A DNA stretch of 64,000 bases from an uncultured Clostridia bacterium. GTDB taxonomy: Bacteria; Bacillota; Clostridia; Christensenellales; Aristaeellaceae. This document shows positions 1 through 64,000 of the stretch, piece by piece. Position 1 is the first letter of the stretch. Each line of letters starts with the position of its first letter. Where the stretch lies: positions 1 to 64,000 of the forward strand of contig CAMKNZ010000006.1 of the NCBI GenBank assembly GCA_946414315.1, in the 5' to 3' direction. The notes beneath the pieces are model-generated. The model was not told the origin of the DNA, did no database searches, and saw only the letters and a list, made by a program, of their open reading frames with translations. A program made the translations under genes and the position numbers.

Positions 1-55
1 AGCAACATGAGCGGAACGATTGCGGTGAGGAACACGTACAGCCAGGGCAGCCTGA
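1..55 (+). repeat. Direct repeat copy 1 within pilin gene
   Basis: These 55 bases are identical to bases 295-349, 294 bp (98 codons) downstream in the same frame. They encode the module junction containing SNMSGTIAV and RNTYSQGSL. The identity extends to synonymous positions, which points to recent duplication or gene conversion. Confidence 0.9.
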
Positions 56-1086
56 CGATCACAAAGAGCGCAAGCGGCCTTGTGGGAGACGATGTAGTAC
101 CTGCCGGCACAACGTTCACAGTGAAGACAGGCAACGAAACATACGCGAGCTTCACATACGGCGACATGACCAACGGCAGCTATACGCTGACCGGAGTGCC
201 GATCGACGCGACATACAGTGTGGAAGAGAGCGGAGCAGCGGTAACGGGTTACAAGCTGGAAACTGAAATCGGCAACGCAGTGGAGCTGAGCAGCAGCAAC
301 ATGAGCGGAACGATTGCGGTGAGGAACACGTACAGCCAGGGCAGCCTGAAAATTAAAAAGACGTTCAGCGGGCTGAAAGATGGAGATAAGGTCCCGGGTG
401 GTACCACATTTGTTGTGAAGCAGAAGATTGGAAACGGGAATGAAACAGAGTTTGCAACATTCAAGTATTCTCAGATGACTGACGGTATCTATACGATAAA
501 CAATGTTCCCGTTGACGCAACGTACAGTGTTGTAGAAAGCGGTGCTGATGTCAGATGGTACAGCCTGCAGACAACAATTGGTAGTCCGGTAACGCTAACC
601 AGTGAAAATACAAGTGATGAAATCGAAGTAAAGAATGAATACACCCGGAAAACATCAACAATCGATGTTACCAAGATTGTTTCCGGTAACATGGGAGATC
701 AAACAGCAGATTTCACTTTCACTGCAACATTTACCTATACTGACGGAACAACCAGCTCAGAGCCGTTTACCCTGAAACATGGCGGACTGAAGAAATTTGA
801 AGGTGTTGAGTGGGGAACAAAGATTACGATTCAGGAAACCAAAGCAGATGGTTACGAAACCAGTGTAGGACTGGGAGCCGATGATCCAGAGACAGGAGCA
901 ACGGCAACGATTAATCCTGTAGAGAATCAGTACTATAAGGTTACCTTCAAAAATAATCGTGAGGTAGAGATTGATACCGGTGTTCCGACGGAATCCAAAC
1001 CTTATCTGCTCCTGTTGGGTCTGATCCCGCTGGCAGGATTCGGCGCGGTGATGATGTCCAGGAGGAGAAGAAAGGAGGAAGAATGA
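1..1086 (+). CDS. Cna-B-type pilin/adhesin, 5' end outside window
   Basis: The reading frame is already open at base 1, so the N-terminus and signal peptide lie upstream. The visible 361 residues are tandem beta-sandwich modules of the Cna-B/DUF5979 kind, with recurring GTTF and DATYSV-ESG signatures about 98 residues apart, and a final module of a different Cna-B type. The C-terminus is a cell-wall sorting signal: IDTGV in place of LPXTG, then a hydrophobic helix and an RRRRKEEE tail. It is probably a surface-anchored pilus subunit processed by the class B sortase encoded downstream. The stop overlaps the next start (ATGA), suggesting translational coupling. The first two modules share an exact 55-bp block, while the third is divergent and lower in GC. 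Confidence 0.85.
   Translation, partial: SNMSGTIAVRNTYSQGSLTITKSASGLVGDDVVPAGTTFTVKTGNETYASFTYGDMTNGSYTLTGVPIDATYSVEESGAAVTGYKLETEIGNAVELSSSNMSGTIAVRNTYSQGSLKIKKTFSGLKDGDKVPGGTTFVVKQKIGNGNETEFATFKYSQMTDGIYTINNVPVDATYSVVESGADVRWYSLQTTIGSPVTLTSENTSDEIEVKNEYTRKTSTIDVTKIVSGNMGDQTADFTFTATFTYTDGTTSSEPFTLKHGGLKKFEGVEWGTKITIQETKADGYETSVGLGADDPETGATATINPVENQYYKVTFKNNREVEIDTGVPTESKPYLLLLGLIPLAGFGAVMMSRRRRKEEE
295..349 (+). repeat. Direct repeat copy 2 within pilin gene
   Basis: Exact copy of bases 1-55 in the same frame. Downstream of this copy the module sequence diverges from the first, so the repeat marks the boundary of the recently duplicated block. Confidence 0.9.
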
Positions 1087-1304
1087 GCGAGCAGGTTCAT
1101 TTTCCTCCCGAGCAGGAAGAAAAGATTGCCGGATTCCTGCAAAAGGTAAAATTCCGCAAGCAAATCTTTGGCGGTGTATCCGAAAAGGATGTCTGGACAA
1201 AGATTCGTGAGCTGAATGAGATGTACAGGCAGGCATTACTTGCTGAGCGGATCCGCTATGACGCGCTGATCGCTGAGCACGACCTGAAGAAAAAGGGGGA
1301 ATAG
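1083..1304 (+). CDS. Small hypothetical protein of the pilus operon
   Basis: A 73-residue, highly charged, helical-looking protein without signal peptide or membrane segment. The start ATG overlaps the preceding stop as ATGA, and an AGGAGGAAGA ribosome binding site sits in the tail of the pilin gene, so translation is probably coupled. I do not recognise a family. Its position between a pilin and the SipA-like gene suggests a cytoplasmic accessory role, but no motif supports a specific function. Confidence 0.75.
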   Translation: MSEQVHFPPEQEEKIAGFLQKVKFRKQIFGGVSEKDVWTKIRELNEMYRQALLAERIRYDALIAEHDLKKKGE

Positions 1305-1404
1305 CGTATGGCTGCCTGGAACATCAGAGCACCTGACGAAAGGGGGAATTCGGATAGCGGGTGAAGCAAGCATTGAGCAGGTAATCGCACGGCGAAGAGC
1401 ACGT

Positions 1405-1911
1405 GTGATTACCCGGGCGGGCTACCGCAGGCTTGCGGTTCGCCTAATCTATCTGGCAGTGATTTGCTATCTGCTGTTTACGTACTGCTTTCTGATCACG
1501 CAGTGCCACGGACAGGATATGTTTCCCGCAATGAAAGACGGGGATCTGTGTGTGGTGTACCGTGTACAGACACAGAGGTTGTTCGGAGAGAAGATCGTAG
1601 CAGATGATATCATTGCCTACAAGACCGATGGGAAGAGAGCCTTCGGGCGGGTAGTAGCTGTTGCCGGGGATGTGGTGATGCTCAGCGACAGCGGTTCCCT
1701 GATGGTCAACGGGCTTACCGAGGGCGGAAACATCCTGTTTCCGACATATGCTCTGGGTGAGCTGGAATACCCCTATCGGGTTCCGGAAGGATGTGTGTTC
1801 GTACTTGGCGATTACCGCGTAAATACGAAAGACAGCCGGATTCTGGGACCGATTCCCCTGGAAAGCGTCGAAGGCAAACTGATCACCATTTTGCGCAGAC
1901 GCGAACTATAA
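1405..1911 (+). CDS. SipA-like, probably non-catalytic signal peptidase I homologue (pilin chaperone)
   Basis: This is an S26 signal peptidase fold: one N-terminal membrane helix (about residues 12-32), box B-like GQDMFPAM, then the GRVVAVAGD and LGDYR blocks. The catalytic Ser of the usual SM-P motif is Asp38, and the usual Lys of KRV is Gly81. The same two substitutions are described for streptococcal SipA, a catalytically incompetent homologue needed for pilus assembly. The neighbours (FctA-like pilin, class B sortase) match that setting, so I infer a chaperone role rather than proteolysis. The GTG at 1405 is the first conventional start, but the frame stays open upstream and reads plausibly from an ATA at 1354, seven bases after AGGGGG. 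Confidence 0.8.
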   Translation: MITRAGYRRLAVRLIYLAVICYLLFTYCFLITQCHGQDMFPAMKDGDLCVVYRVQTQRLFGEKIVADDIIAYKTDGKRAFGRVVAVAGDVVMLSDSGSLMVNGLTEGGNILFPTYALGELEYPYRVPEGCVFVLGDYRVNTKDSRILGPIPLESVEGKLITILRRREL

Positions 1912-1967
1912 CATGGTTGTTACCCTGGAAAAGGGTGAACATAATAATGAATGGAGGAACATAACAA

Positions 1968-3050
1968 ATGAAAAAACTGTTAGCAATCCTGCTGGCCCTG
2001 ATGATGGTGCTGGTGAGTGTGGCGGCTCTGGCTGACGATGGACAACCGGCAACAAATCCGGTAACAGAGCCGACGACCGCAGATGATGAAGGCGGAAACG
2101 ATACAGGAAACGCTGCGAGCGCTCCTATAACAAATGGTCAGTCTGCGACTACAGCACAAGTTATTACCATTAAGAAACAGTATTCTTTCGATGTTACTGA
2201 TAATGCGACTATTCCTGCTGACGAAATCACTTTTACGGTTGGAAAAGGCACGGTAACTGATGCTACAACAGTGACAACAGCACCTGCTGTTACCATTGAC
2301 AAAATCACTATTGCTGAAGCCGCGATTACAGCAGAAACGAAAGATTATGATCTGAAGATTAATCTTCCGGCTTACACTGAAGTTGGTGTCTACGAATATG
2401 CTGTCACGGAGAATGCTGGAACAGTGGTTGGTGTGACTTATACGCCAAACGAGTATGTTCTGAAAGTGACAGTTGTTCGCGATAAAAATGAAAATCTGAT
2501 TCTTGGCGGTATTGCTCTTCGGGAAAAAGGTGAGGGAAAGCCGAAGACCGATACAATTGAGAACAGCTATGCTGGTGGTGACCTGACGGTCAGTAAAACG
2601 GTAACTGGCAACATGGGTGATCGCAGTAAGGAATGGACATTCAAAGTCACTTTCACTACTGAGAAGGACATGACAGTCGGAAACACGATCAAGTACACGC
2701 CTGTTGGCGCTACAACAGCAACTGCAATTGCCGCCGGGTGGACCGGAAGCACGGAGGTTAACATTACACTCAAGCATGGTCAGAGTGTGAAGTTTGAAAA
2801 CCTTCCTGTCGGAATCAAATACACTGTCGTAGAAACCAATAAAGATTCTTCTTATGATATCGATGGAGAAGTTGAAACTGCTACAGCTTTAACTGCTGAA
2901 GAACAAAGCGCAGAGGTTGAAGTAGTCAACAGCAAGACCATCACAATCGACACCGGCGTAACGCTGGACAGCACGGTCTACATGCTGATCATGGCTCTGG
3001 CCCTGGCCGGATTCGTGGTGCTGAAGATTCGCCGTCGGGAAGACTATTGA
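1968..3050 (+). CDS. FctA-like major pilin with sortase signal
   Basis: A 360-residue secreted pilin with a strong RBS (GGAGG) and a signal peptide ending near ALA-DD (residues 1-22). A Thr-rich linker is followed by an FctA/Spy0128-type domain (about 50-195, ending in the typical YTPNEYVLKV strand), then a Cna-B domain (about 205-320). The C-terminus has IDTGV, a hydrophobic segment and KIRRRED. The IDTGV sorting motif is shared with the pilin at the left edge, so one sortase probably handles both. Such domains usually carry Lys-Asn isopeptide bonds, but the individual residues were not assigned here. By analogy with streptococcal FCT loci this would be the shaft subunit. Confidence 0.88.
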   Translation: MKKLLAILLALMMVLVSVAALADDGQPATNPVTEPTTADDEGGNDTGNAASAPITNGQSATTAQVITIKKQYSFDVTDNATIPADEITFTVGKGTVTDATTVTTAPAVTIDKITIAEAAITAETKDYDLKINLPAYTEVGVYEYAVTENAGTVVGVTYTPNEYVLKVTVVRDKNENLILGGIALREKGEGKPKTDTIENSYAGGDLTVSKTVTGNMGDRSKEWTFKVTFTTEKDMTVGNTIKYTPVGATTATAIAAGWTGSTEVNITLKHGQSVKFENLPVGIKYTVVETNKDSSYDIDGEVETATALTAEEQSAEVEVVNSKTITIDTGVTLDSTVYMLIMALALAGFVVLKIRRREDY

Positions 3051-3065
3051 TTCTTCTCTGAACGG

Positions 3066-3101
3066 GACTGAATGAATTGGTTCATGGCTGAAGATTCAGT
3101 C
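3066..3101 (+). other. Intercistronic hairpin after major pilin
   Basis: GACTGAAT (3066-3073) pairs with ATTCAGTC (3094-3101). No U-run follows, so this is not a classical terminator. It may be an mRNA stability or processing element that lowers sortase expression relative to pilin. Confidence 0.35.
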
Positions 3102-3102
3102 A

Positions 3103-4266
3103 TTGACCGAAAACATCCCTGAGGATCAGGGACCGGAGGGTTTCTACACTCCGGTCCCCTCCCGGGGGATTTGCAAGGAGACGGAAACGGAAATGGGACG
3201 GAAACTGCTGCATCTGCTGAACGGGCTGATTACCTGTGCGGTTGTTGCGGCGCTGGTGCTTGCAGGCGCCTACGCGGGATATGCGCTGTGGGATAACCAG
3301 CAGGTTTATAACGCGGCGGAGACTTCCTTATCTGAGATGAAGGAGATTCGCGCGGCTTTGGGTATGCCGTCCACTGTTTCCGCCCTGACTGAGCTGCTGG
3401 AGGAAAACCGGGTCGCCCGGAAGGCAAAGGCTGAAGCAACCGCAACGCCGATCCCGGAGATGACGGCAGCTCCTGCCAAATCCGCCCCTGCTGCGGCAGA
3501 CACAGCTCCCGCGCCGGCAGCTGAAACAACGGTATCAGCTGCGGAAACCGCTAACAACGGGACGACGACTACGGTGTCAGATGGAACGAAGGAAACCGCC
3601 GTGACATCGGCACCGGAACCGGAAGCATCGTCTGAGACAGCAGCACCGGCACCGACAGCGACAGCGACCGAGGAGCCGGCTGACGATTCGCTGTTCGGGC
3701 AGCTGAAAGCGATCAACGAGGATATTACCGCCTGGATTACGATGCCCGGAACGGCAATCGATTATCCGGTATTACAGGGAAATACCAATTACAGTTATAT
3801 CAACACGGACGTATACGGAAACTTCGCACTGGCCGGGAGCATCTTCCTGGACTCCCGCAACAAAGAAGACTATACTGATATCTACAGCCTCCTGTACGGG
3901 CACAACATGGCGCAGCACAAGATGTTCAGCGACGTAAACCTGTATAAGGAAGAGAACTTTTTCAACGAAAACACACTGGGCATGCTGCTTATGCCGGACG
4001 GCTGCCACATCCTGGAATCACTATCCATCATTGTGGTCCCGGCTTCCGACAGCGGTATGATGAATCCGGAAAACTGGAATCATCTGGACGGAGAGGGGAT
4101 TTACAGCCAGGTGCAGGAAAACGCGCTGTTTACCTGCGAGAAAGGACTGGAAGCCCTCCGGGGACTGGTCGATGCGGGCGAAACGCCCCGCCTGGTTGCC
4201 CTGAGCACCTGTTCAGATGAGTTTACTGACGCTCGAACGATCCTGCTCACACTGATGGATCCGTAA
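3103..4266 (+). CDS. Class B sortase (pilus polymerase)
   Basis: A membrane-anchored transpeptidase. After a cytoplasmic N-terminal tail there is one membrane helix (about residues 38-62), then a long Ala/Thr/Pro-rich spacer (about 100-200), then the sortase barrel. The catalytic residues are visible: His267 in LLYGHNM, Cys370 in LSTC and Arg378 in TDARTIL. The N-terminal membrane anchor and the LSTC spacing fit class B, the class that polymerises FctA-type pili in streptococci. The start is uncertain: TTG 3103 gives 387 residues, while the in-frame ATG at 3193 begins just before the membrane helix. Likely substrates are the IDTGV-tailed pilins encoded upstream. Confidence 0.9.
   Translation: MTENIPEDQGPEGFYTPVPSRGICKETETEMGRKLLHLLNGLITCAVVAALVLAGAYAGYALWDNQQVYNAAETSLSEMKEIRAALGMPSTVSALTELLEENRVARKAKAEATATPIPEMTAAPAKSAPAAADTAPAPAAETTVSAAETANNGTTTTVSDGTKETAVTSAPEPEASSETAAPAPTATATEEPADDSLFGQLKAINEDITAWITMPGTAIDYPVLQGNTNYSYINTDVYGNFALAGSIFLDSRNKEDYTDIYSLLYGHNMAQHKMFSDVNLYKEENFFNENTLGMLLMPDGCHILESLSIIVVPASDSGMMNPENWNHLDGEGIYSQVQENALFTCEKGLEALRGLVDAGETPRLVALSTCSDEFTDARTILLTLMDP
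3130..3157 (+). other. Perfect 9-bp hairpin near sortase 5' end
   Basis: GGACCGGAG (3130-3138) and CTCCGGTCC (3149-3157) flank a 10-nt loop. If translation starts at ATG 3193 this hairpin sits in the leader. If it starts at TTG 3103 it is within the coding region. No U-run follows. Confidence 0.5.
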
Positions 4267-4322
4267 CAACAGACAGCAGTTTGCATAGATTGAAAAATGA
4301 TCCCAGAATCGGAGGAATGGCA

Positions 4323-6824
4323 ATGCGTACGAAAATGAAGTGGCTGGCAGCAATCGGAATGATCATGATCCTGCTGCTCACCGTCTGCGCCGCAACGGCG
4401 GAGGGAGTATCGGAAACGCTGCAGGTTTCGATTTCCACGAAAGGCACGCCGCCTGAAACACCGGAAACCTACACCGTGCGCCTGACCGCGGACGGAGATT
4501 TTCCCATGCCCGCAGGTTATCAAACCGGGGCGGACGGAAAATATGCCGACCTGACAATCACCGGCGCCGCCAGCAAGTCCTTCCCGACGATCGCGTATGA
4601 ACGGCCGGGCATCTATACCTATACCGTGAAGCAGATTCCCGGTACAGCTGAAGGCGTGACATACGACAGCAGCGTATACGACGTCAAGGTGCAGGTCTAC
4701 AACAATGAGGCGGGGACCGGCTTCGAGATTGCTACGGCGATCCGCAAGCAGGGGAGCACCGAGAAAACTCCGATCAGGTTTGTCAATATCTATCCGGTGG
4801 AGCTGATCAGCAAAACCGTGACAAAGAACTGGGACGACGCGGACAATCAGGACGGGATCCGTCCGGATGAACTGACCGCCACCCTGAAAAGCAGCGAGGG
4901 GATGGACCCGGTTACTGTGACACTGAACGCAGAAAACAAATGGACGGCGACAGTCGAAAAACTGCCCAGGTTCAAAGAAGATACGCGGGACGAGATCACC
5001 TATACCTGGACAGAAGGGAAATATCCCGATCCATATTCCTACGTGAGCACCGTTACAGAAAACAACGTGACAACCATTACCAACCGCCACGTTCCGTATA
5101 CGACTGAAGCCAGCGTCGAGAAGATCTGGGACGACGCAAACAACCAGGACGGCATCCGCCCGAAGGGAGAAACGGTCGTACGCGTGACGCTGCTGGCCGA
5201 CGGTGTTGAAAAGCAGAAGGTATATCTGAGCGAAGCGAACGAATGGAAAGCGACGGTCACCGGACTGCCGAAGAATGAAAAAGGCAAAGCAATCGAATAC
5301 ACCTGGAAAGAAGACAGCACGACCGTCGGTTATGCGCTGACCGGTAATGCGACCAGCGGACAGCTGACCACACTGGTTAACACCCATGTTACGGAGAAGA
5401 CGACCGCGACGATCGTCAAGAGCTGGGACGACGGCGACAACCAGGACGGCATCCGGCCTGAATCCATCGAGATGACGCTGTCCAACGGCACGAAAGTGAC
5501 ACTGAATGCGGACAACAACTGGCGCGCTACCGTCGAAAACCTTCCCAGGTTTGAAAATGGCAAAGAGATCGACTATACCTGGAAGGAAGGGCAGATGCCG
5601 GCCGGGTATACACTGACGGACAACAGCGCGGACGGAACGATCACGACCATCACCAATACGCATACGCCCGAGATGAAGAACGTCGAGATCAAAAAGGTCT
5701 GGGTGGACGAAGAAGACAAGGACGGCCTCCGGAAGCCGGTGACACTGGTGCTGACGGCATCTGCAAACCAGACGGCGGTTGCCACGTATACCTGGAAAGT
5801 GGAGGATGCGGATACGCTGACGCATACCTTCACAGTGCCGGTATACAACAAGGGCGTCGAACTGAAGTACACGGTGGATGAAGAGACGATTCCGGACGGC
5901 TACGTCAAGACGGTGGACAACAGTACTCTGACCGTGACCAACACCCATGAAGTGATTTCGGAGACCGTGGATATCCAGATCTCCAAGAGCTGGAACGACG
6001 ACAACAACCGGGACGGCGTACGGCCTGAGAACATCGTGATCCAGGTCATGCAGAACGGCAAGGAGTACAACACGGTTACCGTGAGGGGTACCGGCAACCT
6101 GTGGAGCTATACCATGACCGGCCTGCCGAAATATGATGAGAACCACGCAGAGTATGAGTATACGATTTCCGAGGGGAAGGTGCCCGGATACACTTCTGCG
6201 ATCCAGGGATTCGCGATTACCAATACCCACGCAATCGCGACCACTGCCCAGACGGTGACCAAGGTCTGGAATGACAATAACAATGCCAACCGTCCCGCAT
6301 CCGTCACAGTTACACTGAATGCAAACGGGAAAGCGGTCGGAACGGTGACATTGAATGCTGCGAATAACTGGACAGCCACCATTGACAATCTGCCTGTGAA
6401 CGAAAACGGCAAGGCGATTACCTATACCTGGACAGAGGGTGCGGTTGCCGGGTACAGGCTGAGCAACACAACGGTTACCGCTACTGCAGACGGAGACACC
6501 ACAACCCTGACCAATACACTCAATCCTGTTGCCAATCCCGTTCGTCACAGACTGCGGATCTACTATCGTTATCTGGACGGCAGTGAAGCTGCTCCGACAG
6601 TCGATGAGGAACACGCTGCTGGAGACAGGTATGACGTAGACAGTCCGAAGATCGAAGGATACAGGGCTTCCCAGGCCAATGTTAACGGAATTATGCCGAA
6701 CTACGATGTGGAGTATGTGGTTCTGTATCTGCCGGTTAAGGGAGTGTATGAAATCATTACCGATTATGATACTCCGTTGGGTATCGGGGATGTATACATC
6801 AACATCGGTGAATGTTTCGAGTAA
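4323..6824 (+). CDS. Large Cna-B repeat adhesin / pilus accessory protein
   Basis: ATG 4323 lies seven bases after GGAGG and opens a clear signal peptide (LLLTVCAATA). Then come an FctA-like N-terminal domain (about residues 30-160) and six Cna-B repeats, starting near residues 166, 266, 366, 458, 554 and 645. They carry variants of K-WDD-NNQDGIRP; the last has lost the DGI. A MucBP-like domain begins near residue 740. The C-terminus reads DYDTPLGIGDVYINIGECFE and has no LPXTG-like motif, hydrophobic helix or basic tail. The protein is probably an adhesin or tip subunit of the pilus encoded upstream, but its mode of attachment is not evident. Confidence 0.87.
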   Translation: MRTKMKWLAAIGMIMILLLTVCAATAEGVSETLQVSISTKGTPPETPETYTVRLTADGDFPMPAGYQTGADGKYADLTITGAASKSFPTIAYERPGIYTYTVKQIPGTAEGVTYDSSVYDVKVQVYNNEAGTGFEIATAIRKQGSTEKTPIRFVNIYPVELISKTVTKNWDDADNQDGIRPDELTATLKSSEGMDPVTVTLNAENKWTATVEKLPRFKEDTRDEITYTWTEGKYPDPYSYVSTVTENNVTTITNRHVPYTTEASVEKIWDDANNQDGIRPKGETVVRVTLLADGVEKQKVYLSEANEWKATVTGLPKNEKGKAIEYTWKEDSTTVGYALTGNATSGQLTTLVNTHVTEKTTATIVKSWDDGDNQDGIRPESIEMTLSNGTKVTLNADNNWRATVENLPRFENGKEIDYTWKEGQMPAGYTLTDNSADGTITTITNTHTPEMKNVEIKKVWVDEEDKDGLRKPVTLVLTASANQTAVATYTWKVEDADTLTHTFTVPVYNKGVELKYTVDEETIPDGYVKTVDNSTLTVTNTHEVISETVDIQISKSWNDDNNRDGVRPENIVIQVMQNGKEYNTVTVRGTGNLWSYTMTGLPKYDENHAEYEYTISEGKVPGYTSAIQGFAITNTHAIATTAQTVTKVWNDNNNANRPASVTVTLNANGKAVGTVTLNAANNWTATIDNLPVNENGKAITYTWTEGAVAGYRLSNTTVTATADGDTTTLTNTLNPVANPVRHRLRIYYRYLDGSEAAPTVDEEHAAGDRYDVDSPKIEGYRASQANVNGIMPNYDVEYVVLYLPVKGVYEIITDYDTPLGIGDVYINIGECFE

Positions 6825-6901
6825 TCAATGGATCGCACGGTGACTGCATCACGGACGGTATCCTGTGAAGCGGATACAGTCTGCAATAAGGGGACGATAG
6901 A

Positions 6902-8842
6902 ATGAAAAGATTCATTTCTCTTCTGCTTGTAATGCTGCTGTTCTGTACTGCTGCGGTATCGGAAGAAGCAGCGGATAAACAGGATGCTCCTGTACCTAAC
7001 CGGCTGACGGTCGGGAATACGACTGCCATGCGCGGAGAGTTCTTCACCTCGCTGTGGGGAAACTCAACCAGCGATCTGGACGTGCGAGACCTGCTTCATG
7101 GCTACAATCTGGTCATGTGGGACGGCGAAAACGGCATGTTCCGTGAAGATCCGTCCGTTGTGAAGAACATTGTAGTGACAGAGAATGAAGACGGTGATCA
7201 GAGTTTTATACTGCTGCTGCAGGATGACCTGAGATATTCCAACGGTATTGCCATTAACGCGTGGGATTACGCTTTCTCCTATCTGTTCTCCATTTCTGCT
7301 GAAGTTGCAGAGATCGGCGGAACGCCCCGGCGTATGGAGCAGTTCCTGGGATACGAAGCATATGTATCTGGCCAGTCCAAGGTTCTGGAAGGCGTACACG
7401 TGGCCAATGATGACATGATTGTGATTACCATCAACCATGAGTACCTGCCGTTCTTCTATGAAATGGGATTGCTCTCCTGCAATCCGTATCCCATTTCTAT
7501 CATCGCTCCCGGCGTTACCGTCCGGGACGACGGGAACGGCGTCTATCTGGCCAATGAGGACGAAACGGTGCAGGAACCTTTGTTTACCGCTGAACTGCTG
7601 AAGGAAACCGTACTGGATCCTGAAAAAGGCTATATGTCTCATCCTTCCGTAGTTTCCGGCCCCTATACGCTGACCTCCTGGGACGGAGAGGTTGCGGAAT
7701 TCGCGATCAACCCGTACTATAAGGGAAACGCTGCCGGAGAGAAGCCGACCATCCCGACGCTGATCTATACCATGTCGCAGAATGAAACCGAGATGGAGGA
7801 CCTTCTTTCCGGTAAGTTTGGCCTGCTGAACAAGGTGACCCGTACCGATGTGATTACGAGCGGCATTGCGCAGGTTGGAAACGAACAACAAAATATCAAA
7901 ATGTCCAACTATCCGCGCTGCGGCCTGAGTTATATCAGTTTTGCTTGTGAAAAGGCCACCGTGTCCTCCGAAACCGTCCGTCAGGCCATCATCCGGTGCC
8001 TGGATCGGGAACAGCTGACTGCTGATTATACCGGAAACTACGGCGCTACGGTTCATGGATACTACGGTCTCGGCCAGTGGATGTACGGGGTGGCTGCCGG
8101 TACGATCGCTCCGCCGGTCACTCCGCCGGAAGATGAAAAAGACCAGAAAGCACAGGAGGAATATCTCGAAAAGCTCGCCGCTTTTGAGGAACTGAGCCTG
8201 GACAATCTGACCAAGTACACCCTGGATACGGAAACAGCTGCCAGCCTGCTGGAACAGGACGGATGGATCCTGAATGATGAAGGACTGCGCGAAAAAGACG
8301 GTGTCATCCTCGACCTGAAACTGATTTATCCCGAAGGCAATCAGATCAGGGAATATCTGGAAAAGAATTTCCAGGTGAACCTCGCACAGGCAGGCATCCG
8401 CCTGACGATGGAAGCGCTGCCCATGGGTGAGCTGCTGTCCCATTGGTACCGGCAGACGGAACGGGACGAAGACATGATCTACCTGGCCAGCAATTTTGAC
8501 CTTTTGTTTGATCCTTCCGTTTATTTCAACGATGAAGGAGAATGGGCATTTACCGGCCTGGCAGATGAACAGCTGTACGAAGAAGCCATCAGCATGCGGA
8601 AGACGGAGCCCAGCGATGTACTGACATATATTCAGCACTGGATTGCTTTCCAGGAACGCTTTAACCAGACGCTTCCGATGATTCCGCTTTACAGCAATAT
8701 CTATTTCGACTTCTATACCGGGTATCTGCAGAATTATCAGATCAGTCAGAATGCGACATGGGGTGAAGCAATCGTAGGCGCATATCTGTCGGCGGAAGAA
8801 CCTGCTGAAGAAGGGGAAGAGGAGCCGGATCTCGGAGAATAA
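6902..8842 (+). CDS. Family 5 extracytoplasmic solute-binding protein (oligopeptide type)
   Basis: A 646-residue protein with an N-terminal signal peptide (MKRFISLLLVMLLF) and an SBP_bac_5 (OppA/DppA-like) body, recognised from the DLLHGYNLV region, YSNGIAINAWDYAFS and the central VSGPYTLTSWDG segment. No good lipobox is visible, so membrane attachment is unclear. No permease or ATPase genes of an Opp system lie next to it, which makes it an orphan binding protein in this window. It follows the pilus adhesin by 77 bases and may share its transcript. The C-terminus is a Glu-rich tail, followed by a strong terminator. Confidence 0.8.
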   Translation: MKRFISLLLVMLLFCTAAVSEEAADKQDAPVPNRLTVGNTTAMRGEFFTSLWGNSTSDLDVRDLLHGYNLVMWDGENGMFREDPSVVKNIVVTENEDGDQSFILLLQDDLRYSNGIAINAWDYAFSYLFSISAEVAEIGGTPRRMEQFLGYEAYVSGQSKVLEGVHVANDDMIVITINHEYLPFFYEMGLLSCNPYPISIIAPGVTVRDDGNGVYLANEDETVQEPLFTAELLKETVLDPEKGYMSHPSVVSGPYTLTSWDGEVAEFAINPYYKGNAAGEKPTIPTLIYTMSQNETEMEDLLSGKFGLLNKVTRTDVITSGIAQVGNEQQNIKMSNYPRCGLSYISFACEKATVSSETVRQAIIRCLDREQLTADYTGNYGATVHGYYGLGQWMYGVAAGTIAPPVTPPEDEKDQKAQEEYLEKLAAFEELSLDNLTKYTLDTETAASLLEQDGWILNDEGLREKDGVILDLKLIYPEGNQIREYLEKNFQVNLAQAGIRLTMEALPMGELLSHWYRQTERDEDMIYLASNFDLLFDPSVYFNDEGEWAFTGLADEQLYEEAISMRKTEPSDVLTYIQHWIAFQERFNQTLPMIPLYSNIYFDFYTGYLQNYQISQNATWGEAIVGAYLSAEEPAEEGEEEPDLGE

Positions 8843-8881
8843 TCTGAAGCCCTGAATTCGTAGTAAAAACAACATAAAAAC

Positions 8882-8915
8882 CAGAAAATGCAGTCTTTGA
8901 GGACTGCATTTTCTG
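8882..8915 (+). terminator. Intrinsic terminator after solute-binding protein gene
   Basis: A perfect 14-bp stem (CAGAAAATGCAGTC with GACTGCATTTTCTG) and a 6-nt loop. The U-run is partly inside the stem. It probably closes the pilus and binding-protein transcription unit. Confidence 0.8.
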
Positions 8916-8956
8916 TGCTTTCTGTTTTGGGACAGCTTCTTATTCGAACTCGATAA

Positions 8957-9547
8957 TGGGCCCGGCAGAAAGCCAGCGTTATGGTGCTGCAGATGCGGCC
9001 GCATTTCATTTTCAATACCATGATGAGCATCTACAGCCTCTGCAACCAGGATCCGCAGAAGGCCCGGCAGGTGACGATGGATTTCACCAACTACCTCCGG
9101 AAAGATTTCAACGCCGTTGCCAGCGACAGCACCATTCCGTTTTCCGCGGAACTGGAGCATACACGGGCTTACCTGGCCGTGGAGCAGGTACGGTTTGAAG
9201 ACCTGCTTCTGGTGGATTTTGATACGCCGCATATCCGGTTCCGGCTGCCGCCGCTGACCCTGCAGCCGCTCGCGGAAAACGCTGTCAAACACGGCATGAA
9301 CCCGGACGCCGGACCCCTCCGCATTTCAATCCGGACGCGGCGGACAGAGACCGGCAGCGAGATTACCGTGGAGGACAACGGTCCCGGTTTTGATCTTTCA
9401 GACAGCGGAAAACCGCATCCCACCCTTGAAAATATCCGGCAGCGGCTGGATATGATGTGCGGCGGGAAAATGGAAATCATGCCGAAGGACGGAGGCGGCA
9501 CGACGGTGAAAGTGACGATTCCCCAGGCGGATCTTCCGGACAAATGA
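8957..9547 (+). pseudogene. 5'-truncated LytS/YesM-type histidine kinase remnant
   Basis: The frame opens after a stop at 8954 and goes straight into the dimerisation box QMRPHFIFN, followed by the N box (PLAENAVKHG) and the ATP-lid/G box (EDNGPGFDL, GTTVKVTIP). A full kinase of this family has several hundred residues of sensor and membrane sequence before the H box. Here only about nine residues remain and there is no plausible RBS. The catalytic half is intact and in frame, so the deletion is probably recent. No response regulator gene is adjacent. A short soluble kinase from ATG 8981 cannot be excluded. Confidence 0.75.
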
Positions 9548-9715
9548 TGAAATCTGCCGGCTGCCCGGCCTGTGCACAGAACAGCGATGAGGAAGCACGA
9601 ACCGTCCCTGTTCTGCCCTGTATGAGGAGAGAAAGACATATTCCGGCCCGGGAGAGGCTCATGCGGATGAGCTGATGGGAACAGGCAGAATATCAATCAC
9701 AAGGAAAGTCAAAAA

Positions 9716-9735
9716 ACGCGGCCCGAGGGCCGCGT
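9716..9735 (-). terminator. Terminator of the GGDEF-EAL gene
   Basis: ACGCGGCC and GGCCGCGT with a 4-nt loop. Read on the minus strand, it is followed by a run of six T. Confidence 0.9.
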
Positions 9736-9747
9736 CGGAATGCGCGT

Positions 9748-12342
9748 TTACATGACGGTCAGCACGACGACCGCGAGGGCGGTCCTTCCGGTGACGGGGT
9801 TCGAGGCCAGGTGGCGGATAAAGGCGTGCATGGTGTCCCCGTTCGGCAGGGACTCCTGCAGGGTTTCCCATCCGCCCTCGTCCCGGCGGCGGATGACGGC
9901 TTCCACAAAGGGACTCATCTGCGCCGGGTCGTCCAGGGGCATGGCGTTTTGCGGGTTCTCCTCCAGACTGAAACCGATGTGCCGGGCCACGAACTCGCGG
10001 TAGCTCCGGTTGGCGCGGATGATGACCGCCGAATGAGCGTCCGCCTCCATGACCGCCATGGGAAGCGTCCGGAAATAGCCGCTGTAATCCGGTCCAGCGC
10101 CTTCCGTTTTCGCGACCATGGACGGATCCCGGAGGTTGATCTTGCTGATGCTGTTGTAATACTCGGTTTCCCCGGGGTTTTCCAGCCCGATCCGGTACCC
10201 GGTTTCCCGCCGCTCCCGCAGTTCGTCCTGGCTCACCGGAGCGCTGTAGAAATAGCCCTGGACCTTGCCGGCGCCGATCTCCTCCAGGAACCGGATCTGG
10301 TCTTCTCTTTCCACGCCCTCGACGATTGTGTTGATTCCCAGGCCCAGGGCCATGCTGACCAGCTCCGTCAGGATGACGCGGCTCCGGTCGGAACCGTCGT
10401 ACTCCCGCATGAAACGCATATCCAACTTGATGGTGTCGAAGGGGAGGCTCTGGAGTACGTCCAGTGAGCTGAAACCGCTGCCGAAGTCGTCCATCCACAC
10501 CTTGAAGCCTTTTTCCCCGAAGCGCTCGATCTGCCGCCGCATGAAGTCGAAGTCGGATCCGATCACGCTCTCCGTGATCTCGAGCCGGAGCAGGCCCCGG
10601 TCCACACCGGCCCGGTCCACCCGCTTCGCAATCTCTTCCACCATGTCGCAGGCGTCGAAGTCCGTCCGGCTCAGGTTGACGGACACCGGGACCAGCGGGA
10701 TGCCGTCCTCCGCCTTCATCCGCAGGAAGTTTGCCACCTCTTCCACCATGTGCAGGTCCAGCTTGTAGGCCAGGCGGGCCTCCTCCAGCGCAGGAATAAA
10801 CTCCGCGGGGGAGATCATGCCCCGTTCCGGATCGCTCCACCGGGCCAGGGCCTCCTCCGCGCAGACCCGGTTGTTGACCAGCCGCACGATCGGCTGGATC
10901 CAGGCGCGGATCTGCCCCTTCGCGATGGCCTCTTCCAGGTGGTCGGCGATGTACTGCTTCCTGGCCCGGTTCCGCGCCTCGCTGGAGCTGGCGTCCGCCA
11001 GTTTCCGGCGGATGCCTTCGCTGCGGTAGAAGGATTCCTTGTCGGAATACATGTCCTGATCCGCCCGGCGGAAGAGGGCAAGATAGTCGGCGTCCGAATG
11101 CGGGTCGAACACCGCGAAACCCTTGGAAACCGAAAGCTCCGCTTCCGGATGGACCGGCCGCCGGTTCAGCCGCAGGATGGTTTCCTGCAGCTGCGCGCCC
11201 AGGCGGGCCACCTGCTCCCTGCCGGCGTTTTCCATGACGGCAACGAACTCGTCCCCGCCGATCCGGAAGACGCTCTCCCGGCCGAAAACCTCCGTGAGGG
11301 CATCAGACGCCTGGATGATGATCCGGTCGCCGGTTTCATGCCCGCAGAGGTCGTTGATCTGCTTCAGGTTGTTGAGATCGAAGATTCCGATGGCGAAGGA
11401 GGCTTTCCCGTCCGCGATCTGCCGGTTCAGATGGTCCATCTTTTCCAGGTACGCGTTCCGGCTGCCCGCGCCGGTCATCAGGTCCCGTTTCGCCTGGGCA
11501 TTGGTATAAAGAATGTATTCCTTCAGACGGCCCTGGGTCTTCTGCAGGCGTTCCCGGATGGCTTCGATGTCGCGATCCTGGGAGGAGCGGTTTTCGGGAT
11601 CCGTGCCGGGATCTTCGTCCCCTTCCAGGCGGATCGCCCGCGCCAGCTGTTCCACGTCGTTCCCGAGTTCCACCGCCTCCTGGCTGACCCGGCGAAGCCG
11701 CGACCTCAGACGGCTTGAAATCATCAGCGTCATGCCGATGCCGGCTGCCAGTGTCAGGAAAACGGCGGTCAGTACGATCCACAGCTGCTTTGTCAGCCGG
11801 TCGTTATACCAGTTCGCGTCAAAATCCACGGCCACCACGCAGGCGACTTTTCCATCCGAGGTAAAAACCGGGCTGTAGGAACTGTAAAAGACGCCCCATG
11901 CGTCCTCGTAAGCTTCCCGGTCCACGCCGCCGATCCCGTCAAAGGCGGCGACCAGCGCCGGCGTTGTGATGACCGGATCCTCAAAGGCGCCCGGGTCGTC
12001 GGACGGGTCGATGCCGAAAACGTACAGGCCGTCTCCGCGGTCGTAGACACAGTAAATATATTCCAGCTCAATATTGTCGTAGAAGGTGCGCAGGATCCGC
12101 ATGCCCTCCCGGTACGCTGGCGTATCCACATCCCTTGCTGTCAGACCGGCCAGGGCGTCCCCGTCCAGCATGTCCGCGGCGGTGTTCGAGATGTCGAGCA
12201 TCCGTTGGTTGATCAGCGTCCGCAAGGCGTCGCTGGACTGGGAAGAAAGTACAAAGCCAATCAGCCCTGTGATCAGAACGACCACAGCGCACAGGACGAC
12301 GACAGCGGTCATCGTCAGGCTGAGACTGTTTTTTTTCTTCAT
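9748..12342 (-). CDS. GGDEF-EAL cyclic-di-GMP enzyme with periplasmic-type sensor and C-terminal PAS-like domain
   Basis: An 864-residue membrane protein. An N-terminal helix (about 8-32), an extracytoplasmic Cache-like sensor and a second helix (about 180-205) precede a linker. The GGDEF domain has an intact GGDEF at about 362-366. The EAL domain has EAL at about 497-499, plus NLSRTDF, LEITES, DDFGSGFSSL, KLDMRFM, EGVE and QGYFYS, so the phosphodiesterase residues look complete. About 120 extra residues after EAL resemble a PAS fold and would be an unusual C-terminal sensor. The net activity cannot be predicted. It stands alone with its own promoter and terminator. An HD-GYP protein is encoded at 42322. 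Confidence 0.92.
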   Translation of the reverse strand: MKKKNSLSLTMTAVVVLCAVVVLITGLIGFVLSSQSSDALRTLINQRMLDISNTAADMLDGDALAGLTARDVDTPAYREGMRILRTFYDNIELEYIYCVYDRGDGLYVFGIDPSDDPGAFEDPVITTPALVAAFDGIGGVDREAYEDAWGVFYSSYSPVFTSDGKVACVVAVDFDANWYNDRLTKQLWIVLTAVFLTLAAGIGMTLMISSRLRSRLRRVSQEAVELGNDVEQLARAIRLEGDEDPGTDPENRSSQDRDIEAIRERLQKTQGRLKEYILYTNAQAKRDLMTGAGSRNAYLEKMDHLNRQIADGKASFAIGIFDLNNLKQINDLCGHETGDRIIIQASDALTEVFGRESVFRIGGDEFVAVMENAGREQVARLGAQLQETILRLNRRPVHPEAELSVSKGFAVFDPHSDADYLALFRRADQDMYSDKESFYRSEGIRRKLADASSSEARNRARKQYIADHLEEAIAKGQIRAWIQPIVRLVNNRVCAEEALARWSDPERGMISPAEFIPALEEARLAYKLDLHMVEEVANFLRMKAEDGIPLVPVSVNLSRTDFDACDMVEEIAKRVDRAGVDRGLLRLEITESVIGSDFDFMRRQIERFGEKGFKVWMDDFGSGFSSLDVLQSLPFDTIKLDMRFMREYDGSDRSRVILTELVSMALGLGINTIVEGVEREDQIRFLEEIGAGKVQGYFYSAPVSQDELRERRETGYRIGLENPGETEYYNSISKINLRDPSMVAKTEGAGPDYSGYFRTLPMAVMEADAHSAVIIRANRSYREFVARHIGFSLEENPQNAMPLDDPAQMSPFVEAVIRRRDEGGWETLQESLPNGDTMHAFIRHLASNPVTGRTALAVVVLTVM

Positions 12343-12437
12343 GTGACACCTTTTCCGTAACGGATTCAGCGTTCATATCGTTTTTTTCGGCAGACAGCAC
12401 GGCGGCTGTCCGCCCGGACAAGTCATCTTTCCAGGAT

Positions 12438-12466
12438 ATTATACTCCTGCCGCATGGATTTCACAA
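12438..12466 (-). promoter_or_regulatory. Sigma-A promoter of the GGDEF-EAL gene
   Basis: On the minus strand TTGTGA, 17-bp spacer, TATAAT, about 95 bp upstream of the start codon. Confidence 0.7.
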
Positions 12467-12635
12467 GAGACAGGGAAGCCGTGCGGACGAAAAACCGTTT
12501 TTCCGGCTTTGGCGCAGTGCCGGAAGCCCCCCTGTTCACACGTCCGGAGGACGTTCAGGCATTCCGGAATACTGTCAGATTCTCGCAAGAGGTCTGCATA
12601 TTTTTCCGGATTTTTATCCGGCCAGGAGGGATTTC

Positions 12636-12854
12636 ATGTATACACACTCTGATCCGACAGCAAACCGCGCGATCGGTGCGGCGGAACGCGAATGGAAGCG
12701 GATGACAGTCCTGGCGTACAGGTATCGGACAGATTCGGAAACCGCGAAACGGATCGGCGACCCGCGGCGGATCTTCACCGGAATTTTGAGCCGGCTGCTG
12801 ACTGATCCACTGGAAGAACTGGAGAAGACAGTTTCCGGCAGGAAGACTGATTGA
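12636..12854 (+). CDS. Small hypothetical protein (72 aa)
   Basis: ATG 12636 follows AGGAGGG with ideal spacing. The product is basic, Arg/Lys-rich and mostly helical, with no signal peptide or membrane segment. I recognise no family. It sits alone between two minus-strand genes. The good RBS is the main support. Confidence 0.5.
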   Translation: MYTHSDPTANRAIGAAEREWKRMTVLAYRYRTDSETAKRIGDPRRIFTGILSRLLTDPLEELEKTVSGRKTD

Positions 12855-12974
12855 AAGTCATATTCACGGGTGGTTTTCCCGTCTGGGAACCGGTGTCGAA
12901 TTTTGTGAATATAGATAATGAAAATAATGACTCGAGAAAAAAAGTGGGTCAAAAGTTGGTCACGAGGCAAAAAG

Positions 12975-13015
12975 AAAACCCGGGCGCCTTTGAAAAATAA
13001 GGCGACCCGGGTTTT
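12975..13015 (-). terminator. Terminator of guaA
   Basis: AAAACCCGGGCGCCTT pairs with the right arm at 12999-13015 with one bulged base. On the minus strand T-rich sequence follows. Confidence 0.85.
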
Positions 13016-13021
13016 GTGCAA

Positions 13022-14008
13022 TCATTCGAACTCAATCGTGGCGATAGGCTTTTCGGAGATATCCCACAGGACGCGGTTTACGCCGGGAACGGTCTTGATG
13101 ATCCGGTCGCGCATGGTGCAGAGCACAGGGAAGGGGATTTCCGGAATGGTGGCGGTGACGGCGTCCACAGTGTTGACCGCGCGGATGATCACAGCCCAGC
13201 CCATGTAGCGTTCGCCTTTGCCGTCCACGTAGCGGATGCCGGTGGACTGGAAGGGCGGAATCACGCAGAAGTACTGCCACGGGATCTCCGGCAGCTTGCC
13301 GATCTCTTCGCGGACGATGGCATCGGCTTCACGGAGGGCTTCCAGGCGGTCACGGGTGATGGCGCCGACACAGCGGACACCCAGACCGGGACCGGGGAAG
13401 GGCTGACGGTAGACCATGCCGTCCGGCAGGCCCAGGGCCTTGCCGACCACACGGACTTCGTCCTTGTACAGGAGCTTGACGGGCTCGACCAGTTCGAACT
13501 GGAGATCGTCCGGCAGGCCGCCGACGTTGTGATGGGCTTTGACGCCCACGCTCTCGGTGATATCGGGATAGATGGTACCCTGAGCCAGGAAGGCGATGCC
13601 GTCCTGCTTGCGGGCTTCTTCCTCAAAGACGCGGATGAACTCGGCGCCGATGATCTTGCGCTTCTGTTCCGGATCGTCCACACCGGCCAGCTTGTCCAGG
13701 AAGCGGTCGACCGCGTCCACATAGACCAGGTTGGCTTTCATCTGGTTCCGGAAAACTTCGATGACCTGTTCCGGTTCGCCCTTGCGCAGGAGACCGTGGT
13801 TGACATGAACCGCGACCAGCTGCTGGCCGATCGCCTTGATCAGCAGGGCGGCGACAACGGAGCTGTCCACGCCGCCGGACAGGGCGAGCAGGACCTTTTT
13901 ATCCCCGACCTGCTCACGGATCGCCTTAACCTGTTCTTCAATAAAGGCGTTGGCAAGTTCCGGGGTCATAATGCGCTGCATGGTTTCGGGCCGTTTGTTG
14001 CTATCCAT
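13022..14008 (-). CDS. guaA: GMP synthase, ATP-pyrophosphatase subunit only
   Basis: Amination of XMP to GMP. The 328-residue product contains the PP-loop SGGVDSS (44-50), the XMP-binding block RQPFPGPGLGVR and the C-terminal dimerisation domain ending IATIEFE. The bacterial enzyme is normally above 500 residues, with an N-terminal class I glutamine amidotransferase domain that is absent here. Translation starts cleanly after GGAGGATAAGAG, with stop codons and a promoter upstream, so this is not a frameshift. The arrangement matches the archaeal two-subunit type (GuaAb). Either a separate amidotransferase exists elsewhere or the enzyme uses free ammonia. Confidence 0.92.
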   Translation of the reverse strand: MDSNKRPETMQRIMTPELANAFIEEQVKAIREQVGDKKVLLALSGGVDSSVVAALLIKAIGQQLVAVHVNHGLLRKGEPEQVIEVFRNQMKANLVYVDAVDRFLDKLAGVDDPEQKRKIIGAEFIRVFEEEARKQDGIAFLAQGTIYPDITESVGVKAHHNVGGLPDDLQFELVEPVKLLYKDEVRVVGKALGLPDGMVYRQPFPGPGLGVRCVGAITRDRLEALREADAIVREEIGKLPEIPWQYFCVIPPFQSTGIRYVDGKGERYMGWAVIIRAVNTVDAVTATIPEIPFPVLCTMRDRIIKTVPGVNRVLWDISEKPIATIEFE

Positions 14009-14059
14009 CTCTTATCCTCCAATCGATCCGCAGAAATACATATAGATGATACAAAGAAA

Positions 14060-14088
14060 AGAATAGGAAAAGACAGGGCCAGTGTCAA
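14060..14088 (-). promoter_or_regulatory. Promoter of guaA
   Basis: On the minus strand TTGACA, 17-bp spacer, TATTCT, about 50 bp upstream of the start. No purine riboswitch or PurBox was recognised between promoter and start codon. Confidence 0.65.
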
Positions 14089-14216
14089 TCTGAAAAGATG
14101 ACAAAAAGATAAAAGCTTTTTTTCAGAATAGCGAATTTTTCACCGCCCGGGAAACACCGGCCGGTTTCAGGAAAGCGAGGACCCGGCGGAGGGGAACCGT
14201 AAAGAAAAGAAAGGGA

Positions 14217-14245
14217 TTGACAAGCGGCGGTCCGGCGCATAAAAT
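14217..14245 (+). promoter_or_regulatory. Promoter of the mannanase-manA unit
   Basis: TTGACA (14217-14222), 17-bp spacer, TAAAAT (14240-14245). Transcription would start near 14252, just before the GTTAAC operator block. Confidence 0.75.
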
Positions 14246-14261
14246 AAAGTTCGCGCAGAGA

Positions 14262-14291
14262 TTAACACGTTAACTTAACAAAGAAGTTAAC
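14262..14291 (+). promoter_or_regulatory. GTTAAC operator block (putative LacI-family sites)
   Basis: TTAACACGTTAAC (14262-14274) is followed by the inverted repeat TTAAC-N7-GTTAA ending at 14290. Related GTTAAC pairs lie at 16316, 16438 and 19806, all next to mannan-gene promoters. The probable ligand-responsive repressor is the LacI protein encoded at 21054. Confidence 0.65.
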
Positions 14292-14293
14292 GG

Positions 14294-15289
14294 ATGAAAA
14301 ACCACCCGGGAAAGGACCAGGTGAAGACGGACATGAAGATCAGAGGATTTACCTACGGATATGACGGAAGGCGCGGGGATTACCGGACGCCGGAAGCGGC
14401 CCTGTCCATTGACCGGCTGGCAGCTCTCGGCGGGGACTGGGCGGCCCTGGCTTTCACGGTCTGCCAGGAAACATACCATTCCACGCAGATCCGGCCGGAT
14501 TACCGGTTCACGGTGACGGACCGGGATGTGGCGACAGCGGTGAGCCGGCTGCACGGCGCCGGGCTGAAAGTCTGCATGAAGCCGATCGTGAACTGCCTGG
14601 ACGGGGTCTGGCGCGCGAACATCGATTTCCCGGAGCGGGAATGGGGCGAGGGCGACTACTGGCAGGAATGGTTTTCTTCCTACAAGGCCTTCCTCTGCCA
14701 CTACGCGGAGATCGCGGAGGAGACCGGCTGCGAGATGTTCTGCGTCGGATGTGAGATGCTCGGCACCGAGAAGAAAGAAGCGCTCTGGCGGCGGACCATC
14801 GCCGCGGTCCGGGAGATCTATCACGGACCGCTGGTCTACAATACCAACCACGGCAAGGAGAAAAACTTCGGCTGGTGGGACGCGGTGGACTATATCGGCA
14901 CGTCCGCCTATTACCGGGTAGCGGACAAGCCCGGCGCTTCCGCGGAAGAAATGAAGGAACAGTGGGACAGATACAAGGCGCAGTTGGCGGAGATTTCCCG
15001 GCTGAACGGCGGCAAGCAGATCATCTTCATGGAGATCGGCTGCCGCAGCGCACTCGGCTGCGCGATGATGCCCTATGACTTTTCCCACAGGGAATTCCCC
15101 TACAGCGAGGAGGAACAGGCGAACTTTTATGAATCCTGCTTTCAGTCCGTTTGGGAGGAACCGTGGTTCGGCGGTATGTTCTGGTGGGACTGGTATACGA
15201 AGCTGCCGGAAACAAAACCGGAAACGGGCTTTTCCATTGTCGACAAGCAGGCGGAGAACATCGTGAAAGCATGGTATGTAAAGGCGTAA
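14294..15289 (+). CDS. GH113-type intracellular beta-mannanase/mannosidase
   Basis: A TIM-barrel glycoside hydrolase of about 320 residues resembling family 113: opening strand MKIRGFTYGYDG, acid/base Glu in the GCEMLGTE block, candidate nucleophile Glu in IIFMEIGCRS, and the WWDWY signature near the C-terminus. There is no signal peptide, so it would act on imported mannooligosaccharides. The start is ambiguous. ATG 14294 abuts the operator and lacks a clear RBS. ATG 14333 begins exactly at the family-like N-terminus and is preceded by GTGAAGACGG. It heads the mannan locus, 11 bases before manA. Confidence 0.78.
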   Translation: MKNHPGKDQVKTDMKIRGFTYGYDGRRGDYRTPEAALSIDRLAALGGDWAALAFTVCQETYHSTQIRPDYRFTVTDRDVATAVSRLHGAGLKVCMKPIVNCLDGVWRANIDFPEREWGEGDYWQEWFSSYKAFLCHYAEIAEETGCEMFCVGCEMLGTEKKEALWRRTIAAVREIYHGPLVYNTNHGKEKNFGWWDAVDYIGTSAYYRVADKPGASAEEMKEQWDRYKAQLAEISRLNGGKQIIFMEIGCRSALGCAMMPYDFSHREFPYSEEEQANFYESCFQSVWEEPWFGGMFWWDWYTKLPETKPETGFSIVDKQAENIVKAWYVKA

Positions 15290-15300
15290 CGGAGGGAAGC

Positions 15301-16263
15301 ATGACAAACAACGTTGAAGTTTATCCACTGATCATGGAACCTTCCTTCCGGTACGGGCAGAGCACGCCCTGGGGCGGGCACGCGCTGAAAGAGAAATACG
15401 GCAAGCACGCGCCGGAGGAAATCACCGGGGAAAGCCTGGAGATCTCAGCGCTGCCCGGACATGAAAGCCGGGTGACAAACGGCGCATACCGGGGGAAAAG
15501 CCTGCAGGAGGTTTTTACGGCCTGGGGCGACTGGCTGACCGGAAAACGGGAAAAGACGTTCCCGCTGATGCTCAAGATCCTCGACGCGCATCAGTGCCTG
15601 TCCGTGCAGGTGCATCCGGATGACGCCTATGCGATGGAACATGAAGGGAAAACCGGAAAGAGTGAAGCCTGGTATATCCTGGACGCGGCGCCGGGGGCCC
15701 GGCTGGTCTACGGCATCGATACCCGCGGGGAAAAACTGGACGATATCGTGGAAGCCGGCCGGCTGGAGGAATGCCTGCACTGGGTGGAGGTGAAGACCGG
15801 GGACGTGTTTTATATCCCCAGCGGTACAATCCATGCCCTCGGTTCCGGAATCCAGTGTTATGAGATCCAGCAGTCTAGCGACGTAACCTACCGTTTCTGG
15901 GACTGGAACCGGGTCGGAAAAGACGGGAAGCCCCGCGAGCTGCATACCCGGCAGGCGGTTTCCGTATCAAAAGCGGAGCCGCTGTCCCGTATGCCGGAAA
16001 TGGAAAAAACGGCCTGCGAAGGCGGGGAGATCACGAGACTGGTCTGCGACCCGCATTTCCGGCTGGATGCTGTTGATGTGGATGGCACCTGGACGCTGCC
16101 GTCCGGCCGGATGCAGTTCCTGACACCAACGGCACCCTGCACGCTGCGATGGGGAACCCACAGCCATGAACTGACGGCATACCGGAGCGTGCTGGTTCCG
16201 GCACGGATGGAGAACGTGAGCATTTCCGGTCATGGCCGGATCCTGGTATCAAGCGCCCTGTAA
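15301..16263 (+). CDS. manA: Type I mannose-6-phosphate isomerase
   Basis: Interconverts mannose-6-P and fructose-6-P, channelling mannan-derived mannose into glycolysis. It is a 321-residue cupin enzyme of the short Firmicutes type. The zinc ligands are visible in VQVHPDD, GKSEAWY and the PSGTIHALG block. ATG 15301 follows GGAGGGAAGC; the frame is open further upstream but overlaps the GH113 gene. Its place immediately after the mannanase gene, in the same transcription unit, supports the assignment. Confidence 0.92.
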   Translation: MTNNVEVYPLIMEPSFRYGQSTPWGGHALKEKYGKHAPEEITGESLEISALPGHESRVTNGAYRGKSLQEVFTAWGDWLTGKREKTFPLMLKILDAHQCLSVQVHPDDAYAMEHEGKTGKSEAWYILDAAPGARLVYGIDTRGEKLDDIVEAGRLEECLHWVEVKTGDVFYIPSGTIHALGSGIQCYEIQQSSDVTYRFWDWNRVGKDGKPRELHTRQAVSVSKAEPLSRMPEMEKTACEGGEITRLVCDPHFRLDAVDVDGTWTLPSGRMQFLTPTAPCTLRWGTHSHELTAYRSVLVPARMENVSISGHGRILVSSAL

Positions 16264-16284
16264 AAACAGAAAAGAACAAGAAAC

Positions 16285-16310
16285 AGCCCTGCGGAAGCGG
16301 GGCTTCTTTT
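16285..16310 (+). terminator. Terminator after manA
   Basis: AGCCCTGC-GGAA-GCGGGGCT (one wobble pair) followed by a T-rich tail. Confidence 0.75.
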
Positions 16311-16315
16311 TGTTT

Positions 16316-16333
16316 GTTAACTAATTTGTTAAC
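16316..16333 (+). promoter_or_regulatory. Paired GTTAAC sites upstream of the sugar ABC operon
   Basis: GTTAAC at 16316-16321 and 16328-16333, a 12-bp direct spacing that is repeated exactly at 19807/19819. They lie about 65 bp upstream of the -35 element and could be an auxiliary operator for DNA looping. Confidence 0.5.
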
Positions 16334-16396
16334 CTATAAAACAACAACAGATGCGCAAGAAAAGGGGAAAAATCTTCAAAAATTGCAAAAATGGGC

Positions 16397-16425
16397 TTGA
16401 CAAGGCCGAAATTGACAGCTAATAT
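16397..16425 (+). promoter_or_regulatory. Promoter of the mannooligosaccharide ABC operon
   Basis: TTGACA (16397-16402), 17-bp spacer, TAATAT (16420-16425). The expected start point lies at the edge of the palindromic operator. Confidence 0.8.
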
Positions 16426-16437
16426 ATAAACAACAAA

Positions 16438-16453
16438 GGTTAACATGTTAACC
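16438..16453 (+). promoter_or_regulatory. Perfect 16-bp palindromic operator
   Basis: GGTTAACATGTTAACC is fully self-complementary and sits 13 bp downstream of the -10 element, an ideal repression position. It is the best candidate for the primary LacI-family operator of the locus. Confidence 0.7.
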
Positions 16454-16475
16454 AAACAAATAAGGAGGAGAACCC

Positions 16476-17810
16476 ATGAAGAAACTGATTTCCCTGATCC
16501 TGGCTCTGTGCCTGGTCCTCGGTATGGCTTCTTTTGCCGCCGCGGATGAAGAGCTGCCCACCTTTGACCAGATCGTGCTGGGCGAGAACACCGACCTGAC
16601 GGCGAAGATCCATTTCGCCTATCATCGCACGGATATCCCCGAAAAACTGGAAGGCTATGTGGCCGAATTCCAGAAGATCTATCCCAATGTCGAGATCGAA
16701 TATGAACTGATCACCGATTATGCCGAGAACGCCCTGATGCGGGTCGGCAATACGGACTGGACGATCATGGGCATCCCCACCGTCCAGAAGGACGAGCTGT
16801 CCAAGTATTTCGTGCCGCTGGGCTCCCTGGAAACCCTGAGCGGACTGTACAATTTCATGAGCTCCTGGTCCTTCGAAGGCGTGTGCTACGGCATTCCCTC
16901 CACGGGCAACGCCAACGGCGTCCTGTACAACAAGCGGATCTTCGCGGAAGCCGGCGTAACCGAGCTGCCCAAGACCCCCGATGAATTTATTGCCGCCCTG
17001 AAGGCTGTGAAGGAAAAGACCGACGCCATCCCGCTGTACACCAACTATGCTGCCGGCTGGACCATGGGCGCCTGGGACGCCTACATCGGCGTGGCCGCCA
17101 CCGGCAAGGACACCTACATGAATCAGGATCTGCCCCATGCCAAGGATCCCTTCGCGGACCAGGGCAACGGCACCGGCCCCTACGCCGTGTACAAGATTCT
17201 GTATGACGCGGCTGCGGAAGGCCTGATCGAAGACGACTACACCACCACCGACTGGGAAGGCTGCAAGCCGATGCTGAACAACGGCCAGATCGCCGCGATG
17301 GTGCTGGGCTCCTGGGCCTTCACCCAGATGCGCGACGCCGAGGGTGGCGAACATCCGGAAGACGTGGGCTACATGGCGTTCCCGATCACCATTGACGGAA
17401 AACAGTATGCTCCCGCCGGCGGCGACTACAACTTCGCGATCAACGTCCAGGCTTCCTATGAAGAAAAACTGGCTTCCATGTACTACCTGAAGTGGCTGAC
17501 CCATGAGAGCGGATTCGCCTACAGCGAAGGCGGCGTGCCGATCGACAAGAGCGGCGAGTATCCGGATCTGTACGCGGCCTTTGACGGCATCGATATGCTG
17601 TCCGACGCGGACGCGCTGGAAGGCGAGGAGACCCTGCTGAGCGAACTGAACGCCGAGTCTGAACTGAACTTCAACAACGGCGGCAACACCAAGGTGCAGG
17701 AGATCATCGAGCACGGTTTCAACCATGACAAGGAATTCGACGACATCATGGCTGACTGGAACGCTGCCTGGAGCGAAGCGCAGGCTGCCCTGAACGTGGA
17801 AGTAAAGTAA
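16476..17810 (+). CDS. Sugar ABC transporter substrate-binding protein (family 1)
   Basis: A 444-residue extracytoplasmic binding protein: signal peptide (MKKLISLILALCLVLG, cleavage near AAADEE), then an SBP_bac_1 fold with the NGVLYNKRIFAEAG block. A strong RBS (AAGGAGGAG) precedes it. No lipobox Cys is seen, which is unusual for a Gram-positive binding protein and is shared with the other binding protein at 6902. It is followed by two permease genes and no ATPase gene, so a shared MsmK-type ATPase elsewhere is expected. Context suggests mannooligosaccharide as ligand. Confidence 0.9.
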   Translation: MKKLISLILALCLVLGMASFAAADEELPTFDQIVLGENTDLTAKIHFAYHRTDIPEKLEGYVAEFQKIYPNVEIEYELITDYAENALMRVGNTDWTIMGIPTVQKDELSKYFVPLGSLETLSGLYNFMSSWSFEGVCYGIPSTGNANGVLYNKRIFAEAGVTELPKTPDEFIAALKAVKEKTDAIPLYTNYAAGWTMGAWDAYIGVAATGKDTYMNQDLPHAKDPFADQGNGTGPYAVYKILYDAAAEGLIEDDYTTTDWEGCKPMLNNGQIAAMVLGSWAFTQMRDAEGGEHPEDVGYMAFPITIDGKQYAPAGGDYNFAINVQASYEEKLASMYYLKWLTHESGFAYSEGGVPIDKSGEYPDLYAAFDGIDMLSDADALEGEETLLSELNAESELNFNNGGNTKVQEIIEHGFNHDKEFDDIMADWNAAWSEAQAALNVEVK

Positions 17811-17831
17811 CAGAACAAACGAATAACCCTC

Positions 17832-17866
17832 AGGCGGGGCCATGAGATCTGCTCCTGGCCCCGCCT
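17832..17866 (+). terminator. Intercistronic hairpin/attenuator between binding protein and permease genes
   Basis: An 11-bp GC-rich stem (AGGCGGGGCCA with TGGCCCCGCCT). Such hairpins commonly let the binding protein be expressed above the permeases, by partial termination or 3' end protection. Confidence 0.6.
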
Positions 17867-17905
17867 TCCGTTTACACGGGACAAGATTCATGGAGGTGTT
17901 TCCCG

Positions 17906-18868
17906 ATGAGTATTGTCAGTACGGTTCAGCCGGATCTGAGAAGGAAAAGGATCAACTGGCAGAAAGTGCTGGTGATCGTGCTGTTCGCGATCGTTCCCCT
18001 GTTCCTGCTGATGCTGTTTACCTATGTTCCTTTTGCCAAGATGGTTCAGTTCAGTTTTCACAATATGAGCTATACGAAGGACAAAGGGTTCGTAGGGTTT
18101 GATAACTACCTGAAAATCTTTACCAAGTCCGAATATGTCGGAGCGATGCTGCTGAGCCTGTACTACATGGCCGGCGCGGTGGTCCAGCTGGCACTGGCGC
18201 TGCTTTTTGCCTCCATCCTGAGCCTGGAGAAGATCCGCGGATCCGGGGTATACAAGGCGATCCTTTTCTTCCCGTTCCTGGTCAACGGCATCGCCATCGG
18301 GTATATCTTCAAATACTTTTATACGCGGGGCTTTGTGCTGGACAGCGTACTCCAGGCCATCGGCATCCCGCTGGAATCCCTGCCGTACTGGCTGCGGGAT
18401 CAGAGCGTGAACAACTGGTCCCTGGTGTTCACCTCCGTATGGAAGTACTGCGGCCAGAACATGGTGCTGTTCATCGGCGCGATCGCGTCCATCGACCCGA
18501 CGCTGTATGAAGCTGCGACGATCGACGGCGCCAACCGATGGCAGCAGTTCAAGGCGATCATCCTGCCGGGGATCAAGACGGTGTTCATGCTGAACCTGAT
18601 CCTTTCCATCACCGGCTCCCTGTCCGCCTTTGAACCGGCCTATGTGGTCGGCAGTATGGGCGCTAACGGTACGGCTACGTTCTTTATCAAGATCCACCAG
18701 ATGGCGCATGTATCCCAGAAGGTCGGCCAGGCCTGCGCCATGGCCATGGTCCTGATGGCGCTGATCCTGCTGTTTACGGTCGCGCAGCGGCTGTTCTTCC
18801 GGTATGTGATGAAGGATTCTGAAAACACGTTCAACGCAAAGGCAAACAAAGCCAAGGCGCTGTGGTGA
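17906..18868 (+). CDS. Sugar ABC permease, MalF/UgpA type
   Basis: A 320-residue inner-membrane permease with six predicted helices. The cytoplasmic EAA loop is visible as YEAATIDGANRWQQFKAI, the contact site for the ATPase. RBS GGAGGTG precedes ATG 17906. It forms a heterodimer with the product of the next gene, 18 bases downstream. No ATP-binding subunit is encoded in the locus. Confidence 0.93.
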   Translation: MSIVSTVQPDLRRKRINWQKVLVIVLFAIVPLFLLMLFTYVPFAKMVQFSFHNMSYTKDKGFVGFDNYLKIFTKSEYVGAMLLSLYYMAGAVVQLALALLFASILSLEKIRGSGVYKAILFFPFLVNGIAIGYIFKYFYTRGFVLDSVLQAIGIPLESLPYWLRDQSVNNWSLVFTSVWKYCGQNMVLFIGAIASIDPTLYEAATIDGANRWQQFKAIILPGIKTVFMLNLILSITGSLSAFEPAYVVGSMGANGTATFFIKIHQMAHVSQKVGQACAMAMVLMALILLFTVAQRLFFRYVMKDSENTFNAKANKAKALW

Positions 18869-18886
18869 GAGGGGAGGTATCGGAAC

Positions 18887-19762
18887 ATGTCGAATGTGAC
18901 GACGGCTGTGAGGGATATAAACCGGAATGCGAAGATGAAAAGGGCACTGATCAAAGGCCTGGAATACTTCGCACTGCTGCTGGCCTGCTTTATCGCGCTG
19001 CTTCCCATCTGGTCTTCCTTTACGACTTCTTTCAAGAGCGCCGAGGAATATGCCACGACCAACGCGATGACCCTGCCGAAGAACTGGCTGAACTTCAGCA
19101 ACTACGCGCAGGTCTGGACGGAAGGGGAAATGCTGCGCGCTTTCCTGACGTCCGCCTCCGTTGTGGTGGTGGTTGTGATGGTCTCGGTGATGATGGGCTC
19201 GATGCTGGCTTATGTGCTGAATCGGTTCCGTTTCCCGGGAAACGGGCTGATCCGGAATCTGTTTATGATCGCCACGCTGATCCCCGGCATTGCGATGCAG
19301 GTGACAACCTACCAGATTATGAAGAACCTGGGTCTGCTGAACTCCATCGCGGGATATATGATCCTGATGAGCGGCACGGATGTTATTTCCATCTATATCT
19401 TCCTGCAGTATTTTGAAAACCTGGACGGCGCACTGGACGAATCGGCGGTCCTGGAAGGCTGCACGTACTTCGGGGTCTTTTTCCGGATCCTGCTGCCGCT
19501 GACCAAGCCGGCGATCATTACGGTGGCGGTTCTGAAGGGCGTCGGCGTCTATAACGAGTATTACAGCGCCAACCTGTATCTCCAGTCGAATTCCTGGCGG
19601 ACGATTTCCACCGCGCTGTATTCTTTTTCCGGACCGTTCAAAAGTTCCTATAACATCATCTGCGCCGGCGTGCTGCTGACGCTGATCCCCAGCCTGGTCG
19701 TGTTCCTGCTGTTTCAGAAGCAGGTTTACGCGGGACTGGCCAGCGGATCGGTCAAAGGCTGA
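18887..19762 (+). CDS. Sugar ABC permease, MalG/UgpE type
   Basis: A 291-residue permease with six helices, an EAA loop (DESAVLEGCTYFGVFFRI) and the typical GLASGSVKG C-terminus. It is the partner of the preceding permease; RBS GAGGGGAGG. It is the last gene before a fresh promoter and operator pair, so importer and catabolic genes are separate but similarly controlled units. Confidence 0.93.
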   Translation: MSNVTTAVRDINRNAKMKRALIKGLEYFALLLACFIALLPIWSSFTTSFKSAEEYATTNAMTLPKNWLNFSNYAQVWTEGEMLRAFLTSASVVVVVVMVSVMMGSMLAYVLNRFRFPGNGLIRNLFMIATLIPGIAMQVTTYQIMKNLGLLNSIAGYMILMSGTDVISIYIFLQYFENLDGALDESAVLEGCTYFGVFFRILLPLTKPAIITVAVLKGVGVYNEYYSANLYLQSNSWRTISTALYSFSGPFKSSYNIICAGVLLTLIPSLVVFLLFQKQVYAGLASGSVKG

Positions 19763-19770
19763 AAAACAGA

Positions 19771-19798
19771 TTGACTTTGTATGGGAGTATAGTACAAT
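19771..19798 (+). promoter_or_regulatory. Promoter of the catabolic operon
   Basis: TTGACT, 16-bp spacer, TACAAT (19793-19798), directly followed by two GGTTAAC sites. Confidence 0.6.
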
Positions 19799-19805
19799 AC
19801 AGACA

Positions 19806-19824
19806 GGTTAACAAAAAGGTTAAC
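19806..19824 (+). promoter_or_regulatory. Tandem GGTTAAC operator
   Basis: GGTTAAC at 19806-19812 and 19818-19824, 12 bp apart, between the -10 box and the RBS of the epimerase gene. Confidence 0.6.
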
Positions 19825-19838
19825 AAAAGGAGTCCGTT

Positions 19839-21005
19839 ATGCTGAACAAGGAAATCCGGGCACAGCTGGAGCAGAAGATCCTGCCTTTCTGGATGAATCT
19901 GAAAGACGCGGAATACGGCGGTTTCTACGGTTTTATGGACAATCACCTGATCCTGAACCGTACGGCGGACAAGGGGTGCATCCTGAACAGCCGGATCCTG
20001 TGGACCTTTTCGGAAGCTGCGCGCCTGCTGGACGGGGAGAAATATACTCCGTTCGCAAAGCAGGCCTACCGTTTCCTGGAACGGTTCACGGATCCGTACA
20101 ACGGCGGTGTGTACTGGTCCGTAACATACGACGGAAAACCGGCGGACACCACCAAGCATACCTACTGCCAGGCGTTTGCCATCTACGGGCTGGCGGCTTA
20201 TTACAGGCTGACCGGTGAACAGGAAGCGCTGGACCGGGCGATGGACCTGTTCAGAACCATTGAGGGCCGGTGCAGGGATGAAGGCGGCTACCTGGAAGCG
20301 CTGAAAGCGGATTTCCTGCCGGAAAGCAATGAAAAGCTGAGCGAGAACGGCGTGATGGCTTCCCGGACGATGAACACGCTGCTGCACGTTGTGGAAGCGT
20401 ATGCGGAGCTGTACCGGGTTCATCCGGACGGACAGGTGATGGTGGCGGCTGTGGAGGGCCTGAACCAGTTCCTGGCGCAGATTTACAATCCGCAAAAGCG
20501 CCGGATGGAAGTGTTTTTCGACAATGACTTCCGGCCGCTGCTGGACATGCAGAGCTACGGGCACGATATCGAGGGCAGCTGGCTGATCTGGGACGCCGTG
20601 GAAACGTTCATCCGGCCGGACGGCTGGGAACCCTGGCGGAAGATGTGCCTGGACCTGCTGGAAAGCGCGACGGAACGGGCTTTCACCGATCACGGCCTGC
20701 ACTATGAGATTGTGGACGGTGAGGTCAACACCACCAGAGCCTGGTGGCCGCAGGCGGAAGCGATGCTCGGGTTCGAATTCGGCTGGCGCATGACAAAGGA
20801 TCCGGCATGGATCAGCCGGATGCGGACGCAATGGACCTATATCTGCGGGCATACCGTGGATCCCCGGGAAGGGAGCGAGTGGTTTAACGAACTGCGGGAA
20901 GACGGGACGCTGGTTGAGGAAAAGCCGATAGTGGAGGAATGGAAATGTCCTTACCATAACGGCCGGATGTGCCTGCGGCTGATGAACGCGGAGCTGGGAG
21001 AATAA
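19839..21005 (+). CDS. AGE-family epimerase, probable mannobiose 2-epimerase
   Basis: A 388-residue (alpha/alpha)6-barrel enzyme of the N-acylglucosamine/cellobiose 2-epimerase family. Recognisable blocks are SRILWTFSEA, ASRTMNTLLHVVEAY, SYGHDIEGSWL, TTRAWWPQAEA and the C-terminal EWKCPYHNG, which carry the catalytic histidines. In this context it should convert beta-1,4-mannobiose to mannosyl-glucose, the substrate of the GH130 enzyme encoded at 23121. Cellobiose epimerisation is a real alternative that sequence alone cannot exclude. It heads the catabolic transcript. Confidence 0.88.
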   Translation: MLNKEIRAQLEQKILPFWMNLKDAEYGGFYGFMDNHLILNRTADKGCILNSRILWTFSEAARLLDGEKYTPFAKQAYRFLERFTDPYNGGVYWSVTYDGKPADTTKHTYCQAFAIYGLAAYYRLTGEQEALDRAMDLFRTIEGRCRDEGGYLEALKADFLPESNEKLSENGVMASRTMNTLLHVVEAYAELYRVHPDGQVMVAAVEGLNQFLAQIYNPQKRRMEVFFDNDFRPLLDMQSYGHDIEGSWLIWDAVETFIRPDGWEPWRKMCLDLLESATERAFTDHGLHYEIVDGEVNTTRAWWPQAEAMLGFEFGWRMTKDPAWISRMRTQWTYICGHTVDPREGSEWFNELREDGTLVEEKPIVEEWKCPYHNGRMCLRLMNAELGE

Positions 21006-21053
21006 GATTCCTCAATGCGTTCTGGGCGATACTCAGAGAAGGGACAGGGAACA

Positions 21054-22061
21054 ATGGCGGTAAAGAAACCAACAATGAGGGAAATCGCCCGCGAGGTCGG
21101 GACCAGCGCGGTGACGGTTTCCAAGGCCATGGCCGGGAAACCGGGCATGAGCGAAGAGCTGCGGATGAAGATCCTGAAGAAGGCTTCGGAGATGGGATAT
21201 GAGTATCCCCACAGCAGCCGGCTTCTGCCAAAGGAACACATGGAGATCGGAATCCTGATTCCGGACAAGTATTTTGAGGCGGATTCGTTTTATGCGGAGA
21301 TCTATAAGCGCCTGGTGAAAAAACTGGCGGATCTCGGGCATTTCGGGCTGCTGGAGATCCTTGATCCGGAAAATGAACAGGAACTGCTCCTGCCCAGCCT
21401 GTTGACCACCAAGCATGTGGACGGGCTGGTGATGCTGGGTGAACCTTCCAAGGCTTACTACCGGAAGATCGCCCAGGCCGGAACGCCTACCGTATTCCTG
21501 GACTTTTACGACGAGCAGGCCAACGCCGACGCGGTGGCGGGGGATAACAGCTACGGCACCTACCGCCTGACCAGCCACCTGATCCGGCGCGGCCACCGGG
21601 AGATCGGCTTTGTGGGGAACATCAAGGCGACAAGCAGCATTATGGACCGGTTCCTCGGCTATTTCCGGGCGATGCTGGTCAACGATCTGCAGGTGCGGGA
21701 AGCCTGGATCCTGCCGGACCGGGGACTGACCGGCGGAATCGTCAAACCGAAACTGCCTGAAGAGCTTCCGACGGCTTTTGTCTGCAACTGTGACATGACG
21801 GCCCGGATGATGATCGACCTGCTGAAAGAAAACGGGTACCGTGTTCCGGAGGATATCTCCGTGACCGGTTTCGACGATTACCCGGCGGGGAGCGACGGAG
21901 ATATCCCGCTGAGCACATTCCGGATCGATACGGACGGCATGATCGAGCTGGCGGTGAAGACGCTGCTGGAGCGCTGCGCCGGGAGCAGTAAACCGTTCGG
22001 CAGGATGGTGGTCGGAGGACAGCCGGTATACCGGGAATCGGAAATTCCAAAGAATTCATAA
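21054..22061 (+). CDS. LacI-family transcriptional regulator of the mannan locus
   Basis: A DNA-binding repressor with an N-terminal LacI HTH (MREIAREVGTSAVTVSKAMAG) and a periplasmic-binding-protein-like sensor domain ending in the SVTGFDDYP block. ATG 21054 places the HTH at the extreme N-terminus, as in the family; the frame is open to 21015 but that part looks non-coding. It is co-transcribed with the epimerase and GH130 genes, and therefore probably autoregulated through the tandem operator at 19806. Candidate operators are the GTTAAC palindromes in this locus. The inducer is probably a mannooligosaccharide (inference). Confidence 0.9.
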   Translation: MAVKKPTMREIAREVGTSAVTVSKAMAGKPGMSEELRMKILKKASEMGYEYPHSSRLLPKEHMEIGILIPDKYFEADSFYAEIYKRLVKKLADLGHFGLLEILDPENEQELLLPSLLTTKHVDGLVMLGEPSKAYYRKIAQAGTPTVFLDFYDEQANADAVAGDNSYGTYRLTSHLIRRGHREIGFVGNIKATSSIMDRFLGYFRAMLVNDLQVREAWILPDRGLTGGIVKPKLPEELPTAFVCNCDMTARMMIDLLKENGYRVPEDISVTGFDDYPAGSDGDIPLSTFRIDTDGMIELAVKTLLERCAGSSKPFGRMVVGGQPVYRESEIPKNS

Positions 22062-22089
22062 TTCATTCAACAGATATGAGGACAAACAG

Positions 22090-23121
22090 ATGAGTAAAGT
22101 AAAGATGATCAATGTCAATTCCCTGCCGAATATTCCCTGGCAGGAGAGGCCGGCGGACCTGATCACAGAGTCTCCTGTATGGCGGTATTCCGACAATCCG
22201 GTCATGGGCCGGAATCCCACGCCGGAGATTGCCCGGATTTTCAACAGCGCGGTGGTACCGTGGGAAGACGGATTCATCGCTGTGCTGCGCGGAGAACAGA
22301 TCAACGGCGTTCCCTATGTCTACCTGGGCCATTCAAAGGATGGCATCCACTGGGATGTGGAACGGCAGAAGGTGCCCTTTACCGACGAGGAAGGAAACCC
22401 GAAGATGCCGCATTATGCCTACGATCCCCGGCTGGTGAAGGTGGAGGATACGTACTATATCATCTGGTGCGGCGACTTCTACGGCGCCTCCATCGGCATG
22501 GCAAAGACAAAGGATTTCAAAACCTTTACCCGGATCGAAAACCCCTTTATTCCTTTTAACCGGAACGCGGTGCTGTTTCCCCGGAAGATCGGCGGAACCT
22601 ACCGGCTGCTTTCCCGTCCGTCGGACAGCGGACATACGCCCTTTGGCGATATCTTCATCAGCGAGAGCCCGGACATGACCTTCTGGGGCAAACACCGCCA
22701 TGTGATGGGCAGCGGCGGAGAGTGGTGGCAGAGCGTGAAGATCGGCGCCGGCGCGGCGCCGATCGAGACCAGCGAAGGCTGGCTGATGTTCTACCATGGC
22801 GTGGCGACTACCTGCAACGGCTTTGTTTATTCCATGGGCGGCGCGATCCTGGATATCAACGAGCCCAGCAAGGTGCTGTACCGCTGCGCGAACCATCTGC
22901 TGACGCCGGAAGAACCCTATGAGGTCAGCGGCTATGTGCCGAACGTGATCTTCCCCTGCGCGACGCTGCAGGACGGGGATACCGGACGCATCGCGATTTA
23001 TTACGGCGCGGCGGATACAAACGTCGGACTGGCGTTAACGACGGTGGACGAAGTGGTCGGATATATTAAGGAACACAGCGTACTGCACTGTGGCGACGAT
23101 GAAGGAGTACATAATTACTGA
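22090..23121 (+). CDS. GH130 beta-1,4-mannooligosaccharide phosphorylase (GH130_2-like)
   Basis: A 343-residue five-bladed beta-propeller phosphorylase. Family blocks include [32 protein letters not shown] (containing the probable catalytic Asp), YHGVATT, VIFPCA and [12 protein letters not shown]. It would release mannose-1-phosphate from mannooligosaccharide ends. Cytosolic, with no signal peptide. The shorter length and N-terminus fit subfamily 2, while the next gene fits subfamily 1, the usual pairing in Ruminococcus- and Roseburia-type mannan loci. Its stop codon overlaps the next start by one base. Confidence 0.87.
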
Positions 23122-24299
23122 TGCGCAGCAGAAGTTTTGAATCTTTGGTTGAACAGTATGAGCGGCTGCTGGCCAGGCCGAACCCGGCGGATGAGCATTT
23201 TTACAACGGGCTGTTCATCCGGTACCGGAACCCGGTGCTGACCCGGGAGCATATCCCGCCCTTCTGGATGTATGACGCGGATCCGGAAACCAATCCTTTT
23301 ATGATGCAGCGGCTGGGCGTCAACGCAGTGATGAACAGCGGCGCCATCAGGCTGAACGGGAAATACTGCCTGGTGGCCCGGGTGGAAGGAATGGACCGGA
23401 AGAGCTTCTTTGCCGTGGCGGATAGCGACCGGCCGACGGAAGGTTTCCGTTTCCGGGATTATCCGGTGATCCTGCCGGATACGGAGAAGCAGGAGACCAA
23501 CGTATACGACATGCGCCTGACCGCCCATGAGGACGGATGGATCTACGGCGTGTTCTGCTCCGAGAGCAAGGATCCTGACAACGCGGATCTTTCCGCGGCG
23601 GTCGCCGCGGCGGGCATCGTGCGGACGAAGGACCTGGAAACCTGGGAGCGGCTGCCGAACCTGGTCACCCTGAATTCACCCCAGCAGCGGAACGTGGTGC
23701 TGCATCCGGAATTTGTGGACGGGAAATATGCTTTCTATACCCGTCCGATGGACGATTTTATTGAAACGGGATCCGGCGGCGGCATCGGCTTCGGCCTGTG
23801 TGAGGATATCACCCACGCAGTCATCGGGGAGGAAAAGATCGTCTCCCGCCGGAAATACCATACCCTGACGGAAGCCAAGAACGGCGCCGGGGCGGTCCCG
23901 ATCAAAACGGACCGGGGCTGGATCCATATTGCCCATGGCGTGCGGAATACCGCGGCGGGTCTGCGTTATGTGCTTTACGCCTTTGCCACGGACCTGAAGG
24001 ACCCCTCAAAGGTGATCGCGGAGCCTTCCGGCATGCTGCTGGGCCCGCTGGGCCGGGAACGCACCGGGGATGTGAGCAATGTGGTATTTACCAACGGCGC
24101 CATCGCGGATGACGACGGAAAGGTCTATATCTATTACGCTTCTTCCGATACCCGGATGCATGTGGCGGAGACGGATATTGAGCGGCTGAAGGACTATGTG
24201 TTCAATACGCCGGAAGACCCGCTCCGCAGCCCGGACTGCGTGCGGCAGCGGGCGGAACTGATCCGGAAGAACCTGGAGTACATGAGTGAAAGAAGGTAA
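23121..24299 (+). CDS. GH130 4-O-beta-mannosyl-glucose phosphorylase (GH130_1-like)
   Basis: A 392-residue GH130 enzyme with the longer N-terminal helix typical of subfamily 1. Seen: [34 protein letters not shown] (probable catalytic Asp), [12 protein letters not shown] and [12 protein letters not shown]. It would phosphorolyse the epimerised disaccharide Man-Glc to mannose-1-phosphate and glucose, so it works directly after the epimerase encoded at 19839. Translationally coupled to the preceding GH130 gene (TGATG). Confidence 0.87.
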
Positions 24300-24302
24300 A
24301 CC

Positions 24303-25805
24303 ATGCTGAAACCGGCGGCGCTGTTTACGGACGGGGCGGTACTGTGCAGGAACAAGGAGATCCGCGTTTTCGGAGAAACGGATCACCGGACTGTTACGGC
24401 CGTCCTGTATGACAGGAACGGCGCGATCCTGGCGGAAACGGTATGTGAAAGCAGGGACGGCCGCTTCCTGGCGTCCCTGGCGCCGCAGCAGGCGCAGACC
24501 GGCTGCAGGCTGATCATCCGGGCCGGAAACGAACAGGCTGAGACGGCGGACGTCGCGATCGGCGAGGTATTCCTGGCCGGCGGCCAGAGCAATATGGAAC
24601 TGGAACTGCGAAACGCGGATGAAGGGCCGGAAATCCTGAAGACGTACGACGATCCGCTTCTGCGGTTCTTCAATGTGCCGAAGATCGCCATCGCGGGTCC
24701 GGAACATCGGAAGGCCAATGACGAAACCCGCTGGCACGCCATCCGTCCGGGGGAGGGCGGTGAGAACAGCGCGGTGGCGTATTTCTTTGCCGCGAAACTG
24801 CGGGAGCGGATGCCGGAGATTCCCGTGGGGATCATCGGATGCTACTGGGGCGGGACGTCGATCACCTGCTGGATGGAGGAGGAAACGCTCCGGACAGAGG
24901 CGGAGGGCGCCCGCTACCTGGATGAATACGCCGCGCTGAGCGCAGGCAAAGCCATGGAATCCTGGCTGGAGGAAGACAAGGTTTTCTGGGACGTACTGGA
25001 TCAGTGGAACAAGGCAGTGGCGGATTATCAGCAGGCCCATCCGGACGCACCCTGGAAAGAAGTGGAGGGTGCCTGCGGACCCGCGCCGTGGAATCCGCCT
25101 CCGGGACCGGGTTCACCTTTCCGCCCGGCGGGGCTGGCGGTGACCATGGTCCGGGAGGTCGTGCCGGTGACGCTGACAGGCATCCTGTATTACCAGGGAG
25201 AGCAGGACGCGGAGGTAACGGATCAGTACGACGTGCTGATGAAGCTCCTGATCCGGAGCTGGCGGGAACTGTTCCGGGAAGAAGATCTGCCTTTCCTGTT
25301 CGTGCAGCTGCCCATGTGGCTGAACTGGGACGCGGAGGACAAGCGCTTCTGGGCGAAGCTCCGCCTGGCCCAGGCGAAAGCCCGGGATGAAATGAAAAAC
25401 ACGGGCATGATCTGCCTGCTGGACCAGGGCGAATACGGCAACATCCATCCCACAGCAAAGCGGCCTGTCGGCGAACGCCTGGCGGAGCTGGCCGGTGCGA
25501 TGATCTACGGCGGCGGGGAAGTGTCGCCCCGGGCGACCGGGTTTGAAACGGACGGGGATACCCTGACGGTGAAACTGTCCGCACCGGTGACGACTAAAGA
25601 CGGCAAGGAACCGAACCTGCTGGAGATCGCCGGAACGGACGGGCAGTATGCGCCCGCCGGGGCGGAGATCCGGGGAGACCGGCTGATCCTGAAAGCCGGC
25701 GGCGTCAGTCATCCGGTTCGTGCACGGTACGCCTGGACGGATTATTCCGATCAGGTGAACCTGGCCGGGGAGAACGGGCTGCCTGTGGAACCGTTTGCAT
25801 TCTGA
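24303..25805 (+). CDS. SASA/SGNH-family carbohydrate esterase, probable acetyl-mannan deacetylase
   Basis: A 500-residue sialate-O-acetylesterase-like protein: a beta-sandwich N-terminal region, catalytic Ser in GGQSNMELE, oxyanion block GGTSITCW, YYQGEQDAE, and a C-terminal His in GNIHPTAKRPVGERLA. No signal peptide, so it acts in the cytosol. Plant mannans are acetylated, and the gene is embedded between mannan phosphorylase and mannosidase genes, so removal of acetyl groups from imported oligosaccharides is the likely role. Sialate deacetylation is the family name only; nothing here points to sialic acid. Confidence 0.82.
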   Translation: MLKPAALFTDGAVLCRNKEIRVFGETDHRTVTAVLYDRNGAILAETVCESRDGRFLASLAPQQAQTGCRLIIRAGNEQAETADVAIGEVFLAGGQSNMELELRNADEGPEILKTYDDPLLRFFNVPKIAIAGPEHRKANDETRWHAIRPGEGGENSAVAYFFAAKLRERMPEIPVGIIGCYWGGTSITCWMEEETLRTEAEGARYLDEYAALSAGKAMESWLEEDKVFWDVLDQWNKAVADYQQAHPDAPWKEVEGACGPAPWNPPPGPGSPFRPAGLAVTMVREVVPVTLTGILYYQGEQDAEVTDQYDVLMKLLIRSWRELFREEDLPFLFVQLPMWLNWDAEDKRFWAKLRLAQAKARDEMKNTGMICLLDQGEYGNIHPTAKRPVGERLAELAGAMIYGGGEVSPRATGFETDGDTLTVKLSAPVTTKDGKEPNLLEIAGTDGQYAPAGAEIRGDRLILKAGGVSHPVRARYAWTDYSDQVNLAGENGLPVEPFAF

Positions 25806-25833
25806 CCCGGAATAAGTCGGACGGAGTGAATCA

Positions 25834-28218
25834 TTGCTGATGAAAAAATTGAATCTTTGCGGAACATGGGAAATGACCGGAGACGACGGACGCAGTTTTC
25901 CGTCCGAAGTACCCGGGAGCGTGCTGAAGACCCTGCTGGACTGTGAAGCCATTCCCGATCCGTTTGACGGAACAAATGAATTTTCTGTCTGTGCTGAAAC
26001 TCTGCGCAGGTGGTCTTTTGCGCGTACTTTCCGGGTTACGGAAGAGGAACTGGCGCACGCGAACGCAGATCTGGTGTTCGAGGGACTGGACACCCTGGCG
26101 GTTGTCGAACTGAACGGGCAGACAGCGGCACGGACAGACAACATGCACAGGACATGGCGTATTCCGGTCAAGAATAAACTTTGGGCCGGGGAGAACACGA
26201 TCCGGGTGTCGTTTGTTCCTGCAATGAAATATGTGGAGAAAGCAGCCGCGGAAAACCCGGAAGTATCTTATAACGGCGGAAGCGAGTTAAAAGGTACCGG
26301 ATTCCTGCGAAAAGCACACTATATGTTTGGCTGGGACTGGGGTCCGCGCCTTCCGGATGCGGGGATATGGCGCGAAACGCGGATTGAGTTCTACGACAAC
26401 CGACTGGAGGAGATCCGGATCTGTCAGGAGCACCGGACGGATCGGGCAGACTTGGAAATACTTGTTTCTTCCGGTGCAGAACAGATCGGACTTGAACTGA
26501 CAGATCCCACCGGACGGCCGGTAGCCGGTACGGAGGGCGAACCGGGGAAGACACTGCGCCTGATTGTGGAGCAGCCGAAACTGTGGTGGCCTAACGGACT
26601 GGGAGAACAGCCGCTTTATACCCTGAAGGTCATGGCTCGAACCGGCGGCAGGGCGGAGGACGTGAAAACCCTCCGCCTGGGGCTGCGGACGATGACAGTC
26701 TGCCGGGAAAAGGATGACTGGGGAGAAAGCTTTGCCCTGTGCTGCAACGGAGTGAAGTTTTTTGCCATGGGCGGGGATTATATTCCTGAGGACAGCCTGC
26801 CGGTCCGGATGACCCGGGAAAGGACGGAGCAGCTGCTGCAGGACTGCCGGGACTGTCACTTCAACACGATCCGGGTCTGGGGCGGGGGAATCTATCCGGA
26901 AGAGTACTTCTACGATCTGTGTGATGAAATGGGTCTTGTGGTATGGCAGGATCTGATGTTCGCCTGCAACACCTATAAGCTGACGGACGAATTCAGGGAA
27001 AACATAATCCGGGAGGCGGAGGACAATCTCCGGAGAATCCGGCACCATGCCTCTCTGGGACTGATCTGCGGCAACAACGAGATGGAGACGGCCTGGCTCA
27101 GTTGGGGCGGGGTAAAGGAACAGCCGGACTGCCTGAAGCAGGATTACCTGGAACAGTTTGAACATGTGCTGAAGGATGTATGCACCCGAGAAGCGCCGGA
27201 TATATTCTACTGGCCTTCCTCTCCGTCGTCCGGCGGCGGGTTTGATGATCCGAACAGCCTGGAGCGCGGAGACGTGCACGACTGGTCTGTCTGGCACGGG
27301 AGGAGACCGTTTTCGGATTTTGCGGAACGGTATCCAAGGTTCTGCTCAGAATTCGGATTTGAATCATTTCCCTGCATGGATACGCTGAAGAGCTTCGTGC
27401 ATGAAGAACGGGAAATGAATCCCTTTTCCCGGGTAATGGAAAGCCACCAGAAATGCCTGTCCGGCAACACGACGATACTGTATTATCTGAGCCAGACGCT
27501 GCGTTATCCTTTCTCCATGGAAAAGCTGGTTCACGCAAGCCAGTGGCTGCAGGCAGAGGCTGTACGGACAGGCGTGGAGCACTGGCGGAGGCACCGGGGA
27601 CGGTGTATGGGTGCTATCTTCTGGCAGATCAATGACTGCTGGCCGGTCGCGAGCTGGGCAGGGATTGATTCAGCCGGCCGATGGAAGGCACTGCAATACA
27701 GGGCGAGGAATTTCTTTGCGCCTACGGCGGTGAGCCTGTGCCGGGAGAACACGGGATACGCGGTGTACGTGACGCATGAGCGGCGGGAGCATTTCCGGGG
27801 AAAGGTCGTTTGTATTATCCGGGATCAGGAGGGGAAAAGATGCAGGGAATACACGATGGAGGTGAACTGCCCGGCGATGAGCTCCGTGAACGTCGGAAGG
27901 ATACTGCCTGAAAGCGGGGAGACAATGAAGATTGTGCAGTGCGTTCTGCATGATGATAAGGGAATGGCTCTCAGCGAGTGCGAGGAACTGTATACTCCGC
28001 CGAAACACTTTCCCTTCAGAGAACCGAAAATCCGGGTTTCCTGCGAAGGACGGAAGATCACGCTGGAAGCGGACACCTTCTGCACGGGAGTGGAGTTGCA
28101 GGCAGCAGACGCAAGATTTTCAGATAACTGGATTACCTTATATCCGGGGGAACCAAGAACGCTGACTGCGGACCGGGAATTGGACGCGAAAGAGCTGAAC
28201 GTGCTGTGGCTTGAGTAG
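25834..28218 (+). CDS. GH2 beta-mannosidase
   Basis: A 794-residue exo-acting glycoside hydrolase. The N-terminal jelly-roll (LNLCGTWEM) and the two following sandwich domains precede the TIM barrel, with acid/base Glu in ICGNNEMETAW and nucleophile Glu in FCSEFGFESFP. WDWGPRLPDAGIWR is characteristic of the mannosidase branch. No signal peptide. TTG 25834 has GGAG at good spacing, and ATG 25840 is an alternative two codons in. It would trim mannose from the non-reducing ends of oligosaccharides. Last gene of the mannan operon. Confidence 0.92.
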   Translation: MLMKKLNLCGTWEMTGDDGRSFPSEVPGSVLKTLLDCEAIPDPFDGTNEFSVCAETLRRWSFARTFRVTEEELAHANADLVFEGLDTLAVVELNGQTAARTDNMHRTWRIPVKNKLWAGENTIRVSFVPAMKYVEKAAAENPEVSYNGGSELKGTGFLRKAHYMFGWDWGPRLPDAGIWRETRIEFYDNRLEEIRICQEHRTDRADLEILVSSGAEQIGLELTDPTGRPVAGTEGEPGKTLRLIVEQPKLWWPNGLGEQPLYTLKVMARTGGRAEDVKTLRLGLRTMTVCREKDDWGESFALCCNGVKFFAMGGDYIPEDSLPVRMTRERTEQLLQDCRDCHFNTIRVWGGGIYPEEYFYDLCDEMGLVVWQDLMFACNTYKLTDEFRENIIREAEDNLRRIRHHASLGLICGNNEMETAWLSWGGVKEQPDCLKQDYLEQFEHVLKDVCTREAPDIFYWPSSPSSGGGFDDPNSLERGDVHDWSVWHGRRPFSDFAERYPRFCSEFGFESFPCMDTLKSFVHEEREMNPFSRVMESHQKCLSGNTTILYYLSQTLRYPFSMEKLVHASQWLQAEAVRTGVEHWRRHRGRCMGAIFWQINDCWPVASWAGIDSAGRWKALQYRARNFFAPTAVSLCRENTGYAVYVTHERREHFRGKVVCIIRDQEGKRCREYTMEVNCPAMSSVNVGRILPESGETMKIVQCVLHDDKGMALSECEELYTPPKHFPFREPKIRVSCEGRKITLEADTFCTGVELQAADARFSDNWITLYPGEPRTLTADRELDAKELNVLWLE

Positions 28219-28256
28219 GAGAAAAGGACAAACGAACAAAAAACAAGCGAAAAACA

Positions 28257-28285
28257 TTGACAATCGACCGGGAAGAGCGTAAACT
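28257..28285 (+). promoter_or_regulatory. Promoter of the T-box leader
   Basis: TTGACA (28257-28262), 17-bp spacer, TAAACT (28280-28285). Confidence 0.75.
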
Positions 28286-28291
28286 CCCAAT

Positions 28292-28546
28292 AAAGGCCTT
28301 GAAGGAGAGGGTTTCAGGTTTCGGCGTAAGAGACGCGGCGGGTGGTGCGAGCCGCGGGAAGAACCTGATCACTGTCGCTCCCGAGCCGGAAGGAAGAAAG
28401 CGAGAACGCGAGTAGAGCCTTCCCGAACCAGCCGCGTAAGGGCAGAGGACCTGATGGGGTCCATGAGTGGCGGAGTGATCCGCAATTTGAGTGGTACCGC
28501 GGGTGTGAATTCATACTCGTCTCAAAGCGATTTGAGACGAGTTTTT
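28292..28546 (+). promoter_or_regulatory. T-box riboswitch (apparent specifier AUC, isoleucine)
   Basis: The T-box core GAGTGGTACCGCG lies at 28489-28501. TTTGAG (28486-28491) plus GCGGG (28499-28503), flanking the bulge UGGUACC, pair with CTCGT and CTCAAA (28516-28526) to make the antiterminator. The same 28516-28526 segment pairs with TTTGAGACGAG (28531-28541) plus a T-run to make the terminator. Stem I has an apical GGTGGTGCGA loop region and a CAGGTT/AACCTG helix. ATC at 28368-28370, followed by A, lies in the expected specifier loop. The U of UGGU matches a tRNA with discriminator A, as in tRNA-Ile, which argues against Ser, His or Asp readings. The specifier assignment is by eye. Confidence 0.85.
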
Positions 28547-28579
28547 GTTTCCATGAAGATCGCAATGGAGGGACGAATC

Positions 28580-30877
28580 ATGGCGCAGATGACGGGACTG
28601 AATTACAAGATTCAGGAGATGGCTCACCGGATCCGGGAGCTGCGGGAGATCGAGAACTTTACGATCGCTGAAATGGCGAACAAGACGGGCGTCACCGAGC
28701 AGGAATACATCGACTGCGAAATGGGCCGGTCGGACCTGAACTTCGCGTTCCTGTACCGCTGCGCCCTGGCCTTCGGCGTCGACGTCGGAGACATCATCGA
28801 GGGTTCCAGCCCGAACCTGAACTCCTTTACCGTTACCCGGCGGGGCGAAGGCCAGCGCATTGAGGAAGCCCACGACATGATCTATTACAACATGGCTGCT
28901 TCCTTCCGCAACCGGATCGCTGAGCCCCTGTATGTGCAGGCAGCCTACAGCGCCGAGGCGGAGAAGGAGGATATCAAGCTGACCACCCACGAAGGGCAGG
29001 AATGCGATATCGTCATCGAAGGCCAGCTGAAGGTCCAGGTGGGCGAGCACATCAGCGTGCTGAACCCCGGCGACTCCATCTATTACGATTCCGGCACGCC
29101 CCACGGCATGATCGCCGTGGGAGGACAGGACTGCCTGTTCTACGCGATCGTCCTGAATCCGACCGGCGCGCCGATTCCGGAACTGAGTCCCGAGAAGGCC
29201 ATGCCCGGTACGGCCCTGCAGGAGTTCCCGGCGGAGAACGGACGCACCCGTGTGTGGCACCGTTACGCGGACGTGGAAAAGGACGAGAACGGCACGCCCG
29301 TGAAGATCGACTTCAAGAATACCGACAAGTTCAACTTCGCCTTTGACGTGATCGACGCCATCGCGGACGAGATCCCGAACAAGCTGGCGATGCTGCACCT
29401 GGACCGGGACAAGAACGAGCACCGCTTCACCTTCAACGACCTGAAGCGCGCGTCTAACCGCTGCGCCAACTATTTCAAATCCCTGGGCATCAAAAAGGGC
29501 GACCGGGTGATGCTGGTGCTCAAGCGCCACTATCAGTTCTGGTTCTCCATCCTGGCCCTGGAAAAGATCGGCGCCATCGCGATCCCGGCTGTGGCCCAGC
29601 TGCAGGAGCACGACTTTGAATACCGCTTCAACGCCGCCGGCGTGAAGGCGATCATCTGTACCGCGGACGGTGATACTGCCCACCAGGCAGACCTGGCCGC
29701 GAAGAACGCGCCGAGCCTGGAACTGAAGCTGATCGTGAACGGACAGCGCGAAGGCTGGCATGACTTCGACGAGGAATACCAGATGTATTCCACCCATTAC
29801 AACCGTACGGAAGATACGCCCTGCGGCGACGACCTGATGCTGATGTACTTCACCTCCGGCACCACGGGCTATCCGAAGATCGCCGCCCACAGCTACAAGC
29901 ATCCGCTGGGCCACCTGCACACCGCCAAATACTGGCACTGCGTGAACCCGAACGGCCTGCACCTGACCATCTCCGATACCGGCTGGGCTAAAGCCGGCTG
30001 GGGCAAGATCTACGGCCAGTGGCTGTGCGAAGCCGCTATCTTTGTTTACGACTTTGACCGCTTCGACGCGGCGGACATCCTGCCGCTGTTCGCGAAGTAC
30101 AACATCACCACCTTCTGTGCGCCGCCCACCATGTGGCGGATGCTGATCAAGCAGGACCTGAGCAAGTATGACCTGAGCTCCGTGACCCACGCCTCCAGCG
30201 CCGGTGAAGCGCTGAACCCGGAAGTCTACCGCCAGATCGAGCTGCAGACCGGCCTGCAGGTTATGGAAGGCTTCGGCCAGACCGAAAGCACCATGATCAT
30301 CGGCAACCTGGCCGGTGCGGATCACAAGCTGGGTTCCATGGGCAAGGTCGCCCCGATCTACAACGTGGCGCTGCTGGATCCCGAAGGCAATCCCGTCGCC
30401 GCCGGTACGCCGGGCGAGATCTGCGTGGATATCTCAAAGGGTATCCCGATCGGCCTGTTCCAGAAGTATTACCGGGACGAGGAAAAGACCAACGAAGTCA
30501 TGCACGACGGCTGGTACCACACCGGTGACCTGGCCTGGTGCGACGAAGACGGTTTCTACTGGTATGTGGGCCGCGCGGACGATGTGATCAAGTCCAGCGG
30601 CTACCGCATCGGACCGTTCGAGATCGAGAGCGTGATCATGGAACTGCCCTATGTGCTGGAGTGCGGCGTCAGCGCAGCGCCGGACGAGGTCCGCGGCCAG
30701 GTGGTCAAGGCGAGCATCGTGCTGACCAAGGGCACGGAAGGCACCGAGGAGCTCAAGAAAGAGATCCAGAATTACGTCAAGCAGCATACCGCGCCGTATA
30801 AGTATCCCCGGATCGTCGTTTTCCGGGACGAGCTGCCCAAGACCGTGTCCGGCAAGATCCAGAGGGCGCTGCTGTGA
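28580..30877 (+). CDS. XRE-cupin-AMP-forming acyl-CoA synthetase fusion
   Basis: A 765-residue cytosolic protein. Residues 14-72 form an XRE-type HTH, about 115-185 a cupin (EGQLKVQVGEHISVLNPGDS), and about 240-765 an ANL ligase: P-loop FTSGTTGYPK near 424, GFGQTES, YHTGDLAW, SSGYRIGPFEIES and the catalytic Lys near 759 in KTVSGKIQR. The ligase half resembles medium-chain or aryl acyl-CoA synthetases. Start ATG 28580 has GGAGGG seven bases upstream. It lies directly behind the T-box, so amino-acid starvation should raise its expression. I infer activation of a carboxylic acid used to build an amino acid. A stop-start overlap couples it to the Nudix gene. Confidence 0.88.
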   Translation: MAQMTGLNYKIQEMAHRIRELREIENFTIAEMANKTGVTEQEYIDCEMGRSDLNFAFLYRCALAFGVDVGDIIEGSSPNLNSFTVTRRGEGQRIEEAHDMIYYNMAASFRNRIAEPLYVQAAYSAEAEKEDIKLTTHEGQECDIVIEGQLKVQVGEHISVLNPGDSIYYDSGTPHGMIAVGGQDCLFYAIVLNPTGAPIPELSPEKAMPGTALQEFPAENGRTRVWHRYADVEKDENGTPVKIDFKNTDKFNFAFDVIDAIADEIPNKLAMLHLDRDKNEHRFTFNDLKRASNRCANYFKSLGIKKGDRVMLVLKRHYQFWFSILALEKIGAIAIPAVAQLQEHDFEYRFNAAGVKAIICTADGDTAHQADLAAKNAPSLELKLIVNGQREGWHDFDEEYQMYSTHYNRTEDTPCGDDLMLMYFTSGTTGYPKIAAHSYKHPLGHLHTAKYWHCVNPNGLHLTISDTGWAKAGWGKIYGQWLCEAAIFVYDFDRFDAADILPLFAKYNITTFCAPPTMWRMLIKQDLSKYDLSSVTHASSAGEALNPEVYRQIELQTGLQVMEGFGQTESTMIIGNLAGADHKLGSMGKVAPIYNVALLDPEGNPVAAGTPGEICVDISKGIPIGLFQKYYRDEEKTNEVMHDGWYHTGDLAWCDEDGFYWYVGRADDVIKSSGYRIGPFEIESVIMELPYVLECGVSAAPDEVRGQVVKASIVLTKGTEGTEELKKEIQNYVKQHTAPYKYPRIVVFRDELPKTVSGKIQRALL

Positions 30878-31344
30878 TCGACTCCACCCTGTGCTATCTT
30901 TACCGCGGGGACGAAGTGCTGATGATGCACCGCACGCGGAAGAAGAACGATATGAACCACGACAAGTGGATCGCCGTAGGCGGCCGCTTCGAGGCGGGGG
31001 AAAGCCCGGAGGACTGCGCCCTGCGCGAGGTCCGGGAAGAGACCGGGCTGACCATGCTGGACGCGGCTTACCGCGGCGTGGTCACCTTTATCAACGATCA
31101 GTATGAGACGGAACGGATGCACCTGTTCACCTGCGAACGCTGGAGCGGGGAGATGACCGACTGCGACGAGGGCGAACTGGTATGGCTGCCGAAGGCGGAG
31201 ATGAACAGCCTGCCCATGTGGGAAGGCGACCGCATCTTTCACCGCCTGCTGGATGAAGGGGTTCCATTCTTTGAACTGGAGCTGGTCTACAGCGGGGAAA
31301 AGCTGCTGAGCGCCAGCCTGGACGGAAAAAAACTGGAGATCTGA
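30874..31344 (+). CDS. Nudix hydrolase (8-oxo-dGTP diphosphatase-like)
   Basis: A 156-residue MutT-like protein. The Nudix box begins at GGRFEAGES and continues to REVREETGL, with all metal-binding glutamates present. Its GTG start overlaps the synthetase stop (GTGA), so it is in the T-box operon. It may hydrolyse oxidised dNTPs, or a nucleotide side-product. The family alone does not fix the substrate, and the operon link may be only incidental. Confidence 0.87.
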   Translation: MIDSTLCYLYRGDEVLMMHRTRKKNDMNHDKWIAVGGRFEAGESPEDCALREVREETGLTMLDAAYRGVVTFINDQYETERMHLFTCERWSGEMTDCDEGELVWLPKAEMNSLPMWEGDRIFHRLLDEGVPFFELELVYSGEKLLSASLDGKKLEI

Positions 31345-31355
31345 GCGTATAGTAT

Positions 31356-31389
31356 AAAAAGGACGATTCTTATGAAGAACCGTCCTTTT
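31356..31389 (+). terminator. Terminator after Nudix gene
   Basis: AAAAGGACGATTCTT with AAGAACCGTCCTTTT (one mismatch), ending in a T-run. Confidence 0.8.
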
Positions 31390-31396
31390 GTTCGCC

Positions 31397-31424
31397 TTGA
31401 CAGAATCCGGAATCATGCTATCAT
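31397..31424 (+). promoter_or_regulatory. Promoter of the VanW-family gene
   Basis: TTGACA, 16-bp spacer, TATCAT, about 40 bp before the start codon. Confidence 0.65.
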
Positions 31425-31463
31425 AGCAGGAACGCGTATACGCGGAGAGAGGAGGGGAACGCT

Positions 31464-33098
31464 TTGACCACACAGCGGCGCAGAAATACGCAGCAGTCTT
31501 CCGGCGTTCCCGGCAGGGGCTATGTGCCGCCTGCTTCCCAGGAGCCCGTCCGGCAGCAGCCGTATCAGCCGAATCCCTACTCCGCACAGATGCCGCCGCA
31601 GACCATGTACAATCCGCGGCCGATGAAACAGAACAAGCGGAAGAACTGGCTGGTCTGGCTTGTCATTGCCGTCCTTGCTGTTGTGATCGTCATGATCGGC
31701 ACCTCCGTCCGCCGGATGGAGGAGGAGAAGGCCGCCGCCCGGCAGAAGGCGGAGGAGATCCATGCCAAAGTCACTTCAGCCGACGGAGTATTCTGCTCCG
31801 GCGTTTATGTGGACGGCATTCACCTGGGCGGCATGACCCCGCAGCAGGCGAAGGACGCCGTCGAGACGCAGGTGCAGCAGCGCAGCGGAAACTGGTACGC
31901 CCGGCTGACTTACGGTGAAAACTGGAAGCTCATCACCGCGGATATGATCAACTTTACCACAGATGTGAACGGCGTTCTGCAGCAGGCCTGGAACCAAGGC
32001 CATACCGGGGATGAAAACCAGCGCTACGCCGATATGCTCCGCCTGGAACAAACACCTTACCAGGCGTATACCGCCCAACCCAGCGGAGATACCCGGGCCA
32101 TTGACGAGGTGCTTGCCACGGTCAAGAGCCTGATCGATACGCCCGCGCAGGACGCTTACCTGGCGGGCGTGAACAGGGAAGACCTGTCCTATCCTTTTGT
32201 GTTTACGGATGAGGTATACGGCCTCGTCCTGGATACGGAACCGCTCCGGCTGAAACTGTATCAGATGGTTTCCACCCTGGAAAGCGGCGACGTGGAGATC
32301 GTTCCGGACCGGATTGAGCCGGCGGTCCGCAAGGCGGACCTGATGAAGAAATACACACTCCGCGCAACGGCCACCACCCGGATCCATTCCAGTTCTCCCG
32401 AAAACCGGAACAACAACATCCGGCATGCTTTCAATGACTTCATCAACGGGTACCGGCTGGAACCGGGACAAAGCTTCAGCTTCAACAAGACCGTCGGCAT
32501 GCGTACGCAGGAGCGGGGCTTTTTTCCGGCGGATGAGATTGTCTCCGGTGAGATGGTGGAAGGCTACGGCGGCGGCGTCTGCCAGGCCAGCACCACAATC
32601 TACCAGGCGGCGCTGTGTGCGGGACTGCAGATCGTTACCCGCCAGCCCCATTCCGAAAAGGTCAAATACGCGGAGCTCGGCCAGGACGCCACGGTCTACC
32701 TGAGCAAGAACCGGAACAAAGATTTCGTTTTCAAGAACACGACGAACAGCGACATCTGGATCTTTGCCACGGTGGAAAAGGATCCGGGACGGAAAGGGAA
32801 GAACAATCTCCGGACCCGGGTGGATATCTACGGCGAGGACATGGGCGACGTCTGGTACAAACTGGAGTCGGTCATCACCGAGACCGTCGACCCGCCGGAA
32901 CCTGAATACCGCAAGGACAAAAAGAGCCAGTATGTGACCTATCAGGACGAAAAGCCCTATCTCTATTCCGAGGCCCAGCCCGGATACAAGGTGGACGTTT
33001 ACCTGGTGGATTCCCGCAGCGGCAATAAATCCTATCTGTATACGGACGAGTATTCGCCCAAACGGGCTGTCTACTACCAGGGCGTCAAAACCCGGTAA
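31464..33098 (+). CDS. VanW-family membrane-anchored cell-wall protein
   Basis: A 544-residue protein: a Gln/Pro-rich cytoplasmic tail, one membrane helix (about 64-83), a short coiled coil, a PG_binding_4-like domain (about 110-280), then the VanW domain with VGMRTQERGFFP and EGYGGGVCQASTTIYQAAL (about 345-390). A G5-like segment follows. The start is TTG 31464 after GGAGGGGAA. VanW proteins occur widely in Clostridia outside vancomycin clusters and are thought to act on or bind peptidoglycan. No van regulatory or ligase genes are nearby, so resistance should not be inferred. Confidence 0.9.
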   Translation: MTTQRRRNTQQSSGVPGRGYVPPASQEPVRQQPYQPNPYSAQMPPQTMYNPRPMKQNKRKNWLVWLVIAVLAVVIVMIGTSVRRMEEEKAAARQKAEEIHAKVTSADGVFCSGVYVDGIHLGGMTPQQAKDAVETQVQQRSGNWYARLTYGENWKLITADMINFTTDVNGVLQQAWNQGHTGDENQRYADMLRLEQTPYQAYTAQPSGDTRAIDEVLATVKSLIDTPAQDAYLAGVNREDLSYPFVFTDEVYGLVLDTEPLRLKLYQMVSTLESGDVEIVPDRIEPAVRKADLMKKYTLRATATTRIHSSSPENRNNNIRHAFNDFINGYRLEPGQSFSFNKTVGMRTQERGFFPADEIVSGEMVEGYGGGVCQASTTIYQAALCAGLQIVTRQPHSEKVKYAELGQDATVYLSKNRNKDFVFKNTTNSDIWIFATVEKDPGRKGKNNLRTRVDIYGEDMGDVWYKLESVITETVDPPEPEYRKDKKSQYVTYQDEKPYLYSEAQPGYKVDVYLVDSRSGNKSYLYTDEYSPKRAVYYQGVKTR

Positions 33099-33106
33099 AA
33101 CAGGAC

Positions 33107-33135
33107 AAAACAAGACGCGCAGGCGTCTTGTTTTT
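33107..33135 (+). terminator. Terminator after VanW gene
   Basis: AAAACAAGACGC-GCAG-GCGTCTTGTTTTT, perfect stem with a U tail. Confidence 0.9.
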
Positions 33136-33156
33136 CATTGCGGCTGCCCGTATAAT
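33128..33156 (+). promoter_or_regulatory. Promoter of the alpha-galactosidase gene
   Basis: TTGTTT, 17-bp spacer, TATAAT (33151-33156). The -35 element overlaps the preceding terminator stem. Confidence 0.55.
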
Positions 33157-33187
33157 GAAACCAGCAAAACAGACAGGAGATACATAT

Positions 33188-34435
33188 ATGATCGCATCAA
33201 CGCCGCCCATGGGGTGGAACAGCTGGGACTGCTACGGCGCCGAGGTGACGGAGGAAACCGTCCGGAAGAACGCGGCATACATGGCGGAGCACCTGAAGGA
33301 ATACGGCTGGGAATATATCGTGGTGGATATCCAATGGGCCGGCGGGAACGCGGCGGGCCACGGCTATGAGCCTTTTGCCGACCTGACCATGGACGAATAC
33401 GGCCGCCTGACGCCCGCGCTGAACCGCTTTCCAAGCGCGGCGGGCGGGAAGGGATTCCGTCCGCTGGCGGACTATGTCCATTCCCTGGGGCTGAAGTTCG
33501 GCATCCATATCATGCGCGGTATGCCCCGGGTGGCCGCCCACCGGCGGCTGCCGATCGAGGGCAGCGAATTCTTCTGCAACAGGGCGGCGAACCCGCATTC
33601 CATCTGCATGTGGAACCCGGACATGTATGGCCTGCACTGCGACCGGCCGGAAGCCGCGGCGTATTATGACAGCATCTTCCGCCTCTATGCCTCCTGGGGC
33701 GTGGACTTTATCAAGTGCGACGACATCGCCCGGGAATACCCTCACTGTGAAAAAGAGATCGAGCTGATCTCCGAATCCTGCCGCCGCTGCGGCCGGGACA
33801 TGGTCCTTTCCCTTTCTCCGGGGCCCGCGCCGCTGGAGAAGGCGGAACACCTGAAGCGGTACGCGAATATGTGGCGGATCACCGACGACTTTTGGGACGA
33901 CTGGCGCCTGCTGAAAGGTATGTTTGAGCGTGCGGAAAAGTGGTGTGTTCACGCCGGGCCAGGCCACTGGCCGGATGCCGATATGCTGCCGGTGGGCGCC
34001 CTGCGCCAGTGCGACAGCCCGGACGGCTGGACCCGCTTTACCCGGGCGGAGCAGCGGACCATGATGTCCCTATGGTGTATGATGCGTTCTCCGTTGATGA
34101 TCGGCGGTGAAATGACGAAGAACGATGGTTTTACCCTGGACCTGCTGACGAAGCGGGAACTGCTGGAGATCGAAAAGACTACCTGGTGCGCCCATCCCCT
34201 GCGCACAACGGAGGAGGAGAGCGTCTGGATCGCGCCCCGGAAGGACGGCGAAAGCCTGTACCTGGCGCTGTTCAACCTCAGCGAAAAGAAACGTGCGGTC
34301 GCCGTGACCGCGGAGGAGACCGGACTGCCCTTCCTGGCCGGGCGGGAGATCTGGACCGGAAAAGAGATCCGGAAAGCGAAACAGCTCCGCGCGGTCCTTC
34401 CGCCGCATGACGCCGCGGTGTATTATGTGAAATAA
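33188..34435 (+). CDS. GH27 alpha-galactosidase
   Basis: A 415-residue intracellular TIM-barrel glycosidase with a C-terminal beta domain. Family markers are TPPMGWNSWDCYG at the N-terminus, the catalytic nucleophile in DFIKCDD and the acid/base Asp in WRITDDFWDDW. ATG 33188 follows AGGAGATACATAT and starts directly at the conserved N-terminus, so the upstream open frame is not used. No signal peptide. It could remove alpha-1,6-galactose branches from galactomannan oligosaccharides, which would complement the mannan locus 5 kb upstream, but it has its own promoter and no GTTAAC site. Confidence 0.9.
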   Translation: MIASTPPMGWNSWDCYGAEVTEETVRKNAAYMAEHLKEYGWEYIVVDIQWAGGNAAGHGYEPFADLTMDEYGRLTPALNRFPSAAGGKGFRPLADYVHSLGLKFGIHIMRGMPRVAAHRRLPIEGSEFFCNRAANPHSICMWNPDMYGLHCDRPEAAAYYDSIFRLYASWGVDFIKCDDIAREYPHCEKEIELISESCRRCGRDMVLSLSPGPAPLEKAEHLKRYANMWRITDDFWDDWRLLKGMFERAEKWCVHAGPGHWPDADMLPVGALRQCDSPDGWTRFTRAEQRTMMSLWCMMRSPLMIGGEMTKNDGFTLDLLTKRELLEIEKTTWCAHPLRTTEEESVWIAPRKDGESLYLALFNLSEKKRAVAVTAEETGLPFLAGREIWTGKEIRKAKQLRAVLPPHDAAVYYVK

Positions 34436-34448
34436 CCGGACGGGTATG

Positions 34449-34478
34449 AAAAACGGGACGCGATCGCGTCCCGTTTTT
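34449..34478. terminator. Bidirectional terminator (perfect 30-bp palindrome)
   Basis: Self-complementary block centred on GCGATCGC, flanked by A and T runs, between the convergent alpha-galactosidase and pyrH genes. It functions in both directions by symmetry. Confidence 0.92.
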
Positions 34479-34491
34479 TGCGTCTGTCAAC

Positions 34492-35202
34492 TCAGGGATG
34501 AACGAAGGTGCCGATGTCGCTGCCTTCCAGCACCCGGAGCAGGTTGTCCGGATCGTCCAGGCCGAAAACCCGGACCATGGGGACCTTGTTCTCCGCGCAC
34601 AGGGCGAAGGCGGAGGCGTCCATCACCTTCAGACCTTTTTCCAGCGCTTCGGTATAAGTGATGTCCTTGATCAGGGTGGCGGTGGGATCCTTGTTCGGGT
34701 CCGCCGTGTAGACGCCGTCGATGTTCTTGGCCATCAGAACCGCGTCCACTTCCATCTCGATCGCGCGGAGGGCGATCCCGGAATCGGTGGAGAAGAACGG
34801 ATTGCCCGTACCGCAGGCGAAGAGCACCACGCGGCCTTCAGCCAGGTGGCGGCGGGCGGCCATGGCGTTGAAGGGCTCACAGAAGCGGTTCATATCCACC
34901 GCACTCTGCACCACAGCGTCCAGCCCGGCTTTGCGCAGCGCGTCCGCCACACACAGGCAGTTGATCACCGTACCCAGCATGCCCATCTGGTCCGCGGTGA
35001 CCGCGTCCATATTGGCGGCGGGACCCTGGCGGCCGCGCCAGATATTTCCCGCGCCGATCACGATGCCGATCTGCACGTCCATATCGTGCATTTTCCGGAT
35101 GATGGACGCGACCTGGTTCACCTTGTCAAAATCAAACAGATCGTTTCCGGACTTGAGCGCCTCACCGCTCAGCTTTAACAGGATCCGCTTATATACTGCC
35201 AT
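34492..35202 (-). CDS. pyrH: UMP kinase
   Basis: Phosphorylates UMP to UDP in pyrimidine nucleotide synthesis. It is a hexameric amino-acid-kinase-fold protein; 236 residues is the usual length. Motifs: LLKLSGEAL, GAGNIWRG, TADQMGMLGTVIN, and the FFSTDSGIALRA and KNIDGVYTADP blocks. RBS AAGGAGAAACAGT. In most Firmicutes pyrH lies between tsf and frr. Here it stands alone, with the alpha-galactosidase gene convergent on one side and an inverted-repeat element on the other. Confidence 0.96.
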   Translation of the reverse strand: MAVYKRILLKLSGEALKSGNDLFDFDKVNQVASIIRKMHDMDVQIGIVIGAGNIWRGRQGPAANMDAVTADQMGMLGTVINCLCVADALRKAGLDAVVQSAVDMNRFCEPFNAMAARRHLAEGRVVLFACGTGNPFFSTDSGIALRAIEMEVDAVLMAKNIDGVYTADPNKDPTATLIKDITYTEALEKGLKVMDASAFALCAENKVPMVRVFGLDDPDNLLRVLEGSDIGTFVHP

Positions 35203-35268
35203 ACTGTTTCTCCTTATAATCGGATTTTTATCAGTATATCACGATTCAGCTGTTCGGGGAAGAGCAGC

Positions 35269-35357
35269 GGACCAGGGGGACGGTTCTTTTGGACCAAATC
35301 ATTGAACAAGACGGATCTGAGGGAGAAATTGTTCAAAAGAACCGTCCCCCCCGGTCC
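35269..35357. repeat. REP/MITE-like inverted-repeat element
   Basis: Left arm 35269-35291 (GGACC, then GGGGGACGGTTCTTTTG) and right arm 35334-35357 (CAAAAGAACCGTCCCCC, then GGTCC) are nearly perfect reverse complements around a loop of about 42 bp that itself contains TTGAACAA/TTGTTC. Sequences with a GGGGACGGTTCTTTT core are, from memory, widespread intergenic repeats in Clostridia. It encodes nothing. It lies between the divergent pyrH and prfC genes. Confidence 0.7.
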
Positions 35358-35366
35358 ACGTCAACC

Positions 35367-35394
35367 TTGACAATCAAAGGGGCTGCGATATAAA
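35367..35394 (+). promoter_or_regulatory. Promoter of prfC
   Basis: TTGACA, 16-bp spacer, TATAAA, immediately downstream of the inverted-repeat element. Confidence 0.65.
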
Positions 35395-35435
35395 ATACAT
35401 TGTTTTGTGCCATCAGCCGGGAAGGAGGGAATGAC

Positions 35436-37052
35436 ATGCTGCCGGAGAGAGACACACAGGAGTTCCGGACGCTTCTGCACGAAGAGGTGGAGAAGCGGCG
35501 TACCTTTGCGATCATTTCCCATCCTGACGCGGGCAAGACCACGCTGACGGAAAAGCTGCTCCTCTACGGCGGAGCGATCCGCAGCGCGGGCAGCGTCAAG
35601 GCCCGGAAGACGGACAAGCATGCGACCTCCGACTGGATGGAGATCGAAAAACAGCGCGGTATCTCCGTTACGAGCTCCGCGATGCAGTTTGTTTATGACG
35701 GCTACCGGATCAATATCCTGGACACCCCCGGCCACCAGGACTTCTCCGAAGATACCTACCGGGTGCTGGTCGCGGCGGACGCCGCGGTCATGCTGCTGGA
35801 CGCCGCAAAGGGCGTCGAAGCCCAGACGATCAAGCTGTTCAAGGTCTGCCGGATGCGGAACATTCCGATCTTCACCTTCGTGAACAAGATGGACCGGGCG
35901 GCGAAAGACCCCTTTGCCCTGATGGAAGAACTGGAGCAGGTGCTGGGCATCCGTTCCTGCCCGATCAACTGGCCCATCGGCGTGGACGGCGATTTCCAGG
36001 GCGTTTACCACCGGGATACGAAGACGGTGGAACTGTATACCGGCGGAGACCACGGCAAGAAGATGGTTGAGAAAACCGATATCGCCATCGACGATCCGGC
36101 GCTGGAGAAAGCGCTGGAGAAGCATTACCGCGACCGTCTCTCCGAAGAGATCGAGCTGCTGGACGAAGCGGGCGACGCCTTTGACCTGGACAAGGTCCGG
36201 GCGGGCGAACTGACGCCCATGTTCTTCGGCTCCGCGGTGACCAACTTCGGCGTGGAACCCTTCCTGGACCGCTTCCTGTCCTTCACACCGCCGCCTCTTC
36301 CCCGGGAGAGCGACGCGGGTATGATCACGCCCGAAGAACCGTATTTCTCCGGCTTTATCTTCAAGATCCAGGCCAACATGAATCCGGCCCACCGGGACCG
36401 GCTCGCTTTCATGCGGATCGTTTCCGGCGCCTTTGAAAAGGGCATGGAAGTCTGGCATTCCGGCACGAACAAGCCGGTGGCGCTCAAGCAGCCCCAGCAG
36501 TTCATGGCGGATGAGCGGGAAGCCGTGGAGGAAGCCTGGGCCGGCGATATCATCGGCCTGTTTGACCCCGGGATATACCGGCTGGGAGACACGCTCTCCA
36601 CCGGACCGAAGATACACTATGCGAATATTCCCGTGTTCGCTCCCGAATTCTTCAACCGCGTGCGCCCGCTGGACAGCATGAAGCGCAAGCAGTTCCAGAA
36701 GGGGATCAGCCAGCTGGCGGAGGAAGGCGCGATCCAGACCTTCACCCGGACTGAGACGGGTATGGAAGAGTTTATGGTCGGCGTGGTCGGCGTGCTTCAG
36801 TTTGAAGTGCTGGAACATCGCCTGCGAACTGAATACCAGACGGAGATCGTGATGGAAGGCATGCCCTTCCGCTTTGTCCGCTGGGTCATCAGGACCCCGA
36901 AGCCTGTGGAGGACCTGAAACTGACGTCCACCTCGGGCAGGGCAAAGGACAGCCACGGCCGGGATGTGCTGCTGTTCGAAAACGAATGGAGCATCCGGCT
37001 GGCGTGTGAAAACAATGAAGGCTTAGAGCTTAAGGAGACCGCAGAGCGGTAA
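35436..37052 (+). CDS. prfC: Peptide chain release factor 3
   Basis: A GTPase that recycles RF1/RF2 after termination. 538 residues, the usual length. G1 SHPDAGKTT, G2/switch region EIEKQRGISV, G3 DTPGHQDF and G4 NKMD are all present, followed by the RF3-specific domains II and III (FIFKIQANM, FMVGVVGVLQFEV). ATG 35436 follows GAAGGAGGG. It is nine bases upstream of typA, forming a two-gene translational GTPase operon. Confidence 0.96.
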   Translation: MLPERDTQEFRTLLHEEVEKRRTFAIISHPDAGKTTLTEKLLLYGGAIRSAGSVKARKTDKHATSDWMEIEKQRGISVTSSAMQFVYDGYRINILDTPGHQDFSEDTYRVLVAADAAVMLLDAAKGVEAQTIKLFKVCRMRNIPIFTFVNKMDRAAKDPFALMEELEQVLGIRSCPINWPIGVDGDFQGVYHRDTKTVELYTGGDHGKKMVEKTDIAIDDPALEKALEKHYRDRLSEEIELLDEAGDAFDLDKVRAGELTPMFFGSAVTNFGVEPFLDRFLSFTPPPLPRESDAGMITPEEPYFSGFIFKIQANMNPAHRDRLAFMRIVSGAFEKGMEVWHSGTNKPVALKQPQQFMADEREAVEEAWAGDIIGLFDPGIYRLGDTLSTGPKIHYANIPVFAPEFFNRVRPLDSMKRKQFQKGISQLAEEGAIQTFTRTETGMEEFMVGVVGVLQFEVLEHRLRTEYQTEIVMEGMPFRFVRWVIRTPKPVEDLKLTSTSGRAKDSHGRDVLLFENEWSIRLACENNEGLELKETAER

Positions 37053-37060
37053 GAAAATAT

Positions 37061-38887
37061 ATGGTAAGAGAAGATATCCGGAATATAGCGATTATTGCGC
37101 ATGTTGACCACGGCAAGACAACGCTGGTGGACCAGATGCTGAAACAGGGCGGCGTATACCGCGAGAACCAGCAGACCGTGGACCGCGTCATGGACTCCAA
37201 CGACCTGGAGCGGGAACGCGGAATTACTATCCTGAGCAAGAACACCGCGGTGCATTACCGCGGACATAAGATCAACATCGTCGATACGCCCGGCCACGCC
37301 GACTTCGGCGGCGAGGTGGAACGCGTCCTGAAGATGGTGGACGGCGTGCTGCTGCTGATCGACAGCTTTGAGGGACCGATGCCCCAGACCCGCTTCGTGC
37401 TGAAGAAGGCCCTGGAGCTGAAACTGAAGGTCCTGATCGTCATCAACAAGGTGGACCGTCCGGACGCCCGCTGCGAGGAAGTCGTCAACGAGATCCTGGA
37501 CCTGCTGATCGACCTGGAAGCGGACGAGAGCACCATTGAGAATCCGATTCTCTACGTCTCCGCCCGGAAGGGTACGGCGACGCTGGATCTCAGCCAGCCC
37601 GGCACAGACCTGCAGCCGCTCTTTGACGCGATCCTGCAGTATATTCCCGCGCCGGAAGGCGACGCAGAAGGCCCGGCCCAGGTGCTGATCTCCACCATCG
37701 ACTACAGCGAGTATGTGGGCCGCATCGGCGTGGGCCGCATAGTCCGCGGTACTTTTACCGAGGGCATGAACGTTGTCCATACGAACCTGGAAACCGGCGT
37801 GACCAGCCCCGTCTGGCGCCTGGGCGGCCTGTTCCAGTACGACGGCCTGAAGCGTGTGAACGCCTCCCAGGTCAGCATGGGCGACATTGTCGCCCTCTAC
37901 GGCGCGGAGGATATCTCCATCGGCGATACGGTCTGCGATCCTGCGAAGGTCGAAGGCCTGCCCTTTGTGAAGATCTCCGAGCCGACTGTGACCATGACCT
38001 TCTCCGTCAACGACAGTCCCTTTGCCGGCAGGGAAGGGCAGTATGTGACCAGCCGCCACCTGCGGGCCCGCCTGATGAAGGAACTGCAGACGGACGTTTC
38101 CCTGCGGGTGAACGACACCAGCTCCACCGACTCCTTCGAGGTCTGCGGCCGGGGCGAACTGCACCTGTCCATCCTGATCGAGAACATGCGCCGCCAGGGC
38201 TATGAGTTCGCGGTCAGCAAGCCCCGGGTCATCTACAAGGAAATCGACGGCGTCAAGTGCGAGCCCGTGGAACGCCTGATCGTCGATACACCCCAGGCTT
38301 CCGCCGGCGCTGTGATCGAGAAGATCGGCCGCCGCCGGGGTACGCTGGAGCATATGAGCGGCATGGACCGGGTCCGCCTGGAGTTCCTGGTACCGTCCCG
38401 CGGCCTGTTCGGCTACCGGAGTGAGTTTATGACCGACACCCGGGGCGAGGGCATCATGTCCTCCGTGTTTGAACGTTATGAGCCCGTGAAGGGCGATATC
38501 CCGCACCGCAACGCCGGCGCCCTGATCTGCTTTGAGACCGGGGTTACCACCAGCTACGGCCTGTTCTATTCCCAGGAACGCGGCACGCTGTTCATCGGCG
38601 CGGGCGAGGACGTCTATATGGGCCAGATCTGCGGCCAGAACGCACGCCCTGGAGACCTGGTGGTCAACGTCTGCAAGCAGAAGCACGTAACCAACATGCG
38701 CAACGCCTCCGCTTCTGAAGACGCCATGCGCCTGATCTCTGTCCACCCGCTGACCCTGGAGGAGTGCCTGGAGTTCATCGACGACGACGAACTGCTGGAG
38801 ATCACCCCGAAGAACCTGCGGATGAGAAAACGGCAGCTGGACCATTCGCTCAGAGCGAAGGCCCGCAGCCGCGGTGAAGAAGCATAA
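37061..38887 (+). CDS. typA: GTP-binding protein TypA/BipA
   Basis: A ribosome-associated GTPase with roles in 50S assembly and stress adaptation. 608 residues. G1 [27 protein letters not shown] and NKVDRPDAR mark the G domain. The BipA-specific C-terminal region includes [21 protein letters not shown] and [11 protein letters not shown]. It follows prfC in the same operon and ends inside a 19-bp terminator stem. Confidence 0.96.
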
Positions 38888-38924
38888 TCAAATCCCCGCC
38901 GGATTCGGCGGGGATTTGATTATG
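38883..38924. terminator. Strong bidirectional terminator
   Basis: A perfect 19-bp stem around a GATT loop between the convergent typA and secreted-protein genes. It overlaps the last codons of typA. Confidence 0.9.
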
Positions 38925-38941
38925 CGTTTGTCAGCGGGTGA

Positions 38942-39691
38942 TCAGTCGGTGCGGTAGCTGTAATCCATGACCGTGCTTTCGCCGTTTTCGGTCCAGAGGA
39001 TGTTTTTGTGTTCGTCGTAGGAGAAGGTGACGGTGAAGGGCTCTTCGCCTTCGAATTCACCGGTGGCGGTGAGGCTGTCCGTTGCGGCGTCATAGGGCGC
39101 CTTCAGGATCGCGTCCTTCACAACGCTGTCGTCCTGGCCGTAGACATACAGGCGGATGTCATACTCGTTATCGTACCAGTCGTAGAAGTATACTTCGATT
39201 TCATCCTTCATCCAGCGGCCGCCGTAGAAGTTGCCGATCTTTTCGAATTCCAGCCCCTGGCCGGCGTCTTCCTTCAGGTCTTTCCAGATGAGCCTGCCGT
39301 TTTCGGTGAGGGTGAATTCGGCGTCGCCGACTTCATAATAGGTCTCGTCCCAGTTACCCGTAACGGTGTCCTGCTTATAGTGCAGGCCGAAGGGAACAGC
39401 CGTGAGCCTGTCTTTTTCCGGGCTCAGCGCCAGCGCGTATTCCCAGACGTCTTCCTTGTTGTCGCCGAGCCTGTGGACGATGTAGGACTTGATACCGCCG
39501 TCCTCATCAAACATCTCGATGCGCCAGTAGCCGTCTTCGGCAACCCAGGTGCTGACGTACGGAAGCGCTTCCGGATTATCATCCGTATAGCAGCCAAACT
39601 CTTCTTTTGCTTCCGTATCTTCTTCCGCGAACACAGCGGTCACGGCAAAGCACATGCAGATGACCAGGATCAGGGAAAGCAGTTTTTTCAT
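38942..39691 (-). CDS. Secreted protein of unknown function
   Basis: The best start is ATG at 39691, preceded by AAAGGAGAC at good spacing and giving a classic signal peptide (MKKLLSLILVICMCFAV, cleavage near VFAEE). The mature part of about 225 residues is acidic, rich in Tyr/Trp and predicted beta-strand, and resembles a lipocalin-like or META-type barrel only loosely. No lipobox or anchor is present. I recognise no family. Neighbouring minus-strand genes also encode exported proteins. Confidence 0.75.
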   Translation of the reverse strand: MKKLLSLILVICMCFAVTAVFAEEDTEAKEEFGCYTDDNPEALPYVSTWVAEDGYWRIEMFDEDGGIKSYIVHRLGDNKEDVWEYALALSPEKDRLTAVPFGLHYKQDTVTGNWDETYYEVGDAEFTLTENGRLIWKDLKEDAGQGLEFEKIGNFYGGRWMKDEIEVYFYDWYDNEYDIRLYVYGQDDSVVKDAILKAPYDAATDSLTATGEFEGEEPFTVTFSYDEHKNILWTENGESTVMDYSYRTD

Positions 39692-39801
39692 CAGGGTAAG
39701 TCTCCTTTCATTATCGGTTTGCATTCGGTTCATGGAATGATATGAATGACAAAAAACGGATGGCGATGATGTCTGTATGATTTTTCTGTCCGTTCGGATA
39801 T

Positions 39802-39830
39802 ATCATAATCTAAAACCGTTGTTTAGTCAA
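39802..39830 (-). promoter_or_regulatory. Promoter of the secreted-protein gene
   Basis: On the minus strand TTGACT, 17-bp spacer, TATGAT, starting just after the stop codon of the SH3 gene. Confidence 0.65.
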
Positions 39831-39836
39831 CGCCGG

Positions 39837-40325
39837 TCAGTCCGCAGCGCTCTTCCGGATCCAGCCCGTTGCGCCCCGAAGGCTGACGATCAACCAGTCG
39901 CCATCTTCTTTCAGGATGGGCAGCAGGGTGTCTTCATCCAGCAGGGCCACCTTGGGTGCGGATCCGTCGTTCCAGGCGTATACCGGCGTTTTGGTTTCCG
40001 TCCGGTACCAGGCCGGATCAATGATGATATAGTCCGCGTTGACCCAGCCCGTCTGACCCGCGTCCACGGCGTCCGACGCAAAGCAGTCCGCCCAGCCGTC
40101 CGCCGTCTTCTGGACGCTGAACCTGCTTCCATACTGCAGCGTTTTCACCGCTTTGGCATCAGTGCGGGGTTCCGCACGCACGGTCAGGCTTTCGCACAGC
40201 ACCACAGCCTGCAGGCCGATCTGTCCCTCGCCATAAGGCGGAATGATTTCCGCTCCGGCAGCACTGACGCAGCAGAGAACCAGAACCATTACGGTCAGGA
40301 TTGTAAGCCAGGTATGTTTTTTCAT
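39837..40325 (-). CDS. Secreted SH3-domain protein
   Basis: 162 residues from ATG 40325 (RBS CGGAGG). A signal peptide (LTILTVMVLVLCCVSAAGA) is followed by two bacterial SH3-like modules: residues about 40-100 (SLTVRAEPRTDAKAVKTL, then DGWADCF and GWVNADYI) and about 110-160 (APKVALLDEDTLLPIL, GDWLIVSLRGATGWI). Such domains bind peptidoglycan or proteins at the wall. The catalytic partner, if any, is not fused. It is preceded by a 42-residue gene in the same direction. Confidence 0.82.
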   Translation of the reverse strand: MKKHTWLTILTVMVLVLCCVSAAGAEIIPPYGEGQIGLQAVVLCESLTVRAEPRTDAKAVKTLQYGSRFSVQKTADGWADCFASDAVDAGQTGWVNADYIIIDPAWYRTETKTPVYAWNDGSAPKVALLDEDTLLPILKEDGDWLIVSLRGATGWIRKSAAD

Positions 40326-40405
40326 GCTCGTTAACCTCCGTTTCTTTCGGTTATCCATTCAACGATGGGACGGGCCGCTTCCTTCCGGGACCGGAAAGGA
40401 TTGTT

Positions 40406-40534
40406 TTACATCTGTTCCTGCTGCTCCATCAGCAGGTCATAAAAATCGTCAACACTGATCAGGACTGTTTCATCCGCACAGTCCTGAGAAAAAGAATCAT
40501 CGGCTGTTTCCAAAGGATCATATTCGTAATCCAT
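40406..40534 (-). CDS. 42-residue acidic small protein
   Basis: Read on the minus strand, ATG at 40534 follows GGAGGAGCAT and the frame ends with TAA at 40406. The peptide begins MDYEYDPLETADDS and ends with ISVDDFYDLLMEQQEQM. It is strongly acidic and has no signal peptide or membrane segment. It is 81 bases upstream of the SH3 gene in the same orientation. The strong RBS and the lack of any competing gene support it. No family is recognised. Confidence 0.6.
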   Translation of the reverse strand: MDYEYDPLETADDSFSQDCADETVLISVDDFYDLLMEQQEQM

Positions 40535-40610
40535 ATGCTCCTCCGATTGCTGTCTGTAAAACTATTTCGACACGGAACGGAGGATTCCTGTATGCGTCCC
40601 TGTTAAGAAA

Positions 40611-40634
40611 GATCCCCGCCGTCAGGCGGGGATC
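40611..40634 (-). terminator. Terminator of the foldase gene
   Basis: GATCCCCGCC-GTCA-GGCGGGGATC, followed on the minus strand by TTTCTT. Confidence 0.8.
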
Positions 40635-40651
40635 CGGTGGTTCAGGTGCTT

Positions 40652-42124
40652 TTATTCGGCGGGAACGGCTTTTTCTTCGGCAGCAGCTTCCTCAGCGGCG
40701 GATTCCGCTTCCGCGGCAAAGTCGATCTTCCAGGGCTCGCCGTCTTCGGTGTACTCGATATCGGCGGCAAGGGCCCATTCAATGATTGCCGAACTCATTT
40801 TCGAATTAATCAGTTCCTCCTGCAGGGTGGCCCGGAATTCTTCCTTCATCTCGTCGGTCAGCTCAGTTGCTCCGCCGGGGACGTCCCGCAGATACTGCAG
40901 GATATGGACGCCGTACTGGCCGACGACAGGTTTGCTGACATCGCCGATTTTTTCCAGTTCCATGGCGGCTTTCTGGAATGCGGGATCGTAGAGAATGCTG
41001 TCGTTATGTACCGGATAGCCGGAGGCAAGCCTGGCTTCGTCCTTCATGCCGGAGTCCGTGCCGTATTCTTTGATCAGATCCACGAAAGATGTACCGCTTT
41101 CCAGCTTGCCCATGATTTCGTCTACGGTGCCCTGTACGCTGTCCAGGATTTCCTGCTCTGCGGCGTCAACCATTTCCTGCGTCACAGGTTCAGGTTCGGG
41201 CGTGGGTTCGGGTTCGGCGGTGGGCTCGCCGCCTTCGGCAGGCGCTTCCGCGGTTACAGTAGGCTCTTCTTCCGTTTTGGATTCCTGCTCTTCCAGACGG
41301 GCGGACAGATCCTTCCACTTGTTCAGCAGTTCCTCGTCAACCGGCAGCAGGATGTGGATGATACCGCGGTAGCCTTCGGGGGTGTAGTAGGAAGACTGGC
41401 CATAGTACTGAGTATAGAATTCATAGGTGGCGACGTCGTTCATATACTGCTCCTGGTCTTCTTTCACCAGGTCGTCAAAGTACTGCTGAACCTCCTCATC
41501 CGTAACGGTTTCGCCGGCAAGCACGTATTCTTCGACGCGCCTGGTGAGAACGTCTTCGGTCTGGGAGTTGATGACTTCGGTCACATACAGATCTTCGTCC
41601 ACATTGAAGTTTTCCTTGATGTAAGCCACCGCGTCCGCACGGGCAGCTTCTTTTTCCTCGTCCGTGGAGGTCTCGGTCAGATTGCCCATCTGTTCCGCAT
41701 AGTAGTCAACCGCGTTCTTCCAGTCTTCCCTGGCAGCGGTCTCGAAGCTTTTCTTTTCTTCATCCGTCACGGTATCCAGGCCGAGTTCGGCGGCCTTATC
41801 CGTGATCAGTTTGCTTTTGATTATCTGATACATTGCGCTTTGACGAACCAGAGCCAGCACTTCGGGAGTTTCCATATCATAACCGTACGACTGGGCCGTC
41901 TGGGTATAATAGTCGTATACATAGGCCAGTTTTTCGTTATCGGACCAGATCTCTTCGCCGCTGATAGTGGCCAGCAGCACAGGGGCTGCTTCTTCAGCCG
42001 CGGTTTCTTCAGCCGCCGCTTCTTCAGCAGGGGCTTCTTCGGCGGGGGTATCTTCCGCCAGCGCGAAGGGCGCGGCGGCCAGCAGCATCACGGAAAGCAG
42101 GATGCAGAAAAGACGCTTCATCAT
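40652..42124 (-). CDS. Exported parvulin-type peptidyl-prolyl isomerase/foldase
   Basis: 490 residues with a signal peptide (LFCILLSVMLLAAAPFALA). There is no lipobox Cys, unlike PrsA. An Ala/Glu-rich low-complexity segment follows, then a SurA-N-like helical domain (about 55-250). A PpiC/rotamase region follows (IIHILLPVDEELLNKW, then FVDLIKEYGTDSGM and VVGQYGVHILQYL), interrupted by a Glu/Pro/Thr-rich insertion. It ends in another Ala/Glu-rich tail. It probably assists folding of exported proteins such as the pilins and binding proteins of this genome. RBS GGAGGAAAC. Confidence 0.82.
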   Translation of the reverse strand: MMKRLFCILLSVMLLAAAPFALAEDTPAEEAPAEEAAAEETAAEEAAPVLLATISGEEIWSDNEKLAYVYDYYTQTAQSYGYDMETPEVLALVRQSAMYQIIKSKLITDKAAELGLDTVTDEEKKSFETAAREDWKNAVDYYAEQMGNLTETSTDEEKEAARADAVAYIKENFNVDEDLYVTEVINSQTEDVLTRRVEEYVLAGETVTDEEVQQYFDDLVKEDQEQYMNDVATYEFYTQYYGQSSYYTPEGYRGIIHILLPVDEELLNKWKDLSARLEEQESKTEEEPTVTAEAPAEGGEPTAEPEPTPEPEPVTQEMVDAAEQEILDSVQGTVDEIMGKLESGTSFVDLIKEYGTDSGMKDEARLASGYPVHNDSILYDPAFQKAAMELEKIGDVSKPVVGQYGVHILQYLRDVPGGATELTDEMKEEFRATLQEELINSKMSSAIIEWALAADIEYTEDGEPWKIDFAAEAESAAEEAAAEEKAVPAE

Positions 42125-42173
42125 GTTTTGTTTCCTCCGGTATTAAGAGTTAGGGGCTTAACCCAACGCGACT

Positions 42174-42202
42174 ATTATACACAAAAGCATACCCCGGTTC
42201 AA
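42174..42202 (-). promoter_or_regulatory. Promoter of the foldase gene
   Basis: On the minus strand TTGAAC, 17-bp spacer, TATAAT, about 50 bp from the start codon. Confidence 0.7.
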
Positions 42203-42252
42203 TGCGCGCTTTGTGAACTTGTTGTGAACAATGCGTCCGGTACCGGCCACCC

Positions 42253-42281
42253 TTGTCACAAGGACGGATATGGAATAAAAT
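42253..42281 (+). promoter_or_regulatory. Promoter of the HD-GYP gene
   Basis: TTGTCA, 17-bp spacer, TAAAAT. A short hairpin (CCGGCGC-CTGAA-GCGCCGG) lies between it and the RBS GGAGGTG. Confidence 0.6.
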
Positions 42282-42321
42282 GACAGCGGCCGGCGCCTGA
42301 AGCGCCGGTCGGAGGTGAAAG

Positions 42322-44037
42322 ATGGACAGCGTCAATCCGGTTCTGCTGTATTACGATATGATCCTGATGGTCTCGGTGGTGCTCTCCGGAATCTATCTGT
42401 TCATGTGGCACAAGCATTTTGATGCGCATATCACCATCATCTTCGTGATGATTCCGGTCATCTGCCTGGGTTACGCGCTGCGGGTGCATGCCACCGGGCT
42501 GGAAACAGTCCTCGCCGCGAACAAGCTTGTCTATCTGGGCGGCTGCTTCCTGCAGCTGTTTGTCCTGCTGGCCATCGTCAACCTGTGCAATATCCGGATG
42601 GGGAAGACCGGACGGGTCCTGAAGACCCTGGGCTTTGCCCTGAGCACAACCGTGTATGTCTATGTCCTCAATCCCATGAGATCCGGGGATTTCTACAAAA
42701 GCGTCGAACTGGAGATCCGGGACGGCCTGCCGCTTTTGCATAAGGAATACGGCTGGATGCATACCGTGTTTGAGATCCTGGTCATCATCTATTTCCTGCT
42801 GAGCATTTTCTTTATCATTTACTGCTTTATCAAGAAGAACCAGATCTCCCGGAAGATCCTGGGCCTGCTCTTTTTCCCGGAGGTCCTGGCGGTCGTCGCG
42901 TTTTTCGCCAAGGGGATTACGGGCCTGGTCGAGCTGACCCCCCTGACCTACGTCACAGCCCAGGTTACCTACCTGGTCATCGTTTCCCGGATTTCGCTCT
43001 ACGATATCACGGACACAGCCGTCGATTCCCTTGTGCAGAAAGGAAATACGGGCTTCATCGCGATTGATTACGGCCACCACTACCTGGGTTCCAACGATAC
43101 CGCCAAGGAGATCTTTCCGATCCTGAAAAAGCTGACCGTGGACCTGTCCGTCCGGCGGCGGAAATCCTTTGCCGACCTGATAACCCCCTGGCTGGAGGAT
43201 TACCAGGAGGACCGGAGCCGGAACACCGCGGACTACGCAAAGGACGACAAGATCTACCGGATCACCGTTTCCCCGCTGTATAACGGGCAGAAGGAAAAAG
43301 GCTACCAGCTGACGATCACCGACAACACCAAAGACCAGCAGTATATCCATTTCATCAAGAGCTACAATGACCGCCTGAACGCCGACGTGGCGGCGGCGAC
43401 AGAACATATCCGCCAGATGCACGACAACCTGATCCTCAGCATGGCTACCATGGTTGAAAGCCGGGACAACTCCACCGGCGGGCATATCCGCCGTACCAGC
43501 GAAGGCGTGAAAATCCTCCTGAGAGAGATGACGCAGCAGGAGTTCCCGGAACTGACCGACGATTTCCGGAAGAACCTGATCAAAGCCGCGCCCATGCACG
43601 ACTTGGGCAAGATTGCCGTTCCCGACGAGATTCTCAAGAAACCCGGCCGTTTTACCCCGGAAGAGTTTGAAAAGATGAAAGCCCACGCCGCGGAAGGCTC
43701 CCGTATCGTCCATGAGATCCTGAAAGAGACCGATGACGAGGATTTCCACGTTCTTGCCGAGAGCGTCGCCGCGTTCCATCATGAGCGCTGGGACGGCTCC
43801 GGCTATCCGGACCACCTGAAAGGGGAGGAGATTCCCCCGGAGGCCCGGATCATGGCTGTCGCTGACGTTTACGACGCCCTGGTTTCCAAACGTGTGTACA
43901 AGGAAAGCATGTCCTTTGAAAAGGCGGATCAGATCATGATGGAGGGCATGGGCACCCAGTTTGCCCCGGAGATGAAGGACGTCTACGTCCGCGCCCGGCC
44001 GAAGCTTGAAGCCTATTACAGCTCCCTGGAACAGTAA
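42322..44037 (+). CDS. Membrane-bound HD-GYP phosphodiesterase with 7TM sensor
   Basis: A 571-residue protein. Residues 1-225 contain about seven or eight hydrophobic helices resembling the 7TM module found in Clostridial sensor kinases. A PAS-like domain spans about 235-345. A linker helix leads to an HD-GYP domain with HD at about 426-427 (MHDLGKIAVPDE) and HHERWDGSGYP at about 484-496. The active-site motifs are complete, so c-di-GMP hydrolysis is expected. It is a single-gene unit. Together with the GGDEF-EAL gene at 9748 it indicates c-di-GMP signalling in this organism. Confidence 0.9.
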   Translation: MDSVNPVLLYYDMILMVSVVLSGIYLFMWHKHFDAHITIIFVMIPVICLGYALRVHATGLETVLAANKLVYLGGCFLQLFVLLAIVNLCNIRMGKTGRVLKTLGFALSTTVYVYVLNPMRSGDFYKSVELEIRDGLPLLHKEYGWMHTVFEILVIIYFLLSIFFIIYCFIKKNQISRKILGLLFFPEVLAVVAFFAKGITGLVELTPLTYVTAQVTYLVIVSRISLYDITDTAVDSLVQKGNTGFIAIDYGHHYLGSNDTAKEIFPILKKLTVDLSVRRRKSFADLITPWLEDYQEDRSRNTADYAKDDKIYRITVSPLYNGQKEKGYQLTITDNTKDQQYIHFIKSYNDRLNADVAAATEHIRQMHDNLILSMATMVESRDNSTGGHIRRTSEGVKILLREMTQQEFPELTDDFRKNLIKAAPMHDLGKIAVPDEILKKPGRFTPEEFEKMKAHAAEGSRIVHEILKETDDEDFHVLAESVAAFHHERWDGSGYPDHLKGEEIPPEARIMAVADVYDALVSKRVYKESMSFEKADQIMMEGMGTQFAPEMKDVYVRARPKLEAYYSSLEQ

Positions 44038-44050
44038 CCGTCTCATTCCC

Positions 44051-44075
44051 AAATGCCCCGCACTGCGGGGCATTT
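44051..44075 (+). terminator. Terminator after HD-GYP gene
   Basis: AAATGCCCCGC-ACT-GCGGGGCATTT followed by TT. Confidence 0.85.
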
Positions 44076-44178
44076 TTGGTATTGCTTTCCCGATCCCCGG
44101 TTTTATGATACAATAAACCAAGAGGCATCCGACAGCAGCACAGACCGGCAGATCATTGGACCAGGAGGCGTTCTGACA

Positions 44179-44469
44179 ATGTATATCCATCTCGTATATT
44201 ATTCCGGGGACCGCTCCCTGGTGGAGAATATCAAAAAAGACGGATCGGCCGGGATCGTCGCTGACAAGATGTTTTTCCTTGACGCGGTGGACAACGACGG
44301 CGACGCGCTGCGGTTCCAGCATAACAACGGCAGCCATTTTGACGTGATCTTCCTGGAAAAGGGATGCGCTCAGAGCGTATATGAGACAATCCTGGACGCG
44401 GTCCGGGAAAACCGGACGATCCTGGAAACGGATATCCGGGAAAAGCAGATTGAGGGAGGCCTGACATGA
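44179..44469 (+). CDS. Hypothetical protein (96 aa)
   Basis: ATG 44179 follows AGGAGG by ten bases. The 96-residue cytosolic protein starts MYIHLVYYSGDRSLVENI and looks like a small alpha/beta domain. No family is recognised. Its stop overlaps the ATG of the next gene (ATGA), so the two are translationally coupled. Confidence 0.65.
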   Translation: MYIHLVYYSGDRSLVENIKKDGSAGIVADKMFFLDAVDNDGDALRFQHNNGSHFDVIFLEKGCAQSVYETILDAVRENRTILETDIREKQIEGGLT

Positions 44470-44852
44470 AAAAGTTATCTGCGCTGATCCTGACGCTGGT
44501 CATGCTCTTCGCAGCCTGCTGTACGACGGCAGAAGAAGTGGAGAGCATGACGGAAGAAGGCCCGAAGTTCGTCACGATCCGGGAGTGGCTGGACGCCAAC
44601 GGCGAATGCGGCGACTGTATGGTGCTGCTGAGAATCAGGCAGATCATCAATCCCGTCCTTGCCATCGGGGAGGACGAGACCGGGACGATCGACCTGTATT
44701 CCGGCGGAGAAGACCGGATTATCATCAACTTTACTGAAGACGATATCGCAGAAGGCGACTTCATTGTGATCGCCAATCCGAAGTACAATCCCTACGAGGG
44801 GACAATCGAGATGGCGGACTGGACCCTGAAACGGATTCTGCCGAAATTCTGA
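44466..44852 (+). CDS. Secreted OB-fold-like protein (128 aa)
   Basis: A signal peptide (MKKLSALILTLVMLFAACC; LFAAC could be read as a lipobox with Cys18) precedes about 100 residues with five predicted strands. The pattern (DCMVLLRIRQIINPVLAI, then GTIDLYSGG, then DFIVIANPKY) resembles an OB fold of the bacterial exported type. It is coupled to the preceding 96-aa gene. The function is unknown. Confidence 0.68.
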   Translation: MKKLSALILTLVMLFAACCTTAEEVESMTEEGPKFVTIREWLDANGECGDCMVLLRIRQIINPVLAIGEDETGTIDLYSGGEDRIIINFTEDDIAEGDFIVIANPKYNPYEGTIEMADWTLKRILPKF

Positions 44853-44929
44853 TCAGCTGCTGCCAATTGCTTTTTTTGCTGCGTATAAACAGGTGCCGAC
44901 GGAAATGCCGGCAAAGGGAGGAATGAACC

Positions 44930-45103
44930 ATGGAAAAGAAACGTGAGCTGAACAGGGAAGAGATGGAACAGGTTTCCAGCGGTGAAACACAGGGTCCCGG
45001 TGAGAAGATCATCATCTGCAGCAACTGTACCAAACCGATTTATGCAAGCGTTAACAGACATGTTGTCAAATGCCCGCATTGCGGTGCGTATACATGGTAT
45101 TGA
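44930..45103 (+). CDS. 57-residue zinc-ribbon peptide with RiPP-leader-like N-terminus
   Basis: ATG 44930 follows GGGAGGAATGAACC and is closed by a strong terminator. Residues 1-18 (MEKKRELNREEMEQVSSG) resemble the leader consensus of class II bacteriocins and other RiPP precursors (EL..EEMEQVSGG), with SG in place of the double Gly. The remainder carries CSNC (30-33) and CPHC (48-51), a CxxC-x14-CxxC zinc-ribbon pattern, and ends GAYTWY. It could be a processed peptide, or a small zinc-ribbon protein whose N-terminus only mimics a leader. No processing protease or modification enzyme is adjacent. Confidence 0.65.
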   Translation: MEKKRELNREEMEQVSSGETQGPGEKIIICSNCTKPIYASVNRHVVKCPHCGAYTWY

Positions 45104-45126
45104 TCACTTCGACTCCCATATGAAGA

Positions 45127-45157
45127 CCTCAGCTGCGGTCAAGCAGCTGAGGCCTTT
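45127..45157 (+). terminator. Terminator after the 57-residue peptide gene
   Basis: CCTCAGCTGC-GGTCAA-GCAGCTGAGG followed by a T-run. Confidence 0.9.
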
Positions 45158-45194
45158 TTGTTTTGAACCCGGAAGAGAGCGGGAAAGGCCATGA

Positions 45195-45377
45195 TCAGCG
45201 CAGGGCGCAGGAGAATCGGTTTGTTTTGCGGATCCGGAAACAAGTATTTACCATATTCAGACCGCAGGCGGCTTCTGGTATGCTTCCGGCGGGGCATGGG
45301 ATAACTGCCGGTTTATCGTCTGCGCGGATGTACCTGCCGGACGCGTCGTATGGGCGGAAATCACAGGGCAGAATTGA
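45195..45377 (+). pseudogene. Possible gene remnant without start codon
   Basis: Between a TGA at 45192 and a TGA at 45375 one frame reads like coding sequence (for example ADPETSIYHIQTAGGFWYA and ADVPAGRVVWAEITGQN), with amino-acid use typical of the exported proteins here. No start codon or RBS precedes it. It may be the 3' remnant of a deleted gene for a secreted protein. Weak evidence. Confidence 0.3.
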
Positions 45378-45395
45378 CTTTTCCTGAATCAGATA

Positions 45396-45424
45396 TTGCT
45401 TTTTCCTTTTTTATTAGATAAAAT
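45396..45424 (+). promoter_or_regulatory. Promoter of a short transcription unit
   Basis: TTGCTT, 17-bp spacer, TAAAAT in an AT-rich island. The only open frame before the terminator is the 28-codon ORF at 45466. Confidence 0.6.
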
Positions 45425-45465
45425 AATATATCAGGTGTATAGCCCTATATGGAGGTCTGACGCTC

Positions 45466-45552
45466 ATGACAGTGAAGACCGGGACGAAGCAAATGGTATT
45501 ATGGCATGAAAAACTGATAAAACTTCAACATATTGTGGGGCGCGCATCTTAA
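45466..45552 (+). CDS. 28-residue putative leader peptide
   Basis: ATG 45466 follows TGGAGGTCTGACGCTC. The peptide (MTVKTGTKQMVLWHEKLIKL, then QHIVGRAS) is basic and is not enriched in a single amino acid. Its stop codon lies inside the left arm of the following terminator-like hairpin, so a translating ribosome would cover that arm. This resembles an attenuator leader, but nothing intact follows until 46039. Confidence 0.4.
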   Translation: MTVKTGTKQMVLWHEKLIKLQHIVGRAS

Positions 45553-45594
45553 CGGTGGATCAAAGGGACACTGTTAATCGATGTGCGCTTTTTT
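45542..45594 (+). terminator. Imperfect terminator/attenuator hairpin
   Basis: GCGC, ATC, TTAAC and GTG in the left arm (45542-45557) pair with CAC, GTTAA, GAT and GCGC in the right arm (45569-45588), with two small bulges, followed by TTTTTT. Confidence 0.6.
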
Positions 45595-45603
45595 GATTAT
45601 TGA

Positions 45604-45966
45604 CTCTGTCTGCTGAACGGCGTTAAAGTGTTCTTCGATATGCCGGAAGGCCATCAGAGCATGGTGAAGGTTGTGACCAACGTGCTGGAAGGCGGGAGCC
45701 TGACAAGTCATCAGTCCAAATCTGAAATCCGGATTGCAAAAAAACGGAGTCGGTATCATGAGAAAGATGGTAAAGAAAAGATATGCATAGATCCTGGCAG
45801 CGCTGCTTTTTGCAGCGCTGCTCCTTGCTGTTCCACCCGTCCGGGCGGAACGGCAGGAAGGGGAGACAACATGAAGGATCTGTCGGAACTGGTCTATCAG
45901 GACTTCGCCGCCGGCGGAATCGACCCGGATGTTTACAGCGGCCTGATGAGAAATGGGAAGGCATAA
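45604..45966 (+). pseudogene. Degraded region with disrupted exported-protein gene
   Basis: The first part reads NGVKVFFDMPEGHQSMVKV and then loses coding character. At 45758 an ATG opens MRKMVKKRYA, interrupted by an in-frame TAG. The same frame then continues as a perfect signal-peptide core (ILAALLFAALLLAVPP, VRAERQEG) before stopping at TGA. A shifted frame continues with MKDLSELVYQDFAAGG. This looks like one or two exported-protein genes inactivated by a nonsense mutation and frameshift. Confidence 0.5.
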
Positions 45967-46038
45967 TGACCCTGGACATAACGGCAAAATGATTATTCTG
46001 ATGAAAGGAAGACCGGACCGAAGCTCCGGCAGCAGCAG

Positions 46039-47769
46039 ATGAAAAAGAACAGAAGAATCCCGCTCGCTGTCAAAATGAATATCGTGGTCTCCGTGATGAT
46101 CCTTTGTACGTGCGCCCTGCTGATTTTCGTCAGCAACAGCGCCTACCAAAAAACAGTGATCGAACCGTATATCCTGAGGATGGAAGGAATAAAGGTCGAT
46201 ACGGAAGCAATGAAACCGTTCCTGACGCATTTTATCAATTATATCGGCACTGAAGAGCTGGATGCGATCTGGACGGAGGACCGGGAAGACCGGTCTGACC
46301 ACCTGATGGACTGGATGCAGCGGCAGCCTTCCTTCCGCCCGAATGCAGAGAATGAAGACCGGACCCTGCTGAACGACTGGGTCGATTTTTCCCTGATGCC
46401 GGTCAATATCCGGACAGACGGGGACCTGAACGCGGTAGACGTCGTGGTGCGGAAAAACGGTATCTACTACAGTGTCTGCAGCGAATTCAAGCAGGACGTC
46501 AATCTGATTGAAGCCGAAAGAGGGGACTCCATCGATTTCGGATCAACGGTGAATATCATAAGCCTGCCGTCGGAGGATTACGGCAAAGCGGAATGGTATC
46601 AGATTAACGAATCATATTTGCTGGCACGCTGTGTGCAGATCGGAACGGACGAAATTGAAGCACAGGTATGGCTGAGCTATGACCTGACGGACATGATACG
46701 TGAGCATAAAAACTACCTGCTCCGGTGCGTCCTTTTCACACTGTCGCTGACGGTGGCGGCATCCGCTGCCGGCATGTTCCTGATGCGGCGGTATATTACC
46801 CGTCCGGTGCGCAGGCTCGCTCAGGCGACCAAGGAATTCACTCCGGAAGAAAACGGGACCTATTCCGCGGAGAAGATCAGCAAGGTTGAGGTCAGAACCA
46901 GGGACGAGATCGGCGACCTCAGCCGGGATATCCGGTCCATGCAGGAGCGGATTGTGGAGAATGCGGATAACCTTGCCCGCATGACGGCCGAGAAGGAACG
47001 CGTCAGTACGGAGCTGGACCTGGCGAAGAATATCCAGGCCTCCCTGCTGCCGGACGTATTCCCTGCATTTCCGGACCGCCACGAGTTCAGCCTGTACGCT
47101 TCCATGACGCCGGCGCGGGAGGTCGGCGGCGATTTCTATGATTTCTTCCTGATCGACGACGACCATCTGGCGCTGGTGATTGCCGATGTTTCCGGCAAGG
47201 GGATTCCCGCGGCGCTGTTTATGGCAGTCTCCCGGACTGTGATCCGCGACCAGCTGATGAGCGGCTGCAATCCGGTCAGGGCGCTGGAGAGGGCAAACGC
47301 GCAGCTGTGCAGTGAAAACCCGCATATGATGTTCGTCACGGTATGGCTGGCGGTGGTGGAGATCTCCACAGGCAAGGGCGTCGCGTGCAACGCGGGACAT
47401 GAGCATCCCGCCGTCCGCCGCGCCGGAGGCATGTTTGAACTGGTGAAGTACAAGCATGACAGGCCGGCCGGTTTCGTGCCGGATACGGTTTACCACAGCC
47501 GGGAATTTGAGCTGAAGCCGGGCGACAGCCTGTTGGTCTATACGGACGGCGTGCCGGAGGCCAACAACCCGCAAACGGAGCTGTTCGGCGAGGAACGCAT
47601 GATGGAAACGCTGAACCGGTACGCGGACGCGGAGCCGGAGGAACTGATCCGCCGGATCTATGAAGCGGTGGCTTCTTTTGCGGACGGAGCAGATCAGTTT
47701 GACGATATCACCATGCTTGCGGTAAAATACCACGGACGAGAGAACGAAGCCGGTAAAACCGGGCTGTGA
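46039..47769 (+). CDS. Membrane-bound SpoIIE/RsbU-type protein phosphatase with HAMP
   Basis: A 576-residue protein: an N-terminal helix (about 10-32), an extracytoplasmic sensor (about 35-230), a second helix (about 232-255), HAMP (about 256-310), a coiled coil, then a PP2C-like SpoIIE domain (about 330-570). Metal-binding and catalytic blocks are visible: REVGGDFYDFF, IADVSGKGIPAALFM, NAGHEHP, YTDGVPEA and DQFDDITML. It should dephosphorylate the STAS protein encoded 21 bases downstream, as in RsbU-RsbV partner switching. No RsbW-type kinase or sigma factor gene is in the window. The RBS is weak. Confidence 0.92.
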   Translation: MKKNRRIPLAVKMNIVVSVMILCTCALLIFVSNSAYQKTVIEPYILRMEGIKVDTEAMKPFLTHFINYIGTEELDAIWTEDREDRSDHLMDWMQRQPSFRPNAENEDRTLLNDWVDFSLMPVNIRTDGDLNAVDVVVRKNGIYYSVCSEFKQDVNLIEAERGDSIDFGSTVNIISLPSEDYGKAEWYQINESYLLARCVQIGTDEIEAQVWLSYDLTDMIREHKNYLLRCVLFTLSLTVAASAAGMFLMRRYITRPVRRLAQATKEFTPEENGTYSAEKISKVEVRTRDEIGDLSRDIRSMQERIVENADNLARMTAEKERVSTELDLAKNIQASLLPDVFPAFPDRHEFSLYASMTPAREVGGDFYDFFLIDDDHLALVIADVSGKGIPAALFMAVSRTVIRDQLMSGCNPVRALERANAQLCSENPHMMFVTVWLAVVEISTGKGVACNAGHEHPAVRRAGGMFELVKYKHDRPAGFVPDTVYHSREFELKPGDSLLVYTDGVPEANNPQTELFGEERMMETLNRYADAEPEELIRRIYEAVASFADGADQFDDITMLAVKYHGRENEAGKTGL

Positions 47770-47790
47770 CAATATGAGGAGGAACAAATC

Positions 47791-48087
47791 ATGAACATTA
47801 CCAAGAATCAGGAAGGAACGACGCTGACCATCAGGCTGGACAACCGCCTGGACACGATCACCGCGCCGCTGCTGGACGCGGAGCTTAAAAACAGCCTGGA
47901 CGGCGTCGAAACCCTGATCTGGGATTTCAGCAGTCTTGAATATCTTACATCCGCCGGCCTCCGTACGCTGATGAACGCGCAGCGGACGATGAACAGCAAG
48001 GGAACCATGAAGATCATCCATGCGAACGAAACGGTGAAAGGCGTATTTGAACTGACCGGCCTGGACGACATGCTGGCGGAAGAATAA
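47791..48087 (+). CDS. STAS-domain anti-sigma-factor antagonist-like protein
   Basis: A 98-residue single STAS domain. The phosphorylatable Ser is in the conserved block SLEYLTSAGLRTL. RBS GAGGAGG. It is co-transcribed with the upstream phosphatase gene, so it is the likely substrate. Output could be sigma-factor control or another partner-switch target; the missing kinase leaves this open. Confidence 0.92.
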   Translation: MNITKNQEGTTLTIRLDNRLDTITAPLLDAELKNSLDGVETLIWDFSSLEYLTSAGLRTLMNAQRTMNSKGTMKIIHANETVKGVFELTGLDDMLAEE

Positions 48088-48126
48088 CCAATTTGCGGAA
48101 CAAATAAAGTACGAGTACGGATACCA

Positions 48127-48152
48127 GGCCTCCGGCGCATCGGAGGCCTTTT
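48127..48152 (+). terminator. Terminator after the STAS gene
   Basis: GGCCTCCG-GCGCAT-CGGAGGCC followed by TTTT. It lies directly upstream of the next RBS. Confidence 0.8.
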
Positions 48153-48168
48153 GAAAAGGAGACCAATC

Positions 48169-49434
48169 ATGAAGAAGATCATCCTCGTTTTTCTGGCCGT
48201 GATTCTTACGCTGGCTGCAGGTATCGCGGCGGCGGAGAAATCCGAACTGCCGGGCAACCCTTTTGAAGACTTTACGGCAACGGACACGGAGGGAAACGTT
48301 TTTAAGCTCTCCGAGGCTCTGAAGGATCATGAGGCTGTCCTGATCAATTTCTGGGCGACCTGGTGCCCACCGTGCCGGAACGAGATGCCGCATTTACAGA
48401 AGCTCTGGGAAACATACGGCGACCGGGTGGCGATGATTGCGCTGTCCACAGAACCGGAGGACACGGCGGAAAAGATCGCCGCGTTCCGGGAAGAATACGG
48501 CATCACGTTCCCCATGGGACGGGATGAGAACCTGGCGCTGTCCGCCCGGCTCAACGCGTCGGGAATTCCGGATACCGTCATCGTGGACCGCTTTGGGAAC
48601 GTAGGGTTCTACCGCGTCGGTACCTTCTTTACCTACGAAGACCTGGAGCGGACCGTGACGCCTTTCCTGGGAGACGGATATACGGAGACGAAGGTGCTGA
48701 AAGAGATCCCGAAGGACAGTTCCACCAGCGCGTTCCCGGTATCCGCAAAGCGGGCGGTATATCCGGAGAATGAAAGCGCAAAGAAAATCCTTTTCCATTT
48801 CGATGAGGAGCGGGAAGGGGAACCGCTTGTATGCTATATTGTTCCGGAAGACAAGGCACGGATCCGCATCGAGATCACCGCGGCGGACGATCCCGCCACA
48901 ATGATCTACGGCGACGCCTGGGGCGACAGCCTGGAGGTGTCGAAACTGCTGGATCCGCAGCGCAATGAATATGTCTATGAACAGGCGGTTCAGGGTGAAT
49001 CTGACGGCGTCACTTATCATTACGGCTACGGAATCCTGATGGATATGACGGACGGGAGCGCCATCGAAATCTTCCTGACCCCGGATGAACAGTATCTTGA
49101 AGAGATCACGCAGGGCCTGGCTGAGTCTGACCTGCATAGTATCACCTGGGAATACGCGGAGAATGAAAAGGGAAACGCGCTGCGGGCCTATATCATCCAT
49201 GTGGTGGACCAGTATGATGACCCGGTGGCGGAAGCAGTCGTCAATTTCTGCACGGATACAGCCTGTGCGCCGGCAGAGGCTGATGAAAACGGCCTGATCA
49301 CCTTTGAAGGTGCGCCGGACAAGTATCATGTACAGCTGATCGACCTGCCGGAAGGATACAGCAGCGACGAGGATTTCGAGATGTACACCGGGACCGAATA
49401 CAGCGAATGGGTCCTGCGGGTAAAGAAAGACTGA
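48169..49434 (+). CDS. Exported TlpA/ResA-like thioredoxin with C-terminal Cna-B-like domain
   Basis: ATG 48169 (RBS AAAAGGAGA) opens a signal peptide (residues 1-22) followed by a redoxin domain (about 28-165) with the active site WATWCPPC, Cys66 and Cys69, and the cis-Pro block SGIPDTVIVDR. An unrecognised beta-rich middle region (about 190-340) is followed by a carboxypeptidase-regulatory/Cna-B-like segment (VDQYDDPVAEAVVNFCTD, then GLITFEGAP). The protein probably acts in extracytoplasmic disulfide reduction. At 421 residues it is more than twice the size of ResA, so the extra domains are unusual. Confidence 0.83.
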   Translation: MKKIILVFLAVILTLAAGIAAAEKSELPGNPFEDFTATDTEGNVFKLSEALKDHEAVLINFWATWCPPCRNEMPHLQKLWETYGDRVAMIALSTEPEDTAEKIAAFREEYGITFPMGRDENLALSARLNASGIPDTVIVDRFGNVGFYRVGTFFTYEDLERTVTPFLGDGYTETKVLKEIPKDSSTSAFPVSAKRAVYPENESAKKILFHFDEEREGEPLVCYIVPEDKARIRIEITAADDPATMIYGDAWGDSLEVSKLLDPQRNEYVYEQAVQGESDGVTYHYGYGILMDMTDGSAIEIFLTPDEQYLEEITQGLAESDLHSITWEYAENEKGNALRAYIIHVVDQYDDPVAEAVVNFCTDTACAPAEADENGLITFEGAPDKYHVQLIDLPEGYSSDEDFEMYTGTEYSEWVLRVKKD

Positions 49435-49451
49435 GAGAAGGAGAAACGGAA

Positions 49452-49976
49452 ATGGAACTGATCCAGAGCTTTTCAACGGACCATACGCGCATTGTACCCG
49501 GTATTTTTACCAGCAGGGTTGACCGCCTGGGCGATTATTCGGTCACGACCTACGACGTCCGGCTCAAAAGGCCGAACCGGGAACCGGTTATTGATGTTCT
49601 GGCCATGCATTCGCTGGAGCATCTTATCGCGACATATCTCCGCAACGATCCCGAGTGGAAGGACGAGGTGATCTACTGGGGTCCGATGGGGTGCCTGACG
49701 GGCTTTTATCTGATCCTGAAGGGCAGCCGCGCGCCGCAGGAACTGTACAAGCTGATCCTGGGCGCGTTCAGATCCGTAAACGACGCGCAGGAAGTGCCGG
49801 GCACAGCGCCCGAGAACTGCGGATACTGCCGTATGCACAACCTTGAGATGGCCAAATGGTATGCGAACGAGTTCGCCGCATATCTTGAAGCCAACGCGGA
49901 GAACAGCGATATTTTCGAATATCCGAAGACAGAGCGGCTTGTGACGGAAGACGGACAGCATTTTTACGATTCATAA
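49452..49976 (+). CDS. luxS: S-ribosylhomocysteine lyase
   Basis: Cleaves S-ribosylhomocysteine to homocysteine and DPD, the precursor of autoinducer-2. 174 residues from ATG 49452 (RBS AAGGAGAAA). Metal ligands His53 and His57 in HSLEH and probably Cys123 in ENCGYC are present, with the catalytic Cys81 in GPMGCLTGFY. The gene is slightly longer than the roughly 157-residue B. subtilis enzyme because of C-terminal residues. No pfs or lsr genes adjoin it. Confidence 0.95.
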   Translation: MELIQSFSTDHTRIVPGIFTSRVDRLGDYSVTTYDVRLKRPNREPVIDVLAMHSLEHLIATYLRNDPEWKDEVIYWGPMGCLTGFYLILKGSRAPQELYKLILGAFRSVNDAQEVPGTAPENCGYCRMHNLEMAKWYANEFAAYLEANAENSDIFEYPKTERLVTEDGQHFYDS

Positions 49977-49982
49977 TTTTTT

Positions 49983-50018
49983 CCATCGGCTTCCTACGGG
50001 CCGATGGACTTTGTTTTT
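49983..50018 (+). terminator. Terminator after luxS
   Basis: CCATCGGC (49983-49990) with GCCGATGG (50000-50007), then a T-rich tail. Confidence 0.75.
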
Positions 50019-50054
50019 CCGGTATCCATCCGATAAACAGAAGGATGCGCCTGA

Positions 50055-50711
50055 ATGAAACACAAACGATTAAACCGGGACGCCTGGGGGTTTCAGTATT
50101 ATCCGTATTACCAGATGCGGATCGATCACGAACTGTTCCATGGGCTGGCTTGCCTGATCCGTTTCACAGACGGAGAAAAAAACTATTGGCAGATGCCCAC
50201 AGCCGGCAGGGTTCAGGTCACCGGGAGCGGAATGACCTGGTTGGAACTGATCCCGGACGATACGCACCGGGTGATCACGGTTTTCTATTTCCCGGACGGA
50301 ACCCACGAAGAAAGCAGGAACAGGTATCCTGTTCCTGCAAATCCGCTTTACCAGCCTTCTCTCTGGTATATTGATGTCATCGAAGACATGGAACAGGATG
50401 AAGACGGTGTCGCGGTTTTCGTCGATAAATACCTGGACGTCATTATATCCCCGGAGGGGGACATCAAAATCGACGACCGGGACGAACTGGATGCCGCTTA
50501 TGCTTCAGGCGAACTGAATAAAGCGCAGTATGACGAGGCCCTGGCAGAATGCGGACATATCCTTCATGAATACTGTGGAGACATTCGGAAAACAGACGCA
50601 TGGAGCGCTGCAATCCGGCAAATCGTTGAGGATCGGATTACACAGGGAGAACCGATCACGATATCCCGGGAGGTTCGCAGACTGAACAGCAAACAGGTGT
50701 TCCCGAAATGA
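50055..50711 (+). CDS. DUF402-like protein
   Basis: A 218-residue cytosolic protein. The central block, LWYIDVIEDMEQDEDGVAVF followed by DKYLDVIISPEGDIKIDD and RDEL, matches the DUF402 (FomD/YgaC-type) domain, a beta-barrel fold with phosphatase activity on nucleotides in characterised members. A helical C-terminal extension (about 150-218) is present. The preceding RBS is weak (AGAAGGATG). Its substrate here is unknown. Confidence 0.72.
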   Translation: MKHKRLNRDAWGFQYYPYYQMRIDHELFHGLACLIRFTDGEKNYWQMPTAGRVQVTGSGMTWLELIPDDTHRVITVFYFPDGTHEESRNRYPVPANPLYQPSLWYIDVIEDMEQDEDGVAVFVDKYLDVIISPEGDIKIDDRDELDAAYASGELNKAQYDEALAECGHILHEYCGDIRKTDAWSAAIRQIVEDRITQGEPITISREVRRLNSKQVFPK

Positions 50712-50736
50712 AAGCGACAACGAGAAAGAGGCTGCC

Positions 50737-51435
50737 ATGAGATATAAGGCGATCTTCTTTGACCGGGACAATACGCTGACATACTATAATCCTGAAAAGG
50801 TCAGATGGCAGCATGAGATTGTCTCGTCGTGGAGCGGGAAACCGCTTGACCTGCCGTATGACAAGATGATGCAGCTGTTTGACCGGGCGGCTGAAGGCAG
50901 AAAGCCGTGGTACAGGGACATTGAAGAGGAGAAAGCCTTTTTCCGCCGGTACTATAAACACCTGCTCATTGTCGAAGGTGCGGAAGAAAACATTGAGGAG
51001 AGGGCAGACCTGCTTTTCAGGGAGTTGTGGTGCAACAATGACCGCCTTCTTTTTCCGGAAACAGCCGGTGTTCTGGAATATTTCCACAGGCACGGCTTTA
51101 AGATGGGCGTGATCAGCGACACGTCTCCCTCCTTGGAGTATACTTTGCAGCAACTCGGTATTGCGGAATACTTTTCTTCTTTTACCGCAAGTTCCCTTGT
51201 CGGGGCAGGCAAGCCATCGCCGGTCATTTTCAATGCAGCGCTTGATTCGCTTGGGGTAACGGCAGGAGAGAGTATCTATGTCGACGATTATCCGCCGGAA
51301 GCCGACGGCGCGAGAGCGCTCGGATTCACATCGTTCCTGATAGACAGAAAAGCGGAAACTGCGGGCGAATGGACCATCACGAGCCTGCAGGAGCTGATCA
51401 GCTTCATCGAAAGCATCGGAGGACCGGATATATAA
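50737..51435 (+). CDS. HAD-superfamily phosphohydrolase
   Basis: A 232-residue HAD subfamily I enzyme: motif I FFDRDNTL (Asp9, Asp11), a helical cap domain (about 20-95), motif II ISDTSPS, motif III Lys in GAGKPSPVIF and motif IV YVDDYPPEADGA. It is probably a phosphatase for a small phosphorylated metabolite; the substrate cannot be predicted. It starts 25 bases after the DUF402-like gene and is probably co-transcribed. Confidence 0.87.
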   Translation: MRYKAIFFDRDNTLTYYNPEKVRWQHEIVSSWSGKPLDLPYDKMMQLFDRAAEGRKPWYRDIEEEKAFFRRYYKHLLIVEGAEENIEERADLLFRELWCNNDRLLFPETAGVLEYFHRHGFKMGVISDTSPSLEYTLQQLGIAEYFSSFTASSLVGAGKPSPVIFNAALDSLGVTAGESIYVDDYPPEADGARALGFTSFLIDRKAETAGEWTITSLQELISFIESIGGPDI

Positions 51436-51509
51436 AGGAACAGGGAAATCCGCTCCGACGGAAAACGGAACGGGACAGCAACCCCAAAATACGAAGGAGG
51501 AAAAACATT

Positions 51510-52169
51510 ATGGCTACGGTTTACCAGGTTGTCTGCTCGCTGCTTATTGTTGCAGCAACCGTCTTTTTTGCGCGGCGAAACAATATGGCGCAAACCGGCG
51601 GAACAAAAGCACAAATGTGTCTGGCGCTGTTTCAGGTCCTTCTCTTTGGCTGGTTCTTTGCTTTATGCGCATCAGACATTCTTGATGTCAGGGTCAGTTT
51701 CTCGTATGTTCGTTTTATCCTGAACGTGTTTTATACACTGGCTTTTGCGTCGGTCGCTGTTTATACATTTGTCTATAAGCATAAAGATGACGGCCGGGTT
51801 TTCAGATGTGTGGTATGGGCCTATATTGCGTTGATCGCTGTTCAGTGCTTCGTGTTTCCCTACGGGACAGAAAAAGAAATCCTGCGGATCATTGAAGCCC
51901 TGGAAGGGGCTGTGGTCTTCGCCCTGCTGTTCACCCTGCTGTTCAGGATGGAAAACGAAGCATTAAGCAGAAAAATCCTGATCGCGGCAGTCGTCCTGGA
52001 GTTTTTGATTGCAGCGGAGAACGTGATACTGCCGTTTGCTTCGATCACGGAAGATCCGGAGGCTGCCGATATTCCGATGAATTATGCTTCACTCTTTATG
52101 CGGCCGGTTCTTTTCGCGACGCTGGCGCTTCTGAATCAGGTGCGGCTTGATATCAAGAAGCGGAACTGA
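51510..52169 (+). CDS. Seven-helix integral membrane protein, unknown function
   Basis: ATG 51510 follows GAAGGAGGAAA. The 219 residues contain about seven hydrophobic helices separated by short charged loops, with a basic C-terminus (DIKKRN). The topology resembles the 7TM sensor module of Clostridial receptor proteins, including the HD-GYP protein in this window, but no signalling domain is attached. Unrecognised. Confidence 0.68.
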   Translation: MATVYQVVCSLLIVAATVFFARRNNMAQTGGTKAQMCLALFQVLLFGWFFALCASDILDVRVSFSYVRFILNVFYTLAFASVAVYTFVYKHKDDGRVFRCVVWAYIALIAVQCFVFPYGTEKEILRIIEALEGAVVFALLFTLLFRMENEALSRKILIAAVVLEFLIAAENVILPFASITEDPEAADIPMNYASLFMRPVLFATLALLNQVRLDIKKRN

Positions 52170-52358
52170 ACCGTAAATCATTCTATCCGCCGATGGCTCC
52201 GGACGGGCCCGGGGAGATATAAAGATCGGAATGCCTGAAACCGCATACCGCAAAATCGCTGCGGCAGGACGGGAAGAATAAAGCAAAATCATCGGGATGG
52301 TGAAGCCCGCGGGGGGGGGTACAGTTAGGGTATAAAACCGTTTTCCGGCGTAAAAAAA

Positions 52359-52384
52359 GCCCTGCAGACGTTGATCTGCAGGGC
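52359..52384 (-). terminator. Terminator of the tRNA unit
   Basis: GCCCTGCAGA-CGTTGA-TCTGCAGGGC. On the minus strand it is followed by a run of seven T. Confidence 0.9.
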
Positions 52385-52394
52385 ATAAAAAAAG

Positions 52395-52467
52395 CAGCTC
52401 CGACGGGATTCGAACCCGTGTTTCAGCCTTGAGAGGGCCGCGTCCTAGGCCTCTAGACAACGGAGCC
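52395..52467 (-). tRNA. tRNA-Glu(CUC)
   Basis: 73-nt cloverleaf on the minus strand. The acceptor stem GGCTCCG pairs with CGGAGCT (first pair G-U). The anticodon stem CGGCC/GGCTG carries the loop CTCTCAA (anticodon CUC). The T arm is ACGGG-TTCGAAT-CCCGT and the discriminator is G. CCA is not encoded. It lies 13 bases downstream of tRNA-Gln. Confidence 0.93.
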
Positions 52468-52480
52468 AGAAAAAGAAAAG

Positions 52481-52551
52481 CTGGGGAACTAGGATTCGAA
52501 CCTAGACAATACGAGTCAGAGTCGTAGGTGCTGCCGTTACACCATTCCCCA
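52481..52551 (-). tRNA. tRNA-Gln(CUG)
   Basis: 71-nt cloverleaf on the minus strand. The acceptor stem TGGGGAA pairs with TTCCCCA, with the U1-A72 pair typical of tRNA-Gln. The anticodon loop CTCTGAC gives anticodon CUG. The T arm is CTAGG-TTCGAAT-CCTAG and the discriminator is G. CCA is not encoded. Confidence 0.94.
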
Positions 52552-52572
52552 TCGGCTTTAGCCGCGAAATGC

Positions 52573-52601
52573 ATTATAACAGAGCGGATAATGTGTGTCA
52601 A
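52573..52601 (-). promoter_or_regulatory. Consensus promoter of the tRNA-Gln/Glu unit
   Basis: On the minus strand a perfect TTGACA, 17-bp spacer and perfect TATAAT, 21 bp upstream of tRNA-Gln, as expected for a stable-RNA promoter. Confidence 0.92.
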
Positions 52602-52607
52602 GTAAAA

Positions 52608-52640
52608 AATACCGGAAACCCGTCAGGAGTTTCCGGTATT
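52608..52640 (-). terminator. Terminator of gltX
   Basis: AATACCGGAAAC and GTTTCCGGTATT with a 9-nt loop and a T-run on the minus strand, directly upstream of the tRNA promoter. Confidence 0.88.
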
Positions 52641-52676
52641 GTTGTTTCAAAGGACCCTTTCCCTGTCCGGGATGCG

Positions 52677-54125
52677 TCAGCCCAGCTTTTCAAGGGAAGC
52701 CTTCATGCGGCGGAGGGTTTCATCCTTGCCGAGAAGATAGGCGATCTCGAAGGCTCCGCCGGGAGTGGATTCCTGGCCGGAGATGGCAATGCGCATGGGC
52801 CAGAGCACGGAGCCGGTCTTGCGCTCCCACTGCTGGATTTTTTCCATGACGACGTCGTGGATGTTCGCCTCAGTCCAGTCGGAGATGCCCTCGAGGACAG
52901 GGATCAGCAGGGGGAGGACTTCCTTAGCGACAGACTCGTCACTCTTCTGCTTCTTGTTGAAGAAGATGGCGGTGTCGTAGTCCGGCATTTCCGCCAGGAA
53001 GGCGATCTTCTCCGGAATGCGGGAGAAGATATCCGTGCGGCTCTGCATGAGCTCCGCCAGGCGGCGGTAGTCCACGTTCTTTCCGGCGAGGACCTTGTCA
53101 AACCACGGAGCGGCTTTCTCCAGATAAGCTTCCGGATCCATCTTCGCCACATACTGGCTGTTCATCCACTCCAGCTTGTTGACGTCAAAAATGCCGGGGG
53201 AATTGTTGATGCGGTGGATGTCGAAGACTTCCACCAGCTCCGGCAGGGTGAAGAATTCCTGGTCGTTGCCGGGATTCCAGCCGACCAGCGCCAGGTAGTT
53301 GATCAGCGCCTCGGTCAGGAAACCTTTTTCGATATAGTCGGAATAATAGGCGTCGCCGTCCCGCTTGGAAAGCTTGTGGGTGGCGTCCCGCATGACGGTG
53401 GGCAGATGAATGTAGGTCGGGATGTCCCAGCCCAGGGCGGTGTACAGGTAGTTGTAGCGGGGCGTGGAGGAAAGGTATTCCATGCCGCGCATCACATGGG
53501 TGATGCCCATGAGATGGTCGTCGATGACGTTGGCGAAGTTATAGGTGGGCATACCGTCCTGCTTGATGAGGACCATGTCGTCCATGGACTCCGCGTTCTG
53601 GAAGGTCATGTCTCCGAAAACCACGTCGCTGTAGCTGGTCTCGCCCTCGGTGGGGGCGTTCATGCGGATGGTGTACGGAATGCCGGCGGCCTTCTTCGCG
53701 GCGATCTCGTCGGGAGAAAGGTGCAGGCAGTGCTTATCATACTTCCAGGTGCCGCCGGCGGCTTCCACTTTGGCTTTGCGCTCTTCGATCTCTTCCTTGG
53801 AGCAGAAGCAGTAATAGGCGTGGCCTGACTGAACAAGCTGCTCGGCGTAGGGGAGATAGGTGGATTTACGCTCGGACTGGATATAGGGGCCGACAGGGCC
53901 GCCGACGTCGGGACCTTCGTCCCAGTTCAGGCCGCAGGCGCGGAGGGTATCGTAAATGACCTCGGTGGCGCCTTCGACGTAGCGCTCCTGGTCGGTATCC
54001 TCAATACGCAGGATAAACCGGCCGTTGTTCTGTTTTGCGAACAGATAGGCATAGAGGGCGGTGCGGACGCCGCCCAGGTGCATAAAGCCCGTTGGGGACG
54101 GGGCAAAACGTGTTCTTACTGTCAT
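52677..54125 (-). CDS. gltX: Glutamate-tRNA ligase
   Basis: A class I aminoacyl-tRNA synthetase of 482 residues. The HIGH-type motif is APSPTGFMHLGG near the N-terminus, and the KMSKS-type motif is HKLSKRDGD. An Arg in the RIEDTDQERYV block contacts substrate. The helical anticodon-binding C-terminus is complete. RBS GAGGAAATC. It is encoded 36 bases after glnS, and its cognate tRNA-Glu(CUC) lies downstream in the same direction. Since GlnRS is also encoded, this enzyme may be discriminating (Glu only), which sequence alone does not prove. Confidence 0.96.
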   Translation of the reverse strand: MTVRTRFAPSPTGFMHLGGVRTALYAYLFAKQNNGRFILRIEDTDQERYVEGATEVIYDTLRACGLNWDEGPDVGGPVGPYIQSERKSTYLPYAEQLVQSGHAYYCFCSKEEIEERKAKVEAAGGTWKYDKHCLHLSPDEIAAKKAAGIPYTIRMNAPTEGETSYSDVVFGDMTFQNAESMDDMVLIKQDGMPTYNFANVIDDHLMGITHVMRGMEYLSSTPRYNYLYTALGWDIPTYIHLPTVMRDATHKLSKRDGDAYYSDYIEKGFLTEALINYLALVGWNPGNDQEFFTLPELVEVFDIHRINNSPGIFDVNKLEWMNSQYVAKMDPEAYLEKAAPWFDKVLAGKNVDYRRLAELMQSRTDIFSRIPEKIAFLAEMPDYDTAIFFNKKQKSDESVAKEVLPLLIPVLEGISDWTEANIHDVVMEKIQQWERKTGSVLWPMRIAISGQESTPGGAFEIAYLLGKDETLRRMKASLEKLG

Positions 54126-54161
54126 TTTGATTTCCTCAATTCATCATTCATCATTTTACGG

Positions 54162-55853
54162 TCAGGCCTGGGCGGTCTGCTTCGCGAAGGTGTCGCGGAG
54201 GCCGACGGTACGGTTGTAGACCGGCAGGGCGTCGGTGGAGTCCGGATCCTTGCAGAAATAACCGGTACGCAGGAACTGGAAGGAGGTGCCGGTCTCCGCT
54301 TCAGCGATGACCTTTTCGGCATAGCCGCGGCAGACCTTCAGGCTTTCCGGGTTCAGGCGGGAGATGAAGTCCTTCTTGTCCGCTTCGGCTTCCTCATCGT
54401 CCAGGTTGTCGTTGAGGAGGGGCTCATAGAGCCGGGCTTCGAAGGGGATGCAGTCATCGGCAGGGACCCAGTGGAGGGTCTTGCCCTTGATCTTCCGGTC
54501 GGCGCCGGCGCTGCCGGAGAAGGAATCCAGGTCCACGGTACAGTGCACCTCGGTGACGTTGCCTTCCGCGTCCTTGACGCAGTCGTCGCAGCGGACGATA
54601 TAGGCGCCCTTGAGGCGGACTTCATTGCCGGGGAACATCCGCTGGTATTTCTTCACGGGGACTTCCATGAAGTCTTCCCGGTCGATCCAGAGTTCCCTGC
54701 CGAAGGCGAGGGTCCGTTCGCCCATCTCCGGATGGTCCGGATGGTTTTCCAGGGTTACGGTCTTCGTTTCGCCTTCCGGCCAGTTGGTGAGGACCACCTT
54801 CAGGGGATCCAGCACGGCCATGGCCCGGGGCGCGGTTTCGCCCAGGACGTCGCGGACGCAGTGCTCCAGCACAGCGTAGTCCACTACGGAATCAGCCTTG
54901 CTCATGCCGATGGTGTCCACAAAGTTCCGGATGGCCATGGCGGGATAGCCGCGGCGGCGCATGGCGGAAAGGGTGGGCATCCGGGGATCGTCCCAGCCGG
55001 CGACATAATGGCCTTCCACCAGCTGGCGGAGATAACGCTTGGACATGACCGTGCCGGTCATATTCAGGCGGGAGAACTCGATCTGGCGGGGACGGGCGGG
55101 CAGCATGTCCGCGCTCTTTTCCACGACCCAGTCATACAGGGGACGGTGGATTTCATATTCCAGGGAGCACATGGAATGGCTGATGCCTTCCAGGGCGTCG
55201 CCGATGGGGTGGGAGAAGTCGTACATGGGATAGATGCACCACTTGTTCCCGGTGCGCCAGTGCTCCTTGTACAGGATGCGGTACATGGCGGGATCCCGCA
55301 TGACGATGTTCGGGGAGGCCATGTCGATCTTCATCCGGAGGGTCTTGCTGCCTTCCGGGAATTCGCCGGCCTTCATGCGGCGGAACAGATCCAGGCTTTC
55401 TTCCGCAGGACGGTCGCGCCAGGGGCTGTTCTTTCCGGGCTCGGTGAGGGTGCCGCGGTATTCGCGCATCTCATCCTTGCTCAGTTCGTCGACATAGGCG
55501 AGGCCGCGGCGGATCCACTCCTCGGCGATCTCGTAGCACTTGTCGTAATAATCGGAGGCGTAGAACTCGCCGCCGGTCCAGTGGAAGCCCAGCCAGTGGA
55601 TATCCCGCTTGATGGCTTCCACGTATTCGGTGTCTTCCTTGGCGGGGTTGGTGTCGTCAAAGCGCAGGTTGCACTTGCCGCCGTATTTCTCCGCGGTAAG
55701 GAAGTCCATGATCAGGGCCTTGCAGTGGCCGATATGCATATATCCGTTGGGTTCCGGGGGAAAGCGGGTATGGACTTCGGTGTAGCGCTTGTCCTCCAGG
55801 TCCTTGTCGATCGCGTCCCAGATAAAATTGCCGCGTGCGTTGGTCTCTTCCAT
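54162..55853 (-). CDS. glnS: Glutamine-tRNA ligase
   Basis: A class I synthetase of 563 residues with PPEPNGYMHIGHCKA (HIGH motif), RFDDTNPAKED and VMSKRYLRQLV (KMSKS motif), followed by the two beta-barrel anticodon-binding domains. Many Firmicutes lack GlnRS and make Gln-tRNA by the GatCAB route, so its presence is informative. It is the first gene of a minus-strand group with gltX and the tRNA-Gln/tRNA-Glu pair. RBS AAGGAGAATG and its own promoter. Confidence 0.96.
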   Translation of the reverse strand: MEETNARGNFIWDAIDKDLEDKRYTEVHTRFPPEPNGYMHIGHCKALIMDFLTAEKYGGKCNLRFDDTNPAKEDTEYVEAIKRDIHWLGFHWTGGEFYASDYYDKCYEIAEEWIRRGLAYVDELSKDEMREYRGTLTEPGKNSPWRDRPAEESLDLFRRMKAGEFPEGSKTLRMKIDMASPNIVMRDPAMYRILYKEHWRTGNKWCIYPMYDFSHPIGDALEGISHSMCSLEYEIHRPLYDWVVEKSADMLPARPRQIEFSRLNMTGTVMSKRYLRQLVEGHYVAGWDDPRMPTLSAMRRRGYPAMAIRNFVDTIGMSKADSVVDYAVLEHCVRDVLGETAPRAMAVLDPLKVVLTNWPEGETKTVTLENHPDHPEMGERTLAFGRELWIDREDFMEVPVKKYQRMFPGNEVRLKGAYIVRCDDCVKDAEGNVTEVHCTVDLDSFSGSAGADRKIKGKTLHWVPADDCIPFEARLYEPLLNDNLDDEEAEADKKDFISRLNPESLKVCRGYAEKVIAEAETGTSFQFLRTGYFCKDPDSTDALPVYNRTVGLRDTFAKQTAQA

Positions 55854-55888
55854 GGTTCATTCTCCTTCCCGTGAGAAACGCTTGCTTC

Positions 55889-55917
55889 ATTATATAAAAA
55901 GAACAGGAGAGAAGCAA
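55889..55917 (-). promoter_or_regulatory. Promoter of glnS-gltX
   Basis: On the minus strand TTGCTT, 17-bp spacer, TATAAT, about 35 bp before the glnS start. No T-box was recognised between promoter and glnS. Confidence 0.75.
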
Positions 55918-55949
55918 GAAAAAACTTGCGTACAACATGCAGGAAAGTA

Positions 55950-55979
55950 TTGTTTTTTCTTCACTATATGTTGTATAAT
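55950..55979 (+). promoter_or_regulatory. Promoter of ireB
   Basis: TTGTTT, 18-bp spacer, TATAAT (55974-55979). Divergent from the glnS promoter. Confidence 0.65.
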
Positions 55980-56013
55980 ATATTGAAAGGCGCAATATAA
56001 GGGGGGCATCAGT

Positions 56014-56268
56014 ATGGAAGAACTGTTCAACACCCATAAAATGGACCCGATCGTGGGCACCGGAAACGAGGCACACGACATCATCATGTACGTCTATAAA
56101 GCGCTGCAGACAAAGGGTTACGACCCGATCACACAGCTGGTCGGCTATCTCGTCACCGGGGAACCGACATACATCACCAGCTACAATTCTGCACGGAGCC
56201 TGATCTGCCGCCTGGAGCGGGACGAGATCCTTGAGGAGCTGGTCCGGTCCTATCTGGATACGCACTGA
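56014..56268 (+). CDS. ireB: IreB family regulatory phosphoprotein (UPF0297)
   Basis: 84 residues, the family's normal size, with the conserved opening ETxxF-like LFNTHKMD and the block [20 protein letters not shown]. In enterococci IreB is a target of the Ser/Thr kinase IreK and influences cephalosporin resistance. It is usually encoded with ruvX/yqgF and a DUF1292 gene; here it stands alone with its own promoter and terminator. RBS AGGGGGGCATC. Confidence 0.93.
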
Positions 56269-56280
56269 GCCGTCTTATAC

Positions 56281-56309
56281 ACGGTGCCGGAAAGACGGCA
56301 CCGTTTTTT
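56281..56309 (+). terminator. Terminator after ireB
   Basis: ACGGTGCCG-GAAAGA-CGGCACCGT followed by a T-run. Confidence 0.9.
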
Positions 56310-56390
56310 CAATTCGGGAAGGCGCAAACGCCATCATGCGTTGTTATATTGGCAGCAAGAGAAACCTGTATATGATTGAGAGGGATGGAA

Positions 56391-58466
56391 ATGAAGAAGA
56401 GAGCGATCGCATGGCTGATCGTGCTGGCGGTATGCCTGAGCGCGGTGCCCGCGCTGGCGGCCAACGTGTTCCAGTTCACCGAAAAGGTGATCAGCATTTT
56501 TGAGGGCGATATCTATCCGACTGAACTGAAACGGGAAGGAAGCTATGACGGGGAAGGCGAGATCGTCTACGCCAGCAACCGGGAAGCTGTCGCTACTGTT
56601 TCCCAGGAGGGCGTACTGACGGCGGTCAGCAAGGGCAGGGCTGACGTGACTGCTTCCCTGATGCGGAACGGGAGACGGGTCGGCCAGGCCAAGACGACGG
56701 TGAACGTTCTGCGCGCGGTGAACAAGGTGACGCTGAACACCAGCAAGATGTCCGTGTATGAGCCGGGCGATCCGGCGGTGGCCGCCCTGCTGAAAGAGCC
56801 GACGGACCATCAGGTCATCGTGTTCCCGGCCGGAAGTTATGCGACGCTGGCCACGACCTGTACACCGGAAGACGCCAGCGACCGGAAGGTAACCTATACA
56901 TCAACGGACGCCGGGATCGTAAAAATCCAGGGGACCAGCCTGAGGGCGCTGCAGCGGGGCGAATGCGACCTGACCGTTGCAAGCGTGCAGAATCCGGAAG
57001 TCACCCAGACTTTCCGCGTGCTGGTGATCCAGCCTGTCAAGAAGATCATGATCGACGCCGGAAGCAGGACGGTCGCGGCGGGATCGACGCTGCAGCTGAC
57101 CGCGATCTGCCAGCCGGACAACGCTTCCATCAAGGACGTTACCTGGACCAGCCGGACCCCGCAGTACGCAACGGTGGATGAAAACGGCATCGTGACCGGC
57201 GTGGCCCGGGGAAATGCAAGCATCGTCGCGACAGCCGCGGACGGATCCCGTGTGGTTGCCAGCGTGACGGTAAACGTCACCCAGCCTGTCGGGTCCATCT
57301 CCATGTTAACGCCGGAGGTCCAGGTCATTGCCGGCAGGTCGGCAACAGCCAAGGCGACTGTGCTGCCCGCGGATGCGTCGGACAAGAAACTGACATGGGC
57401 CTCCTCGGACAATTCGATCGCGACGGTCCGCGGAAACGGCCTGACCTGCCAGGTGACCGGCGTCAAGGCCGGTACGTGCACGATCTATGCAACGAGCGTA
57501 TCTGACCCGAATGTATCCGCTTCCGCGACAGTGGTCGTCAGCCAGCTGGTGACAAAGATCGACAACGCGAACGCGCCGGAAGAACTGGACATCCTGGTCG
57601 GACAGAGCGTGCAGACCCGCTGGAATATCCAGCCGGAAGACGCGACGGTGAAGGAACTGACCTTCACGAGCAATTATCCCAAGCTTGCATCGGTGGATGA
57701 AAACGGCCTGGTAACCGGCCTGGGACGCTGCGTCGTGACAATCAGGGCGACTTCCAAAGACGCAGGCAAGAGAACCGGAGCGGTGAGGGTCAACGTGATC
57801 CAGCCGGCGACCGGCGTAAGCATGCCGCGGACACGGTATTATATCCAGCGCGGCGGCAGCGGAAACGTGACGGCCAACGTCGAACCGAAGAACGCCAACA
57901 ACCGGAAGATCGCCAGCTGGTACAGCTCGGACGAAGGGATCGCGACGGTCCGCCGCAACGGATCCGCCACCGGCCTGATCTACGGCGCGAGCAGCGGCAC
58001 GACATACATCACGGCCGTGACGGAAGACGGCGGATTTACCGCTTCGACGCAGATCCGGGTCGGCAACTGGAACAGCGCGGTGCTGGTCGAGGAACTGTAT
58101 GTGGACCAGGACAACAGGATCCGGATCACAATGCGGAACACGACGCATGACGTGACGTTCGGCAGAATCATCTTTACTGTCGAATGCTACGATACGGAAG
58201 GCAATCCGTTCATCTGCAACCAGGACGGGGAGAGCACGTTCTTTGAAGCGACCTATCCCCATATCCTCGGGCCCTATGAGAGGACAGTCCACGGTTCTTT
58301 CAACTTCGGCAATTACCTGATCGACAGGCCGCTGGGCGGCGTGATCCTGACGGTGACCGGCTGGAGAGACGTCGACGGAAACCCCTATACGATCCCTGAG
58401 AGCGAACGCGTCAGGACAACGTGGAACGGGCTGAATCCGATCAATCCGGGCGAGGGTGTGGGCTGA
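56391..58466 (+). CDS. Exported BIG_2 (bacterial Ig-like) repeat protein
   Basis: ATG 56391 lies after AGAGGG with good spacing; earlier in-frame starts precede the signal peptide (AIAWLIVLAVCLSAVPALAA) by only a few residues. The mature protein has about six BIG_2-like domains, shown by repeats of the ASDKKLTWASSDNSIATV type followed by a GLVTGL-type turn. A distinct C-terminal domain (about 560-691) has the Trp/Tyr-rich ITMRNTTHDVTFGRIIFTVE segment. No sortase motif or membrane anchor. It is probably a cell-envelope structural or adhesive protein. mnmG starts five bases after its stop, an unusual partner. Confidence 0.85.
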   Translation: MKKRAIAWLIVLAVCLSAVPALAANVFQFTEKVISIFEGDIYPTELKREGSYDGEGEIVYASNREAVATVSQEGVLTAVSKGRADVTASLMRNGRRVGQAKTTVNVLRAVNKVTLNTSKMSVYEPGDPAVAALLKEPTDHQVIVFPAGSYATLATTCTPEDASDRKVTYTSTDAGIVKIQGTSLRALQRGECDLTVASVQNPEVTQTFRVLVIQPVKKIMIDAGSRTVAAGSTLQLTAICQPDNASIKDVTWTSRTPQYATVDENGIVTGVARGNASIVATAADGSRVVASVTVNVTQPVGSISMLTPEVQVIAGRSATAKATVLPADASDKKLTWASSDNSIATVRGNGLTCQVTGVKAGTCTIYATSVSDPNVSASATVVVSQLVTKIDNANAPEELDILVGQSVQTRWNIQPEDATVKELTFTSNYPKLASVDENGLVTGLGRCVVTIRATSKDAGKRTGAVRVNVIQPATGVSMPRTRYYIQRGGSGNVTANVEPKNANNRKIASWYSSDEGIATVRRNGSATGLIYGASSGTTYITAVTEDGGFTASTQIRVGNWNSAVLVEELYVDQDNRIRITMRNTTHDVTFGRIIFTVECYDTEGNPFICNQDGESTFFEATYPHILGPYERTVHGSFNFGNYLIDRPLGGVILTVTGWRDVDGNPYTIPESERVRTTWNGLNPINPGEGVG

Positions 58467-58471
58467 CAGAA

Positions 58472-60337
58472 ATGGCTGATCTGGTAGTGATCGGCGCGGG
58501 GCACGCGGGCTGTGAAGCCGCGCTTGCCGCCGCGCGGATGGGTATTGATACAATTCTTTTAACACTGAATATGGACGGGATCGCGCTGATGGCCTGCAAC
58601 CCGGTGATCGGCGGCAGCGCCAAGGGGCACCTTGTGCGCGAGCTGGACGCACTGGGCGGCGAGATGGGCCTGGCGATTGACGATACCTTCCTGCAGAGCC
58701 GGATGCTGAACATGGGCAAGGGTCCGGCGGTGCATTCCCTGCGCGCCCAGGCGGACAAGCAGGCGTATCAGAACCGGATGCGCAAGGCCCTGATGACCGC
58801 GGACCGGCTGACGGTGCGGCAGGGCGAAGCAGCCTCCATCGAGACGGAGAACGGCCGGGTGACGGCGGTAACGACGGTCACCGGCGCAAGGATCCCGTGC
58901 CGGGCGGCGGTGGTCTGCACCGGCGTATACCTGAAGGGAAGCATCATTATCGGGGAACACCGCCACGACGGCGGGCCCCAGGGCTTGATGAACGCCTCGG
59001 AGCTGTCCGCGAGCCTGACGGAACTCGGCTTTGAGCTGCGCAGGTACAAGACCGGCACGCCGGCACGGGTGGACGTGCGGAGCGTAGACTTTGACGAAAT
59101 GGAAGAACAGAAGGGCGACGAACCGGTCGTCCCGTTCTCCTTCCTGACGGACCGGAAGCTGGAAAACACCTACAGCTGCTATCTGACCTGGACGACCCCG
59201 GAGACCCACAGGATCATCCTGGACAACCTGCACCGGGCGCCGCTGTACAGCGGGAAGATCCACGGCATCGGGCCGCGGTACTGCCCGAGCATTGAGGACA
59301 AGGTGGTCCGCTTTGCCGACAAGGACCGGCACCAGATCTTCCTGGAGCCGGAAGGGAAGGAAAGCCGGGAATGGTATGTGCAGGGCATGAGCACCTCCAT
59401 GCCGGAGGACGTGCAGTGGGCCATGTACCGGACGATCCCGGGCCTGCGCAGGTGCGAATTCACACGCCTGGGATACGCGATCGAATACGACTGCATCGAC
59501 AGCCGGGAACTGCGGCCGACGCTGGAAAGCCTGCGCATCGGCGGGCTGTTCTTCGCCGGGCAGATCAACGGCACCAGCGGATATGAAGAGGCGGCCTGTC
59601 AGGGCCTTCTGGCGGGAATGAACGCCGCGCTGGAGATCCAGGGCAGGGAGCAGATCATCCTGACCCGGGATATGGCCTATATCGGCGTGCTGACGGACGA
59701 CCTGACCACCAAGGGAACGGACGAGCCCTACCGCATGATGACCTCCCGGGCGGAACACCGGCTGTACCTGCGGCAGGACAACGCGGACCTGCGCCTGACG
59801 GAGATCGGCCACAAGGCGGGGCTGGCTTCGGACGAACGGCTGGAGCGGACGCGGAAAAAGCAGAAAGAGACGGAAGAACTGCTGCGGCAGCTTTCCACCA
59901 CCCGCTTCGCGCCGGGAGAACAGCTGAACGCGCTGCTGACCGAAAAAGGACAGCCGGAAGTTACCGGATCCCAGAAGGCGGAAGACCTGCTGAAACGGCC
60001 GGAAATCACCCTGAAGGACCTGACGCGGCTGCAGCCGGAGTGGGCGGAGGCTTCGCCGGCCGCGGCGGAGCAGGCGGAAATCCAGGTAAAATACGCCGGC
60101 TATCTGGAAAAGGAAGCGCAGATGATCAGGCAGGCCAGGCAGATGGAGGAGATCCGGCTGCCGCAGGATATCTGCTACGCGGAGATCGAACACCTGCGGC
60201 TGGAAGCCCGCCAGAAGCTGGACCGACAGAAGCCTGTTTCCTTGGGCGCCGCCGGGCGGATTCCCGGTGTGAATCCCGCGGACGTGGCGGTGCTGTCCGT
60301 CTGGCTGCATAAACAAAAGATGAACCAGGAACAGTGA
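58472..60337 (+). CDS. mnmG: tRNA uridine 5-carboxymethylaminomethyl modification enzyme
   Basis: An FAD-dependent enzyme that, with MnmE, modifies wobble U34 of several tRNAs. 621 residues, the usual length. N-terminal dinucleotide fold VVIGAGHAGCEAALAAARMG, signature blocks CNPVIGGSAKGHLVRE, GPAVHSLRAQADK and FFAGQINGTSGYEEAACQG, and the C-terminal helical MnmE-binding domain are present. ATG 58472 begins at the conserved N-terminus. It normally neighbours mnmE and rsmG near the origin; here it follows a surface-protein gene. Confidence 0.96.
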   Translation: MADLVVIGAGHAGCEAALAAARMGIDTILLTLNMDGIALMACNPVIGGSAKGHLVRELDALGGEMGLAIDDTFLQSRMLNMGKGPAVHSLRAQADKQAYQNRMRKALMTADRLTVRQGEAASIETENGRVTAVTTVTGARIPCRAAVVCTGVYLKGSIIIGEHRHDGGPQGLMNASELSASLTELGFELRRYKTGTPARVDVRSVDFDEMEEQKGDEPVVPFSFLTDRKLENTYSCYLTWTTPETHRIILDNLHRAPLYSGKIHGIGPRYCPSIEDKVVRFADKDRHQIFLEPEGKESREWYVQGMSTSMPEDVQWAMYRTIPGLRRCEFTRLGYAIEYDCIDSRELRPTLESLRIGGLFFAGQINGTSGYEEAACQGLLAGMNAALEIQGREQIILTRDMAYIGVLTDDLTTKGTDEPYRMMTSRAEHRLYLRQDNADLRLTEIGHKAGLASDERLERTRKKQKETEELLRQLSTTRFAPGEQLNALLTEKGQPEVTGSQKAEDLLKRPEITLKDLTRLQPEWAEASPAAAEQAEIQVKYAGYLEKEAQMIRQARQMEEIRLPQDICYAEIEHLRLEARQKLDRQKPVSLGAAGRIPGVNPADVAVLSVWLHKQKMNQEQ

Positions 60338-60346
60338 ACAAACGAA

Positions 60347-60374
60347 AAAGGAGCTGCGGGGACGCAGCTCCTTT
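60347..60374 (+). terminator. Terminator after mnmG
   Basis: AAAGGAGCTGCG-GGGA-CGCAGCTCCTTT, ending in T. It may also serve the minus-strand MATE remnant. Confidence 0.85.
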
Positions 60375-60387
60375 GCTTTATGGGTGT

Positions 60388-60795
60388 TTATTTGTTCAAC
60401 AGGTAAAAATGCTTCAGAATCTTTTCACAGTCGTCCAGCATATAGGAGGTGACGCCGAGGCCCAGCAGCCCGGAGGTCAGCAGGGACAGGCAGACGGAGG
60501 TCACGATCATGACGGAGAACAGGCCGTGGATATTTTCCCTTTTCTGGGCCAGATACCTGCCGTAGAGGATCTGGGATCCGCTGACGAACGTGATACTGGC
60601 TGCATAGAGGAAATGGTTCAGCGGCCCGAACAGGCCGATGGCGCTCATGGCGTCTGTTCCCAGCACGTTGCTGGCGTACAGGCTGTCCACAATGCCGTTC
60701 ACGGCGTTAATCACGATCAGGAGCACCTGGTAGGGCAGCAGCCGGAAGAACAGCCCGGTCAGCAGTTTGTGATCGGAGGAAACCTGCCTGGCCAT
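60388..60795 (-). pseudogene. N-terminal fragment of a MATE-family transporter
   Basis: 135 residues resembling the first three helices of a MATE efflux protein (NAVNGIVDSLYASNVLGTDA, then GPLNHFLYAASITFVSGSQI). Family members have about 450 residues and 12 helices. The frame stops directly before the mnmG terminator and no continuation is visible in any frame. The RBS is weak. It is most likely a decayed remnant left by deletion of the 3' part. Confidence 0.7.
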
Positions 60796-60820
60796 AACAT
60801 CGATTCTTTCATACGGAAAT

Positions 60821-60852
60821 CAAAAGCCCGGAGGATTACCTCCGGGCTTTTG
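60821..60852 (-). terminator. Terminator of the ligase-ACP-oxoamine synthase gene
   Basis: CAAAAGCCCGGAGG-ATTA-CCTCCGGGCTTTTG, a perfect 14-bp stem immediately after the stop codon. Confidence 0.9.
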
Positions 60853-60856
60853 CCTG

Positions 60857-63800
60857 TTATTCTTCCACCTTGTCGTAGTTCCGGCGGGGCAGTTCAATGC
60901 CGAACTCACGGGCTGTGGCTTCGAGGATATCAAGAGCCTGCTCGATCTGTTCGGGCTTATGCTCGCTGATCACGCAGAAGCGGAGGCGGGCTTTGCCCTT
61001 CGGTACGGCGGGATACATGGCGGGCGGCACGCTGACGCCGCGCTTTTTCAGTTCATTGGAGAGCAGCCAGGCGTCCTCGTCCTTGCCGACCAGGACCGGC
61101 AGTACGGCAGTTTCGCCGGCCAGGCAGATGTCCAGGTGGCGCCGGCGGGCGCTGTCCGCGAAGGCCTTGATGGCGACGCGCAGGTGCTCCATGATCTCCG
61201 GATGGGTCCGGAGCGTGCGGATGGCAGCCAGGGAACCGGCAGCCAGCGCCGGGGAGATACCCACGGAGAAGACGAAACCGGGCATGTTGTAGCGCAGGTA
61301 GTCGATAAGGCACTTCTTGCCGGCCAGATAGCCGCCGCAGGTGCCCAGACCCTTGGACAGGGTGCCGTATTTGATGTCGATATCGTCGCCTGCCAGGCCG
61401 AAGTATTCGTCCACGCCGCCGCCGGTCTTGCCGATAACACAGGCGCTGTGGGCTTCGTCGACCATCAGGAAGCAGCCGTACTCCTTCTTGATGCGGACGA
61501 ATTCCGGAACGGGGGCGATGTCGCCGTCCATACTGTAGGCGCCCTCAATCACGATGAGGACCTTTTCATAATAGGCGCGCTGGCTCTTCAGGATCGTTTC
61601 CAGCGCAGCGGTATCGCTGTGGGGGAAGGGACGGGATGTCGCGTCGGACAGCTTGCAGCCCTGCTCGATGGAGTTGTGGGCCAGGGCGTCGTAGAGGATC
61701 AGGTCGTTCTTGCCGCAGAAGTTGCCGACGAAGGTCACGTTGGTGGAATGGCCGCCAACGCAGACCACGGCATCCTCGGTGTGCTTCCAGTCCGCGATCT
61801 CTTTTTCCAGATCCTTGTGGACCTGCTTTTCACCGGCCAGCAGGCGGCTGCCGCTGGCGCTGGTGCCGTATTTGTCGATGGCGGCCTTGGCGGCATCCTT
61901 GACCTCTTTGCGGCCGGACATGCCGACGTAGTTGTAGGAACCGAACTCCAGAACTTCCTTGCCGTCGATGATGCCAGTATCCAGCAGGGGAGATTCATGG
62001 GTGACAAAGTAGGGATTGTCTCCCTTGCCGACCAGAGCTTCCTGGCGCTCCAGGAAGTGCTTGTATTCGGGCGTGTCCTCGAAACGGAAGATCGGGCGGA
62101 CGGGAACGCGCTCCTTCGGCTTGGCGCCTTCGGCGGTGCCGCCGTCCAGCAGGTTTTCCACCACGCGGCTCATGCCCAGGACGGTGGCGCACTGGCCGTA
62201 TTCCTCGGCCGGGATGGTGACGCCCCATTCCTCTTCCGCCTTCAGGGCGATGGAGAGCACCTGCAGGCTGTCGCCCTGCAGATCCTCGATGAAGTTGGCG
62301 TTATCGGTGATCTCGCTCTCGCTGATCTCCAGCGCCTCGGCGTACATGGCACGGACCTTCTTCAGGATCTCGTCATGACGGGCGCTCTTGGTCTCCAGCG
62401 CGGCTGCGGCGGCGACTTCGGCACCGGCGTTCTGGGCATGCAGGTCCAGTTCGCGGTAGGAGAGCTCGCCTTCTTCATACATGCGCTTGAGCTCGAGCCG
62501 CTTGACCTTGATGCCGCTGACCAGGGGCAGGCGCATGGGGGTGACCAGCGCACGGTTCAGCTGGGTATACAGGGGCAGCTTCGTGTTGGCGGCGGCGACA
62601 GCCGCGGCCAGCTTATCCAGATAGGCGTTGTCGGTGTAGTTTTCGCCCACGTTCATGACCAGGACGATATCTTCGTTCCGGTCGCGACGGTTGCGGCGGA
62701 AGCCGACCACGCAGCTCTGGTCCACGCCCTTCAGGGAGGCGAAGGTGTCTTCCATATCGTCCGGATAGACGTTCTCACCGGATTCGTTGATGATGACGTC
62801 CTTCAGCCGGCCGCGGATATACAGCCGTCCGGTGGCGTCGATCTGGGCGATGTCGCCGGTCTGCATCCAGCCGCCGGCCAGCGTGTCGGGCGGGAGAATC
62901 TCGCCGTGAACGACGCGGGCGGAATGGATCCCGGGTCCCCGGATCTGCAGCTCGCCGGTCTTTTCGCCCTCTTTTTCGGGGACGATGCGGTATTCGGCGG
63001 AGGAGAGGGGCTTACCGACGGAACCGTTCAGCCGGTGCTTCAGGTCCATGCCGGTTTCAAAACCGTTGATACCGGTTTCAGTCATGCCGTAGCCGGTGAC
63101 GGTATAGTAACCCAGGGCGTTCAGGGTGCGGAGCGTCTCGTTCGGCGTATGGCTGCCGCCGAGGATGATTACGTCCACCTCGGTCCCCAGAAGCTTTTCA
63201 TTCAGGGAGGCGAAAGCCTTTTCTTGCGCCCAGGCAAGGCCGGATTCCGGAGAGACGGTCTGGCGTGCGAGGGACAGCGCCTTGAGGGACTGGAACGCGC
63301 TGCGTTTGGCCTTGCTCTCTTTCTTCAGGCCCTTTTCCACGGAACGGACCAGGCTGTTGCCCACCAGGGGCACCATGATCAGCAGGTTCGGCGGGAAATG
63401 GTGGCAGGTATTGATGATGGAATTGGGCGTGCGGTCCTGCAGATAAACGCTGGCCGTACCCATGAAATGCGCCAGGATGACGTTGCCCATGAAGCCCAGC
63501 ACATGGTGGAAGGGCAGGAAGGCCAGCGTCTTGCGGCCACGGTTGTCCGGATGGACGATGCGGCGGTTGACGTTGAAAAGGGTCAGGGCGTTGAGCGCCT
63601 GCTCGCACACGGCGGTGCCGTTGTAGGCGAAGATCCGGCTGGTGCCGGTGGTGCCGCTGGTGCACATGGCGGTATATTCGCCCCAGACAGGGGTGAATCC
63701 GATGGCACGCGGCGCTTCCCTGATCTCTTTGAAATCGATCTGGCGGACGTTACCGGCCAGGGCCCGGGGTTTCCGGGAAATGATCTGGCGGCAGTTTGCT

Positions 63801-64000
63801 TCGTTCAGCAGGCCCTGGATCACGTTATCCGGAGCGGACGCGTCCAGCAGCAGGGCGTTGTGACCGGAACGCATGACGCCCCAGTACAGGCTCGGCCAGT
63901 CGTGGCAGGTGTCCACGGCGATGCCGATCCAGCCCTCTTCCGGAGCGAGCTGCGCGATGCAGGCGGCGTAGTCGTCCGCCCGAAGCGCCATTTCCGCGTA
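60857..64000 (-). CDS. Trifunctional acyl-AMP ligase - acyl carrier - alpha-oxoamine synthase (5' end outside window)
   Basis: The frame is open at base 64000 (reads Y-A-E-M-A-L-R), so some N-terminal residues are missing. Counting from the Met at 63991, residues 1-480 are an ANL ligase (TSGTTGTSR, GYGMTETG, GGWMQTGD). About 535-610 is an acyl carrier domain with the phosphopantetheine Ser near 575 (LQGDSLQVL). About 645-1040 is a PLP-dependent alpha-oxoamine synthase related to BioF, Kbl and serine palmitoyltransferase: GSYNYVGMSG, SASGSRLLAG, DEAHSACVIG and the Schiff-base Lys near 880 in TLSKGLG. I infer that it activates a fatty acid, holds it on the carrier and condenses it with an amino acid to an alpha-aminoketone (lipid or signal). 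Confidence 0.88.
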   Translation of the reverse strand, partial: YAEMALRADDYAACIAQLAPEEGWIGIAVDTCHDWPSLYWGVMRSGHNALLLDASAPDNVIQGLLNEANCRQIISRKPRALAGNVRQIDFKEIREAPRAIGFTPVWGEYTAMCTSGTTGTSRIFAYNGTAVCEQALNALTLFNVNRRIVHPDNRGRKTLAFLPFHHVLGFMGNVILAHFMGTASVYLQDRTPNSIINTCHHFPPNLLIMVPLVGNSLVRSVEKGLKKESKAKRSAFQSLKALSLARQTVSPESGLAWAQEKAFASLNEKLLGTEVDVIILGGSHTPNETLRTLNALGYYTVTGYGMTETGINGFETGMDLKHRLNGSVGKPLSSAEYRIVPEKEGEKTGELQIRGPGIHSARVVHGEILPPDTLAGGWMQTGDIAQIDATGRLYIRGRLKDVIINESGENVYPDDMEDTFASLKGVDQSCVVGFRRNRRDRNEDIVLVMNVGENYTDNAYLDKLAAAVAAANTKLPLYTQLNRALVTPMRLPLVSGIKVKRLELKRMYEEGELSYRELDLHAQNAGAEVAAAAALETKSARHDEILKKVRAMYAEALEISESEITDNANFIEDLQGDSLQVLSIALKAEEEWGVTIPAEEYGQCATVLGMSRVVENLLDGGTAEGAKPKERVPVRPIFRFEDTPEYKHFLERQEALVGKGDNPYFVTHESPLLDTGIIDGKEVLEFGSYNYVGMSGRKEVKDAAKAAIDKYGTSASGSRLLAGEKQVHKDLEKEIADWKHTEDAVVCVGGHSTNVTFVGNFCGKNDLILYDALAHNSIEQGCKLSDATSRPFPHSDTAALETILKSQRAYYEKVLIVIEGAYSMDGDIAPVPEFVRIKKEYGCFLMVDEAHSACVIGKTGGGVDEYFGLAGDDIDIKYGTLSKGLGTCGGYLAGKKCLIDYLRYNMPGFVFSVGISPALAAGSLAAIRTLRTHPEIMEHLRVAIKAFADSARRRHLDICLAGETAVLPVLVGKDEDAWLLSNELKKRGVSVPPAMYPAVPKGKARLRFCVISEHKPEQIEQALDILEATAREFGIELPRRNYDKVEE

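Follow-up and report, generated by a model that had tools for sequence, protein, structure and literature searches.

A T-box leader with a probable valine specifier upstream of an XRE–cupin–acyl-CoA ligase gene, and a proposed route from isobutyrate to valine in Clostridia

The window (the whole stretch of DNA analysed, 64,000 nucleotides) contains a promoter, a T-box leader, an intrinsic terminator and a gene for a multidomain ligase, arranged in that order on the forward strand (Table 1). XRE, cupin and AMP-binding domains are all matched in the protein, as an earlier note on this DNA had claimed. Between positions 28200 and 28600, promoter and terminator are each the sole match of their kind (means in shuffled sequence, 0.1 and 0.4). 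The 5′ arm of the terminator, 28515–28526, doubles as the 3′ side of the antiterminator. The earlier note had described a switch with such a common segment and a T-box bulge UGGUACC; both are borne out, the segment being 28515–28526, with its pairs conserved in orthologues, and the bulge lying at 28492–28498.

Table 1. Features of the leader and ligase gene in the window
Feature	Coordinates	Strand	Basis
Sigma-70-like promoter, TTGACA–17 nt–TAAACT	28257..28285	+	Consensus match
T-box leader, full-length RF00230 match	28290..28527	+	73.2 bits, E 7.6e-16; gathering 93
Stem I, with lower helix 28304–28307/28378–28381 as closing helix	28304..28381	+	Pair conservation in aligned leaders
Distal stem I, helix 28334–28339/28351–28356	28334..28356	+	RF00230 alignment and pair conservation
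Probable valine specifier codon, GUC, with G 28377 next	28374..28376	+	Register; cognate tRNA-Val(GAC) in own genome
Antiterminator, 28486–28491/28521–28526 and 28499–28504/28515–28520	28486..28526	+	Leader alignment
T-box bulge UGGUACC	28492..28498	+	Invariant in 67/67 leaders; UGGU complements ACCA end of tRNA-Val
Intrinsic terminator, 12 bp stem (28515–28542) and U-rich tail	28515..28548	+	Terminator search
Probable ribosome binding site, GGAGGGA, serving ATG 28580	28567..28573	+	Direct sequence reading
XRE–cupin–AMP-binding acyl-CoA ligase, 765 aa; proposed isobutyrate–CoA ligase	28580..30877	+	Domain and structure-sequence matches
Helix-turn-helix (XRE) domain, residues 17–73	28628..28798	+	HTH_19, E 4.3e-8
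Cupin domain, residues 131–190	28970..29149	+	Cupin_2, E 1.5e-12
Adenylation core and C-terminal domain, residues 262–759	29363..30856	+	AMP-binding, E 2.9e-62; AMP-binding_C, E 8.6e-21
Ala470 codon	29987..29989	+	Sole ligase-domain position with complete clade separation

The T-box before the ligase gene is real. In an alignment of 67 leaders, comprising the window and 66 orthologues (L072 was dropped), the 12 bases AGUGGUACCGCG (28490–28501) are invariant. Among the aligned leaders with letters at the positions concerned, antiterminator pairs are kept in 62–67 of 66–67 and terminator pairs in 59–66. The pairs of the lower stem-I helix are present in 66–67 of the 67 leaders, in GC, GU and AU versions, and the distal stem-I helix is paired in 55–66 of the 67, with several pair types. 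The mid stem-I helix finds poor support in the same alignment, which counts against the explanation we favor below. The window's genome encodes a tRNA-Val(GAC) that ends in ACCA with discriminator A, as the UGGU of the bulge requires. With the transcriptional, Firmicutes-type T-box (RF00230) the leader has in common the stem I specifier, the UGGN bulge and an antiterminator overlapping an intrinsic terminator; what differs is the target, an acyl-CoA ligase.

RF00230 matches the window from 28290 to 28527 on the forward strand over the whole length of the model, at 73.2 bits (E 7.6e-16). This score is lower than the curated Rfam threshold of 93 bits, and the leader is therefore absent from a default Rfam scan. 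Among the six T-box matches in its own genome (60% complete) it ranks third, and none of 20 loci of the genus searched with Rfam gave a match at the curated 93 bits. The valine-type leaders of five distant loci scored 108.8, 102.6, 94.7, 89.3 and 77.5 bits, so that three of the five pass (L017, L034 and L067, but not L021 and L044). The earlier note had held that a covariance score below threshold would speak against its proposal, and taken literally the window has such a score; since part of the orthologous leaders reach the threshold, we do not treat this as decisive. A chance match is ruled out by the E-value together with the specifier readings of the orthologues described below.

To read the specifier, we fixed a register on two leaders of the window's genome, those of a TrpX-like gene (GAA-UGG-G) and of thrS (GAU-ACC-A), in which the codon precedes the 3′ strand of the lower stem-I helix with one base in between. 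This register was checked by eye for 30 of the 33 T-boxes in three near-complete genomes of the genus, where it reads UGC for cysS, CCG for proS, ACC for thrS and UGG for trpE, as well as UGG for a TrpB-like gene, CUG for a LeuA-like gene, and GUA and AUC for two ligases. The cysS, proS, thrS, trpE and TrpB-like proteins pass their NCBIfam cut-offs; the TrpX-like protein falls under its cut-off (214 of 390 bits). In the window, the register gives GUC at 28374–28376, then G, then the lower helix CUCC (28378–28381), and the T-box is thus probably read by a valine tRNA. The AUC specifier of the earlier note is a misreading. Those letters, at 28368–28370, start where the mid stem-I helix ends and are displaced by six bases from the register, which gives correct readings for cysS, proS, thrS and trpE. 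It could also be supposed that GUA is conserved for structural reasons and is not a codon, but in the 67 aligned leaders the third base varies (A in 60, C in 6, G in 1) while GU never does, the paralogues carry AUC there, and known leaders are read correctly in this register. The trp and cys leaders show GAA 5′ of the specifier, where most valine-type leaders have other bases; this counts against our explanation, although L067 does have GAA.

The orthologue set consists of the best 80 of at least 593 confirmed matches. GUN stands at the register in 72 of these 80, of which 67 were read by a motif finder, four (L027, L042, L043 and L078) after the true gene start was recognized, and one (L074) from the alignment; in a first version of the finder L038 was overlooked and L057 wrongly read. 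Of 82 leaders the finder gave a codon for 69, as 60 GUA, 7 GUC (window included), 1 GUG and 1 AUC, the sole AUC being that of a paralogue in the window's genome. The remaining eight orthologues have no readable leader: in five the ligase lies directly behind another ligase (L020, L041, L045, L062 and L075), in L050 the gap holds a leader-like stretch with a changed bulge, and a contig end truncates L059 and L073. The earlier note had held that a specifier other than isoleucine in orthologous leaders would tell against its proposal of a hidden amino-acid biosynthesis gene. The same leader is indeed found before the orthologues, but with GUN, a result that redirects the amino-acid biosynthesis idea to valine and does not end it.

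The codon assignments hold over a wider range. Among 40 upstream regions in a class-wide sample, GUA is read in 14 of 14 leaders before ligases at least 66% identical to that of the window (two as the finder's second match), and also before one ligase at 64% identity. Before other fused ligases AUC is read in 20 of 25 regions, two as the finder's second match; L248 adds one more AUC, read by eye with a changed bulge, and L236, L237, L240 and L256 have no T-box. In L223, L224, L230 and L249 the first match of the finder is off register and the second is in register. A sample from the genus and order gave GUA in three of three valine-type regions and AUC in 17 of 20 paralogue regions, the others being AUC by eye (L165), cut (L151) and without a T-box (L166); L171 is AUC by eye with a changed bulge. 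Upstream of other, split or 43–56% identical ligases (L173–L188) no readable T-box was found, L174 having the motif only.

The window's genome encodes a second full-length ligase, 63% identical and on another contig, which has its own T-box with codon AUC (L004). An isoleucine-responsive T-box on a 2-methylbutyrate ligase, as the earlier note had pictured for the window, thus probably exists in this genome as the paralogue, while the window's own leader reads GUC. A paralogue of this kind is present upstream of the valine-type ligase in many of the orthologue loci. In the loci of the best 80 of at least 593 matches, clustered paralogue leaders with a T-box motif read AUC in 44 of 44 cases; nine further paralogues lack the motif, four of them directly behind another ligase (L020, L041, L062 and L075) and five at contig ends (L031, L042, L060, L065 and L078). 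A FastTree tree of 118 ligases, labeled by gene position rather than by codon and leaving out L027, L042, L043, L075 and L078, separates 76 focal ligases from 42 paralogues by one branch with 100% local support.

Exactly 1 of 518 ligase-domain positions separates the two clades at ≥95%. This is position 470, in the motif TGW[A/G]K, with alanine in 76 of 76 valine-type and glycine in 42 of 42 isoleucine-type ligases. Judging by work on acetyl-CoA synthetase, position 470 presumably lines the acyl pocket, and the larger residue of the valine-type enzymes would fit a smaller acid. Alignments place Gly at the equivalent position in 3etc, Ala in 8biq and Ile in ACSM2A. The nearest solved structure by sequence is 3etc (594 bits; next, 358), a Methanosarcina acetivorans acyl-CoA synthetase reported to prefer 2-methylbutyrate, which has glycine like the isoleucine-type clade; the match covers the ligase part only, with no XRE–cupin half aligned. 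The best-scoring NCBIfam model for both paralogues is MbcS (NF047394), with 440 and 448 bits; since 440 bits lies below the cut-off of 850, the window ligase is not filed as MbcS. Purified MbcS of Staphylococcus aureus selectively activates 2-methylbutyrate and isobutyrate, according to passages of PMC10026030. The substrates here are presumed to be the same, and differences from MbcS are the extra XRE–cupin half, the T-box leader and the proposed role in amino-acid rather than lipid synthesis. Taken with the specifier, these likenesses suggest that the window ligase probably activates isobutyrate and that the paralogue would activate 2-methylbutyrate for isoleucine.

The genes behind the ligase in relatives are those expected for the rest of such a pathway. 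Among the best 80 of at least 593 orthologue loci, 58 extend at least 4.7 kb behind the ligase. Alpha, beta and gamma subunits of a 2-oxoacid oxidoreductase follow on the same strand in 39 of the 58, and oxidoreductase plus branched-chain aminotransferase in 36; in 19, including L007–L012 and L014 of the window's own clade, neither is found behind the ligase. At L034, the alpha subunit scores over the cut-off of NF005507 (3-methyl-2-oxobutanoate dehydrogenase subunit VorB), the aminotransferase scores over those of TIGR01123 and NF009897, and the beta and gamma subunits pass their own Pfam domains, with related NCBIfam families below cut-off. A ferredoxin-like frame lies in between at this locus. 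Neither Pfam nor NCBIfam models matched a P-loop-like protein. A further T-box often stands near the end of the cluster (CUC in 9 of 15 by the finder, CUG in one, unread or off register in five). In the window's genus the oxidoreductase does not adjoin the ligase, which counts against our explanation. VorB lies on another contig of the window's genome (569 bits) and is over cut-off in 34 of 37 genomes of the genus; the branched-chain aminotransferase (IlvE) lies on a third contig and is over cut-off in 29 of 37. None of the six T-box matches in the window's genome is near VorB or IlvE.

A further line of evidence comes from ketol-acid reductoisomerase (IlvC), which was found in 0 of the 37 genus genomes, three of which are in one or two contigs and 97–98% complete. 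The same search found IlvC in 14 of 14 controls; of the 24 other families in the order, 10 have it. Dihydroxyacid dehydratase (IlvD) was over cut-off in 0 of the 37, with six weaker matches that are perhaps related dehydratases, and the classical valine pathway, taken as IlvC plus IlvD, was not found in the genus. In a class sample of 293 genomes, 17 have a full-length ligase of 66% identity or more; IlvC occurs in 0 of these 17 versus 169 of 276 others, where the p-value of 2.3e-7 overstates independence because the 17 are related genomes. They come from 11 families, and the 60%-complete genome of the window is one of them. One genome, G130, has both IlvC and a 68% identical match to the ligase domain (residues 251–763) with no N-terminal part. 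It stands outside the 17 because the match is not full length, and it counts against our explanation. In the order sample, ligase against reductoisomerase gives [1,10],[9,4] (p 0.0045) when G041, which has a fragment, is scored as lacking the ligase. IlvC is present in 15 of 38 genomes that carry other fused ligases, and of eight of these 15 that were fetched five read AUC and three, from one family, have no T-box (G195, G264 and G073). This distribution is roughly as expected if the GUN ligase serves valine and the AUC ligase isoleucine.

We consider it very likely that a tRNA-Val T-box controls an isobutyrate–CoA ligase for valine synthesis, and that the paralogue under an isoleucine T-box does the same with 2-methylbutyrate. 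From the computed features (T-box anatomy, specifier, clade split, neighborhood in relatives and the failure to find IlvC in the genus), we infer the substrate, the direction of flux and the response to tRNA. When valine is short, uncharged tRNA-Val would pair with the specifier GUC and, via its ACCA end, with the UGGU of the bulge; its binding would stabilize the antiterminator and allow transcription of the ligase gene. The ligase would convert external isobutyrate to isobutyryl-CoA, a 2-ketoisovalerate:ferredoxin oxidoreductase would reductively carboxylate this to 2-ketoisovalerate, and a branched-chain aminotransferase would form valine. The paralogue would lead from 2-methylbutyrate to isoleucine by the same route. 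The earlier note had seen an amino-acid biosynthesis gene under a fatty-acid annotation, feeding reductive carboxylation. That reading remains the best supported, but its isoleucine and 2-methylbutyrate parts do not carry over to the window, where a valine-type leader implies isobutyrate.

It is improbable, in our judgment, that the ligase instead supplies branched acyl-CoA primers for branched-chain fatty acids, with the T-box merely coupling it to valine, even though MbcS, the best-scoring model, works so in S. aureus (passages of PMC10026030). The oxidoreductase and aminotransferase genes behind the ligase in 36 of 58 loci would supply the two further steps to valine, and in all 17 class-sample genomes with a full-length valine-type ligase no reductoisomerase was found, G130 with its shorter match being the case to set against this. 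A pair of ligases, each with its matching codon, would also exceed the need for primer supply. The proposal of the earlier note, that an isoleucine T-box (AUC) controls a 2-methylbutyrate–CoA ligase feeding isoleucine, is very unlikely for this gene: stem I does contain the letters AUC in its 3′ half and the paralogue does carry AUC, but the letters at the place of 28368–28370 vary among orthologues while the register reads GUN, and the window ligase belongs to the other clade, with Ala470. Breakdown of valine to isobutyrate with ATP gain is the least probable reading, because a valine T-box should turn the gene on when valine is scarce, AMP-forming ligases act in the activating direction, and neither IlvC nor IlvD over cut-off was found in the 37 genus genomes, even though 2-ketoisovalerate oxidoreductases are commonly oxidative.

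Such a pathway has precedents in physiology. Rumen anaerobes convert isobutyrate to valine and 2-methylbutyrate to isoleucine (Allison and Peel 1971; Robinson and Allison; both as cited in passages of PMC7356843), conversions known since about 1970 according to the same source. The conversions considered here would be the same; the genes and their control are our proposal. In the parts of the literature covered by a limited search, we did not find the activating enzymes of these routes, or their control, named. Nor did we find, in the same limited search, a T-box linked to isobutyrate together with reductive carboxylation, a T-box specifier linked to 2-methylbutyrate, or a T-box with phenylacetate–CoA ligase and indolepyruvate, with an earlier mention in a survey being possible. 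A single paper that combines a T-box riboswitch with an acyl-CoA synthetase was judged unrelated. A specifier agrees with the verified function of the gene or pathway according to Wels et al. 2008 (PMC2494555), and the portion of that main text available contains no acyl-CoA, CoA or ferredoxin; the available portions of two T-box surveys (PMC3766115 and PMC11477304) contain no acyl-CoA or ferredoxin.

The ligase gene of this rumen bacterium may therefore underlie the long-known formation of valine from isobutyrate by rumen bacteria. The RNA switches would label the two ligases with the amino acids that they serve; many relatives have the remaining pathway genes behind the ligase, and one residue, 470, is proposed as the selectivity switch. 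If true, these features would provide markers for dependence on branched-chain fatty acids in rumen and gut communities. A broader reading, for which we see the chances as evenly balanced, is that T-box codons label the substrates of orphan ligases (valine for isobutyrate, isoleucine for 2-methylbutyrate), that residue 470 sets the difference, and that a leucine-labeled unit, a LeuA-like protein together with a TIM-barrel/AMP-ligase fusion, completes the system. Together these parts would make up a tRNA-controlled supply of branched-chain amino acids from volatile fatty acids in anaerobes that lack IlvC.

The XRE–cupin half, which the earlier note had put forward as a possible second layer of control, is kept in both clades. 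Identity between the two paralogues of the window's genome is 46% in the HTH, 56% in the cupin and 71% in the ligase domain. In some more distant relatives the XRE–cupin half is a separate neighboring frame.

A T-box with a leucine codon stands ahead of a two-gene unit in which a LeuA-like gene accompanies a xylose-isomerase-like TIM barrel joined to an AMP-binding ligase. The codon is CUG in three genomes of the window organism's genus and CUC, as read by eye, in region L262 (L-numbers denote DNA regions fetched from related genomes or its own). The LeuA-like protein carries HMGL-like and LeuA_dimer domains in all four copies scanned (L190, L261, L262 and L263), and the fusion measures 819–838 aa across L259–L263. 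The L261 and L263 stretches, which hold the gene pair, showed no T-box. In 7 of 80 loci (the best 80 of at least 593 matches), the fusion gene lies upstream of the paralogue, the fused ligase with an isoleucine-codon T-box. The unit may belong, as a leucine member, to the T-box system that labels the valine and isoleucine ligases.

Location of the leucine-codon units and of genes neighboring the ligases
Feature	Region	Position	Strand	Remark
LeuA-like gene + TIM-barrel/ligase fusion, leucine-codon T-box	L259	4978-9002	-
Same	L260	4761-8701	-
Same	L190
Same	L262	651-4518		CUC
LeuA-like + TIM-barrel/ligase gene pair	L261	44-3900
Same	L263	1597-5453
Epimerase-like gene, two GH130 genes, GH2 mannosidase-like gene	window	19839-28218	+	regulator between
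NUDIX hydrolase gene	window	30874-31344	+	GTG start overlaps ligase stop codon
Hydrolase-like gene behind ligase	L041, L050, L054, L062, L063, L072, L083

Among the same best 80 of at least 593 matches, a gene resembling L054 7289-8065, whose product is a carbon-nitrogen hydrolase (Pfam CN_hydrolase), follows the ligase in seven loci, and one like the window's NUDIX hydrolase is clustered in three. The carbon-nitrogen hydrolase might free branched acids from amides. A conserved protein of ~200–220 aa (L034 7391-7984 and orthologues), which we take to be P-loop-like, is present in 39 of the 58 clusters with at least 4.7 kb of flank behind the ligase; searches for Pfam and NCBIfam family matches to it found none.

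Upstream of the leader in the window, the carbohydrate genes, with a regulator presumably of LacI type, look like a cluster for mannan use.

Other T-boxes precede transporters: a gene presumably of the SSS class in L001, L194, L195 and L197 (apparent codon UAC, Tyr), and a set that we assume to be ECF-type in L005 (apparently UGG, Trp), both codons read by eye.
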